Shown here one piece after another: positions 1 through 64,000 of a stretch of DNA of 64,000 nt. The notes beneath the pieces are model-generated. The model saw only the letters and a list, made by a program, of their open reading frames with translations, had not been told where the DNA came from and ran no database searches. Position 1 is the stretch's first letter. The number at the start of each line of letters is the position of its first letter. Source of the stretch: Deltaproteobacteria bacterium (GTDB lineage: Bacteria > Myxococcota_A > UBA9160 > UBA6930). Location: contig VGRF01000008.1 of assembly GCA_016875395.1 (NCBI GenBank), positions 1-64,000 of the forward strand. The letters run 5' to 3'. The position numbers and the translations under genes were made by a program.

Positions 1-1190
<1,190 letters not shown>

Positions 1191-1205
1191 TGCTTGCTCC
1201 TGGTC

Positions 1206-3281
1206 CTAATAAGTCGGGACGATGCTCTTCGCGACCGCCTCGGGAACTTCGGCGTAGTGCGAGAACTGCATCGTGTAGCTGGCGCGGCCCTGCGTCATCG
1301 ACCGCAGCTGATTCACGTATCCGAACATCTGCGCGAGCGGCACGTCGGCGTGCACGAGCTGCGCGCCCGCGCGCGCCTCGAGGCCGGTGATCGCGCCGCG
1401 GCGCATGTTGAGGTCGCCCTGCACGGGCCCCACGAACTCGTCGGGCGTGACGACCTCGACGCTCATCACGGGCTCGAGCAGCGCGGGCTTGCCTTCGCGC
1501 AGGCCGTCGCGCATCGCGAGTGACGCTGCGATCTTGAACGAACGCTCCGACGAGTCGACGTCGTGCGCTTGCCCGTCGAGCAGGCGCACCTTGATGTCGA
1601 CGACCTGGTAGCCCGCGAGCTCGCCGCTCTGCGCCGCCTCTTCGCAGCCGTGCTTGATGGCGGGCACGTACTCGCGCGGAATCGCCTCGCCCTTCAGGGC
1701 GTTCTCGAACACGAAGCCGCTGCCGGGCGCGCCGGGCGAGACCTCGATCTTCACCACGCCGTAATCACCGGTGCCGCCGGTCTGCTTGATGTAGCGGCCG
1801 GTGACGACGGCGGTCTGACGGATCGTTTCCTTGTACGAGACTTGCGGGCGGCCCACGTTGGCGGCGACGCCGAATTCGCGCTGGAGGCGATCCACCTTGA
1901 TCTCGAGGTGGAGCTCGCCCATGCCCGCGAGAATCGTCTGGCCGGTCTCGGAGTCGACGGAGACGCGGAAGGTCGGATCCTCGGCGGCGAGCTTGCCGAG
2001 CGCGGTGCTCAGCCTCTCCATGTCCGCCTGCGTCTTGGCCTCGACCGCGATCTTGATCACGGGCTCGGCGAAGTCGATCGGCTCGAGCACCACCGGCGCG
2101 TTGCCCGCGCACAGCGTGTGGCCCGTCGCGACGTTCTTCATGCCCACCATCGCGACGATGTCGCCCGCGTACGCCGCGTCGATCTCTTGGCGCTTGTTCG
2201 CGTGCATCTGGAGCAGGCGGCCCACGCGCTCCTTCTTGCCCGTGGCGCTGTTCAGCACCTGGTCGCCGCTCTTCACGACGCCCGAGTAGACGCGCACGTA
2301 GGTGAGCTGCCCGACGTGCTTGTCCGTCGCGATCTTGAACGCGAGACCCGCGAACGGCTCCTTGTCGTCGGCCTTGCGCCTGACGACTTCTCGATCCTTC
2401 TCCGGCTTGTGGCCCTCGATCGCCGGCACGTCGAGTGGCGACGGCAGATAGTTCACGATGCCGTCGAGCAGCGGCTGCACGCCTTTGTTCCGGAAGCTCG
2501 AGCCGCACAGCACGGGAACGATGCGCAGCTTCAGCGTCGCCTCGCGCAGCGCCTTGCGCAGCGCGTCGACCGCGATCTGCTGGCCCTCGAGGTATTGAGC
2601 CATCAGCGCTTCGTCGACGTCGGCGGCGGCTTCGATCGCCTTCTCGCGGTACTCGGCCACGGTCGCGGCGAGCTCGCTCGGCACCGGCTCGTCGTGGAAT
2701 GCGGCGCCGAGCTCGGTTCCGTCCCACACGATGGCCTTGTTCTCGAGCACGTCGACGACGCCGCGGAAGCCGTCCTCGCGGCCGATCGGCACGTGCAGCG
2801 GAATCGGATTCGCCGCGAGGCGTTCGCGCATCATGCGCATCACGCGCGGGAAGTCGGCGCCGATGCGATCCATCTTGTTCACGAACGCGATGCGCGGCAC
2901 GTGATACTTGTCCGCTTGCCGCCACACCGTCTCGGACTGCGGCTCGACGCCACCGACGCCACAGAACACGGCGACAGCGCCGTCGAGGACGCGGAGCGAA
3001 CGCTCCACCTCGGCGGTGAAATCGACGTGGCCAGGTGTGTCGATGATGTTGATGCGGTGTTCCTTCCAGAAGCAGGTCGTGGCGGCCGAGGTGATCGTGA
3101 TGCCGCGTTCCTGCTCCTGCTCCATCCAGTCCATGGTCGCGGTGCCCTCGTGCACCTCGCCCAGCTTGTACGTGACGCCCGTGTAGAAGAGGATTCGCTC
3201 GGTAGTCGTCGTCTTTCCGGCATCGATGTGAGCCATGATGCCGATGTTGCGAGTTCGCTCTAGCGGAGCCTGCCTGGGCAT
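1206..3281 (-). CDS. fusA: Elongation factor G
   Basis: This is the translocation GTPase of 691 residues, the normal length for the family. The P-loop AHIDAGKT lies at residues 17-24, the switch motif DTPGH near 82 and NKMD near 136, followed by the domain II-V regions. The start is the ATG at 3281. It sits between rpsG (57-base gap) and tufA (15-base gap), the standard str operon order. Nothing in the sequence suggests the divergent spare EF-G2 type, and the operon position supports the housekeeping copy. Confidence 0.97.
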
Positions 3282-3338
3282 TTGGTTTCGACTCGCGCCT
3301 TGGCGCTTACGCCGTCTCCAGGGTTCGTCGGTTCTCGG

Positions 3339-3809
3339 TTACCAGCGGTAGTGCGAGAACGCCTTGTTCGCGTCCGCCATGCGGTGCGTGTCCTCGCGCT
3401 TCTTCACCGCCTCGCCGCGCTCGTTCGCCGCGTCGATCAGCTCGTTCGCGAGCTTCTCGCGCATGCTGCGGCCGTCGCGCGCGCGCGACGACTCGACGAT
3501 CCAGCGCATGGCCAGCGAAGTCGCGCGCTCGGGCCGCACCTCGACGGGCACCTGATAATTCGCGCCGCCGACGCGCCGCGACTTCACCTCGATGCGCGGC
3601 CGCACGTTCTCGACGGCGCGCCGGAACATCGCGATCGGATCATTGCGAGTCTTGCTCTCGATCTCGTCGAAGGCGCCGTAGAGGATGTGCTCCGCGGTCG
3701 ACTTATTGCCGTCGCGCATGATCACGTTCATGAAGCGCGTGACGAGGCGATCGTTGAACTTCGGATCGGCGATCGTCTCGCGCTTGGCTACGACTCGGCG
3801 TCGGGGCAT
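3339..3809 (-). CDS. rpsG: 30S ribosomal protein S7
   Basis: S7 binds the 3' major domain of 16S rRNA and starts assembly of the 30S head. The product has 156 residues, the normal bacterial length, and begins [11 protein letters not shown] as expected. It lies between rpsL and fusA. In E. coli S7 represses the str operon by binding the rpsL-rpsG intergenic mRNA; here that gap is only 55 bases (3810-3864), so the same control is possible but not shown by the sequence. Confidence 0.97.
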
Positions 3810-3864
3810 CTCGTTCTCTCGAAGCGAAGCGGCGGCTCGAAGGAGCCGCCGCGCTTGTTAGGGA

Positions 3865-4236
3865 TTACTTGGGCGTCTTGGCGCCGTACTTCGACCGGCT
3901 CTGCTTGCGATTCGCGACGCCCGTCGAGTCCAGCGTGCCGCGCACGATGTGGTACCGGACGCCGGGCAGGTCCTTGACGCGGCCGCCGCGCACCAGCACC
4001 ACCGAGTGCTCCTGCAGCGTGTGGCCCTCGCCCGGGATGTAAGCGTTCACTTCGTTGCCGTTCGTGAGGCGCACGCGGGCGACCTTGCGCAGCGCCGAGT
4101 TCGGCTTCTTCGGCGTCTGCGTGAATACGCGAATGCACACGCCGCGGCGCTGCGGGGAAGCGCCCAAGTCGGGCGACTTCGACTTCTTGCGGTTCGCGGT
4201 GCGACCGGCGCGAAGGAGCTGTTGGACGGTAGGCAT
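3865..4236 (-). CDS. rpsL: 30S ribosomal protein S12
   Basis: S12 is the decoding-centre protein that controls translational accuracy. The product has 123 residues and the conserved blocks [11 protein letters not shown] (about residues 41-51) and GGRVKDLPG (about 84-92). The lysines altered in known streptomycin-resistant mutants are the wild-type residues here. It is the first gene of rpsL-rpsG-fusA-tufA. A sigma-70-like promoter lies about 225 bases upstream (4462-4489), giving a long leader. Confidence 0.97.
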
Positions 4237-4461
4237 TCACTCTCCGGCGATGGCGCCTGCGCTTGTTAGGGCGCGAGCCCCGCATTCCAAGATCCGAAAA
4301 CCAAAGTGCGAAAAGCCCCTCTCAGCAACGCCCGCGGTGGCGAGGAGGCCGGAACGGGACATCCCAGGGCCGGGTGGGCAGCAGGGATGATCGATTCGGG
4401 CTGGCTTCTCGACGTCCGGGGCAGCCGTGGGCCGCGACCCAAATTCCTCAGAAGGCGCGGC
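4237..4461 (-). other. rpsL leader / rpoC-rpsL intergenic region
   Basis: The 356 bases between the rpoC stop and the rpsL start contain no supportable gene. From the rpoC side they hold a long hairpin (4530-4584), a U-tract (4514-4518), a promoter (4462-4489) and this untranslated leader of roughly 220 bases. A TGTTAGG motif, described in the findings, lies at 4264-4270. I see no recognisable riboswitch. Short open frames here are composition artefacts. Confidence 0.5.
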
Positions 4462-4489
4462 AAGATATCGAGGGTCGATTCCGTGTCAA
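4462..4489 (-). promoter_or_regulatory. Sigma-70-type promoter of the str operon
   Basis: On the minus strand a perfect -35 box TTGACA (4489-4484) is followed after 16 bases by the -10 box TATCTT (4467-4462, four of six consensus positions). It lies downstream of the rpoC hairpin and points to rpsL, so it would let rpsL-rpsG-fusA-tufA be transcribed separately from rpoBC. This is a sequence-based prediction. Confidence 0.6.
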
Positions 4490-4513
4490 CGCGAGTTCCG
4501 GGGGACTCGAGAG

Positions 4514-4584
4514 AAAAAGCGGCGCCCTCCCAGAATGCCGAGGGCCACCCCGCCGCGAGGACGAGGTGGCCCCCTCGATTCTGG
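4514..4584 (-). terminator. Putative rpoC terminator
   Basis: Just after the rpoC stop, the arms CCAGAAT (minus, 4584-4578) and ATTCTGG (4536-4530) enclose a perfect inner stem GGGCCACC / GGTGGCCC (4572-4565 and 4549-4542). A run of five U follows at 4518-4514, about 11 bases after the hairpin. The spacing to the U-run is longer than in a textbook terminator, so termination may be partial. The position between two operons supports the call. Confidence 0.55.
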
Positions 4585-4592
4585 ACGACGCG

Positions 4593-8789
<4,197 letters not shown>

Positions 8790-8835
8790 GGTGTTGCTCT
8801 CCTGAGCCTTGTGAGTTTGGGGGTCGCACCAGCCG

Positions 8836-13026
<4,191 letters not shown>

Positions 13027-13064
13027 TGGACGTGATCCCTCCCGGAGTGGGTTTTCCGACTCGA

Positions 13065-13101
13065 AACGCAGGCACGCGCGAGCTCACGCCCGCGCTGCGT
13101 T
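13065..13101 (-). terminator. Hairpin in the rplL-rpoB gap (possible attenuator)
   Basis: Arms AACGCAG (13065-13071) and CTGCGTT (13095-13101) can pair around a G+C-rich 23-base loop. There is no U-tract. In E. coli the rplL-rpoB gap holds a partial terminator that sets the ratio of ribosomal protein to polymerase, so a similar role is possible here. That role is inference from position. Confidence 0.35.
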
Positions 13102-13169
13102 TGCGCGCCAACCAGAAACGGCAATGCGCTGCGCGGCGCGCTTGTCAGGCAGCGACCGCGCCGAGCGCA

Positions 13170-13556
13170 TTACTTGATGTCGACCTGGCCGCCCTGCTCT
13201 TCGATCTGCTTCTTGATCTTGGCGGCCTCGTCCTTGGAAACGCCTTCCTTGAGGGGCTTGGGCGCGCCTTCGACGAGATCCTTCGCTTCCTTCAGCCCGA
13301 GACCGGTGATCGCGCGGACTTCCTTGATCACCTGGATCTTCTTGTCGCCGCCGGAGAGGAGGACCACGTCGAACTCGGTCTTCTCCTCGGCCGGAGCCGC
13401 GGCGGCACCCGCGCCACCCGCGCCCGGGATCGCCGCGATGGCGACCGGAGCAGCGGCGGACACGCCCCACTTCTCTTCGAGGAGCTTCGCGAGCTGCGCC
13501 GCCTCCATGACGGTAAGGGTCGAGAGCTGATCAGCGATTGCGTTGATGTCGGCCAT
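13170..13556 (-). CDS. rplL: 50S ribosomal protein L7/L12
   Basis: The stalk protein recruits translation GTPases. I place the start at the ATG at 13556, giving 128 residues beginning [16 protein letters not shown]; the open frame extends 30 codons further upstream but that part is not ribosomal. The N-terminal dimerisation segment is followed by an Ala/Pro/Gly-rich hinge (about residues 38-58) and the factor-binding domain, which ends in [10 protein letters not shown]. The gene follows rplJ by 111 bases, the usual order. Confidence 0.96.
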
Positions 13557-13667
13557 GGGAACTGGACTCCACTTTCTCTTGGCGGTGCTGGCGGACCTTT
13601 GGGGTCCTCCCGCCGGTTGCGAAACATCGCCGGCCGGCGCCGGCAAAACCTGATGACTCGCGAGCGG

Positions 13668-14210
13668 CTACGCGCCGCCCGCCTCTTCGAGCTTCTTGCT
13701 GCGCGCCGAGGCGAGGCGAGCGATCTGCCCGCCGGGCGCCTGCAGCACGCCGAGAATCTTCTGCGCCGGCGCCTGCAGCAGCCCGATCAGCTGCGCGCGC
13801 AGCGTGTCGAGGCTCGGCAGCGTCGCGAGGGTCGCGATCTCTTTCTGGTCGAGCGCCTTGCCCGAGACCATTCCGCCGCGGAGCGCAAACTTGTCGTTCT
13901 CCTTGGCGTAGTCGATCAGCGTCTTCGCGAGCTTCGCCGGGTCGGCGTACGAGATCGCCACCGCGGTCGGGCCCTTGAAGTGCGGCTTCAGCACCGCGAC
14001 GTCGTTGCCCTCGGAAGCGAGCTTCAAGAGCGAGTTCTTGACGACGTGGTACTCGTACTTGCCTGCGCCGTCCGCGCGCAGCTTTGCGCGCAGCTTGTCG
14101 AGCGTCGCGACGTCGAGGCCGCGGTACTCGGCCACGATCACGCTGTTCGCGCGCGCGAACTTCTCTTTCAGCGCGGCGACGGATTCGGCCTTCTGTGCAC
14201 GGGTCAGCAT
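13668..14210 (-). CDS. rplJ: 50S ribosomal protein L10
   Basis: L10 anchors the L7/L12 stalk to 23S rRNA and in E. coli also represses its own mRNA. The product has 180 residues starting MLTRAQKAESVAALKEKF, with the conserved AEYRGLDVATLDKLR region around residues 28-42. It lies ten bases after rplA and ahead of rplL. The C-terminal helix, about 35 residues with repeated Leu/Ile-Gln-Ala-Pro, matches the L12-binding region. Assignment is secure. Confidence 0.96.
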   Translation of the reverse strand: MLTRAQKAESVAALKEKFARANSVIVAEYRGLDVATLDKLRAKLRADGAGKYEYHVVKNSLLKLASEGNDVAVLKPHFKGPTAVAISYADPAKLAKTLIDYAKENDKFALRGGMVSGKALDQKEIATLATLPSLDTLRAQLIGLLQAPAQKILGVLQAPGGQIARLASARSKKLEEAGGA

Positions 14211-14220
14211 GTGTGTCTCC

Positions 14221-14925
14221 TCACGCCGCCGCCTGCACGACCGAACCCGGATCGATGCGGATACCGGGGCCCATCGTGGTGGAGAGCGAGATCTTCTTGA
14301 GGTAGGTGCCCTTCGCGGACGCCGGCTTCGCGCGGACGATCGCGTCGATCAACGCCGTGGCGTTGGCGAGCAGGTTCTCCGCGCTGAACGAGGCTTTGCC
14401 GATCGAGCAGTGCACGATTCCGTTCTTGTCGACGCGGTACTCGACCTTGCCGGCCTTGTTCTCGGACACGGCGCGACCGACGTCAGCGGTCACCGTGCCG
14501 AGCTTCGGGTTCGGCATCAGGCCGCGCGGACCGAGCACGCGGCCGAGGCGGCCCACGACGCCCATCATGTCGGGCGTCGCGATCACGCGCTCGAAATCGA
14601 GCCAGCCCTCGTCCGTGATCTTCTTCGCGAGATCCTCGGCGCCCACGAAGTCGGCACCGGCGGCGCGCGCCTCCTTCTCCTTCTCGCCCTTCGCGAACAC
14701 CAGAATGCGCACCGACTTTCCCGTGCCGTGCGGCAGCACGATCGAGCCGCGCACCATCTGCTCCGCGTGTTTCGGGTCGACGCCGAGGTTCAGCGCGATG
14801 TCGACGCTCTCGTCGAACTTCGCGGTCTTCCAGCTCTTGAGGAGCGCCATGGCCTCGGGCAGCGCGTAGGACTTGTTACGGTCGACCGACGCGAGGCTGG
14901 CGACGTATCGCTTTCCGCTCGACAT
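14221..14925 (-). CDS. rplA: 50S ribosomal protein L1
   Basis: L1 forms the mobile stalk at the ribosomal E site and in E. coli represses the rplKA mRNA. The product has 234 residues. The segment [20 protein letters not shown] (about residues 124-143) is the family signature. Its start follows directly on the rplK stop (TGAG-ATG), so the two genes are likely translationally coupled. Confidence 0.97.
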
Positions 14926-14926
14926 C

Positions 14927-15355
14927 TCAGCCCTCCACCACGTCGAGGCCCATCGAGCGGGCGGTTCCCGAAATCACCTTGATGGCGGCGTCGACGTCGT
15001 TCGCGGAGAGATCGTTCAGCTTCATCTCCGCGATCTCGCGCACCTGAGCCTTCGTCACCTTGCCCACCTTGGTGCGGTTCGGCTCGCCCGAACCCTTCTC
15101 CACCTTGGCGGCGCGCTTCAGCAGCACGGAGGCCGGCGGAGTCTTGAGCTCGAACGTGAACGTGCGGTCCGAGTAGATCGTGATCAGCGCCGGAATGATC
15201 AGGCCCTGTCGATCCTGGGTGCGCGCGTTGAACGCCTTGCAGAACTCCATGATGTTCACGCCGTGCTGGCCGAGCGCCGGCCCCACGGGCGGTGCCGGGT
15301 TCGCTTGCCCCCCCGGACACTGCAGCTTCACCACTGCGGTGACTTTCTTCGCCAT
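14927..15355 (-). CDS. rplK: 50S ribosomal protein L11
   Basis: L11 binds the GTPase-associated region of 23S rRNA and is needed for RelA-dependent stringent signalling. The product has 142 residues starting [21 protein letters not shown], with [20 protein letters not shown] at about residues 26-45. It comes after nusG with a 116-base gap that contains a small perfect stem (GCGAGC-GGC-GCTCGC, about 15408-15422). Confidence 0.97.
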
Positions 15356-15471
15356 TCATTTTCCTCTGTCGGGTGCTGACGGGCGGGTTACGCCCTCCCC
15401 GGGTTTGCGAGCGGCGCTCGCTGGCTTCGCGCCGGCTCGGGGCCGCCGCGTGCTTCCCTAATGACTCGCGC

Positions 15472-16005
15472 TCAGGCCTTCTCCACGCTCGTGTAATCGA
15501 GCACGACCGGCGTCGCGCGTCCGAACACCTGCACCATCACGCGGACCTTCTCCTTGTCCGCGATCACCTCGTCCACGTAGCCGTTGAAGTTCGCGAACGG
15601 GCCGTTCGTCACTCGCACGCTCTCGCCTGCCTCGAACACGATCCGCGGCCGCGGCTTCGCGGCGCCTTCCTTCATCTGCGCCGTCATGCCGGCGACTTCC
15701 TCGTCCGAGATCGGCGTCGGCTTCTCGCTGCCGCCCACGAAGCCGGTGATGCGCGGCGTCTCCTTCACGATGTGCCACGTCTCGTCCGTGAGATTCATGT
15801 GCACGAGGATGTAGCCGGGCAGGAACTTGCGGCGCGCCGTGCGCTTCTCGCCCTTCACGACTTCGACGACGTTCTCCTCGGGAATCAGGATCTCGTCGAA
15901 ATCCGACTCGTGGCCGATCGTCTTCGCGCGCTCGAGGAGGGCCTTCTTGGCCTTCGCCTCGTGCCCCGAATACGTGTGCACGATGTACCACTTCTTGTCA
16001 GGCAT
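15472..16005 (-). CDS. nusG: Transcription termination/antitermination factor NusG
   Basis: NusG binds RNA polymerase and couples it to Rho or to ribosomal S10. I choose the ATG at 16005 (177 residues, starting MPDKKWYIVHTYSGHE) because GGAGAG lies just upstream; the in-frame GTG at 16029 has no good ribosome binding site. The N-terminal NGN domain includes RKFLPGYILVHM, and the C-terminal KOW segment includes ESVRVTNGPFANFNGYVDE. It follows secE closely, the conserved secE-nusG pair. Confidence 0.95.
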   Translation of the reverse strand: MPDKKWYIVHTYSGHEAKAKKALLERAKTIGHESDFDEILIPEENVVEVVKGEKRTARRKFLPGYILVHMNLTDETWHIVKETPRITGFVGGSEKPTPISDEEVAGMTAQMKEGAAKPRPRIVFEAGESVRVTNGPFANFNGYVDEVIADKEKVRVMVQVFGRATPVVLDYTSVEKA

Positions 16006-16033
16006 CACGCTCTCCGACCCGGTGCTCACCGAA

Positions 16034-16273
16034 TCAGCCCTGCAACCACTTGGGCAAACCGTCGATCAGCCACTCGAAGCCGAGCGAGAGCAGCGCGTCC
16101 ACCGAACCGAGGATGATCGTCATCAGCACGACGATCACGAGCACGCCGACGGTCCCGCCCACGTACTCCTTCTGCGTCGGCCACGTGATCTTGTCGAATT
16201 CGGTGCGCACATCGAGCAGGTACTGCCGGAAGTCCTGCACCCAGCCGCTCACGCGATTCGAACTGGCTTCCAA
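16034..16273 (-). CDS. secE: Preprotein translocase subunit SecE
   Basis: SecE clamps SecY in the inner-membrane protein channel. The short single-helix form has the conserved amphipathic stretch EFDKITWPTQKEY followed by one membrane helix rich in Val, Ile and Leu. The longest frame would run back into tRNA-Trp, so I place the start at TTG 16273: GAGG lies five bases upstream (16282-16279) and the product is 79 residues. GTG at 16252 is the other possibility. The tRNA 3' end is only 18 bases upstream, so both probably come from one transcript. Confidence 0.9.
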   Translation of the reverse strand: MEASSNRVSGWVQDFRQYLLDVRTEFDKITWPTQKEYVGGTVGVLVIVVLMTIILGSVDALLSLGFEWLIDGLPKWLQG

Positions 16274-16291
16274 GAGAACCTCGTTTCGGCT

Positions 16292-16367
16292 TGGCAGGTG
16301 CGGAGGGACTCGAACCCCCAACCTCCGGATTTGGAGTCCGGTGCACTACCAATTGTGCTACGCACCT
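16292..16367 (-). tRNA. tRNA-Trp (anticodon CCA)
   Basis: A 76-base cloverleaf with acceptor AGGTGCG / CGCACCT, discriminator G and an encoded CCA end. The anticodon loop CTCCAAA carries CCA. The T arm contains GGTTCGAGTCC. It lies between tufB and secE, the common bacterial arrangement. Confidence 0.97.
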
Positions 16368-16396
16368 AATAACTGAGCACGCCTCTCGCGCTGCGA

Positions 16397-17587
<1,191 letters not shown>

Positions 17588-17648
17588 CTCGCGTCGTCCT
17601 TCTTTGCTTTGGAGTGAGTGGGTGTGTCGAGTTGTTAGGGCGGGGAAC

Positions 17649-17724
17649 TGGAGCTCACGACCGGGATCGAACCGGTGACCTCGTCCTTACCAAGGACGTG
17701 CTCTACCGACTGAGCTACGTGAGC
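17649..17724 (-). tRNA. tRNA-Thr (anticodon GGU)
   Basis: The 76-base sequence has acceptor arms GCTCACG / CGTGAGC, discriminator U and encoded CCA. The anticodon is GGT within CTTGGTAAG. It is the thrT position directly before tufB. Confidence 0.97.
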
Positions 17725-17743
17725 GTCTCATCCCTCGCGTGAT

Positions 17744-17820
17744 TGGAGCGGGAAACGGGATTCGAACCCGCGACCCCAAGCTTGGAAGGCTTGTGCTCTA
17801 GCCAGCTGAGCTATTCCCGC
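17744..17820 (-). tRNA. tRNA-Gly (anticodon UCC)
   Basis: The 77-base sequence has acceptor arms GCGGGAA and TTCCCGC, an encoded CCA end and anticodon TCC in the loop of CCTTCCAAG. It is the glyT position in the tRNA-tufB cluster. Confidence 0.97.
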
Positions 17821-17882
17821 GGTTCACCGTTTTCCGCTGGATTCCAGCGTCGGTGCGGCGTTCGTTCGGTTCGCTGCGCGAG

Positions 17883-17968
17883 TGGTGGAGAGGGGAGGAT
17901 TCGAACCTCCGAAGGCGTGAGCCAGCAGATTTACAGTCTGCCCCGTTTGGCCGCTTCGGTACCTCTCC
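17883..17968 (-). tRNA. tRNA-Tyr (anticodon GUA)
   Basis: An 86-base class II tRNA with a long variable arm (TGGCTCACGCCTTCGGA region), acceptor GGAGAGG / CCTCTCC, discriminator A, encoded CCA, and anticodon GTA inside CTGTAAATC. It is the tyrU position. Confidence 0.97.
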
Positions 17969-18325
17969 GCTCGGACTCGACGCACGCCGCCGGGCAGCGC
18001 GCCGCTCCTTCTCGATCTCCCTGTGGTTGACTTGTTAGGCCGGGAGACCCGAAGAGCAACAGAAAAGGAACGGCAGGAACCGCCGATTCGCACGAGTGAC
18101 GAATCCGACCCCCGCCTCACGCCTTCACCGCTGCGCTTCGCGACCGCCTCGAGCCGAAAATCCTGTTTGTGTTCGGTTTGTTGCGCGCCGGCTTGCGATC
18201 TCTCGAAAGCCATTGCCGAAGGGGCGCCGACTGTAGCGGCCGATTTCCGGGGCGCGCCTCCCTGCGTCGACTTTTTGACGACTTCGTCGGCTTCCGTGGA
18301 GAGCCCAGGACGAAGTCGGCCCGGC
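17969..18325 (-). other. Long spacer between tRNA-Thr(UGU) and tRNA-Tyr
   Basis: These 357 bases hold no supportable gene, although the other tRNA genes in this cluster are only 20-60 bases apart. Visible elements are a 10-bp perfect stem (CGACTTCGTC at 18279-18288 with GACGAAGTCG at 18309-18318) just after tRNA-Thr, an AAAAA stretch next to it, and a TGTTAGG motif at 18033-18039. The stem could act in processing or attenuation. I could not find a convincing second promoter. Confidence 0.4.
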
Positions 18326-18401
18326 TGGAGCTGGCGAGGGGACTTGAACCCCTAACCTGTCGATTACAAATCGACTGCTCTGCCAGTTGAGCTACGCCAG
18401 C
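18326..18401 (-). tRNA. tRNA-Thr (anticodon UGU)
   Basis: The 76-base sequence has acceptor arms GCTGGCG / CGCCAGC, discriminator U and encoded CCA. The anticodon is TGT in GATTTGTAATC. It is the first RNA of the cluster, about 10 bases after the predicted transcription start. Confidence 0.97.
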
Positions 18402-18418
18402 CCGCGTTCGGCGCGCGC

Positions 18419-18447
18419 ATACTAAGTAGGGCGCTCCGACCAGGCAA
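18419..18447 (-). promoter_or_regulatory. Promoter of the tRNA-tufB operon
   Basis: On the minus strand, TTGCCT (18447-18442) and TAGTAT (18424-18419) are separated by exactly 17 bases. A G+C-rich stretch follows directly and runs to the first tRNA at 18401. A G+C-rich discriminator is typical of stable-RNA promoters under stringent control. Boxes and spacing are seen in the sequence; the control is inferred. Confidence 0.6.
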
Positions 18448-18478
18448 CGAAAGGCGTGGGATTTCGCGGATTTCGGAG

Positions 18479-19234
18479 TCAGCTCGTCGCCGCCTGCTCG
18501 GCTCGACGCCGGACCCACTCGTAGAGAATCACGGCAGCGGCCGCGGACACGTTGAGCGACGCCACCGCCCCGGCCATCGGAATCGAGATGGGCGTGTCGA
18601 TCTGGCGGGAGAGCCCCGCTCGGATCCCGCGGCCCTCGGCTCCGAGCAGCACCACGATGTCCCCCTCCCAGAACTTGTCGGCGAGCGTGAACAGGCTCTG
18701 GGGCGCCTCTGGCTCCGCCGCGAGCACCCAGAATCCTGCGGCTTTCAGCTGCTCGAGGGCGCGCGAGAGGTTCACGACCCGCGCGGCCGGCAGATGCTCG
18801 ATGGCCCCCGCGCTCGCGCGCGAGACCGCCGGCGAGAGCGGCGCCGAGCGCCGATCCGTCAGTAGCAGGCCGCTGGCGCCGGCCGCGTGCGCCACCCGCG
18901 CGATCGCCCCCAGGTTCTGCGGGTCCTCCACGCCGTCGAGCGCCACGACGCAGCGCCGCCCCGGGTCGCCGAGGGCGCTCAGCTCCGCGAGCGCGAGCTC
19001 CGGCAGCTCGCCGGCCTCGAGCGCGTACCCCTGCGGCTTCACGCCCGGTGGGAGACCGAGGCCGATCTCGCTTGCGGAGCACTCGACCACGCGCACCCCG
19101 GCCGCCGCCGCGAGGGCGCGAAGCGGCTCGACCTCGCGCGGCGCGTCCGGGACGCGCACGCGCAGCGCGTGCAGCACCCGCCGGCGCGCGCGCAGCGCCT
19201 CGCGCACGGGGTGAAAGCGCGTGAGCAGATCCAT
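18479..19234 (-). CDS. rlmB: TrmH/SpoU-family 23S rRNA 2'-O-methyltransferase (RlmB-like)
   Basis: The 251-residue product methylates the 2'-hydroxyl of an RNA ribose, most likely in 23S rRNA. The N-terminus reads LLTRFHPVREALRAR, a substrate-binding region. The knotted SAM-binding fold has the three family motifs: DGVEDPQNLGAIARVAHAAG, VVLLGAEGRGI near residue 195, and SLNVSAAAAVILYE near 228. It lies 77 bases upstream of the tRNA-tufB promoter on the same strand. RlmB is the best match, but TrmH-family members differ in target and this cannot be fixed from sequence alone. Confidence 0.85.
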   Translation of the reverse strand: MDLLTRFHPVREALRARRRVLHALRVRVPDAPREVEPLRALAAAAGVRVVECSASEIGLGLPPGVKPQGYALEAGELPELALAELSALGDPGRRCVVALDGVEDPQNLGAIARVAHAAGASGLLLTDRRSAPLSPAVSRASAGAIEHLPAARVVNLSRALEQLKAAGFWVLAAEPEAPQSLFTLADKFWEGDIVVLLGAEGRGIRAGLSRQIDTPISIPMAGAVASLNVSAAAAVILYEWVRRRAEQAATS

Positions 19235-19282
19235 CGCGACACCATCGCAGAGTGCGCGGGGGGCGCCGCTGAGTGCGGCCCG

Positions 19283-20419
19283 TTACTCGGCGATCACGCG
19301 GCGCAGCGGCTCGAGGTTCGCGAGAAAGGCCTGCGCGTCCGCGAGCTTCGGATGGTTGATCACCTCGAACTCGAGGTACGTCACCAGCTCCCCCAGTGCC
19401 GAGATCAGCGCGTCCTCGCCAGCGCCCGGAAGACGGGAGGCCCGCTCCGCCAACAGATCCGCGGCAATCGCGCCGGAATCCGCGTGGGCGAGATCGGCCA
19501 GCAGCGCGGGATAGCGCCCCGAGAGCTCCCGAAGCTGGCGCCCGATCCGCTCGTCGACCGCGCGGTCACCCTCGGCAGCGGCGATCGCGCTGCGCATCGT
19601 GTCGATCAGCTTCGCGAAGGCTTCGACTTTCGCGCGGATCGCGCCGTCGGCGTTTGCGACCGGCGTCTCGCTCAGCCGCATCAGCTTCAGTGCGCCGACG
19701 AGGCGCAGGAGCTGGACGCTGCGCGCGGCGCTTTCGGGGTCGAGTCGCAGCTCGGCCACGACGTCGCGGAACGATCGCCCCGTGCCCACCGCCGCGAAGA
19801 TCACACGCTCGCTGCCGGCGAGGTTCGGCCGCGCGACTGCGCTGGTTTGCGCGAGCTGAACGCGCGCGTCGTCGAGCACTGCAAGAAAGCGGCGCAGCTC
19901 AGCGCAGCGCTGCTGGCCCTCGACGATGAGGCGCGAGGTCTCGAGCGAAAGGCGGACTACGTTGTCGGGGCGAATCTCGCCGTCCCAGAACCACATGCGG
20001 CCCTCGGGCAGCGAGAACAAGGAGCGCACGATCTCCTCGACTTGGCTGCGCACACCGTTCCACAGCTCGCGCGGCGTGAGGATTCCGCGCTCGACGAGCA
20101 CGCGGCCGAAACGATCGCCGGGCTTGAACTCGCGCTCCGCTTCTTCGAGATCGGCCAGCTTGATCGCGCCGGTGCGCAGCAGGCACTCACCGAGTCGATC
20201 CACGGTCTGATTCGAGCTCGCGAAGACCACCTCGCCCGCTTCGAGGTAGACCTGCTTCTCCTGGTCGCGATAGCGAAACAGCGCGAGGCCCGAGCGCTTG
20301 CGCTCGTGGACCGCGGAGAGCAGGCCCGAAGCGGAGAGCACGGCGAGATCCGCCACCAGCGCGGGCGGCGTGGCGAGGGGAAGCGCTGCAGCGACGTCGA
20401 AGTGCGGTTGCGCGGCCAT
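19283..20419 (-). CDS. DUF4388 (PATAN-like) domain protein
   Basis: I place the start at the ATG at 20419 (378 residues), after GGGGGAAC. Residues about 15-135 resemble DUF4388: a segment that begins LSASGLLSAVHERKRSGLALF, then VYLEAGEVVFASSNQTVDRLGECLLRTG, then FGRVLVERGILTPRELW and a Trp/Phe-rich end. These domains occur in regulatory proteins of Myxococcota and relatives and are thought to take part in signalling. The remaining residues are mostly helical with no recognised domain. It diverges from a PilZ gene 109 bases away, so the two may work together in c-di-GMP or motility control; this is inference. Confidence 0.65.
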   Translation of the reverse strand: MAAQPHFDVAAALPLATPPALVADLAVLSASGLLSAVHERKRSGLALFRYRDQEKQVYLEAGEVVFASSNQTVDRLGECLLRTGAIKLADLEEAEREFKPGDRFGRVLVERGILTPRELWNGVRSQVEEIVRSLFSLPEGRMWFWDGEIRPDNVVRLSLETSRLIVEGQQRCAELRRFLAVLDDARVQLAQTSAVARPNLAGSERVIFAAVGTGRSFRDVVAELRLDPESAARSVQLLRLVGALKLMRLSETPVANADGAIRAKVEAFAKLIDTMRSAIAAAEGDRAVDERIGRQLRELSGRYPALLADLAHADSGAIAADLLAERASRLPGAGEDALISALGELVTYLEFEVINHPKLADAQAFLANLEPLRRVIAE

Positions 20420-20528
20420 GCGAGTTCCCCCGCTGGCGCTCTTCGTCGCGCGTGCGGGGACGCTTGAGGGCGCGCGCGGTTCAAGCCGCGCTTGCGTGCT
20501 CCCGATCCCATGAGCGAGAGGGGGAGCG

Positions 20529-20918
20529 ATGAGTGACACACAGCCCACGCGGCGCTTCGCGCGCGTCGATCTCGAGGCGCGCGTTCAGGTCACGAGCCTC
20601 GAGCCGCTGCGGGATCCGGCGACCGGTGTGCCCGTGTCTTGGGATACCGACGAGCTGTGCGCGACGCTCTCCGTCGGCGGCGCGTTCATCCCCACCGCCG
20701 ATCCTCCGCCGCCGGGCAACCGCCTGCTGCTGCAGATCCATCTCCCGAGCGGCGAGTCGATCGAGACGGTCGGTCGCGTTGCGTGGACGCGGTACCCGCT
20801 CGGCGAAGCGCACCAGCCTGGCGTGGGCGTGGAGTTCGTGACGCCGACCGGCGAAGCCCGCGGCGCCCTCGAGCGCTTGCTCGTCGCCGCGCAGAAAAAT
20901 CCACAGCCCGAGAGCTGA
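20529..20918 (+). CDS. PilZ domain protein
   Basis: A 129-residue protein with a single PilZ-like domain: the basic start RRFARVDLEARVQVTSLE carries the RxxxR-type c-di-GMP-binding stretch, followed by ATLSVGGAFI (D/N-x-S-x-x-G-like) and a C-terminal strand GVGVEFVTPTGEARGAL. PilZ proteins bind c-di-GMP and act on motility or secretion partners. The second motif has LSVGG where many have NxSxxG, so binding strength is uncertain. AGGGGGAGCG precedes the ATG. Confidence 0.75.
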   Translation: MSDTQPTRRFARVDLEARVQVTSLEPLRDPATGVPVSWDTDELCATLSVGGAFIPTADPPPPGNRLLLQIHLPSGESIETVGRVAWTRYPLGEAHQPGVGVEFVTPTGEARGALERLLVAAQKNPQPES

Positions 20919-20954
20919 CTCGCGCTCGACGTCGCGCGATATGCTGCGCGCCCG

Positions 20955-21260
20955 ATGGCCTCGCGACCCGGCAGCTACCGCATCCTCTCGCGCTCGAAGC
21001 GCGCCGTGGAAGACCAGCTCGCGCCGGAGCTCGCCGCGGTGCGCCGCGTCGAGCGCATTCTCGCCTCGCTGCTCGAGGAGTTCCGCAGCCCGGCCACGGT
21101 CGTGCGAGCGCGCTGCAGCTTCCAGGAGCCGCGCGAAGTGTTCCGGCTCGAAATCTCGAACCCCGAGCTCGGCTACCAGCGCACGACCCTGCTCGACCGC
21201 GACGTGCTCGACGAGCTGCTCGAACACCCCGCCGTGCGCGAGCGGCTCACGCTCCAGTGA
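20955..21260 (+). CDS. Small hypothetical protein
   Basis: The 101-residue protein starts MASRPGSYRILSRSKRAVE. It has no signal peptide or membrane segment. Charged helical stretches (residues about 15-45) precede a segment with strands around RARCSFQEPREVFRLEIS, and the end is LLDRDVLDELLEHPAVRERLTLQ. It follows the PilZ gene by 36 bases in the same direction, so co-transcription is likely. I do not recognise the family. Base composition matches neighbouring genes, which supports real coding. Confidence 0.6.
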   Translation: MASRPGSYRILSRSKRAVEDQLAPELAAVRRVERILASLLEEFRSPATVVRARCSFQEPREVFRLEISNPELGYQRTTLLDRDVLDELLEHPAVRERLTLQ

Positions 21261-21314
21261 CTGGCCCCAGCGCGGGTTGTTAGGTTCGACCCGCTCCTTC
21301 GAGCTTCGCTTCCT

Positions 21315-21400
21315 GCCCGAGTGGCGAAATGGCAGACGCGGGGGACTTAAAATCCCCTGGCCGCAAGGTCATGCAGGTTCGAGTCCTGCCTCGGGCACCA
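21315..21400 (+). tRNA. tRNA-Leu (anticodon UAA)
   Basis: An 86-base class II tRNA with acceptor GCCCGAG / CTCGGGC, discriminator A, encoded CCA, long variable arm and anticodon TAA in GACTTAAAATC. It reads the very rare codon UUA. A deletion scar starts only 26 bases after its 3' end. Confidence 0.97.
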
Positions 21401-21425
21401 CGCGCTTCGGCGGAGCCGCCGTTAC

Positions 21426-21612
21426 TCAAGCCCCCAGCGCTTGCGCGAACTGCGCCAGCTCGTGCGCCAACTCCTCGTGCGTGAGGCCGTGCGGGGGCTG
21501 GGCGGCGGAGGCGGCCGCGTGGCCGAGGCTGGCGAGCAAGAACGTGCGCGGCTCGAGCTCCGCTGCTGCGACGCCCGCCGCGACCAGCGCCGAGCGCGCC
21601 TCGCGGCGGCGC
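21426..21612 (-). pseudogene. 3' remnant of a TetR-like regulator gene
   Basis: On the minus strand about 60 codons end at a TGA (21428-21426). The product reads AELEPRTFLLASLGHAAASA, then QPPHGLTHEELAHELAQ, which looks like the C-terminal helices of a TetR-family regulator. The overlapping plus-strand reading is Arg/Gly-rich and unlike any acyltransferase N-terminus. The part encoding the DNA-binding domain is absent: the frame runs into the antisense of the acyltransferase gene near 21612. The junction is approximate and the TetR call is by resemblance only. Confidence 0.45.
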
Positions 21613-22958
21613 CGCGCACGCAGATCTACGAGCTGGGGCCCCTGCGCACCGAGCTCGGCGGCGTCGACTTCGAGCGCGTGAAGGCGTTCATCGCCTCGGT
21701 GCTGCACCGCATCCCGCGCTACCGGCAGAAGCTCGCGTGGATCCCGATCGAGCAGCGGCCGGTGTGGGTCGACGACGCGGCGTTCGATCTCAACTACCAC
21801 GTGCGTCACACGGCGCTGCCGAAGCCGGGCAGCGAGGAGCAGCTGAAGAGCCTCGCGGGCCGCGTGATGGCGCAGCACCTCGATCGCGAGCGCCCGCTCT
21901 GGGAGCTGTGGGTGATCGATGGCCTCGAAGGCGACCGCTTCGCGATCATCAGCAAGATCCACCACTGCATGATTGACGGCATGTCGGGCGTCGATCTGAG
22001 CCAGATCCTGCAGTCCCCTGACAAGTCCGCGACCGAGATCGGCGAAGCGCCGCGCTTCCATCCGCGCCCGGCGCCGACGAGCGGGGAGCTGCTCACCGAC
22101 GCCGTGACGTGGCGGCTGCAGACGCCGCTGCGCGCGCTGAAGGGCCTGCGCGAGCTGCAGCGCGAGACGGACGATCTGCGCAGCGAAGTCGAGGCGCGCA
22201 TTCAGGCGATTCGCGCGATGTACGGCGAGGGCATGGAGAAAGTCTCCGAAACGCCGATCAACGGCGAGAACAGCCCGCACCGCCGCTTCGACTTCTGGCG
22301 CCAGCCGCTCGCCGACGTGAAGACGCTGCGCAAAGCGCTCGGCGCGACGGTGAACGACACGGTGCTCACGATCGTCACCGGCGCGTTTCGCGACTACCTC
22401 GCGCGCCGCGGCTGCGATCCCAACGAGCTCGACTTCCGCATCCAAACTCCCGTCTCGATGCGCAGCGAGGAGGAGAAGGGCAAGCTCGGCAACCGCATCT
22501 CGGCGTGGACGGTGCCGCTCCCGCTCGACGAGAGCGATCCGCGCAAGCAACTCGAGCGCATCCGCGCGACGACGCAGGAGCTGAAGGACTCGCGCCAAGC
22601 GCTCGCGGTCGAGACGATGATGAGCGTGATGGACGCGATGCCGACGCAGCTGCTCTCGCTCGCGTCGCGCCAGGCGCAGGGCACGGTGAACTCGATCGTG
22701 ACGAACGTGCCCGGCCCGCAGTTCCCGCTCTACTTGTTAGGAGCCGAGCTGCACGGCATGTACCCGCAGGTGCCGCTCATGCTCGGCGTCGGCATCGGCA
22801 TCGCGCTGATCTCCTACAACGGCGGCCTGTGCTGGGGCTTCAACGCCGACGCCGTGAAGGTCCCGGACCTCGGCGACTTCGTGCGCGCGATCCAGGCCTC
22901 CGCGCAGCGGGTCGCGGATGCGTGCGAGGTGAAGCTGCAGGCGGAAGCGGCGGCGTGA
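21441..22958 (+). CDS. WS/DGAT-type O-acyltransferase, 5' end probably lost
   Basis: This family joins acyl-CoA to fatty alcohols or diacylglycerol, making wax esters or triacylglycerol. The catalytic motif HHCMIDG is at residues 174-180, after VWVDDAAFDLNYHVRHTALP and RPLWELWVIDGLEG; the C-terminal part has SIVTNVPGPQFPLY. Family-like sequence starts only at about residue 60 (QIYELGPLRTELGG, near 21618). The conserved beginning (Ser-Pro-Leu-Asp-Ala-type block and the following strand) is missing, and the first 60 codons overlap a tetR remnant on the other strand. The TTG at 21441 is simply the longest start. The catalytic His is kept, but activity is doubtful. Confidence 0.75.
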   Translation: MRELRQLVRQLLVREAVRGLGGGGGRVAEAGEQERARLELRCCDARRDQRRARLAAAPRTQIYELGPLRTELGGVDFERVKAFIASVLHRIPRYRQKLAWIPIEQRPVWVDDAAFDLNYHVRHTALPKPGSEEQLKSLAGRVMAQHLDRERPLWELWVIDGLEGDRFAIISKIHHCMIDGMSGVDLSQILQSPDKSATEIGEAPRFHPRPAPTSGELLTDAVTWRLQTPLRALKGLRELQRETDDLRSEVEARIQAIRAMYGEGMEKVSETPINGENSPHRRFDFWRQPLADVKTLRKALGATVNDTVLTIVTGAFRDYLARRGCDPNELDFRIQTPVSMRSEEEKGKLGNRISAWTVPLPLDESDPRKQLERIRATTQELKDSRQALAVETMMSVMDAMPTQLLSLASRQAQGTVNSIVTNVPGPQFPLYLLGAELHGMYPQVPLMLGVGIGIALISYNGGLCWGFNADAVKVPDLGDFVRAIQASAQRVADACEVKLQAEAAA

Positions 22959-23021
22959 GGGCCGCCACTAGTCCCTGATCCCGCGCTGCGTCATCTTGCC
23001 CATCACTTCGGAGGAATCGCC

Positions 23022-23549
23022 GTGACCACGATGTCCCCGCGCATCGTCCTCGATCCCACCAGCGAGCGCGCTCCCGCGCAGCGCCAGCGCCTGCCGCGCC
23101 TTGCGACACTGGACGGTGTCACGATCGGGCTGCTGGACATCTCGAAGCCACGCGGCGACCTGTTCCTGAACCGCCTCGAAGAGCGCCTCACGCACGCCGG
23201 CGCGCGCGTGAAGCGATACAAGAAGCCGACCTTCACGAAGCCCGCACCCGTGGATCTGCGCCACCAGATCGCGAGCGAGTGCGGCGCGGTGATCGAGGCA
23301 CTGGCCGATTGAGGCAGCTGCACGTCGTGCAGTGTGCACGACATCAGCGATCTGGAGCTGCGTGGCCTCCCCGGCGTGTTCGTCGCCACGGTCGAGTTCG
23401 AGGACGGCGCGATCGCGCAGGCGAAGGCGCTCGGCGCCGACACCGCCGCGGTCTACACCGAGCACCCGATCCAGGACCGGACCGACGCGGAGATGCTCGC
23501 GATCGCCGATCGCGCGTACGAGGCGGTGGTGAAGCAGCTCACGCGCTAG
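23022..23549 (+). CDS. UGSC-family selenoprotein (in-frame TGA read as Sec)
   Basis: Two frames, 23022-23312 and 23334-23549, are in the same phase and separated only by a TGA at 23310-23312. Read through, they give one 175-residue protein with the motif U97-G-S-C100-T-S-C103-S-V-H-D, the hallmark of the UGSC family, whose members carry either Cys or selenocysteine at the first position. Conserved-looking sequence continues on both sides: VTIGLLDISKPRGDLFL before, and DLELRGLPGVFVATVEFEDG after. The GTG start at 23022 follows GGAGGA by six bases; an ATG lies three codons later. The biochemical role of this family is not known to me. The motif suggests redox chemistry. Confidence 0.85.
23310..23342 (+). 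promoter_or_regulatory. Sec codon UGA with bacterial SECIS-like hairpin
   Basis: The UGA (23310-23312) is followed after 11 bases by a perfect 7-bp stem GTCGTGC (23324-23330) / GCACGAC (23336-23342) with loop AGUGU. The loop has G at its second position and lies about 18 bases after the UGA. Bacterial SECIS elements recognised by SelB are hairpins right after the UGA with a G among the first two loop bases, so both features fit. Confidence 0.75.
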
Positions 23550-23666
23550 CAAGCGGCGCTTCGCCGCGCGCAGCGAGGCGGAGCCGAGCGAAGATCGGAA
23601 AGTGGCCTCGGTGTCGCTGGACCCTCGAAGTGCGGTGATCGCGTACCTCGAGCCGCACTCCTGGGA

Positions 23667-23702
23667 GAAACGGGACCCCTCCCGTTTCGCTTGCTAACAA
23701 GC
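23667..23702 (+). terminator. Twin hairpins between the UGSC gene and asd
   Basis: GAAACGGGA (23667-23675) pairs perfectly with TCCCGTTTC (23680-23688) across a CCCC loop. A second stem GCTTG / CAAGC (23689-23702) with loop CTAA follows at once. No U-tract is present. In the 259-base gap after the selenoprotein gene these hairpins are the only structure I see; a termination role is tentative. Confidence 0.35.
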
Positions 23703-23808
23703 CGCAGCGCCCCTGCTTCGCCTTGGTCGGCTGCACCGCCGGGCGAGCGTGCCGGGCGCCGCGTCGTCCGGTCGAGGCGGTGCGTGTCGCTTTCGCAATG
23801 AGGTCGTG

Positions 23809-24840
23809 ATGTCCCTTCGAGCCGTTCCTGCAAGGCCTGTCGTCGCCGTGGTTGGAGCCACGGGCGCGGTCGGCGCCGAATTCATGGATTGCCTGCTCTC
23901 GCGCAGGTTCCCGATGAGCGAGCTGCGCCTGCTCGCGTCGGCGCGCTCGGCGGGCAAGCGCATGCGCTTCGGAGATCGCGAGCTCACGGTCGCCGAGCTA
24001 AACGAGGCGAGCCTCACGGGCGTGGACATCGGCCTCTTCTCCGCGGGCAGCGGCATCTCGAAGAAGTTCGCGCCGATCGCGGTGCGCGCGGGCGCGGTGG
24101 TCGTCGACAACTCGTCGGCGTTCCGCATGGATCCCGGCGTTCCGCTCGTCATTCCCGAGATCAACGCCGCCGAGATCCCGAAGCACCGCGGCGTGATCGC
24201 GAACCCGAACTGCTCCGCGATCATCTCGATCACGCCGCTCTGGCCGATCCACCAGCGCAACCGCATCCAGCGCATCACGCTCGCGACTTATCAGGCCGCC
24301 TCGGGCGCCGGCGCCGCGGCGATGGAGGAGCTGCGCGAGGCGACGCGCGCGTACCTCGACGGCAAGCCCTTCGAGAACAAAGTGTTGCCGCACCCGTACG
24401 CGTTCAACCTGTTCAACCACAACACGAAGGTCGATCCCGTCACCGGCTACAACGACGAGGAGACCAAGGTCATCCAGGAGACGAAGAAGATCTTCGGCGA
24501 CCCGAGCATCCGAATCTCGGCGACGTGCGTGCGCGTGCCGGTGCTGCGCGCGCACTCGGTGGCGATTCACTTCGAGTGCGAGCGGCCGATCACGCCGGAC
24601 GAAGTGCGCGAGATCGTGGCGAAGGCGCCGGGCGTGAAGGTCGTGGACGACCGCGAGCGCAACTACTTCCCCATGCCCAAGGACGCGACCGGCCAGGGCG
24701 ACGTGCTGATCGGGCGCATCCGTCAGGACGTGAGCGATCCGTCGGGCCGCTCGATCGCGTGCTTCACGGCCGGGGATCAGTTGCTGAAGGGCGCCGCGCT
24801 GAACGCCGTCCAGATCGCGGAGAAGCTGCTGCCCGCGTGA
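23809..24840 (+). CDS. asd: Aspartate-semialdehyde dehydrogenase
   Basis: The enzyme reduces aspartyl phosphate to aspartate semialdehyde with NADPH, the branch point to lysine/diaminopimelate, threonine and methionine. The 343-residue product starts at ATG 23809 after TGAGG; a longer frame exists but is not protein-like. It has the nucleotide motif GATGAVG at 16-22, the catalytic Cys135 in NPNCSA and YQAASGAGAAAMEEL further on. NHNTKVDPVTGYNDEETK marks the longer homology group. It stands alone here, with no other pathway gene beside it. Confidence 0.95.
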   Translation: MSLRAVPARPVVAVVGATGAVGAEFMDCLLSRRFPMSELRLLASARSAGKRMRFGDRELTVAELNEASLTGVDIGLFSAGSGISKKFAPIAVRAGAVVVDNSSAFRMDPGVPLVIPEINAAEIPKHRGVIANPNCSAIISITPLWPIHQRNRIQRITLATYQAASGAGAAAMEELREATRAYLDGKPFENKVLPHPYAFNLFNHNTKVDPVTGYNDEETKVIQETKKIFGDPSIRISATCVRVPVLRAHSVAIHFECERPITPDEVREIVAKAPGVKVVDDRERNYFPMPKDATGQGDVLIGRIRQDVSDPSGRSIACFTAGDQLLKGAALNAVQIAEKLLPA

Positions 24841-24937
24841 TCGGCAAACAGCGCGCGCCATGCAGTGGCCCGAGGTCGCGCGGAACTGAGTCGACTCCTG
24901 GCCGAGGGCGCGCGCAGTCGCTTAGCGTCGCGCGCCT

Positions 24938-25843
24938 ATGACGCGCCCCATCGCCTTCTCCGGCAACACGCTCGATCGCGACGAACAACACCGCAGAGAC
25001 GCGACCTACCTCGCGACGTCGCTGCAAGAAGACAAGACGCGCATCCTCCCGGTGTGGAAGCTCGCGCCGCTCGTGCGCGAGGGCGAGGAGAAGCGGCTCG
25101 CCTGGGCGACGCCCGCGATCCTCGACGGGCATACCGGCCCCGAGCCCGTGTTCCTCGGCGTCGCGGATGGGCGCGCGCACTTCGCCGTCGACATCTCGGC
25201 GCACGGCGAGCCGCTCAAGGAGTTCGGCTGGGAAGGCGCGGCGTCGTTCCCCGATCTGCGCGCGACCGTGGGCCTGCTCCCGCCCGGCGACGGCGGCATC
25301 GCGGCGCAGGCGCGCCACATCGTCGATTGGCACTCGCGCCACGGCTTCTGCCCAGGCTGCGGCGAGAAGACGCGCCCCAAAGACGGCGGCTGGGCGCGCA
25401 TCTGCACCGCCTGCAGCAGCGAGCATTTCCCGCGTACCGATCCGGTCGTGATCATGCTCGTGGTCGACGGCGACCGCTGCTTGTTAGGGCGCCAACCGGG
25501 CTGGCCGAAGCCGATGGTCTCCGCGCTGGCGGGCTTCGTCGAAGCGGGTGAGACGCTCGAAGAAGCCGTGCGCCGCGAAGTGCGCGAAGAGGCCGGCATC
25601 CAAGTCGGCGCGATCCGCTACGTCGCCTCGCAGCCGTGGCCGTTCCCGGCGTCGCTGATGATCGGCTGCCAGGCCGAAGCCGTCTCGCGCCGCATCCAGA
25701 TCGATGCGAACGAGCTCGAGAGCGCGGACTGGTTCACGAAGGACGAGGTGAAGGCCGCGCTCACCGCGCCGACGCAGCGCCTCGGTGTGCCGCCGCCGAT
25801 CGCGATCGCGCATCACTTGATCAAGGCGTGGGTGGCGGAGTAA
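24938..25843 (+). CDS. nudC: NADH pyrophosphatase / RNA decapping hydrolase NudC
   Basis: NudC cleaves NADH to NMNH and AMP and removes NAD caps from RNA. The 301-residue product has a zinc ribbon with Cys138, Cys141, Cys156 and Cys159, the Nudix box starting GFVEAGETLEEAVRREV at 199 and running to about 221 (GX5EX7REUXEEXGU), and the family signature SQPWPFP after it. The N-terminal domain is the usual variable region. It follows asd by 97 bases in the same direction. Confidence 0.92.
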   Translation: MTRPIAFSGNTLDRDEQHRRDATYLATSLQEDKTRILPVWKLAPLVREGEEKRLAWATPAILDGHTGPEPVFLGVADGRAHFAVDISAHGEPLKEFGWEGAASFPDLRATVGLLPPGDGGIAAQARHIVDWHSRHGFCPGCGEKTRPKDGGWARICTACSSEHFPRTDPVVIMLVVDGDRCLLGRQPGWPKPMVSALAGFVEAGETLEEAVRREVREEAGIQVGAIRYVASQPWPFPASLMIGCQAEAVSRRIQIDANELESADWFTKDEVKAALTAPTQRLGVPPPIAIAHHLIKAWVAE

Positions 25844-25856
25844 CAACAGCGCGCGC

Positions 25857-27248
25857 CTAACGAGCTTCCGCCTCCGCCACGAGCCGCTGCAGCGTGGCGA
25901 TCGCCGCGGGTGCAGATGCGGCGATGCGCTGGGCAGCGTCCAGCATCGCCGCGTCGGGAGCTGCGGGCGGTAGCCCGAACAGGTTGAGCCGCGAACGCAG
26001 GAGCCACGCCGAAAGCCCGGCGTCTTGCGACCAGCGCGAGTCGTTGAGCGCGTTCGCGAGAGTCACGCGGAGGTAGTCCATGTCCGTGTTTGGGTGCGGC
26101 ACCACGGTGCACAGCTCGTTCTTGAGCGCCTCGTCCGAGTAAGCCGCCTCGACGTGCGCGATGAAGGCTGCGCTGAACACCTGCTGGCATGCGCGCACGG
26201 TCTGCAGCGTGATGCGATCCCCCGCGAAGACCGGCGCGACCGGGCGCTTCTCGAGCGCGTCCGCGGAGCAGTCGACGTAGAGCGCGTCCGGCCTTGCAGG
26301 CGCCGTTCCGTTCGCGAGCACGATCTCGTTTGCGTCGATGCGCTTCACGCGCCCGAGCCGAATCACGCGGCGAATTCGGCGCAGCTGCTCCGCCTCCGCC
26401 GCGGTCACCGTCGCGCAGCGGTACATCGTGGGCTTCACGCGCTCGTCGAGGCGCAGCAGCACGCCGGTCGCGTTCGAGCGCGCGAACACGTCGTCGATCG
26501 AAGCGGCGCCCGCGATCGCCTCCATCTGCTTCGCGCCGAACTGCATGCTGCGGCCGAAGAACTCGGCGGGCTGGATGCTCGCGCGATCGAGAATCCAGGA
26601 GTCGCGCGGCACGATCCACGCGATCTCGTCCGCGTCGACGCCATTCGCGAGCAGCCACAGGCACGCGTCCATGCCCGTCTTGCCCGCGCCCACCACGACG
26701 TAGCCGCCCGCGGGCCGCTCGCAGCGCGGCAGCTCGTTCAGCGGGACGCGGCGCACGCCGGCCGCGACAGCGTACTCCGGCGCGCGCACCGACGGCACTT
26801 TGACGCGCATGTACGTCGCATCGACGACATTCTTCGCGCGCACGCGGTGCGTGCGGCCCGATGGAATCGAGCGGAAGCGCCCGTCGCCGAGCCACTCGCA
26901 GCGCGGGAAGTACTGCACGCGGCCCGAGGGCAAGAACTGGCGCTGCATCACGTGATCGAAGTAGGCGAGCACCTCGGCGCCAGAAGCCAGCTCGTAGAGA
27001 CCAGCGTTCCAACCGACGCGATCCTTGACGTCGCCGCCAAGCGCCTTCGAGTTCACGCCGTAGAACGCGGACGGCTGGTGCAAGCGCACGTACGGGTAGG
27101 CGTCGTTCCAGTGGCCGCCCGGGCGATGATGCTTGTCGATCATCACGACGGTCGCGCCCGTCTCTGTCAGCAGCGTGTCGACGAACGCCATCCCCATCGC
27201 GCCGGCGCCGACTACCGCGTAGTCCGCGCTCACGGTCTCGCTGCTCAT
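25857..27248 (-). CDS. FAD/NAD(P)-binding oxidoreductase (flavin monooxygenase-like)
   Basis: The 463-residue product has two Rossmann motifs. VVGAGAMGMAF near residue 12 is for FAD, followed by DKHHRPGGHWNDAYPYVRLH. VVGAGKTGMDACLW near residue 180 is for NAD(P)H. This two-site layout is that of flavin-containing and Baeyer-Villiger-type monooxygenases, but the short monooxygenase fingerprint is not obvious, so a more general oxidoreductase is possible. It starts at ATG 27248, 11 bases after the stop of the acyl-CoA dehydrogenase gene, so it likely belongs to that operon and acts on the same lipid or steroid-like substrate; the substrate is inferred. Confidence 0.75.
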   Translation of the reverse strand: MSSETVSADYAVVGAGAMGMAFVDTLLTETGATVVMIDKHHRPGGHWNDAYPYVRLHQPSAFYGVNSKALGGDVKDRVGWNAGLYELASGAEVLAYFDHVMQRQFLPSGRVQYFPRCEWLGDGRFRSIPSGRTHRVRAKNVVDATYMRVKVPSVRAPEYAVAAGVRRVPLNELPRCERPAGGYVVVGAGKTGMDACLWLLANGVDADEIAWIVPRDSWILDRASIQPAEFFGRSMQFGAKQMEAIAGAASIDDVFARSNATGVLLRLDERVKPTMYRCATVTAAEAEQLRRIRRVIRLGRVKRIDANEIVLANGTAPARPDALYVDCSADALEKRPVAPVFAGDRITLQTVRACQQVFSAAFIAHVEAAYSDEALKNELCTVVPHPNTDMDYLRVTLANALNDSRWSQDAGLSAWLLRSRLNLFGLPPAAPDAAMLDAAQRIAASAPAAIATLQRLVAEAEAR

Positions 27249-27259
27249 CGCCGCTCCCC

Positions 27260-28339
27260 CTAGAGCCCCTGCACGAGCGCCGCCTGCGCTCGGAGCTTCG
27301 CCGGCGTCCCTAACAGCTGGCGCGCCAGCGAGACGCGCTTGAACCAGAGCTGCAGGTCGTAGGCGTCGGTGAAGCCGATGCCGCCGTGCACCTGCGTCGC
27401 GGTGCGCACCACGTCCATCGCGATGTCGGCGAGATGCGCCTTCGCGTGCAGCGAGAGCAGCGGCGCTTCGGCGGGAATCTCGTGCGCGGCGTGCGCGGCG
27501 TACCACACGAGCGAGCGCGCGGGCTCGATTGCAGCGGCCATCTCGGCGCACAGGTGCTTCACGGCCTGGAACTGCGCGATCACGCGGTCGAATTGCTTGC
27601 GCTGCTTGGCGTAGTCGACCGACATCGCGAGCGCGCGGTCGCAAGCGCCGAGCATGTCCGCGGCGAGCGCGACGCGTGCGGCGATCAGCGCAGACGCGAT
27701 CGCCGCGCGCGCCGCCTCTCCGCGCGCGAGCACCTCCGCGGGCGTGCCGTCGAAGCGCAGCTCCGCGAGCCGCCGCGTGCGGTCGACGGTCGGCATCGCT
27801 TCGACAGTCAGCCCCGGGGCGTTCTTTGCGACGAGCGCGAGCGCGTCGCCCGCAGCCACGATGTACGCGTCCGCGCCCACGCCGTCGATCGCGAACAGCG
27901 CGAGACCGCGCAGCTTCCCGTCCGCGAGCGAAGCGCCGGCGTCGTCGCGACGCTCGACTTGCTCCGCGATCGCGACGCCGATGCGCGCCTTGCCCGCTGC
28001 GAGCTTGGGGAGCCACTCGGTGCGCTGCGCTTCGCTGCCCGCAGCGATCAGGTGGGGCGCGAGGATCGCGCTGCCGAGGAACGGCACCGGCGTCGCGGCA
28101 TGGCCGAGCGCGGTCGCGATCACCGCGGCGTCGAGCAGCGTCAGCCCTGCGCCGCCGTGCTCCTCGGCGATCAGACAGCCCGCGACGCCGAGCTCCGCGA
28201 GCTCGCTCCACAGCTTGGCGTCGTGCGCATCCGGGGTTTCGAGCAGCTCGCGCACGCGCGTCGTCGGCACGCGCTCGGCGAGAAAGCGGCGCAGCGATTC
28301 TTCGAGGAGCTTCTGTTCGTCGGACAGACCGAAGTCCAT
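27260..28339 (-). CDS. Acyl-CoA dehydrogenase, short partner subunit
   Basis: These flavoenzymes introduce a 2,3-double bond into acyl-CoA. The 359-residue product begins MDFGLSDEQKLLEESLRRFL and has a relatively degenerate middle (IAEQVERRDDAGASLADGKL) compared with standard enzymes. The C-terminus holds QVHGGIGFTDAYDLQLWFKR, the block of the second subunit type in paired enzymes. It lies five bases after a longer dehydrogenase gene. In actinobacterial steroid catabolism such neighbours form alpha2-beta2 enzymes; I infer a similar arrangement. Confidence 0.82.
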   Translation of the reverse strand: MDFGLSDEQKLLEESLRRFLAERVPTTRVRELLETPDAHDAKLWSELAELGVAGCLIAEEHGGAGLTLLDAAVIATALGHAATPVPFLGSAILAPHLIAAGSEAQRTEWLPKLAAGKARIGVAIAEQVERRDDAGASLADGKLRGLALFAIDGVGADAYIVAAGDALALVAKNAPGLTVEAMPTVDRTRRLAELRFDGTPAEVLARGEAARAAIASALIAARVALAADMLGACDRALAMSVDYAKQRKQFDRVIAQFQAVKHLCAEMAAAIEPARSLVWYAAHAAHEIPAEAPLLSLHAKAHLADIAMDVVRTATQVHGGIGFTDAYDLQLWFKRVSLARQLLGTPAKLRAQAALVQGL

Positions 28340-28344
28340 TGGAG

Positions 28345-29544
28345 CTACCCCTGCGCCTTCAGCTCGCGCGGCATGCCGAGGCCGCGCTCGGCGATGATGT
28401 TCTTCTGCACCTGCGCAGTGCCGCCGCCGATGATCAAGCCGAGCTGGAACATGTACGTGAACTGCCAGCGCCCGCCGTCGCGCACGCGCTTGCTGCCGCG
28501 GTAGAGCGCGCCGGCTTCACCGGCGGCGTCGATCGCGAGGCCCGCGAGGTCGTGGTTCAGCTGGCAACCGTTGAGCTTCGTCACGAGCCCAGCGATGCCC
28601 GGCGGCTCGCCCTTCACGCGCGAAGTGAGCAGGCGCATCGCGTGGCACTTCATCGCGATCGACTTCGCCTGCAGCGCCATCAGCTCGTCGCGCACGAGCG
28701 GATCCTCGATCGCGCGGCCTCCGTCGACGCGCTCTTCCTTCAGCGTGGCGACGAGCGCCTGATAGAGCGAATCGCTCGTGGCGGCGCTTCCGAGCATGTC
28801 GCGCTCGTGGCGCAGCGTCGTGTTCGCGATCTTCCAGCCTTCGCCGCGCTTGCCGATGATGTTCGCGACCGGAACGCGCACGTCCGTGAAGAACACCTCG
28901 TTGAACTCGGCCGCGCCGGTCATCGTCTTCAGCGGCCGCACGTCGATGCCGGGCGTCGACATCGGCACCACGACGTAGCTGATGCCCGCGTGCTTCGGCG
29001 CGTCGGGCTCGGTGCGCACCAGCGCGAACATCATGTCCGCGTGCTGTGCGGTGCTGGTCCAGATCTTCTGGCCGTTGATCGTGATCGTGTCGCCCTCGAT
29101 GCGGCCCGCGGTTGTCAGGCTCGCGAGATCGCTGCCGGCGCCCGGCTCGCTGTAACCCTGGCACCAGACCCACTCGCCGCGAATCGTCGGCGGCGCGTAC
29201 TTCTGCTTCTGCTCCTCCGTGCCGTGCTCGAGCAGCGTCGGCACGAACATGTCGGGGCCCTGCCCTCCCACGCCCGAGGACACGCGCGCCCGCCCGAACT
29301 CCTCGGCGAGGATCGTCGCGATCAGCGGGTCGGGAGCGAAGCCGCCGCCGCCGTACTGCTTCGGGATCGTGCGCGCCGCGTAGCCGTGCTCGATCAGCAG
29401 CTTCTGCCACGCGACGATCTTCGCGTCCTTCAGCGTCGTCACTTCGCCGCCGCGCATGGCCGGCGCCTTGTCGCGGTTCGCTTCGAGGAATGCCCGCAGG
29501 TCGCGCCGGAACTGCTCGTACTCGGGGCCGTAGCTGAGGTCCAT
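28345..29544 (-). CDS. Acyl-CoA dehydrogenase, long partner subunit
   Basis: The 399-residue product starts at ATG 29544 after GGGAGG and keeps the FAD-binding blocks WCQGYSEPGAGSDLASL and KIWTSTAQHADMMF. Near the end the usual Y/V-E-G-T block, whose Glu is the catalytic base in many family members, reads GGGTAQVQKNIIAERGLG, so this Glu is absent. That fits a heteromeric enzyme with the adjacent 27260-28339 product, or an alternative base elsewhere. It is the first gene of a three-gene minus-strand operon and diverges from a zinc alcohol dehydrogenase 94 bases away. Confidence 0.85.
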   Translation of the reverse strand: MDLSYGPEYEQFRRDLRAFLEANRDKAPAMRGGEVTTLKDAKIVAWQKLLIEHGYAARTIPKQYGGGGFAPDPLIATILAEEFGRARVSSGVGGQGPDMFVPTLLEHGTEEQKQKYAPPTIRGEWVWCQGYSEPGAGSDLASLTTAGRIEGDTITINGQKIWTSTAQHADMMFALVRTEPDAPKHAGISYVVVPMSTPGIDVRPLKTMTGAAEFNEVFFTDVRVPVANIIGKRGEGWKIANTTLRHERDMLGSAATSDSLYQALVATLKEERVDGGRAIEDPLVRDELMALQAKSIAMKCHAMRLLTSRVKGEPPGIAGLVTKLNGCQLNHDLAGLAIDAAGEAGALYRGSKRVRDGGRWQFTYMFQLGLIIGGGTAQVQKNIIAERGLGMPRELKAQG

Positions 29545-29638
29545 CGCCGCCTCCCGGAAAGACGCGTTGGTAGCGCGGTTCGCCATTGCGAATCCGCGCG
29601 CCCCGGATGCAACCTCGCGGGCTCAGAACGGAGCACGC

Positions 29639-30670
29639 ATGCAAGTCGGACTCGTGACGGGCAAGCGCCAGATCACGCTGCGCGAAATGCCGGAGCCGGA
29701 GCCGAGCCCCGGCAAGGCGGTCGTCGAGGTCGCGTTCTGCGGCATCTGCGGCACGGACCTGCACGCCTGGGCGAGCGGCGATCCGTACAACCCTGCGATC
29801 TGCGGGCACGAGTGGGCGGGGGTCGTGTCGAAGCGCGGCAGCGGCGTGCCCCACGTGAAGGAAGGCGACCGCGTGACGGTCGGCGTCGCGACGCCGTGCG
29901 GGCAATGCCCCGAGTGCCGCACGGGCCGCACCACGTACTGCTCCACGGTCTTCATGGGGATGATCGGCGTCGGCCCGATGGCGGCGCCGCACGGCGGCTT
30001 TGCGCGCGCGATCGCGATCGATGCCTCGCGGCTGATTCCGGTGCGTGCCGGCCTGACCGACGAGCAGGCCGCGATGATCGAGCCGCTGACGGTCGCGGTG
30101 CACGCGGTGCGCCGCACCACGCTGCGGCTCGGCGACGCGTGCGTCGTCATCGGCGCGGGGCCGATCGGGCTGCTCACGCAGCAGTGCGTGCGCGCCGCGG
30201 GCGCGGGCGCCGTCGTCGTGGTCGAGCCGCATCCGGTGCGGCGCGCGAAGGCAAAGGCGCTCGGCGCGACGGCGGTGATCGACCCCAAGAGCGAGAACGT
30301 GCTCGAGCGCGTGAAGGCGGTGCTCGGGCCGTTCGGCGCGGACGTGGTGTTCGAGTGCGCCGGGATTCCGCAGACGATCGATCAAGCCGCGACGCTCGCG
30401 CGGCGCGGCGGCCTCGTCTCGCTCGTCGGCCTCGCGAACGTGCCGGCGCAGATCACGCCCGGCACGTGGCTGATGAACGAGATCCGCATGTCGACGTCGA
30501 TCGGCTACCTGGGCGAGGAGTTCGATCTCGCGATGGGGCTCGTGCAGGACGGGCGCATCCAGTTGGAGCCGCTGCACACTAAGACGGTCGGGCTCGAGAA
30601 GATGAACGACGCGTTCACGGTGCTGAACGACGATCCCGCCGAGATCAAGATCCTGGTGAACCCCAGATGA
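29639..30670 (+). CDS. Zinc-dependent medium-chain alcohol dehydrogenase
   Basis: The 343-residue product starts at ATG 29639 after GGAG. The catalytic-zinc block reads CGICGTDLHAW with GHEWAG following, and the structural-zinc cysteines are in CGQCPECRTGRTTYC. The coenzyme site VIGAGPIGLLTQQ is near residue 168. The order matches sorbitol/threonine/butanediol-type dehydrogenases; the substrate cannot be read from the sequence. Its stop overlaps the start of the amidase gene (ATGA), so the two are probably translated together. Confidence 0.88.
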   Translation: MQVGLVTGKRQITLREMPEPEPSPGKAVVEVAFCGICGTDLHAWASGDPYNPAICGHEWAGVVSKRGSGVPHVKEGDRVTVGVATPCGQCPECRTGRTTYCSTVFMGMIGVGPMAAPHGGFARAIAIDASRLIPVRAGLTDEQAAMIEPLTVAVHAVRRTTLRLGDACVVIGAGPIGLLTQQCVRAAGAGAVVVVEPHPVRRAKAKALGATAVIDPKSENVLERVKAVLGPFGADVVFECAGIPQTIDQAATLARRGGLVSLVGLANVPAQITPGTWLMNEIRMSTSIGYLGEEFDLAMGLVQDGRIQLEPLHTKTVGLEKMNDAFTVLNDDPAEIKILVNPR

Positions 30671-32115
30671 GCGAGCTGGCGTTCCGCTCCGCGACGGAGT
30701 TGTTTCGGGCGCTCGCGCGCCGCGAGCTTTCGAGCGTGGAGCTGCTCGAGCTCTACCTGGACCGCGTGGCGAAGCTGAACCCGCGGACCAATGCGGTGGT
30801 GTACCTGGCTGCCGCGAGCGCCCGCGAACGCGCGCGCGCGGCCGACGTAGCGCGTGCGCGGGGCGAGAGCTGGGGTGCGCTGCACGGCCTGCCCATCACG
30901 ATCAAGGACTCGTTCGAAGTCGCGGGCATGCCGTGCACGTCGGGCGCGCCCGAGCTCGCGAAGCACGTGCCGGCGAAGCACGCCGACTCGGTGCAGCGCC
31001 TGGTCGATGCCGGCGCGATCGTGTTCGGGAAGACGAACCTGCCGCTCTACGCTGGCGACTTTCAGTCGTACAACGCGGTCTACGGCACGACGAACAACCC
31101 GTGGGACGTGACGCGCGGGCCGGGCGGCTCCTCGGGCGGCTCGGCCGCCGCGCTCGCCGCGGGCCTGACGAGCTTCGAGCTCGGCTCCGACATCGGCGGC
31201 TCGATCCGCAACCCCGCGCACTTCTGCGGCGTGTACGGGCTCAAGACCACGCACGGCATCGTGCCGATGCGCGGCCACATCCCGGGCCCACCGGGCGCGC
31301 TCGCCCACGGCGACCTCGGCGTGGGCGGACCGATGGGGCGCAGCGCGGCGGACCTCGCGCTCGGCCTCGACGTGCTCGCGGGCCCCGCGCCCGACGACGC
31401 GACCGCGTGGCGGCTGCAGCTGCCCCCGCCGCGCGCGAATCGGCTCGCAGATCTTCGCGTCGGCGTGTGGCTCGAAGATCCGCTCGGCCCCGTCGATGCG
31501 GAAGTCGGCGACGTACTCTCGAACGCGGTCGACGCGCTCGCCAAGACGGGCGCGCGCATCGACGCGAAGATGCGCCCGGTCGATGCGAGCGAGCAACACC
31601 GCACCTACGCGCAGTTGCTGAACGCCGTCATGGGCGCCGGCTCGCCGCCCGACGTGATCGCGCGCGCCGAAGCCGTCGCGCCGACGCTTCCGCCGAGCGA
31701 AGACAGCTTCGGCGTGAACGCGCTGCGCGGCCTCGCACTGCGCCATCGCGAGTGGCTCGGCGTGAACGAGCGTCGCACGCGGCTGCGCGCGCAGTGGGCG
31801 AGCTACTTCCGCGATGTCGACGTGATGCTGTGCCCGATCATGCCGACGGCGGCATTCGCGCACGATCACCGCGAGATGAACGAGCGCACCCTCACGATCA
31901 ATGGCAAGGCAGAGCCCTACTTCCAGCTGTTCTGGGCGGGGCTCGCGGTGAACGCGTACCTGCCAGGCGCTGTCGCGCCCGCGGGCCGCACGCGCGGCGG
32001 CCTCCCCGTCGGCGTGCAGATCGTCGGACCCTACCTCGAAGACCGCACGCCGGTCGCAGTCGCCTCGCTGCTCGCCGACGTGCTCGGCGGCTTCACGCCC
32101 CCGCCAGGCTGGTGA
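30667..32115 (+). CDS. Amidase (amidase-signature family)
   Basis: Amidase-signature enzymes hydrolyse amides with a Ser-cisSer-Lys triad. The 482-residue product has the lysine block GLPITIKDSFEVAG (about residues 76-89) and the Gly/Ser-rich signature GPGGSSGGSAAALAAG (about 153-168) with GSDIGGSIRNPA after it, so all three residues seem present. A GatA subunit is unlikely because no gatB or gatC is nearby and the C-terminus differs. It overlaps the alcohol dehydrogenase gene by four bases. Confidence 0.88.
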   Translation: MSELAFRSATELFRALARRELSSVELLELYLDRVAKLNPRTNAVVYLAAASARERARAADVARARGESWGALHGLPITIKDSFEVAGMPCTSGAPELAKHVPAKHADSVQRLVDAGAIVFGKTNLPLYAGDFQSYNAVYGTTNNPWDVTRGPGGSSGGSAAALAAGLTSFELGSDIGGSIRNPAHFCGVYGLKTTHGIVPMRGHIPGPPGALAHGDLGVGGPMGRSAADLALGLDVLAGPAPDDATAWRLQLPPPRANRLADLRVGVWLEDPLGPVDAEVGDVLSNAVDALAKTGARIDAKMRPVDASEQHRTYAQLLNAVMGAGSPPDVIARAEAVAPTLPPSEDSFGVNALRGLALRHREWLGVNERRTRLRAQWASYFRDVDVMLCPIMPTAAFAHDHREMNERTLTINGKAEPYFQLFWAGLAVNAYLPGAVAPAGRTRGGLPVGVQIVGPYLEDRTPVAVASLLADVLGGFTPPPGW

Positions 32116-32119
32116 GGCC

Positions 32120-32177
32120 CCGGTCATTTTGGCCCGGCCAAAACGACCGGTCACTTCGGCCGGGCCAAAATGACCGG
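32120..32177. repeat. Perfect 20-bp inverted repeat with nested copies
   Basis: The arm CCGGTCATTTTGGCCCGGCC (32120-32139) is repeated in perfect inverse at 32158-32177, with 18 bases between. The spacer holds a third, one-mismatch partial copy (GGCCAAAACGACCGG, 32136-32150) and the palindrome ACCGGT. It fills the gap between the amidase stop and the ribosome binding site of the LLM gene. It could be a REP-like element, a transcription terminator or an operator. Confidence 0.8.
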
Positions 32178-32197
32178 CCACAACAGGAGAACCCTCG

Positions 32198-33157
32198 ATG
32201 CCCCGCGCCTTCCGCTTCGCCGTGCAGTCCTTCAGCGCCACCTCCGGCAAGGAGTGGCGCGAGCGCGCGCGGCGCGCCGAGGCGCTCGGCTACTCCGCGC
32301 TGCACCTCGCCGACCATGTCGTCACGGGCGAGGCGATGGTGAAGAGCAATCACCCGCACCAGGAGCTCGCTGCGGTGCCGGCGATGATGAGCGCCGCGGA
32401 GGCGACCACCACGCTGAAGGTCGGCTGCCGCGTGTTCTGCATCGACTACCAGCACCCCGTCGTGCTCGCGAAGCAGGCCGCCACGATCGACTTGTTGTCG
32501 GACGGGCGCCTCGAGCTGGGACTTGGCGCGGGCTGGGTGACGGCCGAGTACGCGGCGATGGGCATCCGCATGGACTCGCCGGGCACCCGCATCGCGCGCC
32601 TCGAAGAGACGATCGGCGCGTTCCGGCAGATGTTCTCCGGCGCGCCGGTCTCGGTCGCGGGCAAGCACCTCCAGCTCTCGGGCTTCGCCGGCGCACCGAA
32701 GCGCGCGTTCCCGCCGCTAATGATCGGCGGCGGCGCGAAGCGCGTGCTCTCGCTCGCGGGCCGCGAGGCGAACATCGTCAGCTTCAACTTCAACAACCGC
32801 GCGGGCATGATCGGCCCCGACGGCGTCGGCAGCTCCACCGCGGACGCCACCGCCGAGAAGGTCGCGTGGGTGAAGCAGGCCGCGGGCGCGCGCTTCGACC
32901 AGATCGAGCTCGAGATCGGCGCCTACTTCACGTTCGTGCAGCCCGGCGCCGACGCGATCGCCGCGGGCATGGGCCAGGCGATGGGGCTCAGCAAGGACGA
33001 GATGATGCGCCACCCGCACGGCCTGTTCGGCAGCGTCGACTTCGTAGTGGACGAGCTGCAGCGCCGCCGTACGCAGTACGGCATCAGCTACGTGACGGTG
33101 GGCGACGCCGCGATGGAAGCGTTCGCGCCCGTCGTCGCGCGGCTCGCCGGCAAGTAA
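32198..33157 (+). CDS. LLM-class F420-dependent oxidoreductase
   Basis: The 319-residue product belongs to the bacterial-luciferase-like fold that uses coenzyme F420 or FMN. Landmarks are YSALHLADHVV near the start, LLSDGRLELGLGAGWVTAEY (about residues 98-117), and MIGGGAKRVLSLAGREANIV. These match the F420-binding subgroup (TIGR03621-like) better than flavin monooxygenases, although F420 genes are not visible here. An AGGAG sequence precedes the ATG. The substrate is unknown. Confidence 0.85.
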   Translation: MPRAFRFAVQSFSATSGKEWRERARRAEALGYSALHLADHVVTGEAMVKSNHPHQELAAVPAMMSAAEATTTLKVGCRVFCIDYQHPVVLAKQAATIDLLSDGRLELGLGAGWVTAEYAAMGIRMDSPGTRIARLEETIGAFRQMFSGAPVSVAGKHLQLSGFAGAPKRAFPPLMIGGGAKRVLSLAGREANIVSFNFNNRAGMIGPDGVGSSTADATAEKVAWVKQAAGARFDQIELEIGAYFTFVQPGADAIAAGMGQAMGLSKDEMMRHPHGLFGSVDFVVDELQRRRTQYGISYVTVGDAAMEAFAPVVARLAGK

Positions 33158-33181
33158 TTCCGTAACAACTCAGGAGAAACC

Positions 33182-33619
33182 ATGCCGAAGCAAATCATCA
33201 TCGCGGGAACGATCGACCTCGCCGACCCCAGCAAGCGCGACGAGGCGATGACGATCGCCGCGCCGCTCCAGCAGAAGACGCGCACCGAGGAGCCCGGCTG
33301 CCTCGCCTACGTCTTCGCGCCCGACCCGTGCGTGGCCGGCCGGCTGTGCGTGTACGAGCTGTGGGAGGACGAGGCGAGCCTCGCCGCGCACTTCCAGCAC
33401 GCGAACTACTTCAACATGCGCACGGCGCTCGGCCAGATCGGCCTCGCCGGCGCGGACAACAAGAAGTACCGCATCGATCTGAGCGAGCCGGTCTACGACC
33501 CCACCTTCACGCCGCGCGCGGACTTCTTCACGGAGAAGAAGCCGGCGAAGAAGAAGGTGGTGAAGGCGAAGGCCAAGGCGAAGAAGCCTGCGAAGAAAAA
33601 GGCGGCGAAGAAGAAGTAG
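33182..33619 (+). CDS. ABM-domain monooxygenase-like protein with lysine-rich tail
   Basis: Residues 1-100 form an antibiotic-biosynthesis-monooxygenase-type ferredoxin-like domain, with EEPGCLAYVFAPDP and VYELWEDEASLAAHFQHANY as landmarks. Residues 119-145 are a tail with 16 lysines in 27 positions, the rest only Ala, Pro and Val, like the PAKKK repeats of histone H1-type proteins. The gene follows the LLM oxidoreductase by 24 bases with AGGAG, so the two are likely one operon. The domain suggests a small cofactor-free oxygenase; the tail suggests nucleic acid or polyanion binding. Confidence 0.8.
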   Translation: MPKQIIIAGTIDLADPSKRDEAMTIAAPLQQKTRTEEPGCLAYVFAPDPCVAGRLCVYELWEDEASLAAHFQHANYFNMRTALGQIGLAGADNKKYRIDLSEPVYDPTFTPRADFFTEKKPAKKKVVKAKAKAKKPAKKKAAKKK

Positions 33620-33625
33620 ACGCGC

Positions 33626-34501
33626 TCAGTCTTGGGGCGGGAGCACTTCGGGGCCGCAGCGCTCGGAGACGAGCTCGCCGTCGCGGCGAATCTCTTCGCA
33701 TGGGAACGGTTTCTTTCTCGATCCGCCCCGAGACCAAATGCGCACGAGATCCTCTCCCCGGTCCGACGTCTCGGTGAGGCGCAGCTGTTCGCCAGCAAGC
33801 TCGTATACCCGTCTCTTTGCAAACTCCCCGCCTCGCGTGATGCAGTCGAGCAACAGCCTGCCTTCGTAAGCCCGCCGAGCGAGCGTGCTGTCGGAGTCAC
33901 ATGCGAGTCGCGGCAGAACGAAGCCAGGCGGCGTGTGCGGCGGGTCGAGCACGCGGCCATCCATCAGCTGAACGCGGCGCACGAGGGCGCGCCGCTTCTC
34001 GAAGGCGTCGTCGTCGATCAGCACCTCGAGCGCGAGGTAGCGCTGCGAGAAGTCGAGCGCGGCGAGCCCCCACGTCGCTCCGGCGAGCCGCTCCGCGATT
34101 GAAACGATCTCCCCCGCAGCGATCTCGCGAATCACGGCGCCTGCGGAGTTGCGGACCGTCACCGCGTCGAACGAGCGGCCCGCCGTCACAACGTACGCTC
34201 CATCGTTCGCGACGATGCCCGCGTGCTGGAAGGGCGCCGATTGCACGCGCCACAGAACCTCCCGTCGAGGACGAACGCGCTCCAGGCGATACGACGCCCG
34301 GTACTCCGCTTCCCCGCTGTTGCGCTCGACGGGCTCCACAACGAGCTCATACGAGCCGTTTGGGCTCGCCTGCGTCCACGACCAAACTAGGGCTGGGCAG
34401 GCGGTCGATGATGCTCGCCGAACTGGAGAGCGAGCCCGATCGAAACTGGGAGCGCGAGCGTTCGGTGCGCCATGACCCAAGCCTCCCTCGACTCGGATCA
34501 T
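33626..34501 (-). CDS. Hypothetical protein with uncertain N-terminus
   Basis: The protein-like part starts near LVWSWTQASPNGSYELVVEP and runs to SERCGPEVLPPQD. It has many short strands and WRVQSAPFQHAGIVANDGAYVVTAG-type blocks, resembling extracellular beta-rich proteins, but I know no family. The start is unclear. ATG 34501 gives 291 residues with a poor N-terminus. In another frame, an ATG at 34472 with GGGAGG upstream encodes MAHRTLALPVSIGLALQF, a signal-peptide-like start that ends at a TAG 28 codons later. A one-base indel could have separated the two parts. Confidence 0.5.
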   Translation of the reverse strand: MIRVEGGLGHGAPNARAPSFDRARSPVRRASSTACPALVWSWTQASPNGSYELVVEPVERNSGEAEYRASYRLERVRPRREVLWRVQSAPFQHAGIVANDGAYVVTAGRSFDAVTVRNSAGAVIREIAAGEIVSIAERLAGATWGLAALDFSQRYLALEVLIDDDAFEKRRALVRRVQLMDGRVLDPPHTPPGFVLPRLACDSDSTLARRAYEGRLLLDCITRGGEFAKRRVYELAGEQLRLTETSDRGEDLVRIWSRGGSRKKPFPCEEIRRDGELVSERCGPEVLPPQD

Positions 34502-34569
34502 CCGCCTGCCGCGCCGCGCGCAGAAGCGCGCCTTCACGCTGGCTTCATCCCTACGCGAGCGCCGCGCCC

Positions 34570-34941
34570 CTAATACATCACGTACACGAACGGCGAGAGC
34601 TCCTCGCCCTGCTCCACCATGTCGGCGGCGCACTCGCGCGCGAGGCGCGCGAGCTCGGGCGCGAGTGCCGCGAGCTCCGCGTCGCCGCGTTCCTGCCAGA
34701 GCGCGCGCAGCTGCGCCTCGAGCGTGTCTCGGGTGAGCCCGCTCGCGCGCGTGAAGTCGAGGGGCGCCATGTGCGAGCGGCGCGCGGGCTCGTAGTAGGT
34801 GGCGGCGGCCGCGTCGGGGCCCGCGGGCAGGCGCTGTTCGCGACGCGCGCGCGTCCGCTCCGCGAGCGGCACCACGCGCTGGCGGAAGAAGGCGCGGAGC
34901 TTCGCGTCGAGCTTGTCTTCGCCGCGCTTGCGGTCAGTCAT
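34570..34941 (-). CDS. Small hypothetical protein downstream of carbamoyltransferase
   Basis: The 123-residue protein starts MTDRKRGEDKLDAKLRAFF, overlapping the end of the carbamoyltransferase gene by eight bases, which suggests coupled translation. It is highly charged and mostly helical, without membrane segments or signal peptide, and ends EELSPFVYVMY. In related polysaccharide loci small proteins sit next to carbamoyltransferases, but those are short membrane proteins and this one is soluble. No family is recognised. Confidence 0.65.
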   Translation of the reverse strand: MTDRKRGEDKLDAKLRAFFRQRVVPLAERTRARREQRLPAGPDAAAATYYEPARRSHMAPLDFTRASGLTRDTLEAQLRALWQERGDAELAALAPELARLARECAADMVEQGEELSPFVYVMY

Positions 34942-36772
34942 TGCCGTACTCCGCCTTCCAGTCGCCCTCGTCTTCGAACGCGGGCTGCTCGGCCTTCCAC
35001 AACAAGCAGTCGCCGAGCGCGAGCAGATCCATCTCGGTGCGCATGAAGCACGTGTAGGCGTCCTTCGGCGTGCACACGATCGGCTCGCCGCGCACGTTGA
35101 ACGAGGTGTTCACCACGACCGAGACGCCGGCGATCTCCTTCAGCGCGGCGAGCACGTCGTGGAACTCCGGCAGCGTCTCGGCGTCGACGGTCTGGATGCG
35201 CGCGCTGTAGTCGACGTGCGTGATCGCGGGCAAATCGGAGCGCGGCGCGTTCACGATCGCGAGCATGTCCTCGGCTTCGCTGAGCGCGGCGGGCATCGGG
35301 ATGCACCGCTCGCTGCGCACCGGCGCGATGATCAGCATGTACGGGCTGTCGGCATCGAGGTCGAAGTACTTCGCCACGTCCTCGCGCAGCACCGCCGGCG
35401 CGAACGGCCGGAACGACTCGCGGTACTTGATCTTGAGGTTCACCTTGCTCTGCGCGTCGGGACTGCGCGCGTCGGCGAGGATCGAGCGCGCGCCGAGCGA
35501 GCGCGGTCCGAACTCCATGCGGCCCGCGAAGTGCCCCACGACCTTGCCGTCCGCGATCGCCTGCGCGACGCGGCGCGCGCGCTCGGCCGGATCGGTGACG
35601 CGCACGTACGGGTAGTCGTGGCGCTCGAGGAACGCGACGACCTGCTCCGGCGGAAACTCGGGGCCGAGGTAGCTGCCGCGCTGGCCGTCGCGCCCATCGG
35701 CGCGCGCAGCACGCTTCTCGCCGTAATGACCGTGCGCCACGAGCAGCGCGGCGCCGAGCGCGCCTCCGGCGTCCCCCGCCGCGGGCTGAATCCACACCTC
35801 GTCGAAGATGCGCTCGCGCAGCAGCGCGCCGTTCGCGACGCAGTTCAGCGCGACGCCGCCTGCGAGCACGACGTTGCGAGAGCCGCTCTCGCGCCGCGCG
35901 TAGCGCGCGATCTTGAGCACGATCTCGGTCGTCACCGCCTGGATCGACGCCGCGAGGTCCATCTCGCGCCGCGTGATGCGGCTCTCGGCCTCGCGCGCGG
36001 GGCCGCCGAACAGCTCCGCGAAGCGCTCGCCCACCATCACGGGGCGATCGAGGTACGCGAAGTACGACATGTCGAGCCGGTACGAGCCGTCGTCGCGAAC
36101 GTCGATCAAGTGCTTGCGGATCAAGTCGGCGTACTTGGGCGTGCCGTACGGCGCGAGGCCCATCAGCTTGTACTCACCCGAGTTCACCTTGAAGCCGCAG
36201 TAATAAGTGAACGCGCTGTAGAGCAGGCCGAGCGAGTGCGGGTAGTTGATCTCGCGCGTGAGCTCGATGCGCGAGCCGGCGCCGTGCCCGACGGACGTGG
36301 TGGACCACTCGCCCACGCCGTCGAGCGTGAGAATCGCGGCGTCGTCCAACGGCGAGGGAAAGAACGCCGACGCCGCGTGCGCCATGTGGTGGTCCGTGAA
36401 GAGCAGCTTCCCCTCGCGGCCGAGCGTGCCGAGCGCGCGCTTCACGTGCTCCTCGACGAACAGCTTCGCGCCGAGCACCGAGCGCGCGGCCTTCACGAAC
36501 AAGTCCTCGGCGCTCGCGCCCGCGACCATGCAGCTCTGCAGCACGCGGTCCCAGCTGAGCAGGGGATTGTCATAGAACACGACCGCGTCGATCTCGTCGG
36601 GATCGATGAACGCTTCCTCGAGGCAGTAATCGATCGCATTGCGCGGGAAGCGCGGGTCGTGGCGCTTGCGCGAGAAGCGCTCCTCCTGCGCCGCCGCCAC
36701 GATCTCGCCGCCGCGCACGAGGGCGGCGGCGGAGTCGTGATAGAACGCGGAGATGCCGAGCACGGTCTTCAT
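34934..36772 (-). CDS. NodU/CmcH-type O-carbamoyltransferase
   Basis: This family moves the carbamoyl group of carbamoyl phosphate to a sugar or antibiotic hydroxyl. The 612-residue product starts MKTVLGISAFYHDSAAALVR, with VAAAQEERFSRKRHDPRFP next, the metal-binding FTDHHMAHAASAF and the C-terminal GRMEFGPRSLGARSILADAR. The ATG at 36772 overlaps the upstream SGNH gene (ATGA). Together with the esterase and deacetylase it likely decorates a surface polysaccharide, as in exosortase-linked capsule clusters; no glycosyltransferase is visible nearby. Confidence 0.9.
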   Translation of the reverse strand: MKTVLGISAFYHDSAAALVRGGEIVAAAQEERFSRKRHDPRFPRNAIDYCLEEAFIDPDEIDAVVFYDNPLLSWDRVLQSCMVAGASAEDLFVKAARSVLGAKLFVEEHVKRALGTLGREGKLLFTDHHMAHAASAFFPSPLDDAAILTLDGVGEWSTTSVGHGAGSRIELTREINYPHSLGLLYSAFTYYCGFKVNSGEYKLMGLAPYGTPKYADLIRKHLIDVRDDGSYRLDMSYFAYLDRPVMVGERFAELFGGPAREAESRITRREMDLAASIQAVTTEIVLKIARYARRESGSRNVVLAGGVALNCVANGALLRERIFDEVWIQPAAGDAGGALGAALLVAHGHYGEKRAARADGRDGQRGSYLGPEFPPEQVVAFLERHDYPYVRVTDPAERARRVAQAIADGKVVGHFAGRMEFGPRSLGARSILADARSPDAQSKVNLKIKYRESFRPFAPAVLREDVAKYFDLDADSPYMLIIAPVRSERCIPMPAALSEAEDMLAIVNAPRSDLPAITHVDYSARIQTVDAETLPEFHDVLAALKEIAGVSVVVNTSFNVRGEPIVCTPKDAYTCFMRTEMDLLALGDCLLWKAEQPAFEDEGDWKAEYGND

Positions 36773-37806
36773 CGCCGCGCTCCCGGCTCGGTGAGCCGCT
36801 TCTCCACGAGCGGCGCGAGGATTTCGGCGAGCGCGCGATGGCCCGCGTTGGTCAGGTGGCCGTCGTTCGGGAAGTAGAGCGAGCGGTCTCCGCGGCAGCG
36901 CTCGCTCAGCTGCGGGAGCGGATCCCAGTAGTCCGCGCCGCCCGCAGCCGCCGCTTCGCTGAGCCGCGCGCTCACGGCGCTCGCACTGGAGATGCCGTAG
37001 GCGTACTGATGCAGCGGGATCGGCACGATCGCCGCGCGCGAAGCGCACTGCTTCGCCCACGCGACGAGCACCGCGCGCATCGTGCGCCACGCCGCGCCGT
37101 TCGCGTCGTCGTACTCCGCAAGCGGCTGATACCGCGTCACGCGCTGCAGCGATTCCTTGAGGCCACTCTCGACGACGACGCGCTCGAACAGCGGATGCGC
37201 GCGCGCAGCGCTGAACGCGCGCTTCAGCTTCGGGAAACGCGCAACCGCCGCGATCTGCGCGCGCTCCCCGGGAGCGAGCTGCGCTTCACTCAGCGGGCGC
37301 TTCGGAACGGGCACGCCGTGCAGCGCGGGCTGGCCGTTCGCATCGAGCTCGAACCACGGCTTCGCGTACAGCACGCGCCTCCCCGCGTCGTCCTGGAACC
37401 AGCGGTAGCGAGAGGCGACGCGGCGGATGTTCTCGACGAACACGCCGATCATCACGAAGTCGTGCTCGATGCCCGCGGCGAGCTCGCGCGCGATCAGCCA
37501 GTGCTGATCCGTGCCCGTCGCGGGCAGGCCGAAGTTGTAGACCTCGAGATCGGGCACGAGCCGCTCGAGCCAGTCGCTGGTGCGCTGCCCGTTCGAGACT
37601 CCCTCGCCGGCCGTGAACGAATCCCCGAACAAGAGCACGCGCCGCTTGCCCGGCGTGCGCTCGCGCTTGAACGCGGCGTCCGCGCGAAAGCCCTGCGCGT
37701 TCGTGCGCACGAGATACCCGCCGCCCTCGTGCGGCACGCGCGCCTTCAAGTTCGGCACGAAGCGGAACCCGATGACGGGGTCGTACTGGTAGAGCTGACG
37801 CAGCAA
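36769..37806 (-). CDS. SGNH/GDSL hydrolase
   Basis: The 345-residue product has the nucleophile block LLFGDSFTAGEG (Ser63) and the catalytic end block FPNDGHLTNAGH (about residues 312-323), the layout of AlgJ/AlgX-like acyl-esterases and acetyltransferases. No signal peptide is visible with the TTG start at 37806; the true start could differ. It starts 12 bases after the deacetylase stop and overlaps the carbamoyltransferase start by four bases, so its substrate is probably the same glycan. Confidence 0.82.
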   Translation of the reverse strand: MLRQLYQYDPVIGFRFVPNLKARVPHEGGGYLVRTNAQGFRADAAFKRERTPGKRRVLLFGDSFTAGEGVSNGQRTSDWLERLVPDLEVYNFGLPATGTDQHWLIARELAAGIEHDFVMIGVFVENIRRVASRYRWFQDDAGRRVLYAKPWFELDANGQPALHGVPVPKRPLSEAQLAPGERAQIAAVARFPKLKRAFSAARAHPLFERVVVESGLKESLQRVTRYQPLAEYDDANGAAWRTMRAVLVAWAKQCASRAAIVPIPLHQYAYGISSASAVSARLSEAAAAGGADYWDPLPQLSERCRGDRSLYFPNDGHLTNAGHRALAEILAPLVEKRLTEPGARR

Positions 37807-37818
37807 CGGGGATGGGTC

Positions 37819-38856
37819 CTACCGAGGAAGACGTTGGAGGGTGCGTTTCAATCGACGCGCCGGCTCGAGCGCCTTCGCTCTTTTCAGCAGGAACGGGAGG
37901 TTCGTCTCCTGCTCGGCGCCTGCCGGTGTGTCTGCCCAGATTCGGTTCACCACGAACGGCGCGTCGGCCATCAGGTCGTTCGTGTCGTAGATCGTGTCGA
38001 TGAACGGGTGGCGCGCGAGCAGGTCGCGAAGCGGCGCGCGCGGCAAGCGCAGCCCGTTGAACGTGATCGCGAACGGAACCTCGCGCTGTCCCGTGAGATC
38101 GCGCACGAACGCACAGGACTCGACGATCTCGCGCTCCACGGCGGCGCGATCGAGCAGGTCGAGCTCCGCGTGACGCGTCGTGTGCCCGCCGATCGTGAAG
38201 CCCTCGCCTGCGAGCTGCCGGATCTGCTCGCTCGTCATGTACGGGCGCTCGCGCAGCACCACGTCCTCGCGCACGCCGAGTGCTTCACACACCGCGTGCA
38301 TGCGCGCCTCGTCGCGAATCGAGAGCGCGCGCAGCGCTGCGGCGAGCTCCTCGCGCGAGTCGAAGCGCGCACCGAGCGCGGAGCCCGCGCGCGCCGCGAG
38401 CGCCCCGAAGTCCGCCTCGCTCGCGCGCTCGAGCACGTCGAGGCACAGCGACACCGCGCTCTTGTGCATCAGCCGCGCGTTGTCGACGAGATCGCGCACG
38501 ACGAAGAACGTGCACGGCACGCCGTGCTTCAGCAGCAGCGGCCGCGCCACGTCGAAGCACTCCGCGAGCCCGTCGTCGAACGAGACCTGCGCCGCGTTCG
38601 CGGGCAGCGCACGCTCGCCGCGCAGGTGCCGCGCCACGTCAGCGTGCGCGACGAGCGTGAAGCGCGACTTCAGCCACACGAGGTCGCGCTCGAACTGCGC
38701 CGCGCTCTTGTAGCCGTAAAGGTGCCGCGCGTGCGCGAGAGGGCGGTCGCTCACCGTGTGGTAGAAGAACGAGTGCAGCCCATTGGGAACGCGCGCGGGC
38801 GCCTCGGGCAGCGCGGCGAGGACGCGCTGCAGCAGAGAAGACGACGGCTGCGGCAT
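37819..38856 (-). CDS. Polysaccharide deacetylase family protein
   Basis: The family removes acetyl groups from N-acetylated sugars using a metal ion. The 345-residue product has VSFDDGLAECFDVARPLLL (Asp-Asp block) and FTIGGHTTRHAELDLL (His-x3-His block), the two metal-binding motifs. I place the start at ATG 38856; a GTG at 38916 is possible. It is the first gene of deacetylase - SGNH hydrolase - carbamoyltransferase - small protein, all packed with 12 bases or less between them. Confidence 0.83.
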   Translation of the reverse strand: MPQPSSSLLQRVLAALPEAPARVPNGLHSFFYHTVSDRPLAHARHLYGYKSAAQFERDLVWLKSRFTLVAHADVARHLRGERALPANAAQVSFDDGLAECFDVARPLLLKHGVPCTFFVVRDLVDNARLMHKSAVSLCLDVLERASEADFGALAARAGSALGARFDSREELAAALRALSIRDEARMHAVCEALGVREDVVLRERPYMTSEQIRQLAGEGFTIGGHTTRHAELDLLDRAAVEREIVESCAFVRDLTGQREVPFAITFNGLRLPRAPLRDLLARHPFIDTIYDTNDLMADAPFVVNRIWADTPAGAEQETNLPFLLKRAKALEPARRLKRTLQRLPR

Positions 38857-38928
38857 GACGCGGGTGGGTGGCCTCGGAGACGCGTGGCGTGGCGGCAGAA
38901 ACCCCGCAACGCGCACGCAACTCTCGAG

Positions 38929-39741
38929 TCAGCGCCCCTGGAACCTCGGCTCTCTCTTCTCCAGCAGCGCCTTCGTGCCTTCGCGGAAGTCCTCGGTCTC
39001 CATCGTGCGCGACTGCACGTGGCCCTCGTAGCGCGCGGCGGTCTTCGGGTCCCACGCGAGGCCCTGATAGATCGAGCGCTTGGTCCAGCGCACCGCTAGC
39101 GGCGCGGCGCTCGCGATCTCGCGGGCGAGCTCGCGCGATTTTGTGAGGACCTGTTCGGGCGCGACCGCGTAGTGCGCGAGGCCGCGGCGCGCGGCTTCGG
39201 CGCCATCGACGAGGCGGCCGGTCAGTAGCAACTCGATCGCGTTCGGGACGCCCATCAGGCGCGGCAGGATGTAGGTGTTCGCCATGCCGGGGTGCAGGCC
39301 GAGCCGCACGAAGTTCGCGCCGTACTTCGCGTCGGTGGCCGCCACGCGCAGGTCGCACACGATCGCGAGGCCGAGGCCGCCGCCGATCGCGTGTCCGTTC
39401 ATCGCGGCGATCGTCGGCACTTCGAGGTCGAGCAGCGAAAGAAACGGGGCGTAGGTGTTGTACGAGCGCTCGTGCGGCGCGACGAAGGCGCTCGCGTCCT
39501 CGCCGCCGCCCGGTGCCGCGCCGCCGCGCGAGCGGAAGTCGGCGCCGGCGCAGAAGCTCTTGCCGCGCCCCGTCACGATCACGCAGCGCACCCCCGCGTC
39601 GGCCTTCGCGCGCGCGACCGCGTCGGCGAGGCCGGCGAGCACGTCGGGCGTCATCGAGTTGCGGTTCTCGGGGCGGTTCAGCGTGATCTCGGCGACCGCG
39701 TCGCTCACTTCGTACAGCACCGCCGGTTCGATCGTCGTCAC
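38929..39741 (-). CDS. Enoyl-CoA hydratase/isomerase family protein
   Basis: The crotonase-fold protein of 270 residues starts MTTIEPAVLYEVSDAVAEIT, with NRPENRNSMTPDVL, CAGADFRSRGG forming the oxyanion region, and GHAIGGGLGLAIVCDLRVAA near residue 115. The second catalytic Glu position reads FVRLGLHPGMANTYILPRL, where some members have Glu; here His-Pro-Gly follows. Activity may therefore be that of an isomerase or hydrolase. It lies one base after the preceding acyl-CoA dehydrogenase gene, in the same operon. Confidence 0.85.
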   Translation of the reverse strand: MTTIEPAVLYEVSDAVAEITLNRPENRNSMTPDVLAGLADAVARAKADAGVRCVIVTGRGKSFCAGADFRSRGGAAPGGGEDASAFVAPHERSYNTYAPFLSLLDLEVPTIAAMNGHAIGGGLGLAIVCDLRVAATDAKYGANFVRLGLHPGMANTYILPRLMGVPNAIELLLTGRLVDGAEAARRGLAHYAVAPEQVLTKSRELAREIASAAPLAVRWTKRSIYQGLAWDPKTAARYEGHVQSRTMETEDFREGTKALLEKREPRFQGR

Positions 39742-39742
39742 G

Positions 39743-40945
39743 TCACGCGCCTCGCTCGTTGGGGAGATTCACGAGCTGCCGCGCCATCACGATGCGCTGG
39801 ATCTGGCCCGTGCCCTCCACGATGTCCATCGCCTTCACGTCGCGGAACAGCTTCTCGATCAGGTGATCGCCGCGGCCGCCGACCGCCCCTAACAGCTCCA
39901 TGCCGAGGCTCGCCGCCTCGTAGGCGACCGCCGGCGCGAGCGCCTTGCACATCGAGGCCTCGAGCTGATTCGGGCGCTCGTGATCCGCGAGCCACACCGC
40001 CTTGAGGCAGAGCAGGCGCGCCATGCGCAGCTTGCGCGTGATGCGCTCCAGGCGATCGCGCACGCGCACGTCGTGCAGGCGGTCGTGCTCGCGCGCGAAC
40101 GCGAGCGCTTCGTCCAGCGCGGCGCGGCCGATGCCGATCGCATTGGCGGCAATCGAGGGTCGGATCGCGTTGAAGGTCTTCATCGCGCCCTTGAAGCCCG
40201 CGCGCGCGGCGTACTGCGCCTCGCCCCCCAACAAGTTCTCCGCGGGCACGCGGCAGTCCTGCATCGTGAATGAAGTCGACTCGTAGCCCTTGATGCCCAT
40301 CTTCTTTTCGATCTTGAAGTTGCCGAGCCCCGGCGTGCCCTTCTCGAGCACGAACGCACGATGGCCCGCGCGGCCCTGCGAAGCGTCGACGGTGGCCCAC
40401 ACCAGGATCCAGTCCGCGCGGCTCGCGTTGCCGCTGAACGACTTCTCGCCGTTCAGTATCCAGTGCGCGCCGTCGCGCACGCAGGTCGACTGGATCGCGG
40501 CGACGTCCGAGCCCGCACCCGGCTCCGTCATCGCGAAGGCGCCCCAGCGCGGCTTCTCGGGCTCGACGAAGGGTCCGAGGAAGCGGCGCTTCTGATCCTC
40601 GGTGCCCATCGAGAGGATGGTGGGCTCGCTCATCCCCGGCCCCGGCGTCGCCGTCGCCACCCCGCGATCCCAGTACGCCTGCTCCTCCGCGACGTGAATC
40701 ATCGCCCGCGCATTGCCGGGCCCGCTGCGCTTCTCCGCGGGCGCCTGCTTCGCGGCGACTTCGGGCGGCAGCCAGCGCGTTCGGCCGAGGCCCGCCTTCA
40801 GTAACAACTTGAAGTAGTCGTGGTCCGGCGGAACCGGGCGTCCGAGCCGGTCGGCTTCGATGCCGAGCGGCCGAATGTGCGTCGCGCCGAGCTGGCGCAC
40901 GCGCGCGAGGCGTTCCGCTGCTTCCTTGTCGATCGTGAAGTCCAT
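39743..40945 (-). CDS. Acyl-CoA dehydrogenase with catalytic Glu
   Basis: The 400-residue product starts at ATG 40945. It has WGAFAMTEPGAGSDVAAIQ and WILNGEKSFSGNASRADWIL, the flavin-binding blocks, and MDIVEGTGQIQRIVMARQLV near the end, where the catalytic Glu is kept. The preceding dehydrogenase gene ends on the same bases (TGATG), so the two are translationally coupled and may form one heteromeric enzyme. The enoyl-CoA hydratase gene follows by one base, giving the first two steps of beta-oxidation in one operon. Confidence 0.87.
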   Translation of the reverse strand: MDFTIDKEAAERLARVRQLGATHIRPLGIEADRLGRPVPPDHDYFKLLLKAGLGRTRWLPPEVAAKQAPAEKRSGPGNARAMIHVAEEQAYWDRGVATATPGPGMSEPTILSMGTEDQKRRFLGPFVEPEKPRWGAFAMTEPGAGSDVAAIQSTCVRDGAHWILNGEKSFSGNASRADWILVWATVDASQGRAGHRAFVLEKGTPGLGNFKIEKKMGIKGYESTSFTMQDCRVPAENLLGGEAQYAARAGFKGAMKTFNAIRPSIAANAIGIGRAALDEALAFAREHDRLHDVRVRDRLERITRKLRMARLLCLKAVWLADHERPNQLEASMCKALAPAVAYEAASLGMELLGAVGGRGDHLIEKLFRDVKAMDIVEGTGQIQRIVMARQLVNLPNERGA

Positions 40946-42024
40946 CAGCGCTCCCCCGAGCTCAGCTGCAGCGGCGGCTCGCTGGCACAGACGTGGTCGC
41001 CCGCTTCCTGCCGCGCGACATCGAACCCGCCCAACAAGAGTCCGAGCGCGCGCGCTTCGCGCATGTACTTCTCCTGCGGGTAGTCCTGCATGAAGCCGTG
41101 GCCTCCGAGGATCTGGATCCCGTTCGGGCCTACGAAGGTGGAGGCTTCGATCGCCTCGGCGAACGCCGCCGCCGCGAGCGACTCGGCAGGCATCCCCTGA
41201 TCGAGGTGCCATGCGGCTTCCAGTAACAACTCGCGCGCGCCATCGACGGCCGTGCGCATGTCGGCGATCAGGAACGCGAGCGCCTGGTGGTGCGCGATGG
41301 GGCGCCCGAAGGCGACGCGCTGCATCGCGTACTCGCGCGAGGCCTCGGCCGCCTGCCGCAGCACGCCCACGAGCAGCGAGGCGGCGTAGATGCGCGCGTG
41401 CGCGAGCGCCTCGCCCACCGCCTCGCCATCGAGCCAGCGCGCGACGATGGGCGCGTCGACGTGCAGCTCACTCGCCCCGGCCGCACGCAACCCGGCGCCG
41501 CGCAGCGGCTTCGCGGTGATTCCTTCGCGCGCGACGACGATCTCGTCCTCGCTCATGTAGACGAGCAAATCCGCTCGCTCGGCGGGCACCCACGGCGCGA
41601 AGCCGCGCAGACGATCCCCGCGCGCTTCGAGCCGTGCGTCGTGGGCCGTAACGAGCAGGGAGCGGGCGCCGGGGCGCGCGAGCAGCGGAAGGGCGTGCTC
41701 GCGCAGCGCGTCCTCGCCGCCAGCTTCGAGCAGGGGATAGAGCGCGGCGCCGAGGGGATCGAGCGCGAGCGCGGCGCCGGGGTCCGCGGCGCCGAGCTCC
41801 TCGTTCACGAGCGCGCGTGCGACGGCGCCGAGCTCCGCGCCATCGAGCGCGACGGGCAACTCCAGCGTCGCGAGCCCGAGCTCCGCGTAACGCGCGGCCA
41901 CCTCCGCCGATATGCGACGCGCGCCTTCGGCCTCGCGCACGTGCGGCGCCAGCTGCGCGCGCGCGAAATCGCGCGTGGTCGCGACGATCAGCTCCAGCTC
42001 TTCGGGAATGCTCCAGTCGAACAT
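40945..42024 (-). CDS. Acyl-CoA dehydrogenase, short partner
   Basis: The 359-residue product begins MFDWSIPEELELIVATTRDFAR and ends in NGIQILGGHGFMQDYPQEKY, then MREARALGLLLGG. The middle is degenerate: there is no clear T-E-P-x-x-G-S-D block, although AFAEAIEAS and the four-helix end are kept. This mirrors the short partner at 27260-28339. It overlaps the next gene by one base. The upstream 175-base gap to the divergent P450 should hold promoters for both directions. Confidence 0.82.
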   Translation of the reverse strand: MFDWSIPEELELIVATTRDFARAQLAPHVREAEGARRISAEVAARYAELGLATLELPVALDGAELGAVARALVNEELGAADPGAALALDPLGAALYPLLEAGGEDALREHALPLLARPGARSLLVTAHDARLEARGDRLRGFAPWVPAERADLLVYMSEDEIVVAREGITAKPLRGAGLRAAGASELHVDAPIVARWLDGEAVGEALAHARIYAASLLVGVLRQAAEASREYAMQRVAFGRPIAHHQALAFLIADMRTAVDGARELLLEAAWHLDQGMPAESLAAAAFAEAIEASTFVGPNGIQILGGHGFMQDYPQEKYMREARALGLLLGGFDVARQEAGDHVCASEPPLQLSSGER

Positions 42025-42199
42025 GCGGTGCTCCGTGGTCGGCACGGTACATCGAGCGGAGGCTCGATCGGGCGCGATGCTCGGCGGATGCAGCGGGCGG
42101 CTATCGCCGCCGCTGATCCGCTTCTCGTCGCGAGGAGTTGGGTGCGCTCGTTCGGTCGCGGGTGCGCCATGCTGTCTCGCGCCCGGAGGTGCCGCGGCG

Positions 42200-43351
42200 A
42201 TGCAGCCGGACGTGTTCACGCCCGAGTTCCACGAGGATCCGTATCCCACCTACGCGTGGCTGCGCGAGCACGCGCCGGCCTACCGCGAGCCCCGTTACGG
42301 GAACGTCGTGGTGACGCGCTTCGCGGACGCGCTGGACGTGCTGCGCGATCACGCGACGTTCAGCAACGCGCGCAGCCAGAACGTCGCGGGGCCGATGCCG
42401 CCCTCGCCGACCGTCGCGACGACCGACCCACCGCTTCACGATCAGCTGCGCGCGCTGGTGAGCCGCGCGTTCACGCCGCGGCGCGTGGCGGAGCTCGAGC
42501 CGCGCATTCGCGCGCTCGTGCGCGAGCTGCTGGACGCATTGCCGGGCCGCGCGTTCGACGCGGTGCCGCGCATCGCGGTGCCGGTGCCGGTGACGGTGAT
42601 CGCCGAGATGTTAGGGGTGGAGCCCGAGCGCGGCGCCGACTTCCGGCGCTGGTCGGACGCGCTCGTCGGCCTGATGGAGAAGCCGCCGTCGCCGACGCTG
42701 ATCGCCGCCGCGCTCGAGATGATCTCGTACTTCCGCGACGAGGTGATCCCGCGCCGCCGCGCCGAGCCGCGCGACGACCTGATCAGCGCGCTGCTCGCGG
42801 CCGAGATCGAGGGGCGAAAGCTCACGCAGCAGGAGATCGAGTCGTTCTGCTTGTTGTTACTGGTCGCGGGCAACGAGACGACGACGAACCTGATCGGCAA
42901 CCAGCTGCGCGTGCTCTCGCAGCGGCCCGCGCTCTGGAAGCAGCTGCGCGACGACCCGAGCCTCGTGCCGCGAGCGCTCGAGGAGACGCTGCGCTGGGAC
43001 AGCCCCGTGCAGAACCTCGCGCGCGACTGCACCCGCGAGATCGAGCTTCACGGCGTGCGCCTCGCACCGGGCGACCGCGTGATCGTCTCGTTCGCCGCAG
43101 CGAACCGCGACGAGCGCGAGTTCGAGGCCGCCGACGAGTACCGCCTCGGCCGCGACAATGCGCGCCACCTCGCGTTCGGTTTCGGCCTGCACTTCTGCCT
43201 CGGCGCGGGCCTCGCGCGCCTCGAAGCGCGCTGCGTGCTGGAGGGAATGCTCGCGCGCTTCCGCGAGCTCGGACCGGGCGATGCGCCCGCACGCCGCACG
43301 CACAGCACCGTGATCCGCGGCTTCGAGTCGCTGCCGCTGGTGGGCGCGTAG
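42200..43351 (+). CDS. Cytochrome P450
   Basis: The 383-residue soluble bacterial P450 starts at ATG 42200 after GGAGG. The oxygen-binding I helix has LLLVAGNETTTNLIG, the K helix EETLRWDSPVQ, and the haem loop FGFGLHFCLGAGLARLEAR with Cys333 as iron ligand. All key residues are present. It stands next to acyl-CoA dehydrogenase genes, so a lipid or terpenoid hydroxylation role is plausible. No ferredoxin or reductase gene is nearby. Confidence 0.93.
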   Translation: MQPDVFTPEFHEDPYPTYAWLREHAPAYREPRYGNVVVTRFADALDVLRDHATFSNARSQNVAGPMPPSPTVATTDPPLHDQLRALVSRAFTPRRVAELEPRIRALVRELLDALPGRAFDAVPRIAVPVPVTVIAEMLGVEPERGADFRRWSDALVGLMEKPPSPTLIAAALEMISYFRDEVIPRRRAEPRDDLISALLAAEIEGRKLTQQEIESFCLLLLVAGNETTTNLIGNQLRVLSQRPALWKQLRDDPSLVPRALEETLRWDSPVQNLARDCTREIELHGVRLAPGDRVIVSFAAANRDEREFEAADEYRLGRDNARHLAFGFGLHFCLGAGLARLEARCVLEGMLARFRELGPGDAPARRTHSTVIRGFESLPLVGA

Positions 43352-43404
43352 CGGCACAGTTGATTTGAGCACTTCGAGGGGTCAGAGCTCGCACTCGGGG
43401 GCGC

Positions 43405-44271
43405 TCAGTCGCACGTCCCTTCGCCCGCGGCCCAAGCCAGCGCGCCTTCGAGCAGCGCGGTGTGCTCCTTCGTCGCGTAGGCGGCGGCGGTGTGCCCGAG
43501 CGCGGAGTAGAAGCTGCGCCCGCGGCCGATGCAATGTGACCACACGACGGGGTGGTCGCCCATCGCGATGCTGCTGAACAGCTCGCGCGGCGAGTAGCTG
43601 CTCTCGTCGAGCGTGGCGAGCACGCGCACTCGCCCGCGCGGGCTCGCGGCGAAGCTGTACCACTCGTCGTGCGCGGTGAAGCGCGCCGGCAACGTGCTCA
43701 TCGCGGGATGCGCAGCGTCTTCCACGACGACGGTGGCGTCTTGCAGCTGCGGGAACACGGGGTGCCCGATGAAGCGCGCCCCGATCAGCGTGTCCTTGTA
43801 CCAGTCCCAGTACTCGTACCGCGTACCCGCCGCCCCGTGTACGCCGACGAAGCCGCCGCCGCGCTCGACGAACTGCACGAACGCGGTCTTCTGCGCTAGG
43901 TCCCAGTTGTCGCCCGTGGTGTTGTTGCCGAGGACGACGTCGAAGTGCGCGAGCAACTCGTCCGAGAACACCGCGCCGTTCTCGGTCGCGAACACGCGCC
44001 AGCCGCGACGCGCGGCGATCTCGCGCACGGAACGCTCGCAAGCGGGAATCGCCTCTGCATGGCGGAAGCCGCTCGTCTTCGAGAAGAGCAGGATGCGCAC
44101 GTCGCCGGGCGAGCGCGGCCCAAACAGCTCGGGGGCAAGCTGCGGCGCGACGGTGTCGTACACAGGCGGCACGCCACCGCGTGCAGCGCGGATGCTCGGC
44201 CAGATGCGCCACGCCGCGAAGGCAAGGAAGGCGAGCACGAGGAGCACCGCGAGTCCGAGTGCGCGCTTCAC
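43405..44271 (-). CDS. ThuA-like domain protein with N-terminal membrane anchor
   Basis: The 288-residue protein has one hydrophobic helix at residues 5-24, after Met-Lys-Arg, and then a ThuA-like fold: ILLFSKTSGFRHAEAIPACE, DVVLGNNTTGDNWDLAQKTA and ERGGGFVGVHGAAGT. This trehalose-utilisation-type, class I glutamine amidotransferase-like domain is often found in secreted sugar-processing proteins; the reaction is unknown in most. It lies downstream of the TonB receptor in the same direction but beyond a strong hairpin. Confidence 0.83.
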   Translation of the reverse strand: MKRALGLAVLLVLAFLAFAAWRIWPSIRAARGGVPPVYDTVAPQLAPELFGPRSPGDVRILLFSKTSGFRHAEAIPACERSVREIAARRGWRVFATENGAVFSDELLAHFDVVLGNNTTGDNWDLAQKTAFVQFVERGGGFVGVHGAAGTRYEYWDWYKDTLIGARFIGHPVFPQLQDATVVVEDAAHPAMSTLPARFTAHDEWYSFAASPRGRVRVLATLDESSYSPRELFSSIAMGDHPVVWSHCIGRGRSFYSALGHTAAAYATKEHTALLEGALAWAAGEGTCD

Positions 44272-44289
44272 TTCGCCTCCAAAGCAGAA

Positions 44290-44317
44290 CCGGCGGCGGA
44301 GTCGCCTCCGCCGCCGG
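44290..44317 (-). terminator. Hairpin after the TonB receptor gene
   Basis: The 12-bp perfect arms CCGGCGGCGGAG (44290-44301) and CTCCGCCGCCGG (44306-44317) enclose a four-base loop, 22 bases after the receptor stop. No U-tract follows, so it may terminate only partly or protect mRNA 3' ends. Confidence 0.55.
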
Positions 44318-44338
44318 CTGTCAGGGAGTCAACGCTGA

Positions 44339-46753
44339 CTAGATGTCGAGCGTGATGTCGATGCCCCACGTGGCGCCTTCGCCGAACGCGGCGCCGGCAA
44401 AGCCGAGCGCGCCGAAGTCGATGCCCGAGAGCATGTAGTCCTCGTCCAAGATGTTCTTGCCGAACACCGAGGCGCGGATCTTCGCCCTGTCGTTGAGCGG
44501 GATCTCCGACACCGTGAAACGCACGTCGGTCAGCCAGTAGCTGCCATCGCGCAGCAGGTCGCGGAACGCGGTGACCACGGGCCGGTTGTTCGACCGCTCG
44601 TCGTCGAGCGGGCTCCAGATGCGCGAACCGGTGTAGTGCGCGTCGACGCGCGCAGTCAGCACGAATCCGACCGAGCCGATCGGGGCCGTTTCGTACATAG
44701 CGCCGAGCGAGGTGGTGATCTTCGGCTGGTAACCGAAGCCCGCCTCGTGCGCGAGGTCGACGGTCGCCCGCGTCACCGAGTCGATCACGGGGTACGAGTT
44801 GTACCGCGGACTGATCCAGCCGACGTTGCCCGAGAACGTGAGCCCGTCGATCGGGACGAGCTGGAACTCGGCCTCGACGCCCGGGATCTCCGCCTCGCCA
44901 GCGTTGATCGTGATCGACGTGGCTCCCCCCGGACCCGCCGCGAACACGTCGGTCTGCCGGTCTCGCGAGACGCTCCAGAAGCCCGTCAGGTTGAGCAGCG
45001 CGCGCCGATCGAACCACTCGGACTTGACGCCGAGCTCGACCGACTTCACGCGCTCCTCGTCGAACGGGGCGATCACCGGCAGAGCCGTGCGGAGGTTGTA
45101 ACCGCCCGCTCGATAGCCCGACGCCGCTCGTAAGTAGACGGTGATGTCGTCGGTGGCCTCGAAGTTGAGCGAGGCCTCCCAGTCGATGCTGTCCCAGTCT
45201 TGCGCGCCGCTCGAGACGATCGGCGCCGAGCGGGCGAACGACTTCTCGTCCGCCGAGTAACGAATGCCTGCGGAGGCCGAGAGCCGGTCCTCGAGGAACG
45301 GGAGCGTGTAGTTCAAGTTCGCGAAGAGCGCCCAGGAGCGCGCGTCTCCGCGGTAGCGGAATGGGTTCGTGAGCGAGAGCGCCGGCAGGAAGGGGCTGAA
45401 CGGGTAGAGGTAGCGCTGGAAGTTGTTCTCGTTGAAGTCTTCGGTGAAGTAGTAGAAACCCGCCACGTATTGCAGATCTTCGGTGATCAGGTCGCCGTCG
45501 AAGCGCGTCTCGACCGACCATTGATCTTGGTGGCGCTCGTTGGTCGCGTCGAAGAGGTTCGCTTTCGCGACCGGCCCGAGGCAGCCTTGGAACCGGCCAC
45601 CCGGGCAGTACGCGCCAAAGTAAGGCGCCGGCGGCACGGGCGCGAGGACTGCACTGTTCACGAAAGCGGTCACGGTGCCGAGGGCGTTGCCGTCCAGCTC
45701 CGTGCCAACTTCGGTGTTCTCCCACTCGCGATGGCTGACGATGCCCGTGAAGTTCGTGAAGCCGAGATCCCAGCCTACGTTCAGGTTGTGGCCGCGGATC
45801 GTGTGCTCAGAAACCCCGTCGAAATCGCCGGACAGGTCGCTGAACGCCTTCGTTCCGGTGCGCCAGGGTCGCCGCCCCATCTTGAGTTTCCCGGTGTTCA
45901 CGCCGCCGGCGCGGAGTGCGCCCTCGAGCGTGGGCGAGATCGCCACGAGCTGGAAGCCCGGGCCGTGGCCCTCCAGGTTCGAGTAGTCGAACGAGTAGTC
46001 GAGCGTGAGCGTCTCGGTCGGCTGGTATCGCAGCGCCACTCGGAACGCGTCGGTGTTCTTCGCGCCGTAGTCGTTGTTCCGCTCGGCGAGCGTGTTGTTG
46101 CGGTAGCCGTCCTTCTGCGAGTGGAAGTAGGCGAGCGTCGCCGCGAAGCCCTCGAACATCTCGCCCGTGTTAACGACCGTGCGCGACTCGACCTTGCTCC
46201 ACGAGCCCGTGCCGAAGCGCTGCGAGAAGCTGAACTCCTCGGTCGGCTTGCGCGAGATGAAGCGCACCGCGCCGCCGGTCGAGTTGCGGCCGTAGAGGGT
46301 GCCTTGCGGGCCGCGCAGGACCTCCACGCGCTCGACATCGACGAGGTCCATGATCGCGCCCGTGACGCGCGCGATGTAGACGTCGTCCATGTAGATCGAA
46401 ACCCCCTGCTCGCGCGTCAGCAGCGGCTCAGCGCCCGCCACGCCGCGGATCGAGAGGGCGAGATTCGCGACGGAGCCGGGCGTCTGCGTGAGGTAGAGGT
46501 TCGGCGCCATCGACGAGATGTCCTGCGTGTCGCCGATGCCGAGGCCCTCGAGCGATTCCGCGCTGAACGCCGACACCGCGATGGGCGCGTCCTGCAGGTT
46601 CTCGCTCAACTTGCGGGCGGTGATCTCGATTACCTCGATCCCACCGCGCGAATCGCCAGCAGCCTCCGCCGCGGGGGCCGCCTCCTGCGCGAACGCCGGA
46701 AGCGCCATCGCGCTCGCCAGCAATGCACATGTAAACGTCTTTCGCTGGAACAT
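44339..46753 (-). CDS. TonB-dependent outer-membrane receptor
   Basis: The 804-residue protein starts with a 22-residue signal peptide (MFQRKTFTCALLASAMALPA, cut near AFA-Q). The TonB-box-like IEVIEITARKLSENLQDAPI and the plug domain follow (SIRGVAGAEP, LRGPQGTLYGRNSTGGAV), then a long beta-barrel. The last residues are TWGIDITLDI, without the usual final aromatic residue. Receptors of this iron/complex-organic type import large or scarce compounds. The substrate is not evident; the neighbouring lipid-oxidation genes hint at an organic compound. Confidence 0.93.
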   Translation of the reverse strand: MFQRKTFTCALLASAMALPAFAQEAAPAAEAAGDSRGGIEVIEITARKLSENLQDAPIAVSAFSAESLEGLGIGDTQDISSMAPNLYLTQTPGSVANLALSIRGVAGAEPLLTREQGVSIYMDDVYIARVTGAIMDLVDVERVEVLRGPQGTLYGRNSTGGAVRFISRKPTEEFSFSQRFGTGSWSKVESRTVVNTGEMFEGFAATLAYFHSQKDGYRNNTLAERNNDYGAKNTDAFRVALRYQPTETLTLDYSFDYSNLEGHGPGFQLVAISPTLEGALRAGGVNTGKLKMGRRPWRTGTKAFSDLSGDFDGVSEHTIRGHNLNVGWDLGFTNFTGIVSHREWENTEVGTELDGNALGTVTAFVNSAVLAPVPPAPYFGAYCPGGRFQGCLGPVAKANLFDATNERHQDQWSVETRFDGDLITEDLQYVAGFYYFTEDFNENNFQRYLYPFSPFLPALSLTNPFRYRGDARSWALFANLNYTLPFLEDRLSASAGIRYSADEKSFARSAPIVSSGAQDWDSIDWEASLNFEATDDITVYLRAASGYRAGGYNLRTALPVIAPFDEERVKSVELGVKSEWFDRRALLNLTGFWSVSRDRQTDVFAAGPGGATSITINAGEAEIPGVEAEFQLVPIDGLTFSGNVGWISPRYNSYPVIDSVTRATVDLAHEAGFGYQPKITTSLGAMYETAPIGSVGFVLTARVDAHYTGSRIWSPLDDERSNNRPVVTAFRDLLRDGSYWLTDVRFTVSEIPLNDRAKIRASVFGKNILDEDYMLSGIDFGALGFAGAAFGEGATWGIDITLDI

Positions 46754-46868
46754 GGCGTCGAGTCTCCCAAAGTACCTGCGGCCGGTTGCGCAGACGCCCC
46801 AGCGCCTGCGTTCGATGCAGGTTCAACGGATTGGCCGCGGAGCCGCTGGCCCGATACATTTGCGCCCG

Positions 46869-46897
46869 ATTGTTACCCGCGCGTTCCGGGGTTTCAA
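46869..46897 (-). promoter_or_regulatory. Candidate promoter for the TonB receptor
   Basis: On the minus strand TTGAAA (46897-46892) and TAACAAT (46875-46869) are 16 bases apart, about 115 bases before the receptor start. The -35 box matches five of six consensus positions and the -10 box is weak. The long leader is compatible with regulation but shows no clear structure. Confidence 0.4.
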
Positions 46898-46926
46898 GAC
46901 TGCTGTCTCGAAATGTTCCGGCCCGG

Positions 46927-47760
46927 CTAGGCCTTGGGTCGAGGCGGAATCAGGGCATCGCTCGCCGCGAGCAGCTCCACCCGCTTGCGCAGCACGTCCT
47001 TCATCTCAGGGTGGGTGAGGATCCAGAAGCGGTTCTCGCGGATCGCGCGCAGCACGAGGTCCGCCACCTCCGCGGGGTCCATGCCGGCCGCCAGCATCGG
47101 CCCCGCTGAGGCATAGAAGCGCCTCTCCGCCGCCGTTTCGGTGTGGACCTGCTTGTCCGCCGGGCGGTTGCGCTCGGATTGCGGGATGCGCGTGTTGATC
47201 GGGCCCGGACACAGCACCGAGACGCCGACCTTCGTGTTCACCAGCTCGCGCGCGAGGGTCTCCATGAGCGCGACGACCCCGAACTTCGAGACGTTGTACG
47301 GCGCGATCGCCAAGCCGGCGACGAGCCCGGCCGTCGAGGCCGTGCTGAGGATGTGCGCCTCGTCCTGCTTCAGCAGGATGGGGAGGAACGCGCGCACCCC
47401 GTAGATCGGCCCCCACAGGTTCACGCCCATCACCCAGTCCCAGTCTTGCTGCGAGAGTTCGTGCGTCGGCCCCGCGGTGACGACCCCGGCGTTGTTGCAC
47501 ACGACGTGCACGGCGCCGAAGCGCTCGACGGCCGCATCGGCGAGGGCGCAGACGCTCGCTTCCCGCGCGACGTCGCACACCCGCGCCAAGACCTGCGTTC
47601 CGCTCACAGCGAGCGCCTTCTCGACATCGGCGAGCGGCCCCGCCTCGACGTCCGCGATCACGACGCTCATGCCCTCCGCCGCGAACCGCCGCGCCATCGC
47701 GCGCCCGATTCCGCTCGCCGCGCCAGTCACGACCGCCACCCGTTCCCGAAAGCGTTCCAT
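46927..47760 (-). CDS. Short-chain dehydrogenase/reductase (SDR)
   Basis: The 277-residue NAD(P)-dependent enzyme starts MERFRERVAVVTGAASGIGR (GxxxGxG site at about 13-19), with CNNAGVV near 90, catalytic Ser in ILSTASTAG and YNVSK (Tyr/Lys) near residues 155-159. All catalytic residues are present. It ends upstream of the TonB receptor promoter. Unlike its neighbours toward higher coordinates, it is intact. Confidence 0.9.
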   Translation of the reverse strand: MERFRERVAVVTGAASGIGRAMARRFAAEGMSVVIADVEAGPLADVEKALAVSGTQVLARVCDVAREASVCALADAAVERFGAVHVVCNNAGVVTAGPTHELSQQDWDWVMGVNLWGPIYGVRAFLPILLKQDEAHILSTASTAGLVAGLAIAPYNVSKFGVVALMETLARELVNTKVGVSVLCPGPINTRIPQSERNRPADKQVHTETAAERRFYASAGPMLAAGMDPAEVADLVLRAIRENRFWILTHPEMKDVLRKRVELLAASDALIPPRPKA

Positions 47761-47890
47761 GGCGCCCTCCAGTCCTTCGGCCGCCAATCTATCCCGCGCG
47801 ACCGGGGTTTTGACGCTCGCCCGGCCCGCTCGCGGCCGCAGCGCCGCAGGGTGCGAGGGCTTGTTGGGCGGTGCCCGAGCTGCGCTCCTC

Positions 47891-49283
47891 CTAACAGCCC
47901 TTCGGGTCGAGCGGCAGGCCGCGCGCTTCGCAGCGCATCGCGGCGGCGGCGAGCTCAGCCGCCCGCACGCGCAGCTCGCGCCACGCGGCGTCGCTTTCGT
48001 GGAACGGCGCGCGCTCGAAGCCCCACGTGTCGTGAATGCGCGCGATCGCATGCCAGCGCGCGAGGAACGCATTCGCTTCGCCGCTGCCGAACGCTTCGGC
48101 GAGCGCGGCGCGATGCTCTGCCGCGACTCGCGCGGGCGGCGGCTCCCAGCGCGGCGCACCGCGACGAGCCGGTCGTGCGTCTCGCCGCGCGGCGTCGTCC
48201 AGCCCTTGCGCGTCGTCTCCGCAAACACGAGGTCGCGCACTTCGCGCTTCTTGCCGCGCAGCACGAGCGCGAGCGAGACGCCCTGCTGGTTCTCCGCGAG
48301 CTCCGGCGCCGCAATCCCTAACAGCTCGAACAGCGTCGGCATCACGTCGACCTGCGAAGCGAGCGCCCGATAGCGCCCCGCGTGCGCAGCGCCGGGAACG
48401 CGCACGATCAGCGGGATGCGCAGCAGCGCGTCCTCGAGCTTCGCGTCGTAGCCGGTCGACGCGTGGCCGACCCAGCCGTGCTCGAGCAGCTCCTCGCCGT
48501 GGTCCGCCGAGATCACGACGAGCGCGCGCTCGAGCACGCCTCGCTCGCGCAGCTGCGCCAGCCACGCCCCGACTCGCGCGTCGGCGCTCGCGACGCACTC
48601 GTCGTAGAGCGCGCGCAGCGGCTCGCGGTCGGCGTCGCTCGCCGCGACTGGCCCGCGTGGCGGTATGGGATCTGTGCGCTCGCGTCGCGCAACACGATCG
48701 AGAACTGGCTCACCGCGCGCAGGAGCGGCGACTCGAGCGCCATCCCGCGCGTGAACTTCCCTGACAGCTCGGGCGCGGGCTTGTACGGCAGGTGCGTCTC
48801 GCGCGTGTGCAGCCACGCGAAGAACGGCTTGTCGCCGCGTGCGAACTCGTCGAGGAGCTGCTCCGTCGGCTTGCCGTCCTGGCCGCGCGTGAAGCCGAGG
48901 TCTGAGTACGTCGCGCCGCGCACGGCGTAACCCACGACGTCGTAGCCGCGCGCGGCGAGCACGCGCAGCGGCGACGGAATCCGCGCGTCGTAGAAGCTGA
49001 ACTGCGTGGTCTGCGCGTGCACCGGCGGCGCCTGGCCGGTGAGCAACGAGACGACTCCGGGGCTCGTGTGCGCCGAGACCGCGTAGAACTGCTCGAACAC
49101 CGCGGCCTCGCGCGCGAAGGCGTCGAGCTGCGGCGTGGTCTCGCGCGCGTGCCCGTAGAGGCTCATGCGATCCGCGCGCAGCGCGTCGACCGTAATGAGC
49201 AGCACGTTCCAGGGAACGCGCGGCTCGTCGGCGCGAGCCGAGAGCGCGAAGGCGAACACGATCAAGAAAAGCGTCGCCCGCAT
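47891..49283 (-). pseudogene. Sulfatase/phosphatase-family gene with two frameshifts
   Basis: The gene starts at ATG 49283 (MRATLFLIVFAFALSARA, a signal peptide) after GGGGGG. The first part has NVLLITVDALRADRMSLYGH and SAHTSPGVVSLLTG. The frame then moves by minus one near 48660-48690, where the protein continues as REPLRALYDECVASADARVG and ISADHGEELLEHGWVGHAS. It moves by minus one again near 48160, continuing as RVAAEHRAALAEAFGSGEAN to the TAG at 47891-47893. Each change fits one deleted base in a G/C-rich run. Taken together the three parts make a complete alkaline-phosphatase-superfamily sulfatase. Either the gene is dead or the sequence has two indel errors. Confidence 0.75.
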
Positions 49284-49388
49284 GCACCCCCCACTCGGCC
49301 ACGTGAAGCGGAACCGCTGCGGCGCCCCGCCGCCAGCGGCATTCGCTCTGCCGGAGGCTTGTAACGTGCTCCGCCGAGGACACCAACG

Positions 49389-50450
49389 ATGCGTTTGAGA
49401 GTCATCCAGTGAGCGACCGGCGGCGTCGGCAAGGCGGCGATCGAGGGCATCCTCGCGCACCCGGAGCTCGAGCTCGTCGGTTGCTGGGTGCACAGCGCCG
49501 ACAAAGACGGCCGCGACGTCGGCGAGATCGTCGGGCGCGCGCCACTCGGCGTACGCGCGACGCGCGATGCGGACACATTGCTCGCGCTGCAGGCCAACTG
49601 CGTGCTGTACGCGCCCGTCGCCGCGAACCCCGCCGAGGTGCGGCGCATCCTCGAGTCCGGCAAGAACGTCGTCACGCCGCTCGGCTGGTTCTATCCGTTT
49701 GACTCGAAGAGCGTGGCCGAGATGGAAGCGGCGTGTCGCAAAGGCGGCGTCACGCTGCACGGCACCGGCATCCACCACGGCGGTATCACCGAGCGCTTTC
49801 CGCTCGCGATCTCCTCGCTCTCGCGCGCGATCACCCACGTGCGCGCGGAGGAATGGAGCGACATCCGCACCTACGGCGCGCCGGCGGTGATCGGCGAGGT
49901 GCTGCGGTTCGGGAAGACACCCTAGGAAGCGGGGCGCAGCCCGATGCTGAAGCTGCTCTCGGGCGGCTTTCTGCAATCGATCGACATGCTCGTCGCCGCG
50001 CTCGGCTTCGCCGCCGACACGGAGCGGCGGTCGTTTCACGAGATGGCCGTCGCCACCGCTCCGATCGACTCGCCGATCGGCCCGATCGCGCCCGGCCGCG
50101 TCGCCGCGCAGCGCTTCACGTAGCAGGCGACGGTGCGCGGCGAAGCAGTTGTTACGGCGCGCGTGAACTGGCTGATGGGCGAGGTGAACCTCGAGCCCAC
50201 CTGGGGTTTCGGCTCGGAAGGCGAGCGCTTCGAAGTGGAAATCACCGGCGACCCCAGCGTGAAGACCGTGTTCCACGGCCTTCACCCCGAGTCGATCGCG
50301 AGCGGTCTCGCGCGCAACCCCGGCATTGTCGCGGCCGCGATGCAGTGCGTGAACGCGATCCCGATCGTGTGCCGCGCGGAGCCGGGCATTCGCACTTACC
50401 TCGACCTGCCGAGCTATCACGGCAAGGCAGCGAAGCAGCTCGGGGCGGCG
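49389..50450 (+). pseudogene. Dihydrodipicolinate-reductase-like gene with three in-frame stops
   Basis: A single frame from ATG 49389 encodes a NAD(P)-binding protein of the DapB-like family: MRLRVIQ-stop-ATGGVGKAAIEGIL, then LYAPVAANPAEVRRILESGK and TGIHHGGITERFPLAISSLS. Stops interrupt it at 49410 (TGA, where family members have Trp in VxQWATG), 49923 (TAG, expected Glu in KTPEEA) and 50121 (TAG after AAQRFT, expected Trp). Homology continues to DLPSYHGKAAKQL with no frameshift. The distal end is approximate, as the frame stays open into the next gene. Confidence 0.78.
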
Positions 50451-50452
50451 CG

Positions 50453-51244
50453 ACGATCCTCGATCGCTTCCGGCTCACCGACCGCGTCGCAATTGTTACG
50501 GGCGCGTGCAAAGGCATCGGCCGCGGCATCGCGCTCGCGTTCGCGGAGGCCGGCGCGCACGTCGTGTGCGCAACGCGCACCCAGGCCGACATCGACGCAA
50601 CCGCGGAGCAAGTCCGCGCACGCGGGCGCCGCGAGCTCACCGTGAGCTGCGACGTGACGAAGAGCGAGTCGCTCGAGGCGCTGGTCGCGGCGGCGCTCGC
50701 AGAGTTCTCGCGCATCGACGTGCTCGTGAACAACGCCGGCGGCACCGGCCCGCGGCCGGCGCTGGGCACGAGCGAGCGCTTCTTCGAAGCCGCGCTGCGC
50801 TTCAACGTGACGAGCGCGTTCCTGCTCTCCCGCCTGTGCATCCCGAAGATGATCGAGAGCGCGGGCGGGGGCGCGATCGTGAACATCTCCTCGCGGTCGA
50901 GCGACATGGTGCAGACCGGCTTCGTTGCCTACGGCGCCGCAAAAGCCGCGCTCAACATGCTGACGCGCAACCTCGCCGCGGAAGTGGCGCCCAAGGTGCG
51001 CGTCAACGCGATCAGCGTCGGCGGCGTCGACACGCAGGCGCTCGCGATGGTGATGGGGAGCGACGCGCTGCGGAAACAGTTCGAGGCGAACACGCCGATG
51101 GCGCGGCCCGGCACACCCGAAGACATCGCCGCCGCCGCGCTCTTCCTCGCCTCCGACGCCGCGAGCTGGGTGACGGGCAAGATCTTCCAGATCGACGGCG
51201 GCACCGAGTCGCCCGCGATTCGGGTACCGACGCCGCGCCTCTGA
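50453..51244 (+). CDS. SDR oxidoreductase whose start codon reads ACG
   Basis: The 264-codon frame is a complete SDR: VAIVTGACKGIGRGIALAFA (cofactor site), NNAGGTGPRP, catalytic Ser in VNISSRSSDM and YGAAKAALNML, ending GGTESPAIRVPTPRL. Family members often start M-ILDRFRLTDxVAIVTGA. Here that Met position is ACG (50453-50455), directly before ILDRFRLTD. No nearby in-frame ATG or GTG gives a sensible product. A single T-to-C change would explain this. Translation from ACG would be weak, so the gene may be nearly silent. Its stop is 43 bases before the terminator shared with the sigma factor gene. Confidence 0.8.
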   Translation, partial: TILDRFRLTDRVAIVTGACKGIGRGIALAFAEAGAHVVCATRTQADIDATAEQVRARGRRELTVSCDVTKSESLEALVAAALAEFSRIDVLVNNAGGTGPRPALGTSERFFEAALRFNVTSAFLLSRLCIPKMIESAGGGAIVNISSRSSDMVQTGFVAYGAAKAALNMLTRNLAAEVAPKVRVNAISVGGVDTQALAMVMGSDALRKQFEANTPMARPGTPEDIAAAALFLASDAASWVTGKIFQIDGGTESPAIRVPTPRL

Positions 51245-51252
51245 CCGGCCAA

Positions 51253-51277
51253 TTGGGGCCTGACCCCAAATGGCCTA
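51253..51277. repeat. Small REP-like palindrome
   Basis: On the minus strand the stretch around TTTGGGGTCAGGCCCCAATT forms a stem between TTGGGG and CCCCAA. Similar GGGGTCAGGCCCC palindromes are found as interspersed elements in many proteobacterial genomes. It lies in the gap between two converging genes, next to a TGTTAGG motif (51274-51280). Confidence 0.5.
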
Positions 51278-51286
51278 ACAAAGTTT

Positions 51287-51318
51287 GCGGCCCCCGAGGC
51301 TCTCACCTCGGGGGCCGC
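51287..51318. terminator. Strong bidirectional hairpin between SDR and sigma factor genes
   Basis: The 13-bp perfect arms GCGGCCCCCGAGG (51287-51299) and CCTCGGGGGCCGC (51306-51318) enclose CTCTCA. On the minus strand AAACUUUGUU follows, a weak U-tract. It lies between two converging genes and probably ends both transcripts. Confidence 0.75.
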
Positions 51319-51339
51319 GTGCCTTGCCGACGGCCGCGC

Positions 51340-52827
51340 TCAGCGCGCGACCGCGCCTCCTCCGGACTCGGGCGCGATGTCGCGCTCGTGCGCGTAGCGG
51401 CGCATGCGCACGCCGGCGCCGCTCGCGCGAATCTTCGAGAGCGCCCGCGCCTCGAGCTGGCGCGCGCGTTCGCGAGAGAGCCCGAGCTTCTCGCCGATCT
51501 CCTGCAGCGTGTGCTCCGTCCCGCCGTCGAGCCCGAAGCGCCACACGAGGATGCGGCGCTCGCGCTCGTCGAGAACGTCGAGGCTTTCGCGCGTGAGGCC
51601 GAACAGCCGGCCCTCGTCCATCCCCTCGCCCGCCTGCACGGCGTCCGCATCCTCCACCAGATCCTGGAGCGAGCGGCGGCGGCGAGAAGACTCGTCGCCC
51701 ATCTCGGCGTCGAGGCTCAGCGGCTGGATCTCGAGCGACTGCAGCTCCTGGATCTTCTCGAGCGGCATCTCCATCGCCTCGGCCACTTCCTCCGGCGTCC
51801 CTTCGCGCCCGAGCTCCTGGTAGAGCTTGGTGCGTGTCTCGTTCAGCCAGCGCAGTGCGTCGTGGTGATGGCTCGGGATGCGGATCGTGCGCGAATGGTT
51901 CTGGATCGAGCGGATCAGCGCCTGCCGGATCCACCACACCGCGTACGTCGAGAACCTGAAGCCGCGCCGCCAGTCGAACTTCTCGACTGCGCGAATCAGG
52001 CCCGTGTTCCCTTCCTGGATCAGATCCTGGAAGGCGAGACCCATGCCGCGGAACTCCTTGGCCACCGCGATCACGAGCTTCAGGTTGTGGAACACGAAGC
52101 GGTTCTTCGGCGCGATCATCGCCTCGTAGCCCGCGGCCACACGGTCCATGCGCACGTGGAACTCGCGCGCATCGAGCCCGACTGCGGCCTCGACCTCGGC
52201 GATCGTCTTGTTGAGCTCGCTCATCGACACGCGCTGGCAGTTCGACGGCGGCGCGCTGCGATGCGCGCGCAAACGCTTACGCGCCTGCTCCGCGCGGCGC
52301 AGCCGCGTCTCGAGCTCGACCAGATCGCTGTGGAAGATGCGCAGATTCGAGAACGCGAAGTCCGCCTCGCGCAGCAGCTCGGTCGCCTTCGCGTCGAGCC
52401 GCGCGCGCTCCTTCGCCGTCGCGGAGGGCAGCAGCGCCGCGCGTTTCTTCTCCACGCGCTCGAGCGCCGTCATCGCCTCGTCGAGCCGCACGCCGACCTT
52501 CGGGTCGCCGGTGCCGAAGCCCTCGGACAGCCGGCGCGTGGCGCGCCCCGTGTCCTTGCGCGCACGCCACTCGGAGATCGCGCGCCGAGCGGTCCACGGG
52601 AGCCAGTACATGGTCTCGTGGAAGGCGCGGGTCGCCTCTTGGAACTCGCGCGAGAGCTTCAGCTGCTCCGGGTGCGCGAGGGTCGGAATCGCGGCGATGT
52701 CGCCGAAGTACGCCGCCAGCGACTCACGCGCGCCAACGCTGCGGGTCGGAGCCGGCGTGATCGTCGCCGTAGGCGCCGCCGGGGTCGCCTCGGTGTCGGT
52801 CGTCGTGTGCTTGTCGTTTTCCAGCAT
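51340..52827 (-). CDS. RNA polymerase sigma-70 family factor (RpoD/RpoS-like)
   Basis: The 495-residue product starts at ATG 52827; an ATG at 52881 is possible. A Thr/Ala/Pro-rich first 30 residues precede region 1.2 ([20 protein letters not shown]). Region 2 has [20 protein letters not shown] and [20 protein letters not shown]. Region 4 has [20 protein letters not shown] and [21 protein letters not shown] helical, charged insert separates 1.2 and 2. Region 1.1 is absent, so it is a group 2 (RpoS-type) or alternative factor and not the main RpoD. Confidence 0.88.
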
Positions 52828-53088
52828 GTGCAACTCGGTAGCCGGTCGGGCGGATCGGGCTCGGTTCGGACCAGTCTTCATTCTCTGTCGTTTCGGGCTT
52901 CTTGCGGCGGCGGATGGTGAAAAGTGCCCCCCCGTGAGTGCCCCTAACACCTGAGTGCACCTTGCGGTGCATCTCGTGGCGTTTCCGCCAAATCGAGTCT
53001 TTGACGCTGAACCCGCGGGTTCAGTTTCCGTCTCTCGAGGCCGCGTCGGGAATTGATCCAAAGCTGGCGAAGGATCGAGCGCAGCCCC

Positions 53089-54279
53089 CTACCTAACTGC
53101 GCCCGCGCGGAAGGCAACCGGCAACTGCCGGTATCCGCAAAGAAATTCTCCGTACATGCGCTCCGCCTGCTCCCAGCGGACCTCGTACTCGCCCGCGACG
53201 GCGAGCAGCTCCTCGAGCAGCACCTGGCCCTCGAGGTTGGCGAGGTTCTCACCCAGGCACTTGTGGATGCCGTGCCCGAACGAGAGCGAACGAGGCGGGC
53301 GGCGCACCGGGTCGAACGCGTCGGCCCGGGGGAACTCGGCCTCGTCCCGCGTCGCCGAGGCCCAAAGCAGCAGCACCCCCTGCCCCTCCCGGAGCCGCTG
53401 CCCGCCCAGCAGGCGGTCTCGGATCACGCGCCGGCCGAGCAGATTCGTGGGCTGGTCGACGCGCAGGGACTCGGCCCACGCGGCGGGGATCCGGCTGGGG
53501 TCCGCGAGCACCCGGCGCCGCGTGTCCGGGTGCCGCGCCAGCAGCGCCGCGGTGTTCGCGACCGCCGCCGGCACCGTCTCGGTCGCCACCACGAGCATCG
53601 AGTAGAGGTTCGCGACGATCTCCTCGTCCGTGAGGGCGCGGCCGTCAACGCGCGCCGCGATCCAGGCGCTGAGGTGGTCGTGTCCTGCACTCCGGCGCGC
53701 GCGCCGAGCGGCCACGATCTCGCCGAGGCGCTGCGAGACGCGGCCCGCGAACGCGAAATTCTCCGCCCTCGGGCCCGCCTGACCGCGCTCGCGCTGGAAG
53801 AAGCCGTCGATCCACACGCGCAGCTGCTCCGCGTCGTGGCGCGCGAGCCCCAACAAGTCCGCGCCGATCCAGATCGCGGCGCGGTTCGCCCACGCGTAGA
53901 CGTCGAGCTCGCCGCGCTCCGCGTGCGGCGCGAGCAGCTCGCGCGCGACCGCGCGCACGCTCGGCTCGAGCTTCGCGACGGCGCCGCGCCCGTAGCGCGC
54001 CGAGATCAGCCCGCGGTGCATGCGGTGCTGGGGCAGGTCCATCGTCATGAACGTGTGCGGCGCCGGATCGCGGCGCAGCACTTGCCCCGGCGCGGTGCCG
54101 CCGCGCGCGCTGAAGCACTCCGCATCGAGCGTCGCGGCGTAGACGTCTGCGAAGCGCGCGAGCGCCCAGGTGTCGTACTTCTCGAGATAGTGGACCGGAC
54201 TCTCGGCGCGCAGCCGTGCGTAGGTTGGATGCGGGTCGCGCATCACCTCATCGCTGTAAGGGTCGTAGGAGACGACCAC
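53089..54279 (-). CDS. Cytochrome P450
   Basis: The 396-residue P450 starts MVVSYDPYSDEVMRDPHPTY. The I helix reads LYSMLVVATETVPAAVANTA with the acid-Thr pair, the K helix AESLRVDQPTN, and the haem loop FGHGIHKCLGENLANLEGQ with Cys341. The K-helix ExxR (ESLR) is present. It is four-fifths identical in layout to soluble bacterial P450s; the substrate is unknown. The VOC gene lies 12 bases upstream in the same direction. Confidence 0.92.
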   Translation of the reverse strand: MVVSYDPYSDEVMRDPHPTYARLRAESPVHYLEKYDTWALARFADVYAATLDAECFSARGGTAPGQVLRRDPAPHTFMTMDLPQHRMHRGLISARYGRGAVAKLEPSVRAVARELLAPHAERGELDVYAWANRAAIWIGADLLGLARHDAEQLRVWIDGFFQRERGQAGPRAENFAFAGRVSQRLGEIVAARRARRSAGHDHLSAWIAARVDGRALTDEEIVANLYSMLVVATETVPAAVANTAALLARHPDTRRRVLADPSRIPAAWAESLRVDQPTNLLGRRVIRDRLLGGQRLREGQGVLLLWASATRDEAEFPRADAFDPVRRPPRSLSFGHGIHKCLGENLANLEGQVLLEELLAVAGEYEVRWEQAERMYGEFLCGYRQLPVAFRAGAVR

Positions 54280-54291
54280 GAGATCGCCGTG

Positions 54292-54693
54292 TCAGGCGCC
54301 GAGCAGCTCGACCGTATTGCCATCCGGGTCCGCGACCATCGCCATCCGGACGCCCGGCCGCAGTGCGCGCGTCGGTGAGACGATCTTCGCGCCGAAGGCG
54401 CGGCACGCCTCGACCGTCTCGTCGAGATTGGTGACGGCGAACGTCACGTACCGAAAGCCCGTCGCGCCGAGGAGTCCGCCGGCGGGCGCGCTTGCGGCGG
54501 GCGCCTTCTCGGGCGCCATCAGCTTGAAGAACGCCTCGCCCACTTTGAGGCGATGCAGCACGCCGACTCCCGGAAACGGAATCTCTTCGATTTTCGCGAA
54601 CCCGAGCGCGCCGGAATAGAAGGCGAGCATCTGCGCGACGTTCGTCGTCACCGTCCCCACGTCGAATGCGGCCTTCGCGAGCTTCGCGGTCAT
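54292..54693 (-). CDS. VOC/glyoxalase-like protein
   Basis: The 133-residue protein starts MTAKLAKAAFDVGTVTTNVA after GGAGGAG and folds as a glyoxalase-type metal-binding module: MLAFYSGALGFAKIEEIPFP, then FRYVTFAVTNLDETVEACRA, and MVADPDGNTVELLGA at the end. Family members include lactoylglutathione lyases, dioxygenases and epimerases. It probably forms an operon with the P450 12 bases downstream. Confidence 0.85.
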   Translation of the reverse strand: MTAKLAKAAFDVGTVTTNVAQMLAFYSGALGFAKIEEIPFPGVGVLHRLKVGEAFFKLMAPEKAPAASAPAGGLLGATGFRYVTFAVTNLDETVEACRAFGAKIVSPTRALRPGVRMAMVADPDGNTVELLGA

Positions 54694-54778
54694 GGCGGCT
54701 CCTCCCTCGCGCCTGCGTAGCGCAGCGCGTTGCCGGGCAGCTACGCGCCGCGCGAAGCTGGCGCGCTCGGAGGTGCGC

Positions 54779-55801
54779 ATGCAGAAGATCGGACTCGCGC
54801 TCGTCGGCTGCGGAGCGATCGCGGAGTGGCATCGCCTCGCGCTCGCGAGCGTGCCGCAGCTCGAAGTGCGCGCGGTCGTCGACACCGTGCGCGAGCGCGC
54901 GGAGGCGATGGCGAAGAAGACCGGCGCCGCCGCGTTCACATCGCTCGAGGCCGCGTTCGCGGCAGGAGGCGTCGAGGCCGCGGACGTGATGGTTCCGCAT
55001 CACCTCCACGAACGCGTGGCGCTCGAGGTGTTAGGCGCGGGCAAGCACCTCCTACTCGAGAAGCCGATGGCGACGAGCCTCGACGCGTGCGAGCGCATCC
55101 TCGCGGCCGCGCGCGCGAGTGGGCGCGTCTTCATGGTGGGCGAGAACGCGCAGTACTGGCCCGACGTGCTCGTGGCGAAGCGGCTGATCGACGAGGGCGC
55201 GATCGGCGAGGTTGTTACGGCCCACGTGCATCTCTTCTCGCCCGCGATGCCCGAGTTCCACGGCGACGGCAGCTGGCGGCTCTCGCGCGAGCAGATGGGC
55301 GGCGGCGTCGCGCTCGACACGGGCTCGCACTTCATGCGCCCGCTGCGCATGTGGGTCGGCGAGATCGAGGAGGTGGTCGCCGCGATGGAGCGACCTCTCG
55401 CGCGCATGGAGGGCGAGTCGCTGTGCCGCGCCCTTTTCCGCTTCCGCAGCGGCGTGGTCGCGAACTTCTGCCTGTTGATCGCGAGCGGCGCGCTCGCGCC
55501 GCAGGACACCTTCCGCATCACGGGCACGAAGGGCGAGATCGCGATCGCCGCCGGCGTGCGCCTGTTCGACGGCAGCGACCCGCGCGGCAAGTCCGTGAAG
55601 GCCGACCTGCCCGAGGCGATGGCGAACGTGCCCGCGGGCTACATGGCCTCTTACGCCGGCGAGCTGCTCGACTTCGCGCGGGCGATCCGCGAGGGCAAGG
55701 CGCTCGACGCCGGCCCCGAGGTGGCAGTGGGCGAGCTGCGCGTCGCCCTCGCGATGGAGCGCTCGGCGCAGACCAAGCGTTGGGAGAGAGTCTGGGATTG
55801 A
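54779..55801 (+). CDS. Gfo/Idh/MocA-family oxidoreductase
   Basis: The 340-residue product starts at ATG 54779 after GGAGG. It has GLALVGCGAIAEWHRLALAS (nucleotide site), MVPHHLHERVALEVLGAGKH and EKPMATSLDACERIL, the catalytic-Lys region of the family. Family members oxidise sugars or polyols. Here EKP is kept, and the end AMERSAQTKRWERVWD is also typical. It diverges from the VOC gene 85 bases away. Confidence 0.9.
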   Translation: MQKIGLALVGCGAIAEWHRLALASVPQLEVRAVVDTVRERAEAMAKKTGAAAFTSLEAAFAAGGVEAADVMVPHHLHERVALEVLGAGKHLLLEKPMATSLDACERILAAARASGRVFMVGENAQYWPDVLVAKRLIDEGAIGEVVTAHVHLFSPAMPEFHGDGSWRLSREQMGGGVALDTGSHFMRPLRMWVGEIEEVVAAMERPLARMEGESLCRALFRFRSGVVANFCLLIASGALAPQDTFRITGTKGEIAIAAGVRLFDGSDPRGKSVKADLPEAMANVPAGYMASYAGELLDFARAIREGKALDAGPEVAVGELRVALAMERSAQTKRWERVWD

Positions 55802-55811
55802 GCGCGAGTCG

Positions 55812-57158
55812 TTACGGCTGCGCCTCGCGCTTCTCGAGCTCCGGGATCGTCGCGAGCACCGGCGTCGCCACCGCGCCGGCGCCCGGCTGCACGCTGAGCG
55901 CATCCTCCGCGACGGGCTCTGCCGGCGCCGGCGTCTCCGGCGCGTGACGCAGGAACGGCACCGCCGCGAAGCGCGCGAGCGCGGAGACGGCCATCACGAG
56001 CGTGTAGTTGCCGGCGCTGCCCGCGAAACCGCCGAAAGCCGCAGCGCCCAGCAGCGTGCCGAGCGTCATCGCGGCGGCGTTCGCCGCGTTGTAGAGCGAG
56101 AGCACGCTCGCGCGCGAGCGCGCGTCGATGCGCTCGAAGAAGGTGAGCAGCGTGGCGTACTCGTAGGCGCCCCAGGCCGCGCCCGAGAGCACCTGCGCGA
56201 GCAGCAGCCACCAGATCTCGTGGGAGACGAGCCACAGCGCAGGCAGCGGTGCGATCGCAACCGAGCTCCAGGCGAGAATGCGCGAGACGCCGATGCGCGA
56301 TGCGTAGCGCCCTAACAGCTGCAGCACCGCGATGCGCGCCACGAACACGGTGGCAGTGACGATCGTGAACTCGGTGTAGTCGAGGCCGATCGGCCCGAGC
56401 ATGTAGGGAGTGAAGAAAGGCGCCGCGAGGTAGGTGCCGAGCGTGAGGCCGAGCATCGCGAGCAGGAGGCGCGCTTCGGGGCGGCCGCGCAGGAGGCGCA
56501 GCGTGGCGAGCGGCGAGAGGGGCGTGTGCCCCTGCGAGAGGCCCGGCCGCTCGCTCTGCCGCGCGAGCGCGCTCGCGGAGAGAAAGCGCGCGGCCGCGGC
56601 GACTGCGAACAGCGCCGCGAAGAGCGGCAGCGCACGCGGCGTTCCGATCGCGCCGTAGAGCACGAGGCTCGCGACGAGCAGCGAGGCGAACAGCGCGACG
56701 TTCGCCCAGCGCGTGCGCGCCGCGAAGAAACGCGCGCGGATCTCGAGCGGCACGAGCGTCTCGACCCACGCGTTCCACGCGGGCCCCGTGGCCAGTGAAA
56801 ATCCCCAATAAGCCGACATCACCGCGAACAGGCCGACTACGCCGAGCGGCGCGCCGAGCGCGGAGGCGACGAGCGGAAGGAAGCACGCGGCCTGCAGCCG
56901 CGCGCACGTCACCACCCAGCGGCGATAGCTCTGCGCGTGCACGACGCCGAACGGCGCAGCGAGCTGCGGCAGCGACCCGAGGAACATCGGCAGCGTGGTG
57001 ACCAGCGCCGCCACCACCGGCCCGAAGCCGAGCGCGAGAGCGAACGCGGGCACGTACGTCTCTCCGACGCCGACCATGATGGAGTAGTACGCACCGTCGG
57101 CGGTGATTGCGCGGAGATCGCGCTCTTGGCGTGCGTCGGGCCTCGAAGGTTCAACCAT
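55812..57158 (-). CDS. MFS transporter
   Basis: The product of about 448 residues (start ATG 57158; ATG 57170 also possible) has around 12 hydrophobic segments. Typical loops are SQGHTPLSPLATLRLLRGRP in the middle and IDARSRASVLSLYNAANAAA. A charged, Pro/Ala-rich C-terminus follows the last helix. It ends ten bases after the stop of the oppositely oriented oxidoreductase gene. The substrate cannot be named. Confidence 0.85.
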   Translation of the reverse strand: MVEPSRPDARQERDLRAITADGAYYSIMVGVGETYVPAFALALGFGPVVAALVTTLPMFLGSLPQLAAPFGVVHAQSYRRWVVTCARLQAACFLPLVASALGAPLGVVGLFAVMSAYWGFSLATGPAWNAWVETLVPLEIRARFFAARTRWANVALFASLLVASLVLYGAIGTPRALPLFAALFAVAAAARFLSASALARQSERPGLSQGHTPLSPLATLRLLRGRPEARLLLAMLGLTLGTYLAAPFFTPYMLGPIGLDYTEFTIVTATVFVARIAVLQLLGRYASRIGVSRILAWSSVAIAPLPALWLVSHEIWWLLLAQVLSGAAWGAYEYATLLTFFERIDARSRASVLSLYNAANAAAMTLGTLLGAAAFGGFAGSAGNYTLVMAVSALARFAAVPFLRHAPETPAPAEPVAEDALSVQPGAGAVATPVLATIPELEKREAQP

Positions 57159-57423
57159 TGGGGCGCGCACAGTACCGGGCGGTCAGGTGGCTCCGCGCGT
57201 TCTTCCGTGTTTACTTCGCATCGGCCTCGAAGACTCGGCCGCTGCTGCGCGCTTCGCTTGCGGCCTCGGCCGACCCGCTCGCGAGGAGCGTTCGACTTCG
57301 AGGTCGTGCCGACGTTCGTTGCGGCGCGTCAGCGGCGGTGCTCGAGCGCGCGTCGTCTCGCTTCGTGGCTTCAGGCCCGCATTTGGCGTGCATCGCGCTC
57401 GTTTGCTGCGCAGAATGCGGCGC
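57159..57423. other. Divergent gap between MFS and MarC genes
   Basis: These 265 bases hold no supportable coding region, though long frames cross it in several phases. I find no clear promoter boxes or hairpins. The section at 57290-57360 is dominated by TCG/CGT repeats of no evident structure. Confidence 0.3.
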
Positions 57424-58059
57424 ATGGATTTTTCTTGGACGGAACAGGCGCGTTTTGCGGTGGCGCTGATTGCGATCGTGGATCCGTTGGCGGCGATTCC
57501 GCTATTCTTGGGGCTCACTTCGGGATTCAGCGTGGCGGAGCGGAAGAAGACGGCGCGGGTGACGGCGCTGGCGGTGTTCGGGGTGCTCGCGGGCGCGGCG
57601 CTCGCGGGGGAAGCGATTCTCGGCGCGTTCGGGACGAGCCTGCCGGCGTTTCGCGTGGGCGGCGGCGTGGTGTTGTTACTGATGGCGGTGTCGATGCTGA
57701 ACGCCGAGCCGGATCGCACGCGGCATACGCCCGAGGAAGACCTCGCGTCGACGACCAAGGAGAGCGTCGCGGTGGTGCCGCTCGGCGTGCCGCTGCTCGC
57801 GGGGCCCGGCGCGATCAGCGCGGTGATCCTGCAGATGAACAGCGGCGACGGCCCCGCGCACGTCGCGCTCGTGCTCGGCGTGATCGCGCTGCTCGCGCTC
57901 GCGTGCTGGCTGGCGCTGCGCAACGCCGAGCGCATCGGGCGCCTCGTCGGCCCGATCGGCATGAACGTCGTGATCCGCCTGTTCGGTCTCGTGCTGGCTG
58001 CGATCGGCGTCGAGTTCATCGCCGCCGGGATCAAAGAGCTGTTCCCCGGGCTCGCGTGA
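57424..58059 (+). CDS. MarC family integral membrane protein
   Basis: The 211-residue product starts MDFSWTEQARFAVALIAIVD and has six hydrophobic segments, with PLAAIPLFLGLTSG in the first, LGVPLLAGPGAISAVILQMN in the middle and MNVVIRLFGLVLAAIGVEFI near the end, as in MarC/YhgN proteins. The function of the family is not settled. An ATG three codons upstream (57415) is possible. Its stop TGA is part of the ribosome binding site TGAGG of the following P450 gene. Confidence 0.88.
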   Translation: MDFSWTEQARFAVALIAIVDPLAAIPLFLGLTSGFSVAERKKTARVTALAVFGVLAGAALAGEAILGAFGTSLPAFRVGGGVVLLLMAVSMLNAEPDRTRHTPEEDLASTTKESVAVVPLGVPLLAGPGAISAVILQMNSGDGPAHVALVLGVIALLALACWLALRNAERIGRLVGPIGMNVVIRLFGLVLAAIGVEFIAAGIKELFPGLA

Positions 58060-58066
58060 GGTCGAA

Positions 58067-59248
58067 GTGCACGAATCCCTGATGCCTGAGCTCGACTTCG
58101 CGCACGCGGATCTGCCGAACCTCCACGCAGTGCTCGACGAGCTCCGCCCGCGCGGTCCTGTGGTGCCGGTGACTTATCACGGTGCGCTGACGTGGTTGAT
58201 CCTCGGCTACGAGGAGCTCGCCGCCGCGTTTGCGGACGACGAGACGTTCCCGTCGAAGACGATCTACGAGCGCATCGCGATGCCGGTGATGGGCAAGACC
58301 ATCCAGTGCATGGCTGGCGACGAGCACCGCCGGAATCGCGCGCTCGTCTCACATGCGTTCCGGCCCGCCGTGATTCGGCGCGCAGAGAGCGCGGTGCTGG
58401 AGCCGCTCGCGCACGAGCTGATCGATCGCTTCGCCGCGCGCGGGGCGTGCGACCTGATCGCGGATTACACGCGCAAGTACCCGTTCCTCGTGATCACGCG
58501 CTTCCTCGGCATTCCGCTCGCCGACGAGGATCGCCTGCTGCACTGGGCGCAGAAGCTGATCGAGTTTCCGTGGGATCCCGATGGCGCGCTCGCCGGCTCG
58601 CGCGAGTTCACCGCATATCTGCGCGAGATCGTCGCCGAGCGCCGCGCGGCGCCGCGCGAGGACCTGCTCTCGGAGCTCGCGCACGCGGAGCTGGGCGGCG
58701 AGCGGCTCAGCGACGAGGAGATCTTCTCGTTCGTGCGCTTGTTATTCCCGGCGGGCTCCGACACCACGTACAAGAACATGGGCTCGCTATTCGCCCTGGT
58801 CCTCGCGCGCCCGGAGATCGCGCGGCTCGCGCGGGAGGACGCCAGCGCGATTCCCGCGATCGTCGACGAGGGCTTGCGCTTCGAGCCGCCCGTCGCGCTG
58901 CTGCCGCGCGCCTGCGGCAAGGACGTGCACTGGGCGGGCGCGCACCTGACAGCCGGCGCGCCACTGCTCTACGGGATCGCCGCGGCGAACCGCGACCCCG
59001 CGGTGTTCGCCGACCCGCACCGCTTCGATCCATCGCGCAAGGCGAACCGCCACCTCACCTTCGGCCACGGCCTCCACTTCTGCCTCGGCTCGCACCTCGC
59101 GCGCCGCGAGCTCGAGGCGTCGCTCGCCGCGCTCGTGCAGCGCCTGCCCGGCCTCGCGCTCGCGGACGCGACGCCGCCGCCGATCGTGGGCGGCGTGATC
59201 CGCGGGCCCGGGGCCGTGCGCGTGCGCTGGGATGCGGCACGCAGCTGA
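58067..59248 (+). CDS. Cytochrome P450
   Basis: The 393-residue P450 starts at GTG 58067, five bases after GAGG; an ATG five codons later is weaker. It has IFSFVRLLFPAGSDTTYKNM (I helix), EGLRFEPPVALLPR (K helix, ExxR) and FGHGLHFCLGSHLARRELEA with Cys339 as haem ligand. It is closely packed behind marC. It differs clearly from the other two P450s in this window, so they are not recent duplicates. Confidence 0.92.
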   Translation: MHESLMPELDFAHADLPNLHAVLDELRPRGPVVPVTYHGALTWLILGYEELAAAFADDETFPSKTIYERIAMPVMGKTIQCMAGDEHRRNRALVSHAFRPAVIRRAESAVLEPLAHELIDRFAARGACDLIADYTRKYPFLVITRFLGIPLADEDRLLHWAQKLIEFPWDPDGALAGSREFTAYLREIVAERRAAPREDLLSELAHAELGGERLSDEEIFSFVRLLFPAGSDTTYKNMGSLFALVLARPEIARLAREDASAIPAIVDEGLRFEPPVALLPRACGKDVHWAGAHLTAGAPLLYGIAAANRDPAVFADPHRFDPSRKANRHLTFGHGLHFCLGSHLARRELEASLAALVQRLPGLALADATPPPIVGGVIRGPGAVRVRWDAARS

Positions 59249-59364
59249 ACCCCGCCCAGCCGCGGATCGAGCGCCGCGCGCGAGCTGCTCCATCTCCGCC
59301 GCGCCGATTGGATCCCCCTCGGGTGCGACAATTCGGCCCGGCCGGAATGTACGCCCTCGCCGTC

Positions 59365-59392
59365 TTGTCGTTAATTGAACGCGTGTTTAAAT
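59365..59392 (+). promoter_or_regulatory. Promoter and probable self-operator of the TetR export operon
   Basis: TTGTCG (59365-59370) and TTAAAT (59387-59392) are 16 bases apart. Between and over them lies the imperfect dyad TTGAAC-GCGT-GTTTAA (59375-59390), an A+T-rich island in a G+C-rich context. The GTG start follows only seven bases after the -10 box, so the transcript may be leaderless. A TetR dimer binding here would block polymerase. Confidence 0.55.
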
Positions 59393-59399
59393 TTGCTCC

Positions 59400-60080
59400 G
59401 TGACGTCCCCCTCCCCCACGCCACGCCGCCGCACGCGTCCGCGTCGCGTCGGCCGCCCGCGCGCGAGCGCGCGCAGCGCCGACGTGCGCACAGACCTTCT
59501 CGCCGCGGCGCGCGCGACGTTCGCGACGCGCGGCTACGCCGGCGTCTCGCTGCGCGAAGTCGCGAAGACCGCGGGCACGACTGCCGCGATGGTCTCCTAC
59601 TACTTCGGCGACAAGGACGGCCTCTACGCCGCGCTGCTGCAGGATGCGCTCGCTGACGTGCTCGCGCGCGTGCGCGCCGGGCTCGCGGCGCGCGCCGCTG
59701 CGGGCGCGCCGCCCGGCTCACTGCACGTCCTGTTCGAAGTCGCCGCGGAGGCGCTGGGCAGCGTGCCGTGGATTCCGCAGCTCGTCGTGCGCGAAGTGCT
59801 GAGCGAGGACGCGCCCTTCCGCGACAGCTTCATCGACGAGTACGCGCGCCCGATGTCGCAGCTGCTGCGCGGCGCGCTGCGCGCCGAGATCGCCGCGGGA
59901 CGGTTGCGCGCCGACCTCGACGTCGATCTCGCCTTCGCTTCGCTGCTCGGCCTCGCGGCGTTCCCGTTCGTGGCGCGCCCGGTACTCGAGCGCGTGCTCG
60001 GTTTCGCCTACGACGACGCCTTCGTCGCGCGCCTTTCGGCCCACACCCAGCGCCTGTTCGTGGAAGGAGCTCGCTCGTGA
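59400..60080 (+). CDS. TetR-family regulator of the export operon
   Basis: The 226-residue product starts at GTG 59400. The helix-turn-helix region is LLAAARATFATRGYAGVSLR, then EVAKTAGTTAAMVSYYFGDK (about residues 33-73), as in all TetR proteins. The larger C-terminal part resembles the CecR/YbiH type, which in enterobacteria controls the ybhGFSR efflux operon. It overlaps the adaptor gene by four bases (GTGA). Autorepression at 59375-59390 is likely. Confidence 0.9.
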   Translation: MTSPSPTPRRRTRPRRVGRPRASARSADVRTDLLAAARATFATRGYAGVSLREVAKTAGTTAAMVSYYFGDKDGLYAALLQDALADVLARVRAGLAARAAAGAPPGSLHVLFEVAAEALGSVPWIPQLVVREVLSEDAPFRDSFIDEYARPMSQLLRGALRAEIAAGRLRADLDVDLAFASLLGLAAFPFVARPVLERVLGFAYDDAFVARLSAHTQRLFVEGARS

Positions 60081-61024
60081 CGCGTGTGTTCACGCTGTTG
60101 CTGATCGGGTTGCTCGGAGCCTCGTGCACCGAGGATTCGGAGATCGCCGTGGGCCAGCTCGAGCGCGATCGCATCGAGCTCGTGGCCGAGGCGAACGAGC
60201 CGATCGTCGAGATCGCCGTGCGCGAGGGCGATGCGGTCGCGGCGGGAGCGCTCGTCGTGCGCCTCGCGCCGGAGCGCCTCGCCGCGCTGCGCGAGGCCGC
60301 GGACGAGCGCGTCGCCAGCGCGGAGGCGCGCGCTGCCGAAGCCGAGCGCGGCCCGCGCGCGGAGCAGATCGCGCAGGCGCGCGCACGGTACGCAGGGGCG
60401 CGGGACGCGCTCGCCACCGCCGAGCGCGAGGCGAAGCGCGCACGCGAGCTGCACGCGGGCGGGGTTGCATCGGACGAGCTCGTCGACCAACGCGAGCGTG
60501 TCCACGCGCTCGCGCGCGCCGAACGCGATGCGGCAGCCGCCGCGCTCGCGGAGCTGCTCGCCGGCACGCGCAGCGAGCAGGTCGCGCAGGCGCACGCGCG
60601 GCGCGACGAGGCGCGCGCTTCCGCGCGCGAGGCCGCGCTGCGCGAGCAGCGCCTCGAAGTCCGCGCGCCGCGTGCGGGCGTCGTGGACGCGCTGCCGTAC
60701 AAGGTGGGCGAGCGTCCTCCCGCCGGCGCCGTGGTCGCGGTGCTGCTCGCGGACGGCGCGCCCTACGCGCGCGTGCACGTGCCCGCCGCCCTGCGCGCGC
60801 GCGTGAAGCCGGGCACGAGCGCGCGGGCTCGCGTCGACGGCTTCGAGACTCCGTTCGAAGCGCGCGTGCGCAGCGTCGCTCAGGACGCCTCGTTCACGCC
60901 GTTCTACGCGCTCACGCAGCACGATCGCGGCCGGCTCAGCTATGTCGCCGAGATCGACCTGACCGATGACGCGGCCCGCGATCTCCCGAGCGGCCTCCCG
61001 GTCGAGGTGGAGTTCGCACCGTGA
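60077..61024 (+). CDS. HlyD/YbhG-type periplasmic adaptor (possible lipoprotein)
   Basis: The 315-residue product starts MTRVFTLLLIGLLGASC; the Cys17 after GAS is a possible lipid site, although GASC is not the best lipobox. Then come the first biotinyl-lipoyl half (IVEIAVREGDAVAAGALVVR), a long Ala/Arg/Glu-rich coiled coil (about residues 75-200) and the second half (RLEVRAPRAGVVDALPYKVG). Such adaptors link an inner-membrane pump to the outside. It overlaps the ATPase gene by four bases. Confidence 0.88.
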   Translation: MTRVFTLLLIGLLGASCTEDSEIAVGQLERDRIELVAEANEPIVEIAVREGDAVAAGALVVRLAPERLAALREAADERVASAEARAAEAERGPRAEQIAQARARYAGARDALATAEREAKRARELHAGGVASDELVDQRERVHALARAERDAAAAALAELLAGTRSEQVAQAHARRDEARASAREAALREQRLEVRAPRAGVVDALPYKVGERPPAGAVVAVLLADGAPYARVHVPAALRARVKPGTSARARVDGFETPFEARVRSVAQDASFTPFYALTQHDRGRLSYVAEIDLTDDAARDLPSGLPVEVEFAP

Positions 61025-61953
61025 GCGGCGAGGTCGTCCTCGAAGCGCGCGCCCTCACGCGGCGCTTCGGCGCGCACACCGCGGTCGACGCGCTCTCGCT
61101 CGCGATTCCGCGCGCGCAGATCTACGGCTTTCTCGGCCCCAACGGCTCGGGCAAGACGACCACGATTCGCATGCTGTGCGGCCTGCTCGCGCCGAGCGCC
61201 GGCGACGCCACGGTGCTCGGCCTCGCGATCCCGCGCGAAGCGCCGAAGCTGCGTGAGCGCATCGGCTACATGACGCAGAAGTTCTCGCTCTACGAAGATC
61301 TGAGCGTCGCCGAGAACCTCGAGTTCCTCGCCGAGATCTACGCGCTCGAGCGCGGCGCAGCGCGCAGGCGCATCGACGAGCTGTGCGCCGAGTACCGCCT
61401 CGAAAAGCTGCGCGATCAGCTCGCGGGCACGCTCTCCGGCGGCCAGAGGCAGCGCCTCGCGCTCGCCGGCGCCCTGATCCACCGACCCGACTTGTTATTC
61501 CTCGACGAGCCCACCAGCGCCGTGGACCCCGAGAGCCGCCGCGACTTCTGGGAGTCGCTGTTCCGCCTCGTCGACGCCGGCACCACGATCCTCGTCTCGA
61601 CGCACTACATGGACGAGGCCGAGCGCTGCCACGCGCTCGCGATCCTCGATCGCGGCGTGCTCGTGGCGAACGGCGCGCCGCGCGAGCTGATGGGCGCGCT
61701 CGCGGGCTCGGTGGTCGAGATCGAGGGCGAGGCACTGCGCGCCGCGCGCACCGCTCTCGAAGGACTCGCGTTCGTCGTCAGCGTCGCGCAGCTCGGCACG
61801 CGGCTGCGCGTGCTCACGGACTGCGCCGAGCCGGCGCGCGAAGTGCAGCGCGCGCTCGCCGCGGCGCACGTCGACGCGACCGCGCGCGCGGCGCTGCCGA
61901 GCCTCGAGGACGTGTTCGTCGCCGCGACGCGCGGCCGCGGCGTCGCAGCATGA
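61021..61953 (+). CDS. ABC transporter ATP-binding protein (YbhF half-like)
   Basis: The 310-residue product has Walker A GPNGSGKTT (39-47), signature LSGGQRQRLALAGALIHRP near 140 and Walker B LLFLDEPTSAVDP near 160, followed by the switch His in STHYMDEAERCH. It contains a single nucleotide domain, unlike E. coli YbhF, which has two fused. The C-terminal 80 residues form the accessory region typical of drug or lipid exporters. The gene overlaps its neighbours by four bases on each side. Confidence 0.92.
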   Translation: MSGEVVLEARALTRRFGAHTAVDALSLAIPRAQIYGFLGPNGSGKTTTIRMLCGLLAPSAGDATVLGLAIPREAPKLRERIGYMTQKFSLYEDLSVAENLEFLAEIYALERGAARRRIDELCAEYRLEKLRDQLAGTLSGGQRQRLALAGALIHRPDLLFLDEPTSAVDPESRRDFWESLFRLVDAGTTILVSTHYMDEAERCHALAILDRGVLVANGAPRELMGALAGSVVEIEGEALRAARTALEGLAFVVSVAQLGTRLRVLTDCAEPAREVQRALAAAHVDATARAALPSLEDVFVAATRGRGVAA

Positions 61954-63047
61954 ACTTCTGGCGCCGCACCGCCGCCGTGGCGCGCAAGGAAGTGCGCCAG
62001 CTGCGCCGCGATTACTTCACGGCGGGGATGATCGTGGGCCTACCCGCGATCCAGCTGTTGCTGTTCGGTTACGCGATCAACACCGACGTGCGCCACCTGC
62101 GCGCGGGCGTCGCCGACGCCGCGAACACGCAGCTCTCGCGCCGTCTCGTCGCCGACGCGGAGGCGAGCCAAGTCGTCGACGTGGTCGCGCAGGTCGAGAC
62201 GCCGGAGCAGCTCGAGGAGTTGTTACGGGAAGGCGAGATCGCGGTCGGCATCGCGATCCCGCGCGACTTCGAGCGCCGCGCGCGAAGAGAGGGTCGCGCC
62301 CCCGCGCAGCTGCTCGTCGACGGCGCGGATCCCGCCTTGCTGATCGCCGCTCGCGGCCTCGCCTCGCTGCCGATCGCCGCGCGCCCCACGCCGCGCGCGG
62401 AGCCGACGCCCACCTTCGAGGTGCGCCCGTTCTACAACCCCGAGCGCCGCTCGGCGGTCCAGATCGTGCCCGGCCTGATCGGCGTGATCCTCACGATGAC
62501 GATGGTGCTGTTCACGTCGGTCGCGATCGTGCGCGAGCGCGAGCGCGGCAATCTCGAGCTGATCATCAACACGCCCGTGCGCACCACCGAGCTGATGCTC
62601 GGCAAGATCTCCCCCTACGTCGCGATCGGAATGATCCAGACCACGCTGATCCTGTTGCTGGGGCGCGCTGTCTTCGACGTGCCGATCGCGGGCAGCCTCT
62701 TCGACCTCTACGCCGGCTCGCTGATCTTCGTCACCTCGGTCACCGCGCTCGGCCTGCTCTTCTCGACGCTCGTCTCGACGCAGATGCAGGCCTTCCAGCT
62801 CACCTTCATGTCCTTCCTGCCGCAGATCCTGATGAGCGGCTTCATGTTCCCCTTCGACGGCATGCCGAAGCCCGCTCGGCTCGTCGCCGAAATCTTTCCG
62901 CTCACCCACTTCGTGCGCCTCGTGCGCGGCATCATCCTGCGCGGCGCGAGCCTCGGCGAGGTGCGCGGCGAGCTGTGGCCGCTCGCGCTGTTCTTCGTGG
63001 TCACCGTGTCGATCGCGATCGCGCGCTTCCGAAAGCGGCTCGACTAA
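61950..63047 (+). CDS. ABC-2 type permease (YbhS/YbhR-like)
   Basis: The 365-residue membrane protein starts MNFWRRTAAVARKEVRQLRR (cytoplasmic elbow), has a first helix near residues 25-45, a large periplasmic part (about 50-165), then five more helices; MVLFTSVAIVRERERGNLEL and TLILLLGRAVFDVPIAGSLF are typical ABC-2 segments. Only one permease gene is present where E. coli has two, so it probably works as a homodimer. Its stop overlaps the converging last gene of the window by four bases. Confidence 0.9.
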   Translation: MNFWRRTAAVARKEVRQLRRDYFTAGMIVGLPAIQLLLFGYAINTDVRHLRAGVADAANTQLSRRLVADAEASQVVDVVAQVETPEQLEELLREGEIAVGIAIPRDFERRARREGRAPAQLLVDGADPALLIAARGLASLPIAARPTPRAEPTPTFEVRPFYNPERRSAVQIVPGLIGVILTMTMVLFTSVAIVRERERGNLELIINTPVRTTELMLGKISPYVAIGMIQTTLILLLGRAVFDVPIAGSLFDLYAGSLIFVTSVTALGLLFSTLVSTQMQAFQLTFMSFLPQILMSGFMFPFDGMPKPARLVAEIFPLTHFVRLVRGIILRGASLGEVRGELWPLALFFVVTVSIAIARFRKRLD

Positions 63048-63970
63048 TCGCGACGCGGGTCCGCGAGCCACGGCGCGATGCGGCGCGTCACGGCGCTCAG
63101 ATCGAAGAACGTCACGAACACGACGGGCATGAACAGGAACTGCACGTTCAGCAGCACCCAGGTCATCGCGTGGAACGTCGCGACGAATGCGACGAAAGCG
63201 ATGCGTTGCCAGAGCGCCCGGAGCCAGAAGATCACGGGGAAGCCGAGCTCCATCGCGGCGACGCCGAGGCCCGGCAGGATCAGCGTCCACGGATGTGCGG
63301 CGAGCCAAAGGCCGAGTTGTGCGCCCGCGCCGACGTCGGACTCGCCGAACCGAAGCGCGCGTTCGAGCGTGAGCTGCCGCAACACTTCCGGCCCGAACCA
63401 GGCGAGCCCCGTGCCCCGCAGCTTCGCGAAGCCGCTCCACCAATAGAACGCCGCGATGTAGAGCTGCGAGGCGCGAATCGGCCAGCTCGCCTCCCACTCC
63501 GCGAGCGCGCCGCGCGCGCGCCCGGCCAGCGCATCGAGGGAGAACGTCTCGCCCGAACGCGAGAGCGCGAAGAAGAGCAGCACGTGGAACGGGATCAGCT
63601 CGCGGTGGTGGACGTCGCCCGCGACGCTGTCGCGAAAGCCTTTCAGCACGACGATCAACGCGAGGGACGCGAGCGCGGCAGCGCGCGTTCTCCAGCCCAA
63701 GGCGAACGCGGCGAGGGCGGCCAGGAGCACGACCACGCCGGCCTGTGCGAGCAGCGGCTCGAAGCGGGTGATGCCGAGCGCGTCGAAGTACCAGATCGAA
63801 TCGATCAGCCGGAAGCGCGCGCCGAACGGGTCGATCTCGAAGAAGCTCGAGAACTGCATCGCGAAGAACGGGATCAGTCCGAGCCCGAGCAGGAACCGCG
63901 TCGCTCCGAGCCGCTGCGGCGTGCCGCCGCTGAACACGAAGCGATCGAGCGCGGCGAGGGCCGTCTTCAT
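63044..63970 (-). CDS. HTTM-type membrane protein
   Basis: The 308-residue product starts at ATG 63970 and has about seven to nine hydrophobic segments, including ATRFLLGLGLIPFFAMQFSS, RAAALASLALIVVL and MELGFPVIFWLRALW. The sequence ASQLYIAAFYWWSGFAKLRG resembles the HTTM / vitamin-K-dependent carboxylase-like group. Known members include gamma-carboxylase relatives, but most bacterial ones are uncharacterised. The window ends 30 bases beyond the start, so upstream signals are not visible. Confidence 0.72.
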   Translation of the reverse strand: MKTALAALDRFVFSGGTPQRLGATRFLLGLGLIPFFAMQFSSFFEIDPFGARFRLIDSIWYFDALGITRFEPLLAQAGVVVLLAALAAFALGWRTRAAALASLALIVVLKGFRDSVAGDVHHRELIPFHVLLFFALSRSGETFSLDALAGRARGALAEWEASWPIRASQLYIAAFYWWSGFAKLRGTGLAWFGPEVLRQLTLERALRFGESDVGAGAQLGLWLAAHPWTLILPGLGVAAMELGFPVIFWLRALWQRIAFVAFVATFHAMTWVLLNVQFLFMPVVFVTFFDLSAVTRRIAPWLADPRRD

Positions 63971-64000
63971 CGCGCGCTCCCGGCGTTCCACTCGGTCCGC

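Follow-up and report, generated by a model that had tools for sequence, protein, structure and literature searches.

Results

A UGSC-family gene interrupted by a single TGA

The stretch of DNA analysed here (the window; 64,000 nucleotides on contig C8 of a 4.5 Mb, 96% complete deltaproteobacterial genome, G000) contains on its forward strand, at positions 23022-23549, a frame broken by one in-frame TGA, raising the question of whether this codon ends a short protein or encodes selenocysteine (Sec), and, in the latter case, what the resulting selenoprotein might do. The frame opens with a GTG at 23022, with a Shine-Dalgarno-like GGAGG (23010-23014, +) 7 nt upstream, and closes with a TAG at 23547-23549. 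The TGA at 23310-23312 (+), codon 97, is its sole internal stop; translated as U, it gives a 175-residue product containing ALADUGSCTSCSVHD, in which Sec97 is the first residue of U-G-S-C-T-S-C. The initial annotation had described two same-phase frames split by a lone TGA, with a 175-residue product carrying UGSCTSCSVHD, all of which can be read directly from the sequence. It had also warned that standard gene callers split such genes; indeed, an ordinary ORF listing of the region returned two unconnected ORFs, of 96 and 71 aa.

The fused translation falls in the UGSC family, as had been proposed, scoring 139.9 bits against the Pfam UGSC model (PF24696; curated cut-off 25) and 144 bits against the NCBIfam model UGSC_fam (NF041046; curated cut-off 125). 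The U97-G98-S99-C100 motif was invariant or nearly so in 54 aligned members. The earlier suggestion that the first motif position is occupied by either Cys or Sec also held, with TGA found there in nearly all relatives and TGC or TGT in the Cys forms. The window protein resembles the described family ("UGSC-containing protein", PMC2398784) over the whole domain, in the motif, and in being a Sec form with a SECIS element; it shows no essential difference from that family, and its partner gene (see below) is unlinked in the window's clade. The gene itself offers little novelty, being a new member of a family that is already known, though uncharacterised.

A UGSC gene with an in-frame TGA also occurs on plasmid p2-T1 of Acidovorax sp. 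T1 (NZ_CP021650.1, 70020-70520; locus L198, 8001-8501), with a SECIS-like hairpin and an adjoining partner-like frame; the annotation there shows no more than a truncated hypothetical protein of 96 aa. Standard gene callers thus cut UGSC genes both in the window and on an annotated plasmid.

Decoding of the in-frame UGA

The initial annotation had pointed to the Sec genes of the host as the place to look, and all were present in the same genome: tRNA-Sec with anticodon UCA (71.3 bits, and also called by ARAGORN), selA (514.9 bits), selB (282 bits; cut-off 242) and selD (261.7 bits). The window itself carries tRNA genes for Trp, Thr, Gly, Tyr and Thr (16292-18401, -) and for Leu(TAA) (21315-21400, +). 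The last of these gave a weak tRNA-Sec score but is an ordinary tRNA-Leu.

The interrupting codon is widely conserved. UGSC genes were found in 44 of 61 related genomes, with exactly one TGA in nearly all full-length copies and zero in-frame stops in the few Cys-form copies, and none of the homologues among these relatives truly ends before the motif. Among 80 named loci fetched via the partner gene, 73 had a UGSC match, nearly all with TGA (several of the UGSC-less loci lie at contig ends), and the UGSC loci span Deltaproteobacteria/Myxococcota, Actinomycetota, Alpha-, Beta- and Gammaproteobacteria, Chloroflexi and Acidobacteriota; in locus L196 the Sec-codon position is TGC. A search for a phage homologue of UGSC found none, and a promoter and terminator scan of the UGSC locus was empty.

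In two Geodermatophilaceae, Blastococcus massiliensis (L137) and Geodermatophilus obscurus (L150), the Sec codon reads TAG and the hairpin is unchanged. UAG-encoded Sec in UGSC proteins of this family of bacteria is noted in a passage of PMC5330540, which cites earlier work; these genes share the protein family, the position and the hairpin with the window gene and differ in using UAG rather than UGA. The presence of TAG at this codon, in agreement with the known recoding, provides independent support for Sec here.

Folding, combined with a comparison of 126 Sec loci, placed a bacterial SECIS hairpin with an 8-bp stem, GTCGTGCA-GTG-TGCACGAC, at 23324-23342 (+). Counting from the U of UGA, nt 23 and 24 fall in its apical loop and are G and U, respectively, which is the position of the G and U contacted by SelB in E. 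coli fdhF. Folded as a single sequence, the hairpin region did not stand out from shuffles of matching base composition (z = -0.96), and the case for the hairpin therefore rests on comparison. Of the 1008 base-pair cells in the 126 distinct Sec loci, 959 held standard pairs, as compared to 605.5 +/- 17.7 expected if every codon is drawn afresh from its synonyms according to background usage. All 8 pairs together with a GU loop were present in 91 loci (0.5 expected), and the loop GU was retained in 124. The loop codon (nt 22-24) was AGT in all 112 loci encoding Ser there and in 0 of 8 Cys forms, while AGT makes up 6.6% of the serine codons used by the partner genes; the hairpin as a whole was weaker in the Cys relatives than in the Sec loci. 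In 9 loci pair 21-27 is G-C instead of C-G, the codon concerned having changed from TGC (Cys) to TGG (Trp). Judging from these sequence comparisons, the hairpin is most likely the element that directs Sec decoding by the host SelA, SelB, SelD and tRNA-Sec.

These observations bear on the alternative that the TGA is a real stop, arising from a nonsense mutation, pseudogene formation or sequencing error, so that the 96-residue N-terminal fragment alone is made. The codon is formally an in-frame stop, but over 120 distinct loci share TGA at this position, with both the coding sequence and the SECIS conserved downstream; it is replaced by TAG in organisms that use UAG for Sec, and the Sec machinery of the host is complete. 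Profile scores above the cut-offs and the conservation of the TGA across homologues rule out chance or sequencing error, and conservation together with the machinery excludes an artefact or pseudogene, leaving the truncated product a negligible probability. The UGA at 23310-23312 is almost certainly decoded as Sec, making the window gene, as predicted from its sequence, a selenoprotein gene.

An obligate partner of UGSC

Clustering of neighbouring ORFs revealed one gene family beside UGSC. In the subgroup to which the window protein belongs, this partner is about 480 residues long and consists of an N-terminal thioredoxin-like domain followed by a core of ~350 residues, whereas in most other UGSC subgroups it is the core without thioredoxin. 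The thioredoxin domain is recognisable from its predicted structure and its thioredoxin matches in Foldseek, and CPTC is present in 17 of 17 such domains. Two cysteines of the core, C208 and C306, are near-invariant. No model in Pfam or NCBIfam covers the core, and a profile search against PDB sequences returned nothing; against PDB structures, a good match was obtained for the thioredoxin domain only, with no recognised fold or cofactor for the core. A resemblance of the core to class I fumarase (E about 7e-3, TM about 0.2) was judged not meaningful, and homology of the partner to GrdE or to UGSC itself was rejected (hhalign probability at most 1.3%).

Across 284 genomes of the phylum, UGSC and the partner were present in an identical set of 48, disregarding an additional UGSC match that scored below the cut-off. 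In the set of relatives, the partner was found in 44 of the 44 UGSC-bearing genomes (hypergeometric 8e-14, ignoring relatedness), and in the lone partner-only genome the best partner match is cut at a contig end. The genomes behind these counts are not phylogenetically independent, and relatedness inflates the significance. That UGSC occurs so strictly together with a single partner speaks for a dedicated complex. The two genes lie side by side in 67 of 73 loci, a 4-nt overlap was seen in 28 of 36 cases, and in locus L072 (1-1422) a Sec-containing UGSC is fused to the partner core in one frame. A separate second UGSC gene directly follows this fusion, so that the locus has a single partner but two UGSC domains. 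In Global Ocean Sampling data, a UGSC-fused domain termed Unknown_1 was previously described (PMC2398784); the UGSC-partner fusion seen here suggests that Unknown_1 may be the same family as the partner.

The linkage is not universal, since in the window's clade (G000, G004 and G009) the partner is present but does not adjoin UGSC; in the host genome it lies outside the window, at C5:4005-5444. Four further loci (L136, L154, L171 and L190) contain a thioredoxin-domain partner with no recognisable UGSC in the flanking sequence examined, and these partners may be unlinked from UGSC as in the window's clade. The partner also adjoins Cys-UGSC genes on plasmids of haloarchaea, Arthrobacter and Variovorax, showing that the association holds across domains of life.

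In two of the Cys-UGSC clusters (Arthrobacter and Variovorax), trxB or trxB-trxA lies near the partner and UGSC. Other neighbours of Cys-UGSC genes encode CoA transferases, lyases, and tricarboxylate or TRAP transporter proteins, which hint at small-acid catabolism; no neighbour was constant enough across the Cys-UGSC loci to name a substrate. Phosphosulfolactate synthase-like genes occur within about 3 kb of Cys-UGSC in Natrinema (L197, 5488-5955) and Arthrobacter (L200, 4678-5466), a possible link to sulfonate chemistry.

Relationship to GrdB and PrdB

The GrdF and GrdB models matched 40 and 39 of 54 UGSC proteins, respectively (best E 1.4e-5), and the PrdB model matched 7. In hhalign, UGSC aligned over ~68 columns with a PrdB-like/GrdB profile built from proteins of related genomes, with the Sec in register (93.1% probability, P 3.2e-7), while reversed or column-shuffled controls reached at most 0.6%. 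The likeness is to the C-terminal Sec domain of GrdB/GrdF/GrdH, the selenoprotein B of glycine, sarcosine and betaine reductase (PF07355), and of PrdB of D-proline reductase; common to both sides are the arrangement strand-UxxC(xxC)-helix-LExxGIP...HPxG and a link to thioredoxin. The UxxCxxC pattern described for GrdB (PMC13188914) is also found in UGSC proteins of the window's subgroup. A common origin of UGSC and the GrdB/PrdB Sec domain is therefore probable.

UGSC is nevertheless not a GrdB. It lacks the N-terminal part of GrdB and forms a single domain, and the window protein scores far below the cut-offs of the full-length families (16.1 bits against 800 for GrdF and 13.8 against 602 for GrdB). 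No pyruvoyl GrdE/PrdA was found with UGSC, in a PF09338 search that gave no match in the host genome and none in the control set either; the partner of UGSC is unrelated to GrdE. No GrdB relative was found among PDB sequences.

The host genome contains a second likely Sec gene, which is PrdB-like (C2:320155-320556, -; L224) and has an in-frame TGA followed by a strong hairpin with loop GUG, and the motif UPLD. Many short PrdB-like genes with UPxC motifs are present in related genomes. When compared with loci L204 and L205-L223, the Pfam GRDB model PF07355 ends just upstream of the Sec, apparently because the database proteins were truncated at the UGA.

Predicted fold

The structural model of UGSC (pLDDT 94.6) comprises five beta-alpha units in a flavodoxin-like arrangement; Sec97 lies where strand 3 (89-95) gives way to helix 98-113. 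Its PDB matches were lumazine synthase, a NagZ domain, the flavodoxin-like domain of catalase and the MCR activation complex, with TM at most about 0.6; these matches indicate the fold class only, which is predicted to be flavodoxin-like alpha/beta. In the literature, UGSC has been described as likely Trx-like (PMC2398784) and listed among selenoproteins of Trx-like fold (PMC13188914). No thioredoxin appeared among the best 50 PDB matches of the model, and a thioredoxin fold was rejected on the basis of the differing predicted topology. The predicted flavodoxin-like topology therefore questions the thioredoxin fold assumed in the literature.

Discussion

The initial annotation had taken the Cys-rich motif as a hint of redox or metal chemistry. 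The redox part of this proposal fits the UxxCxxC pattern, the thioredoxin-fused partner and the trxA/trxB neighbours, but nothing was found that points to metal binding. On balance we favour, with moderate confidence, a role for the true Sec-UGSC protein as the catalytic selenol subunit of a thioredoxin-driven, GrdB/PrdB-like two-protein reductase. In the glycine reductase complex, which is thioredoxin-driven, GrdB binds glycine and releases NH3 (PMC13188914), and a GrdB-like operon has been put forward as responsible for breaking the C-F bond in fluoroacetate (PMC10838667).

The complex formation, electron path and reaction type that we infer for UGSC and its partner would be as follows. Electrons would flow from NADPH through thioredoxin reductase to the partner-fused CPTC thioredoxin domain, and from there to the UxxC(xxC) site of UGSC, where Sec97 would stand at the start of a helix in the flavodoxin-like domain, with Cys100 and Cys103 as the putative resolving thiols. 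The substrate would be held with the partner core (C208/C306) and acted on by Sec97 of UGSC. By homology to GrdB/PrdB, the selenolate would probably attack its target reductively, the target being a polarised C-X bond or a similar reducible group.

Alternatively, UGSC and its partner could form a substrate-specific enzyme, for example an isomerase, lyase or transferase, in which the Sec or Cys serves as a covalent nucleophile without net reduction and thioredoxin just keeps the selenol reduced. The catabolic look of the Cys-UGSC neighbourhoods, the near-invariant C208 and C306 of the partner core, and the modelled position of the Sec at a strand-helix junction, which would suit a nucleophile, are all compatible with such an enzyme. 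We nonetheless consider it rather unlikely, since the GrdB/PrdB homologues belong to reductive enzymes, and since the trxB-trxA genes in the cluster and the partner-fused thioredoxin suggest a stoichiometric supply of electrons. More doubtful still is a general redox role for UGSC as a stand-alone thioredoxin-like thiol:disulfide oxidoreductase, a role that the UxxC motif and the published Trx-like description (PMC2398784) and listing (PMC13188914) would favour: the model, at pLDDT 94.6, is without Trx topology and found no thioredoxin in its 50 best PDB matches, homology leads to GrdB/PrdB, and the strict co-occurrence is with one partner.

Extending the preferred reading of a thioredoxin-driven two-protein reductase, we tentatively suggest that UGSC and its partner may represent a new class of selenoreductases, spread over many bacterial phyla and with Cys forms in haloarchaea, that would use a GrdB/PrdB-type selenol without a pyruvoyl subunit, bind the substrate in the C208/C306 core, and reduce a small carboxylic or CoA-linked substrate; this we hold as possible, with less confidence than the reductase role itself. 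Given the obligate partner with its thioredoxin domain, the nearby trxA/trxB genes and the link to GrdB/PrdB, this abundant family of orphan selenoproteins can now be approached as a two-protein enzyme whose function is open to testing.
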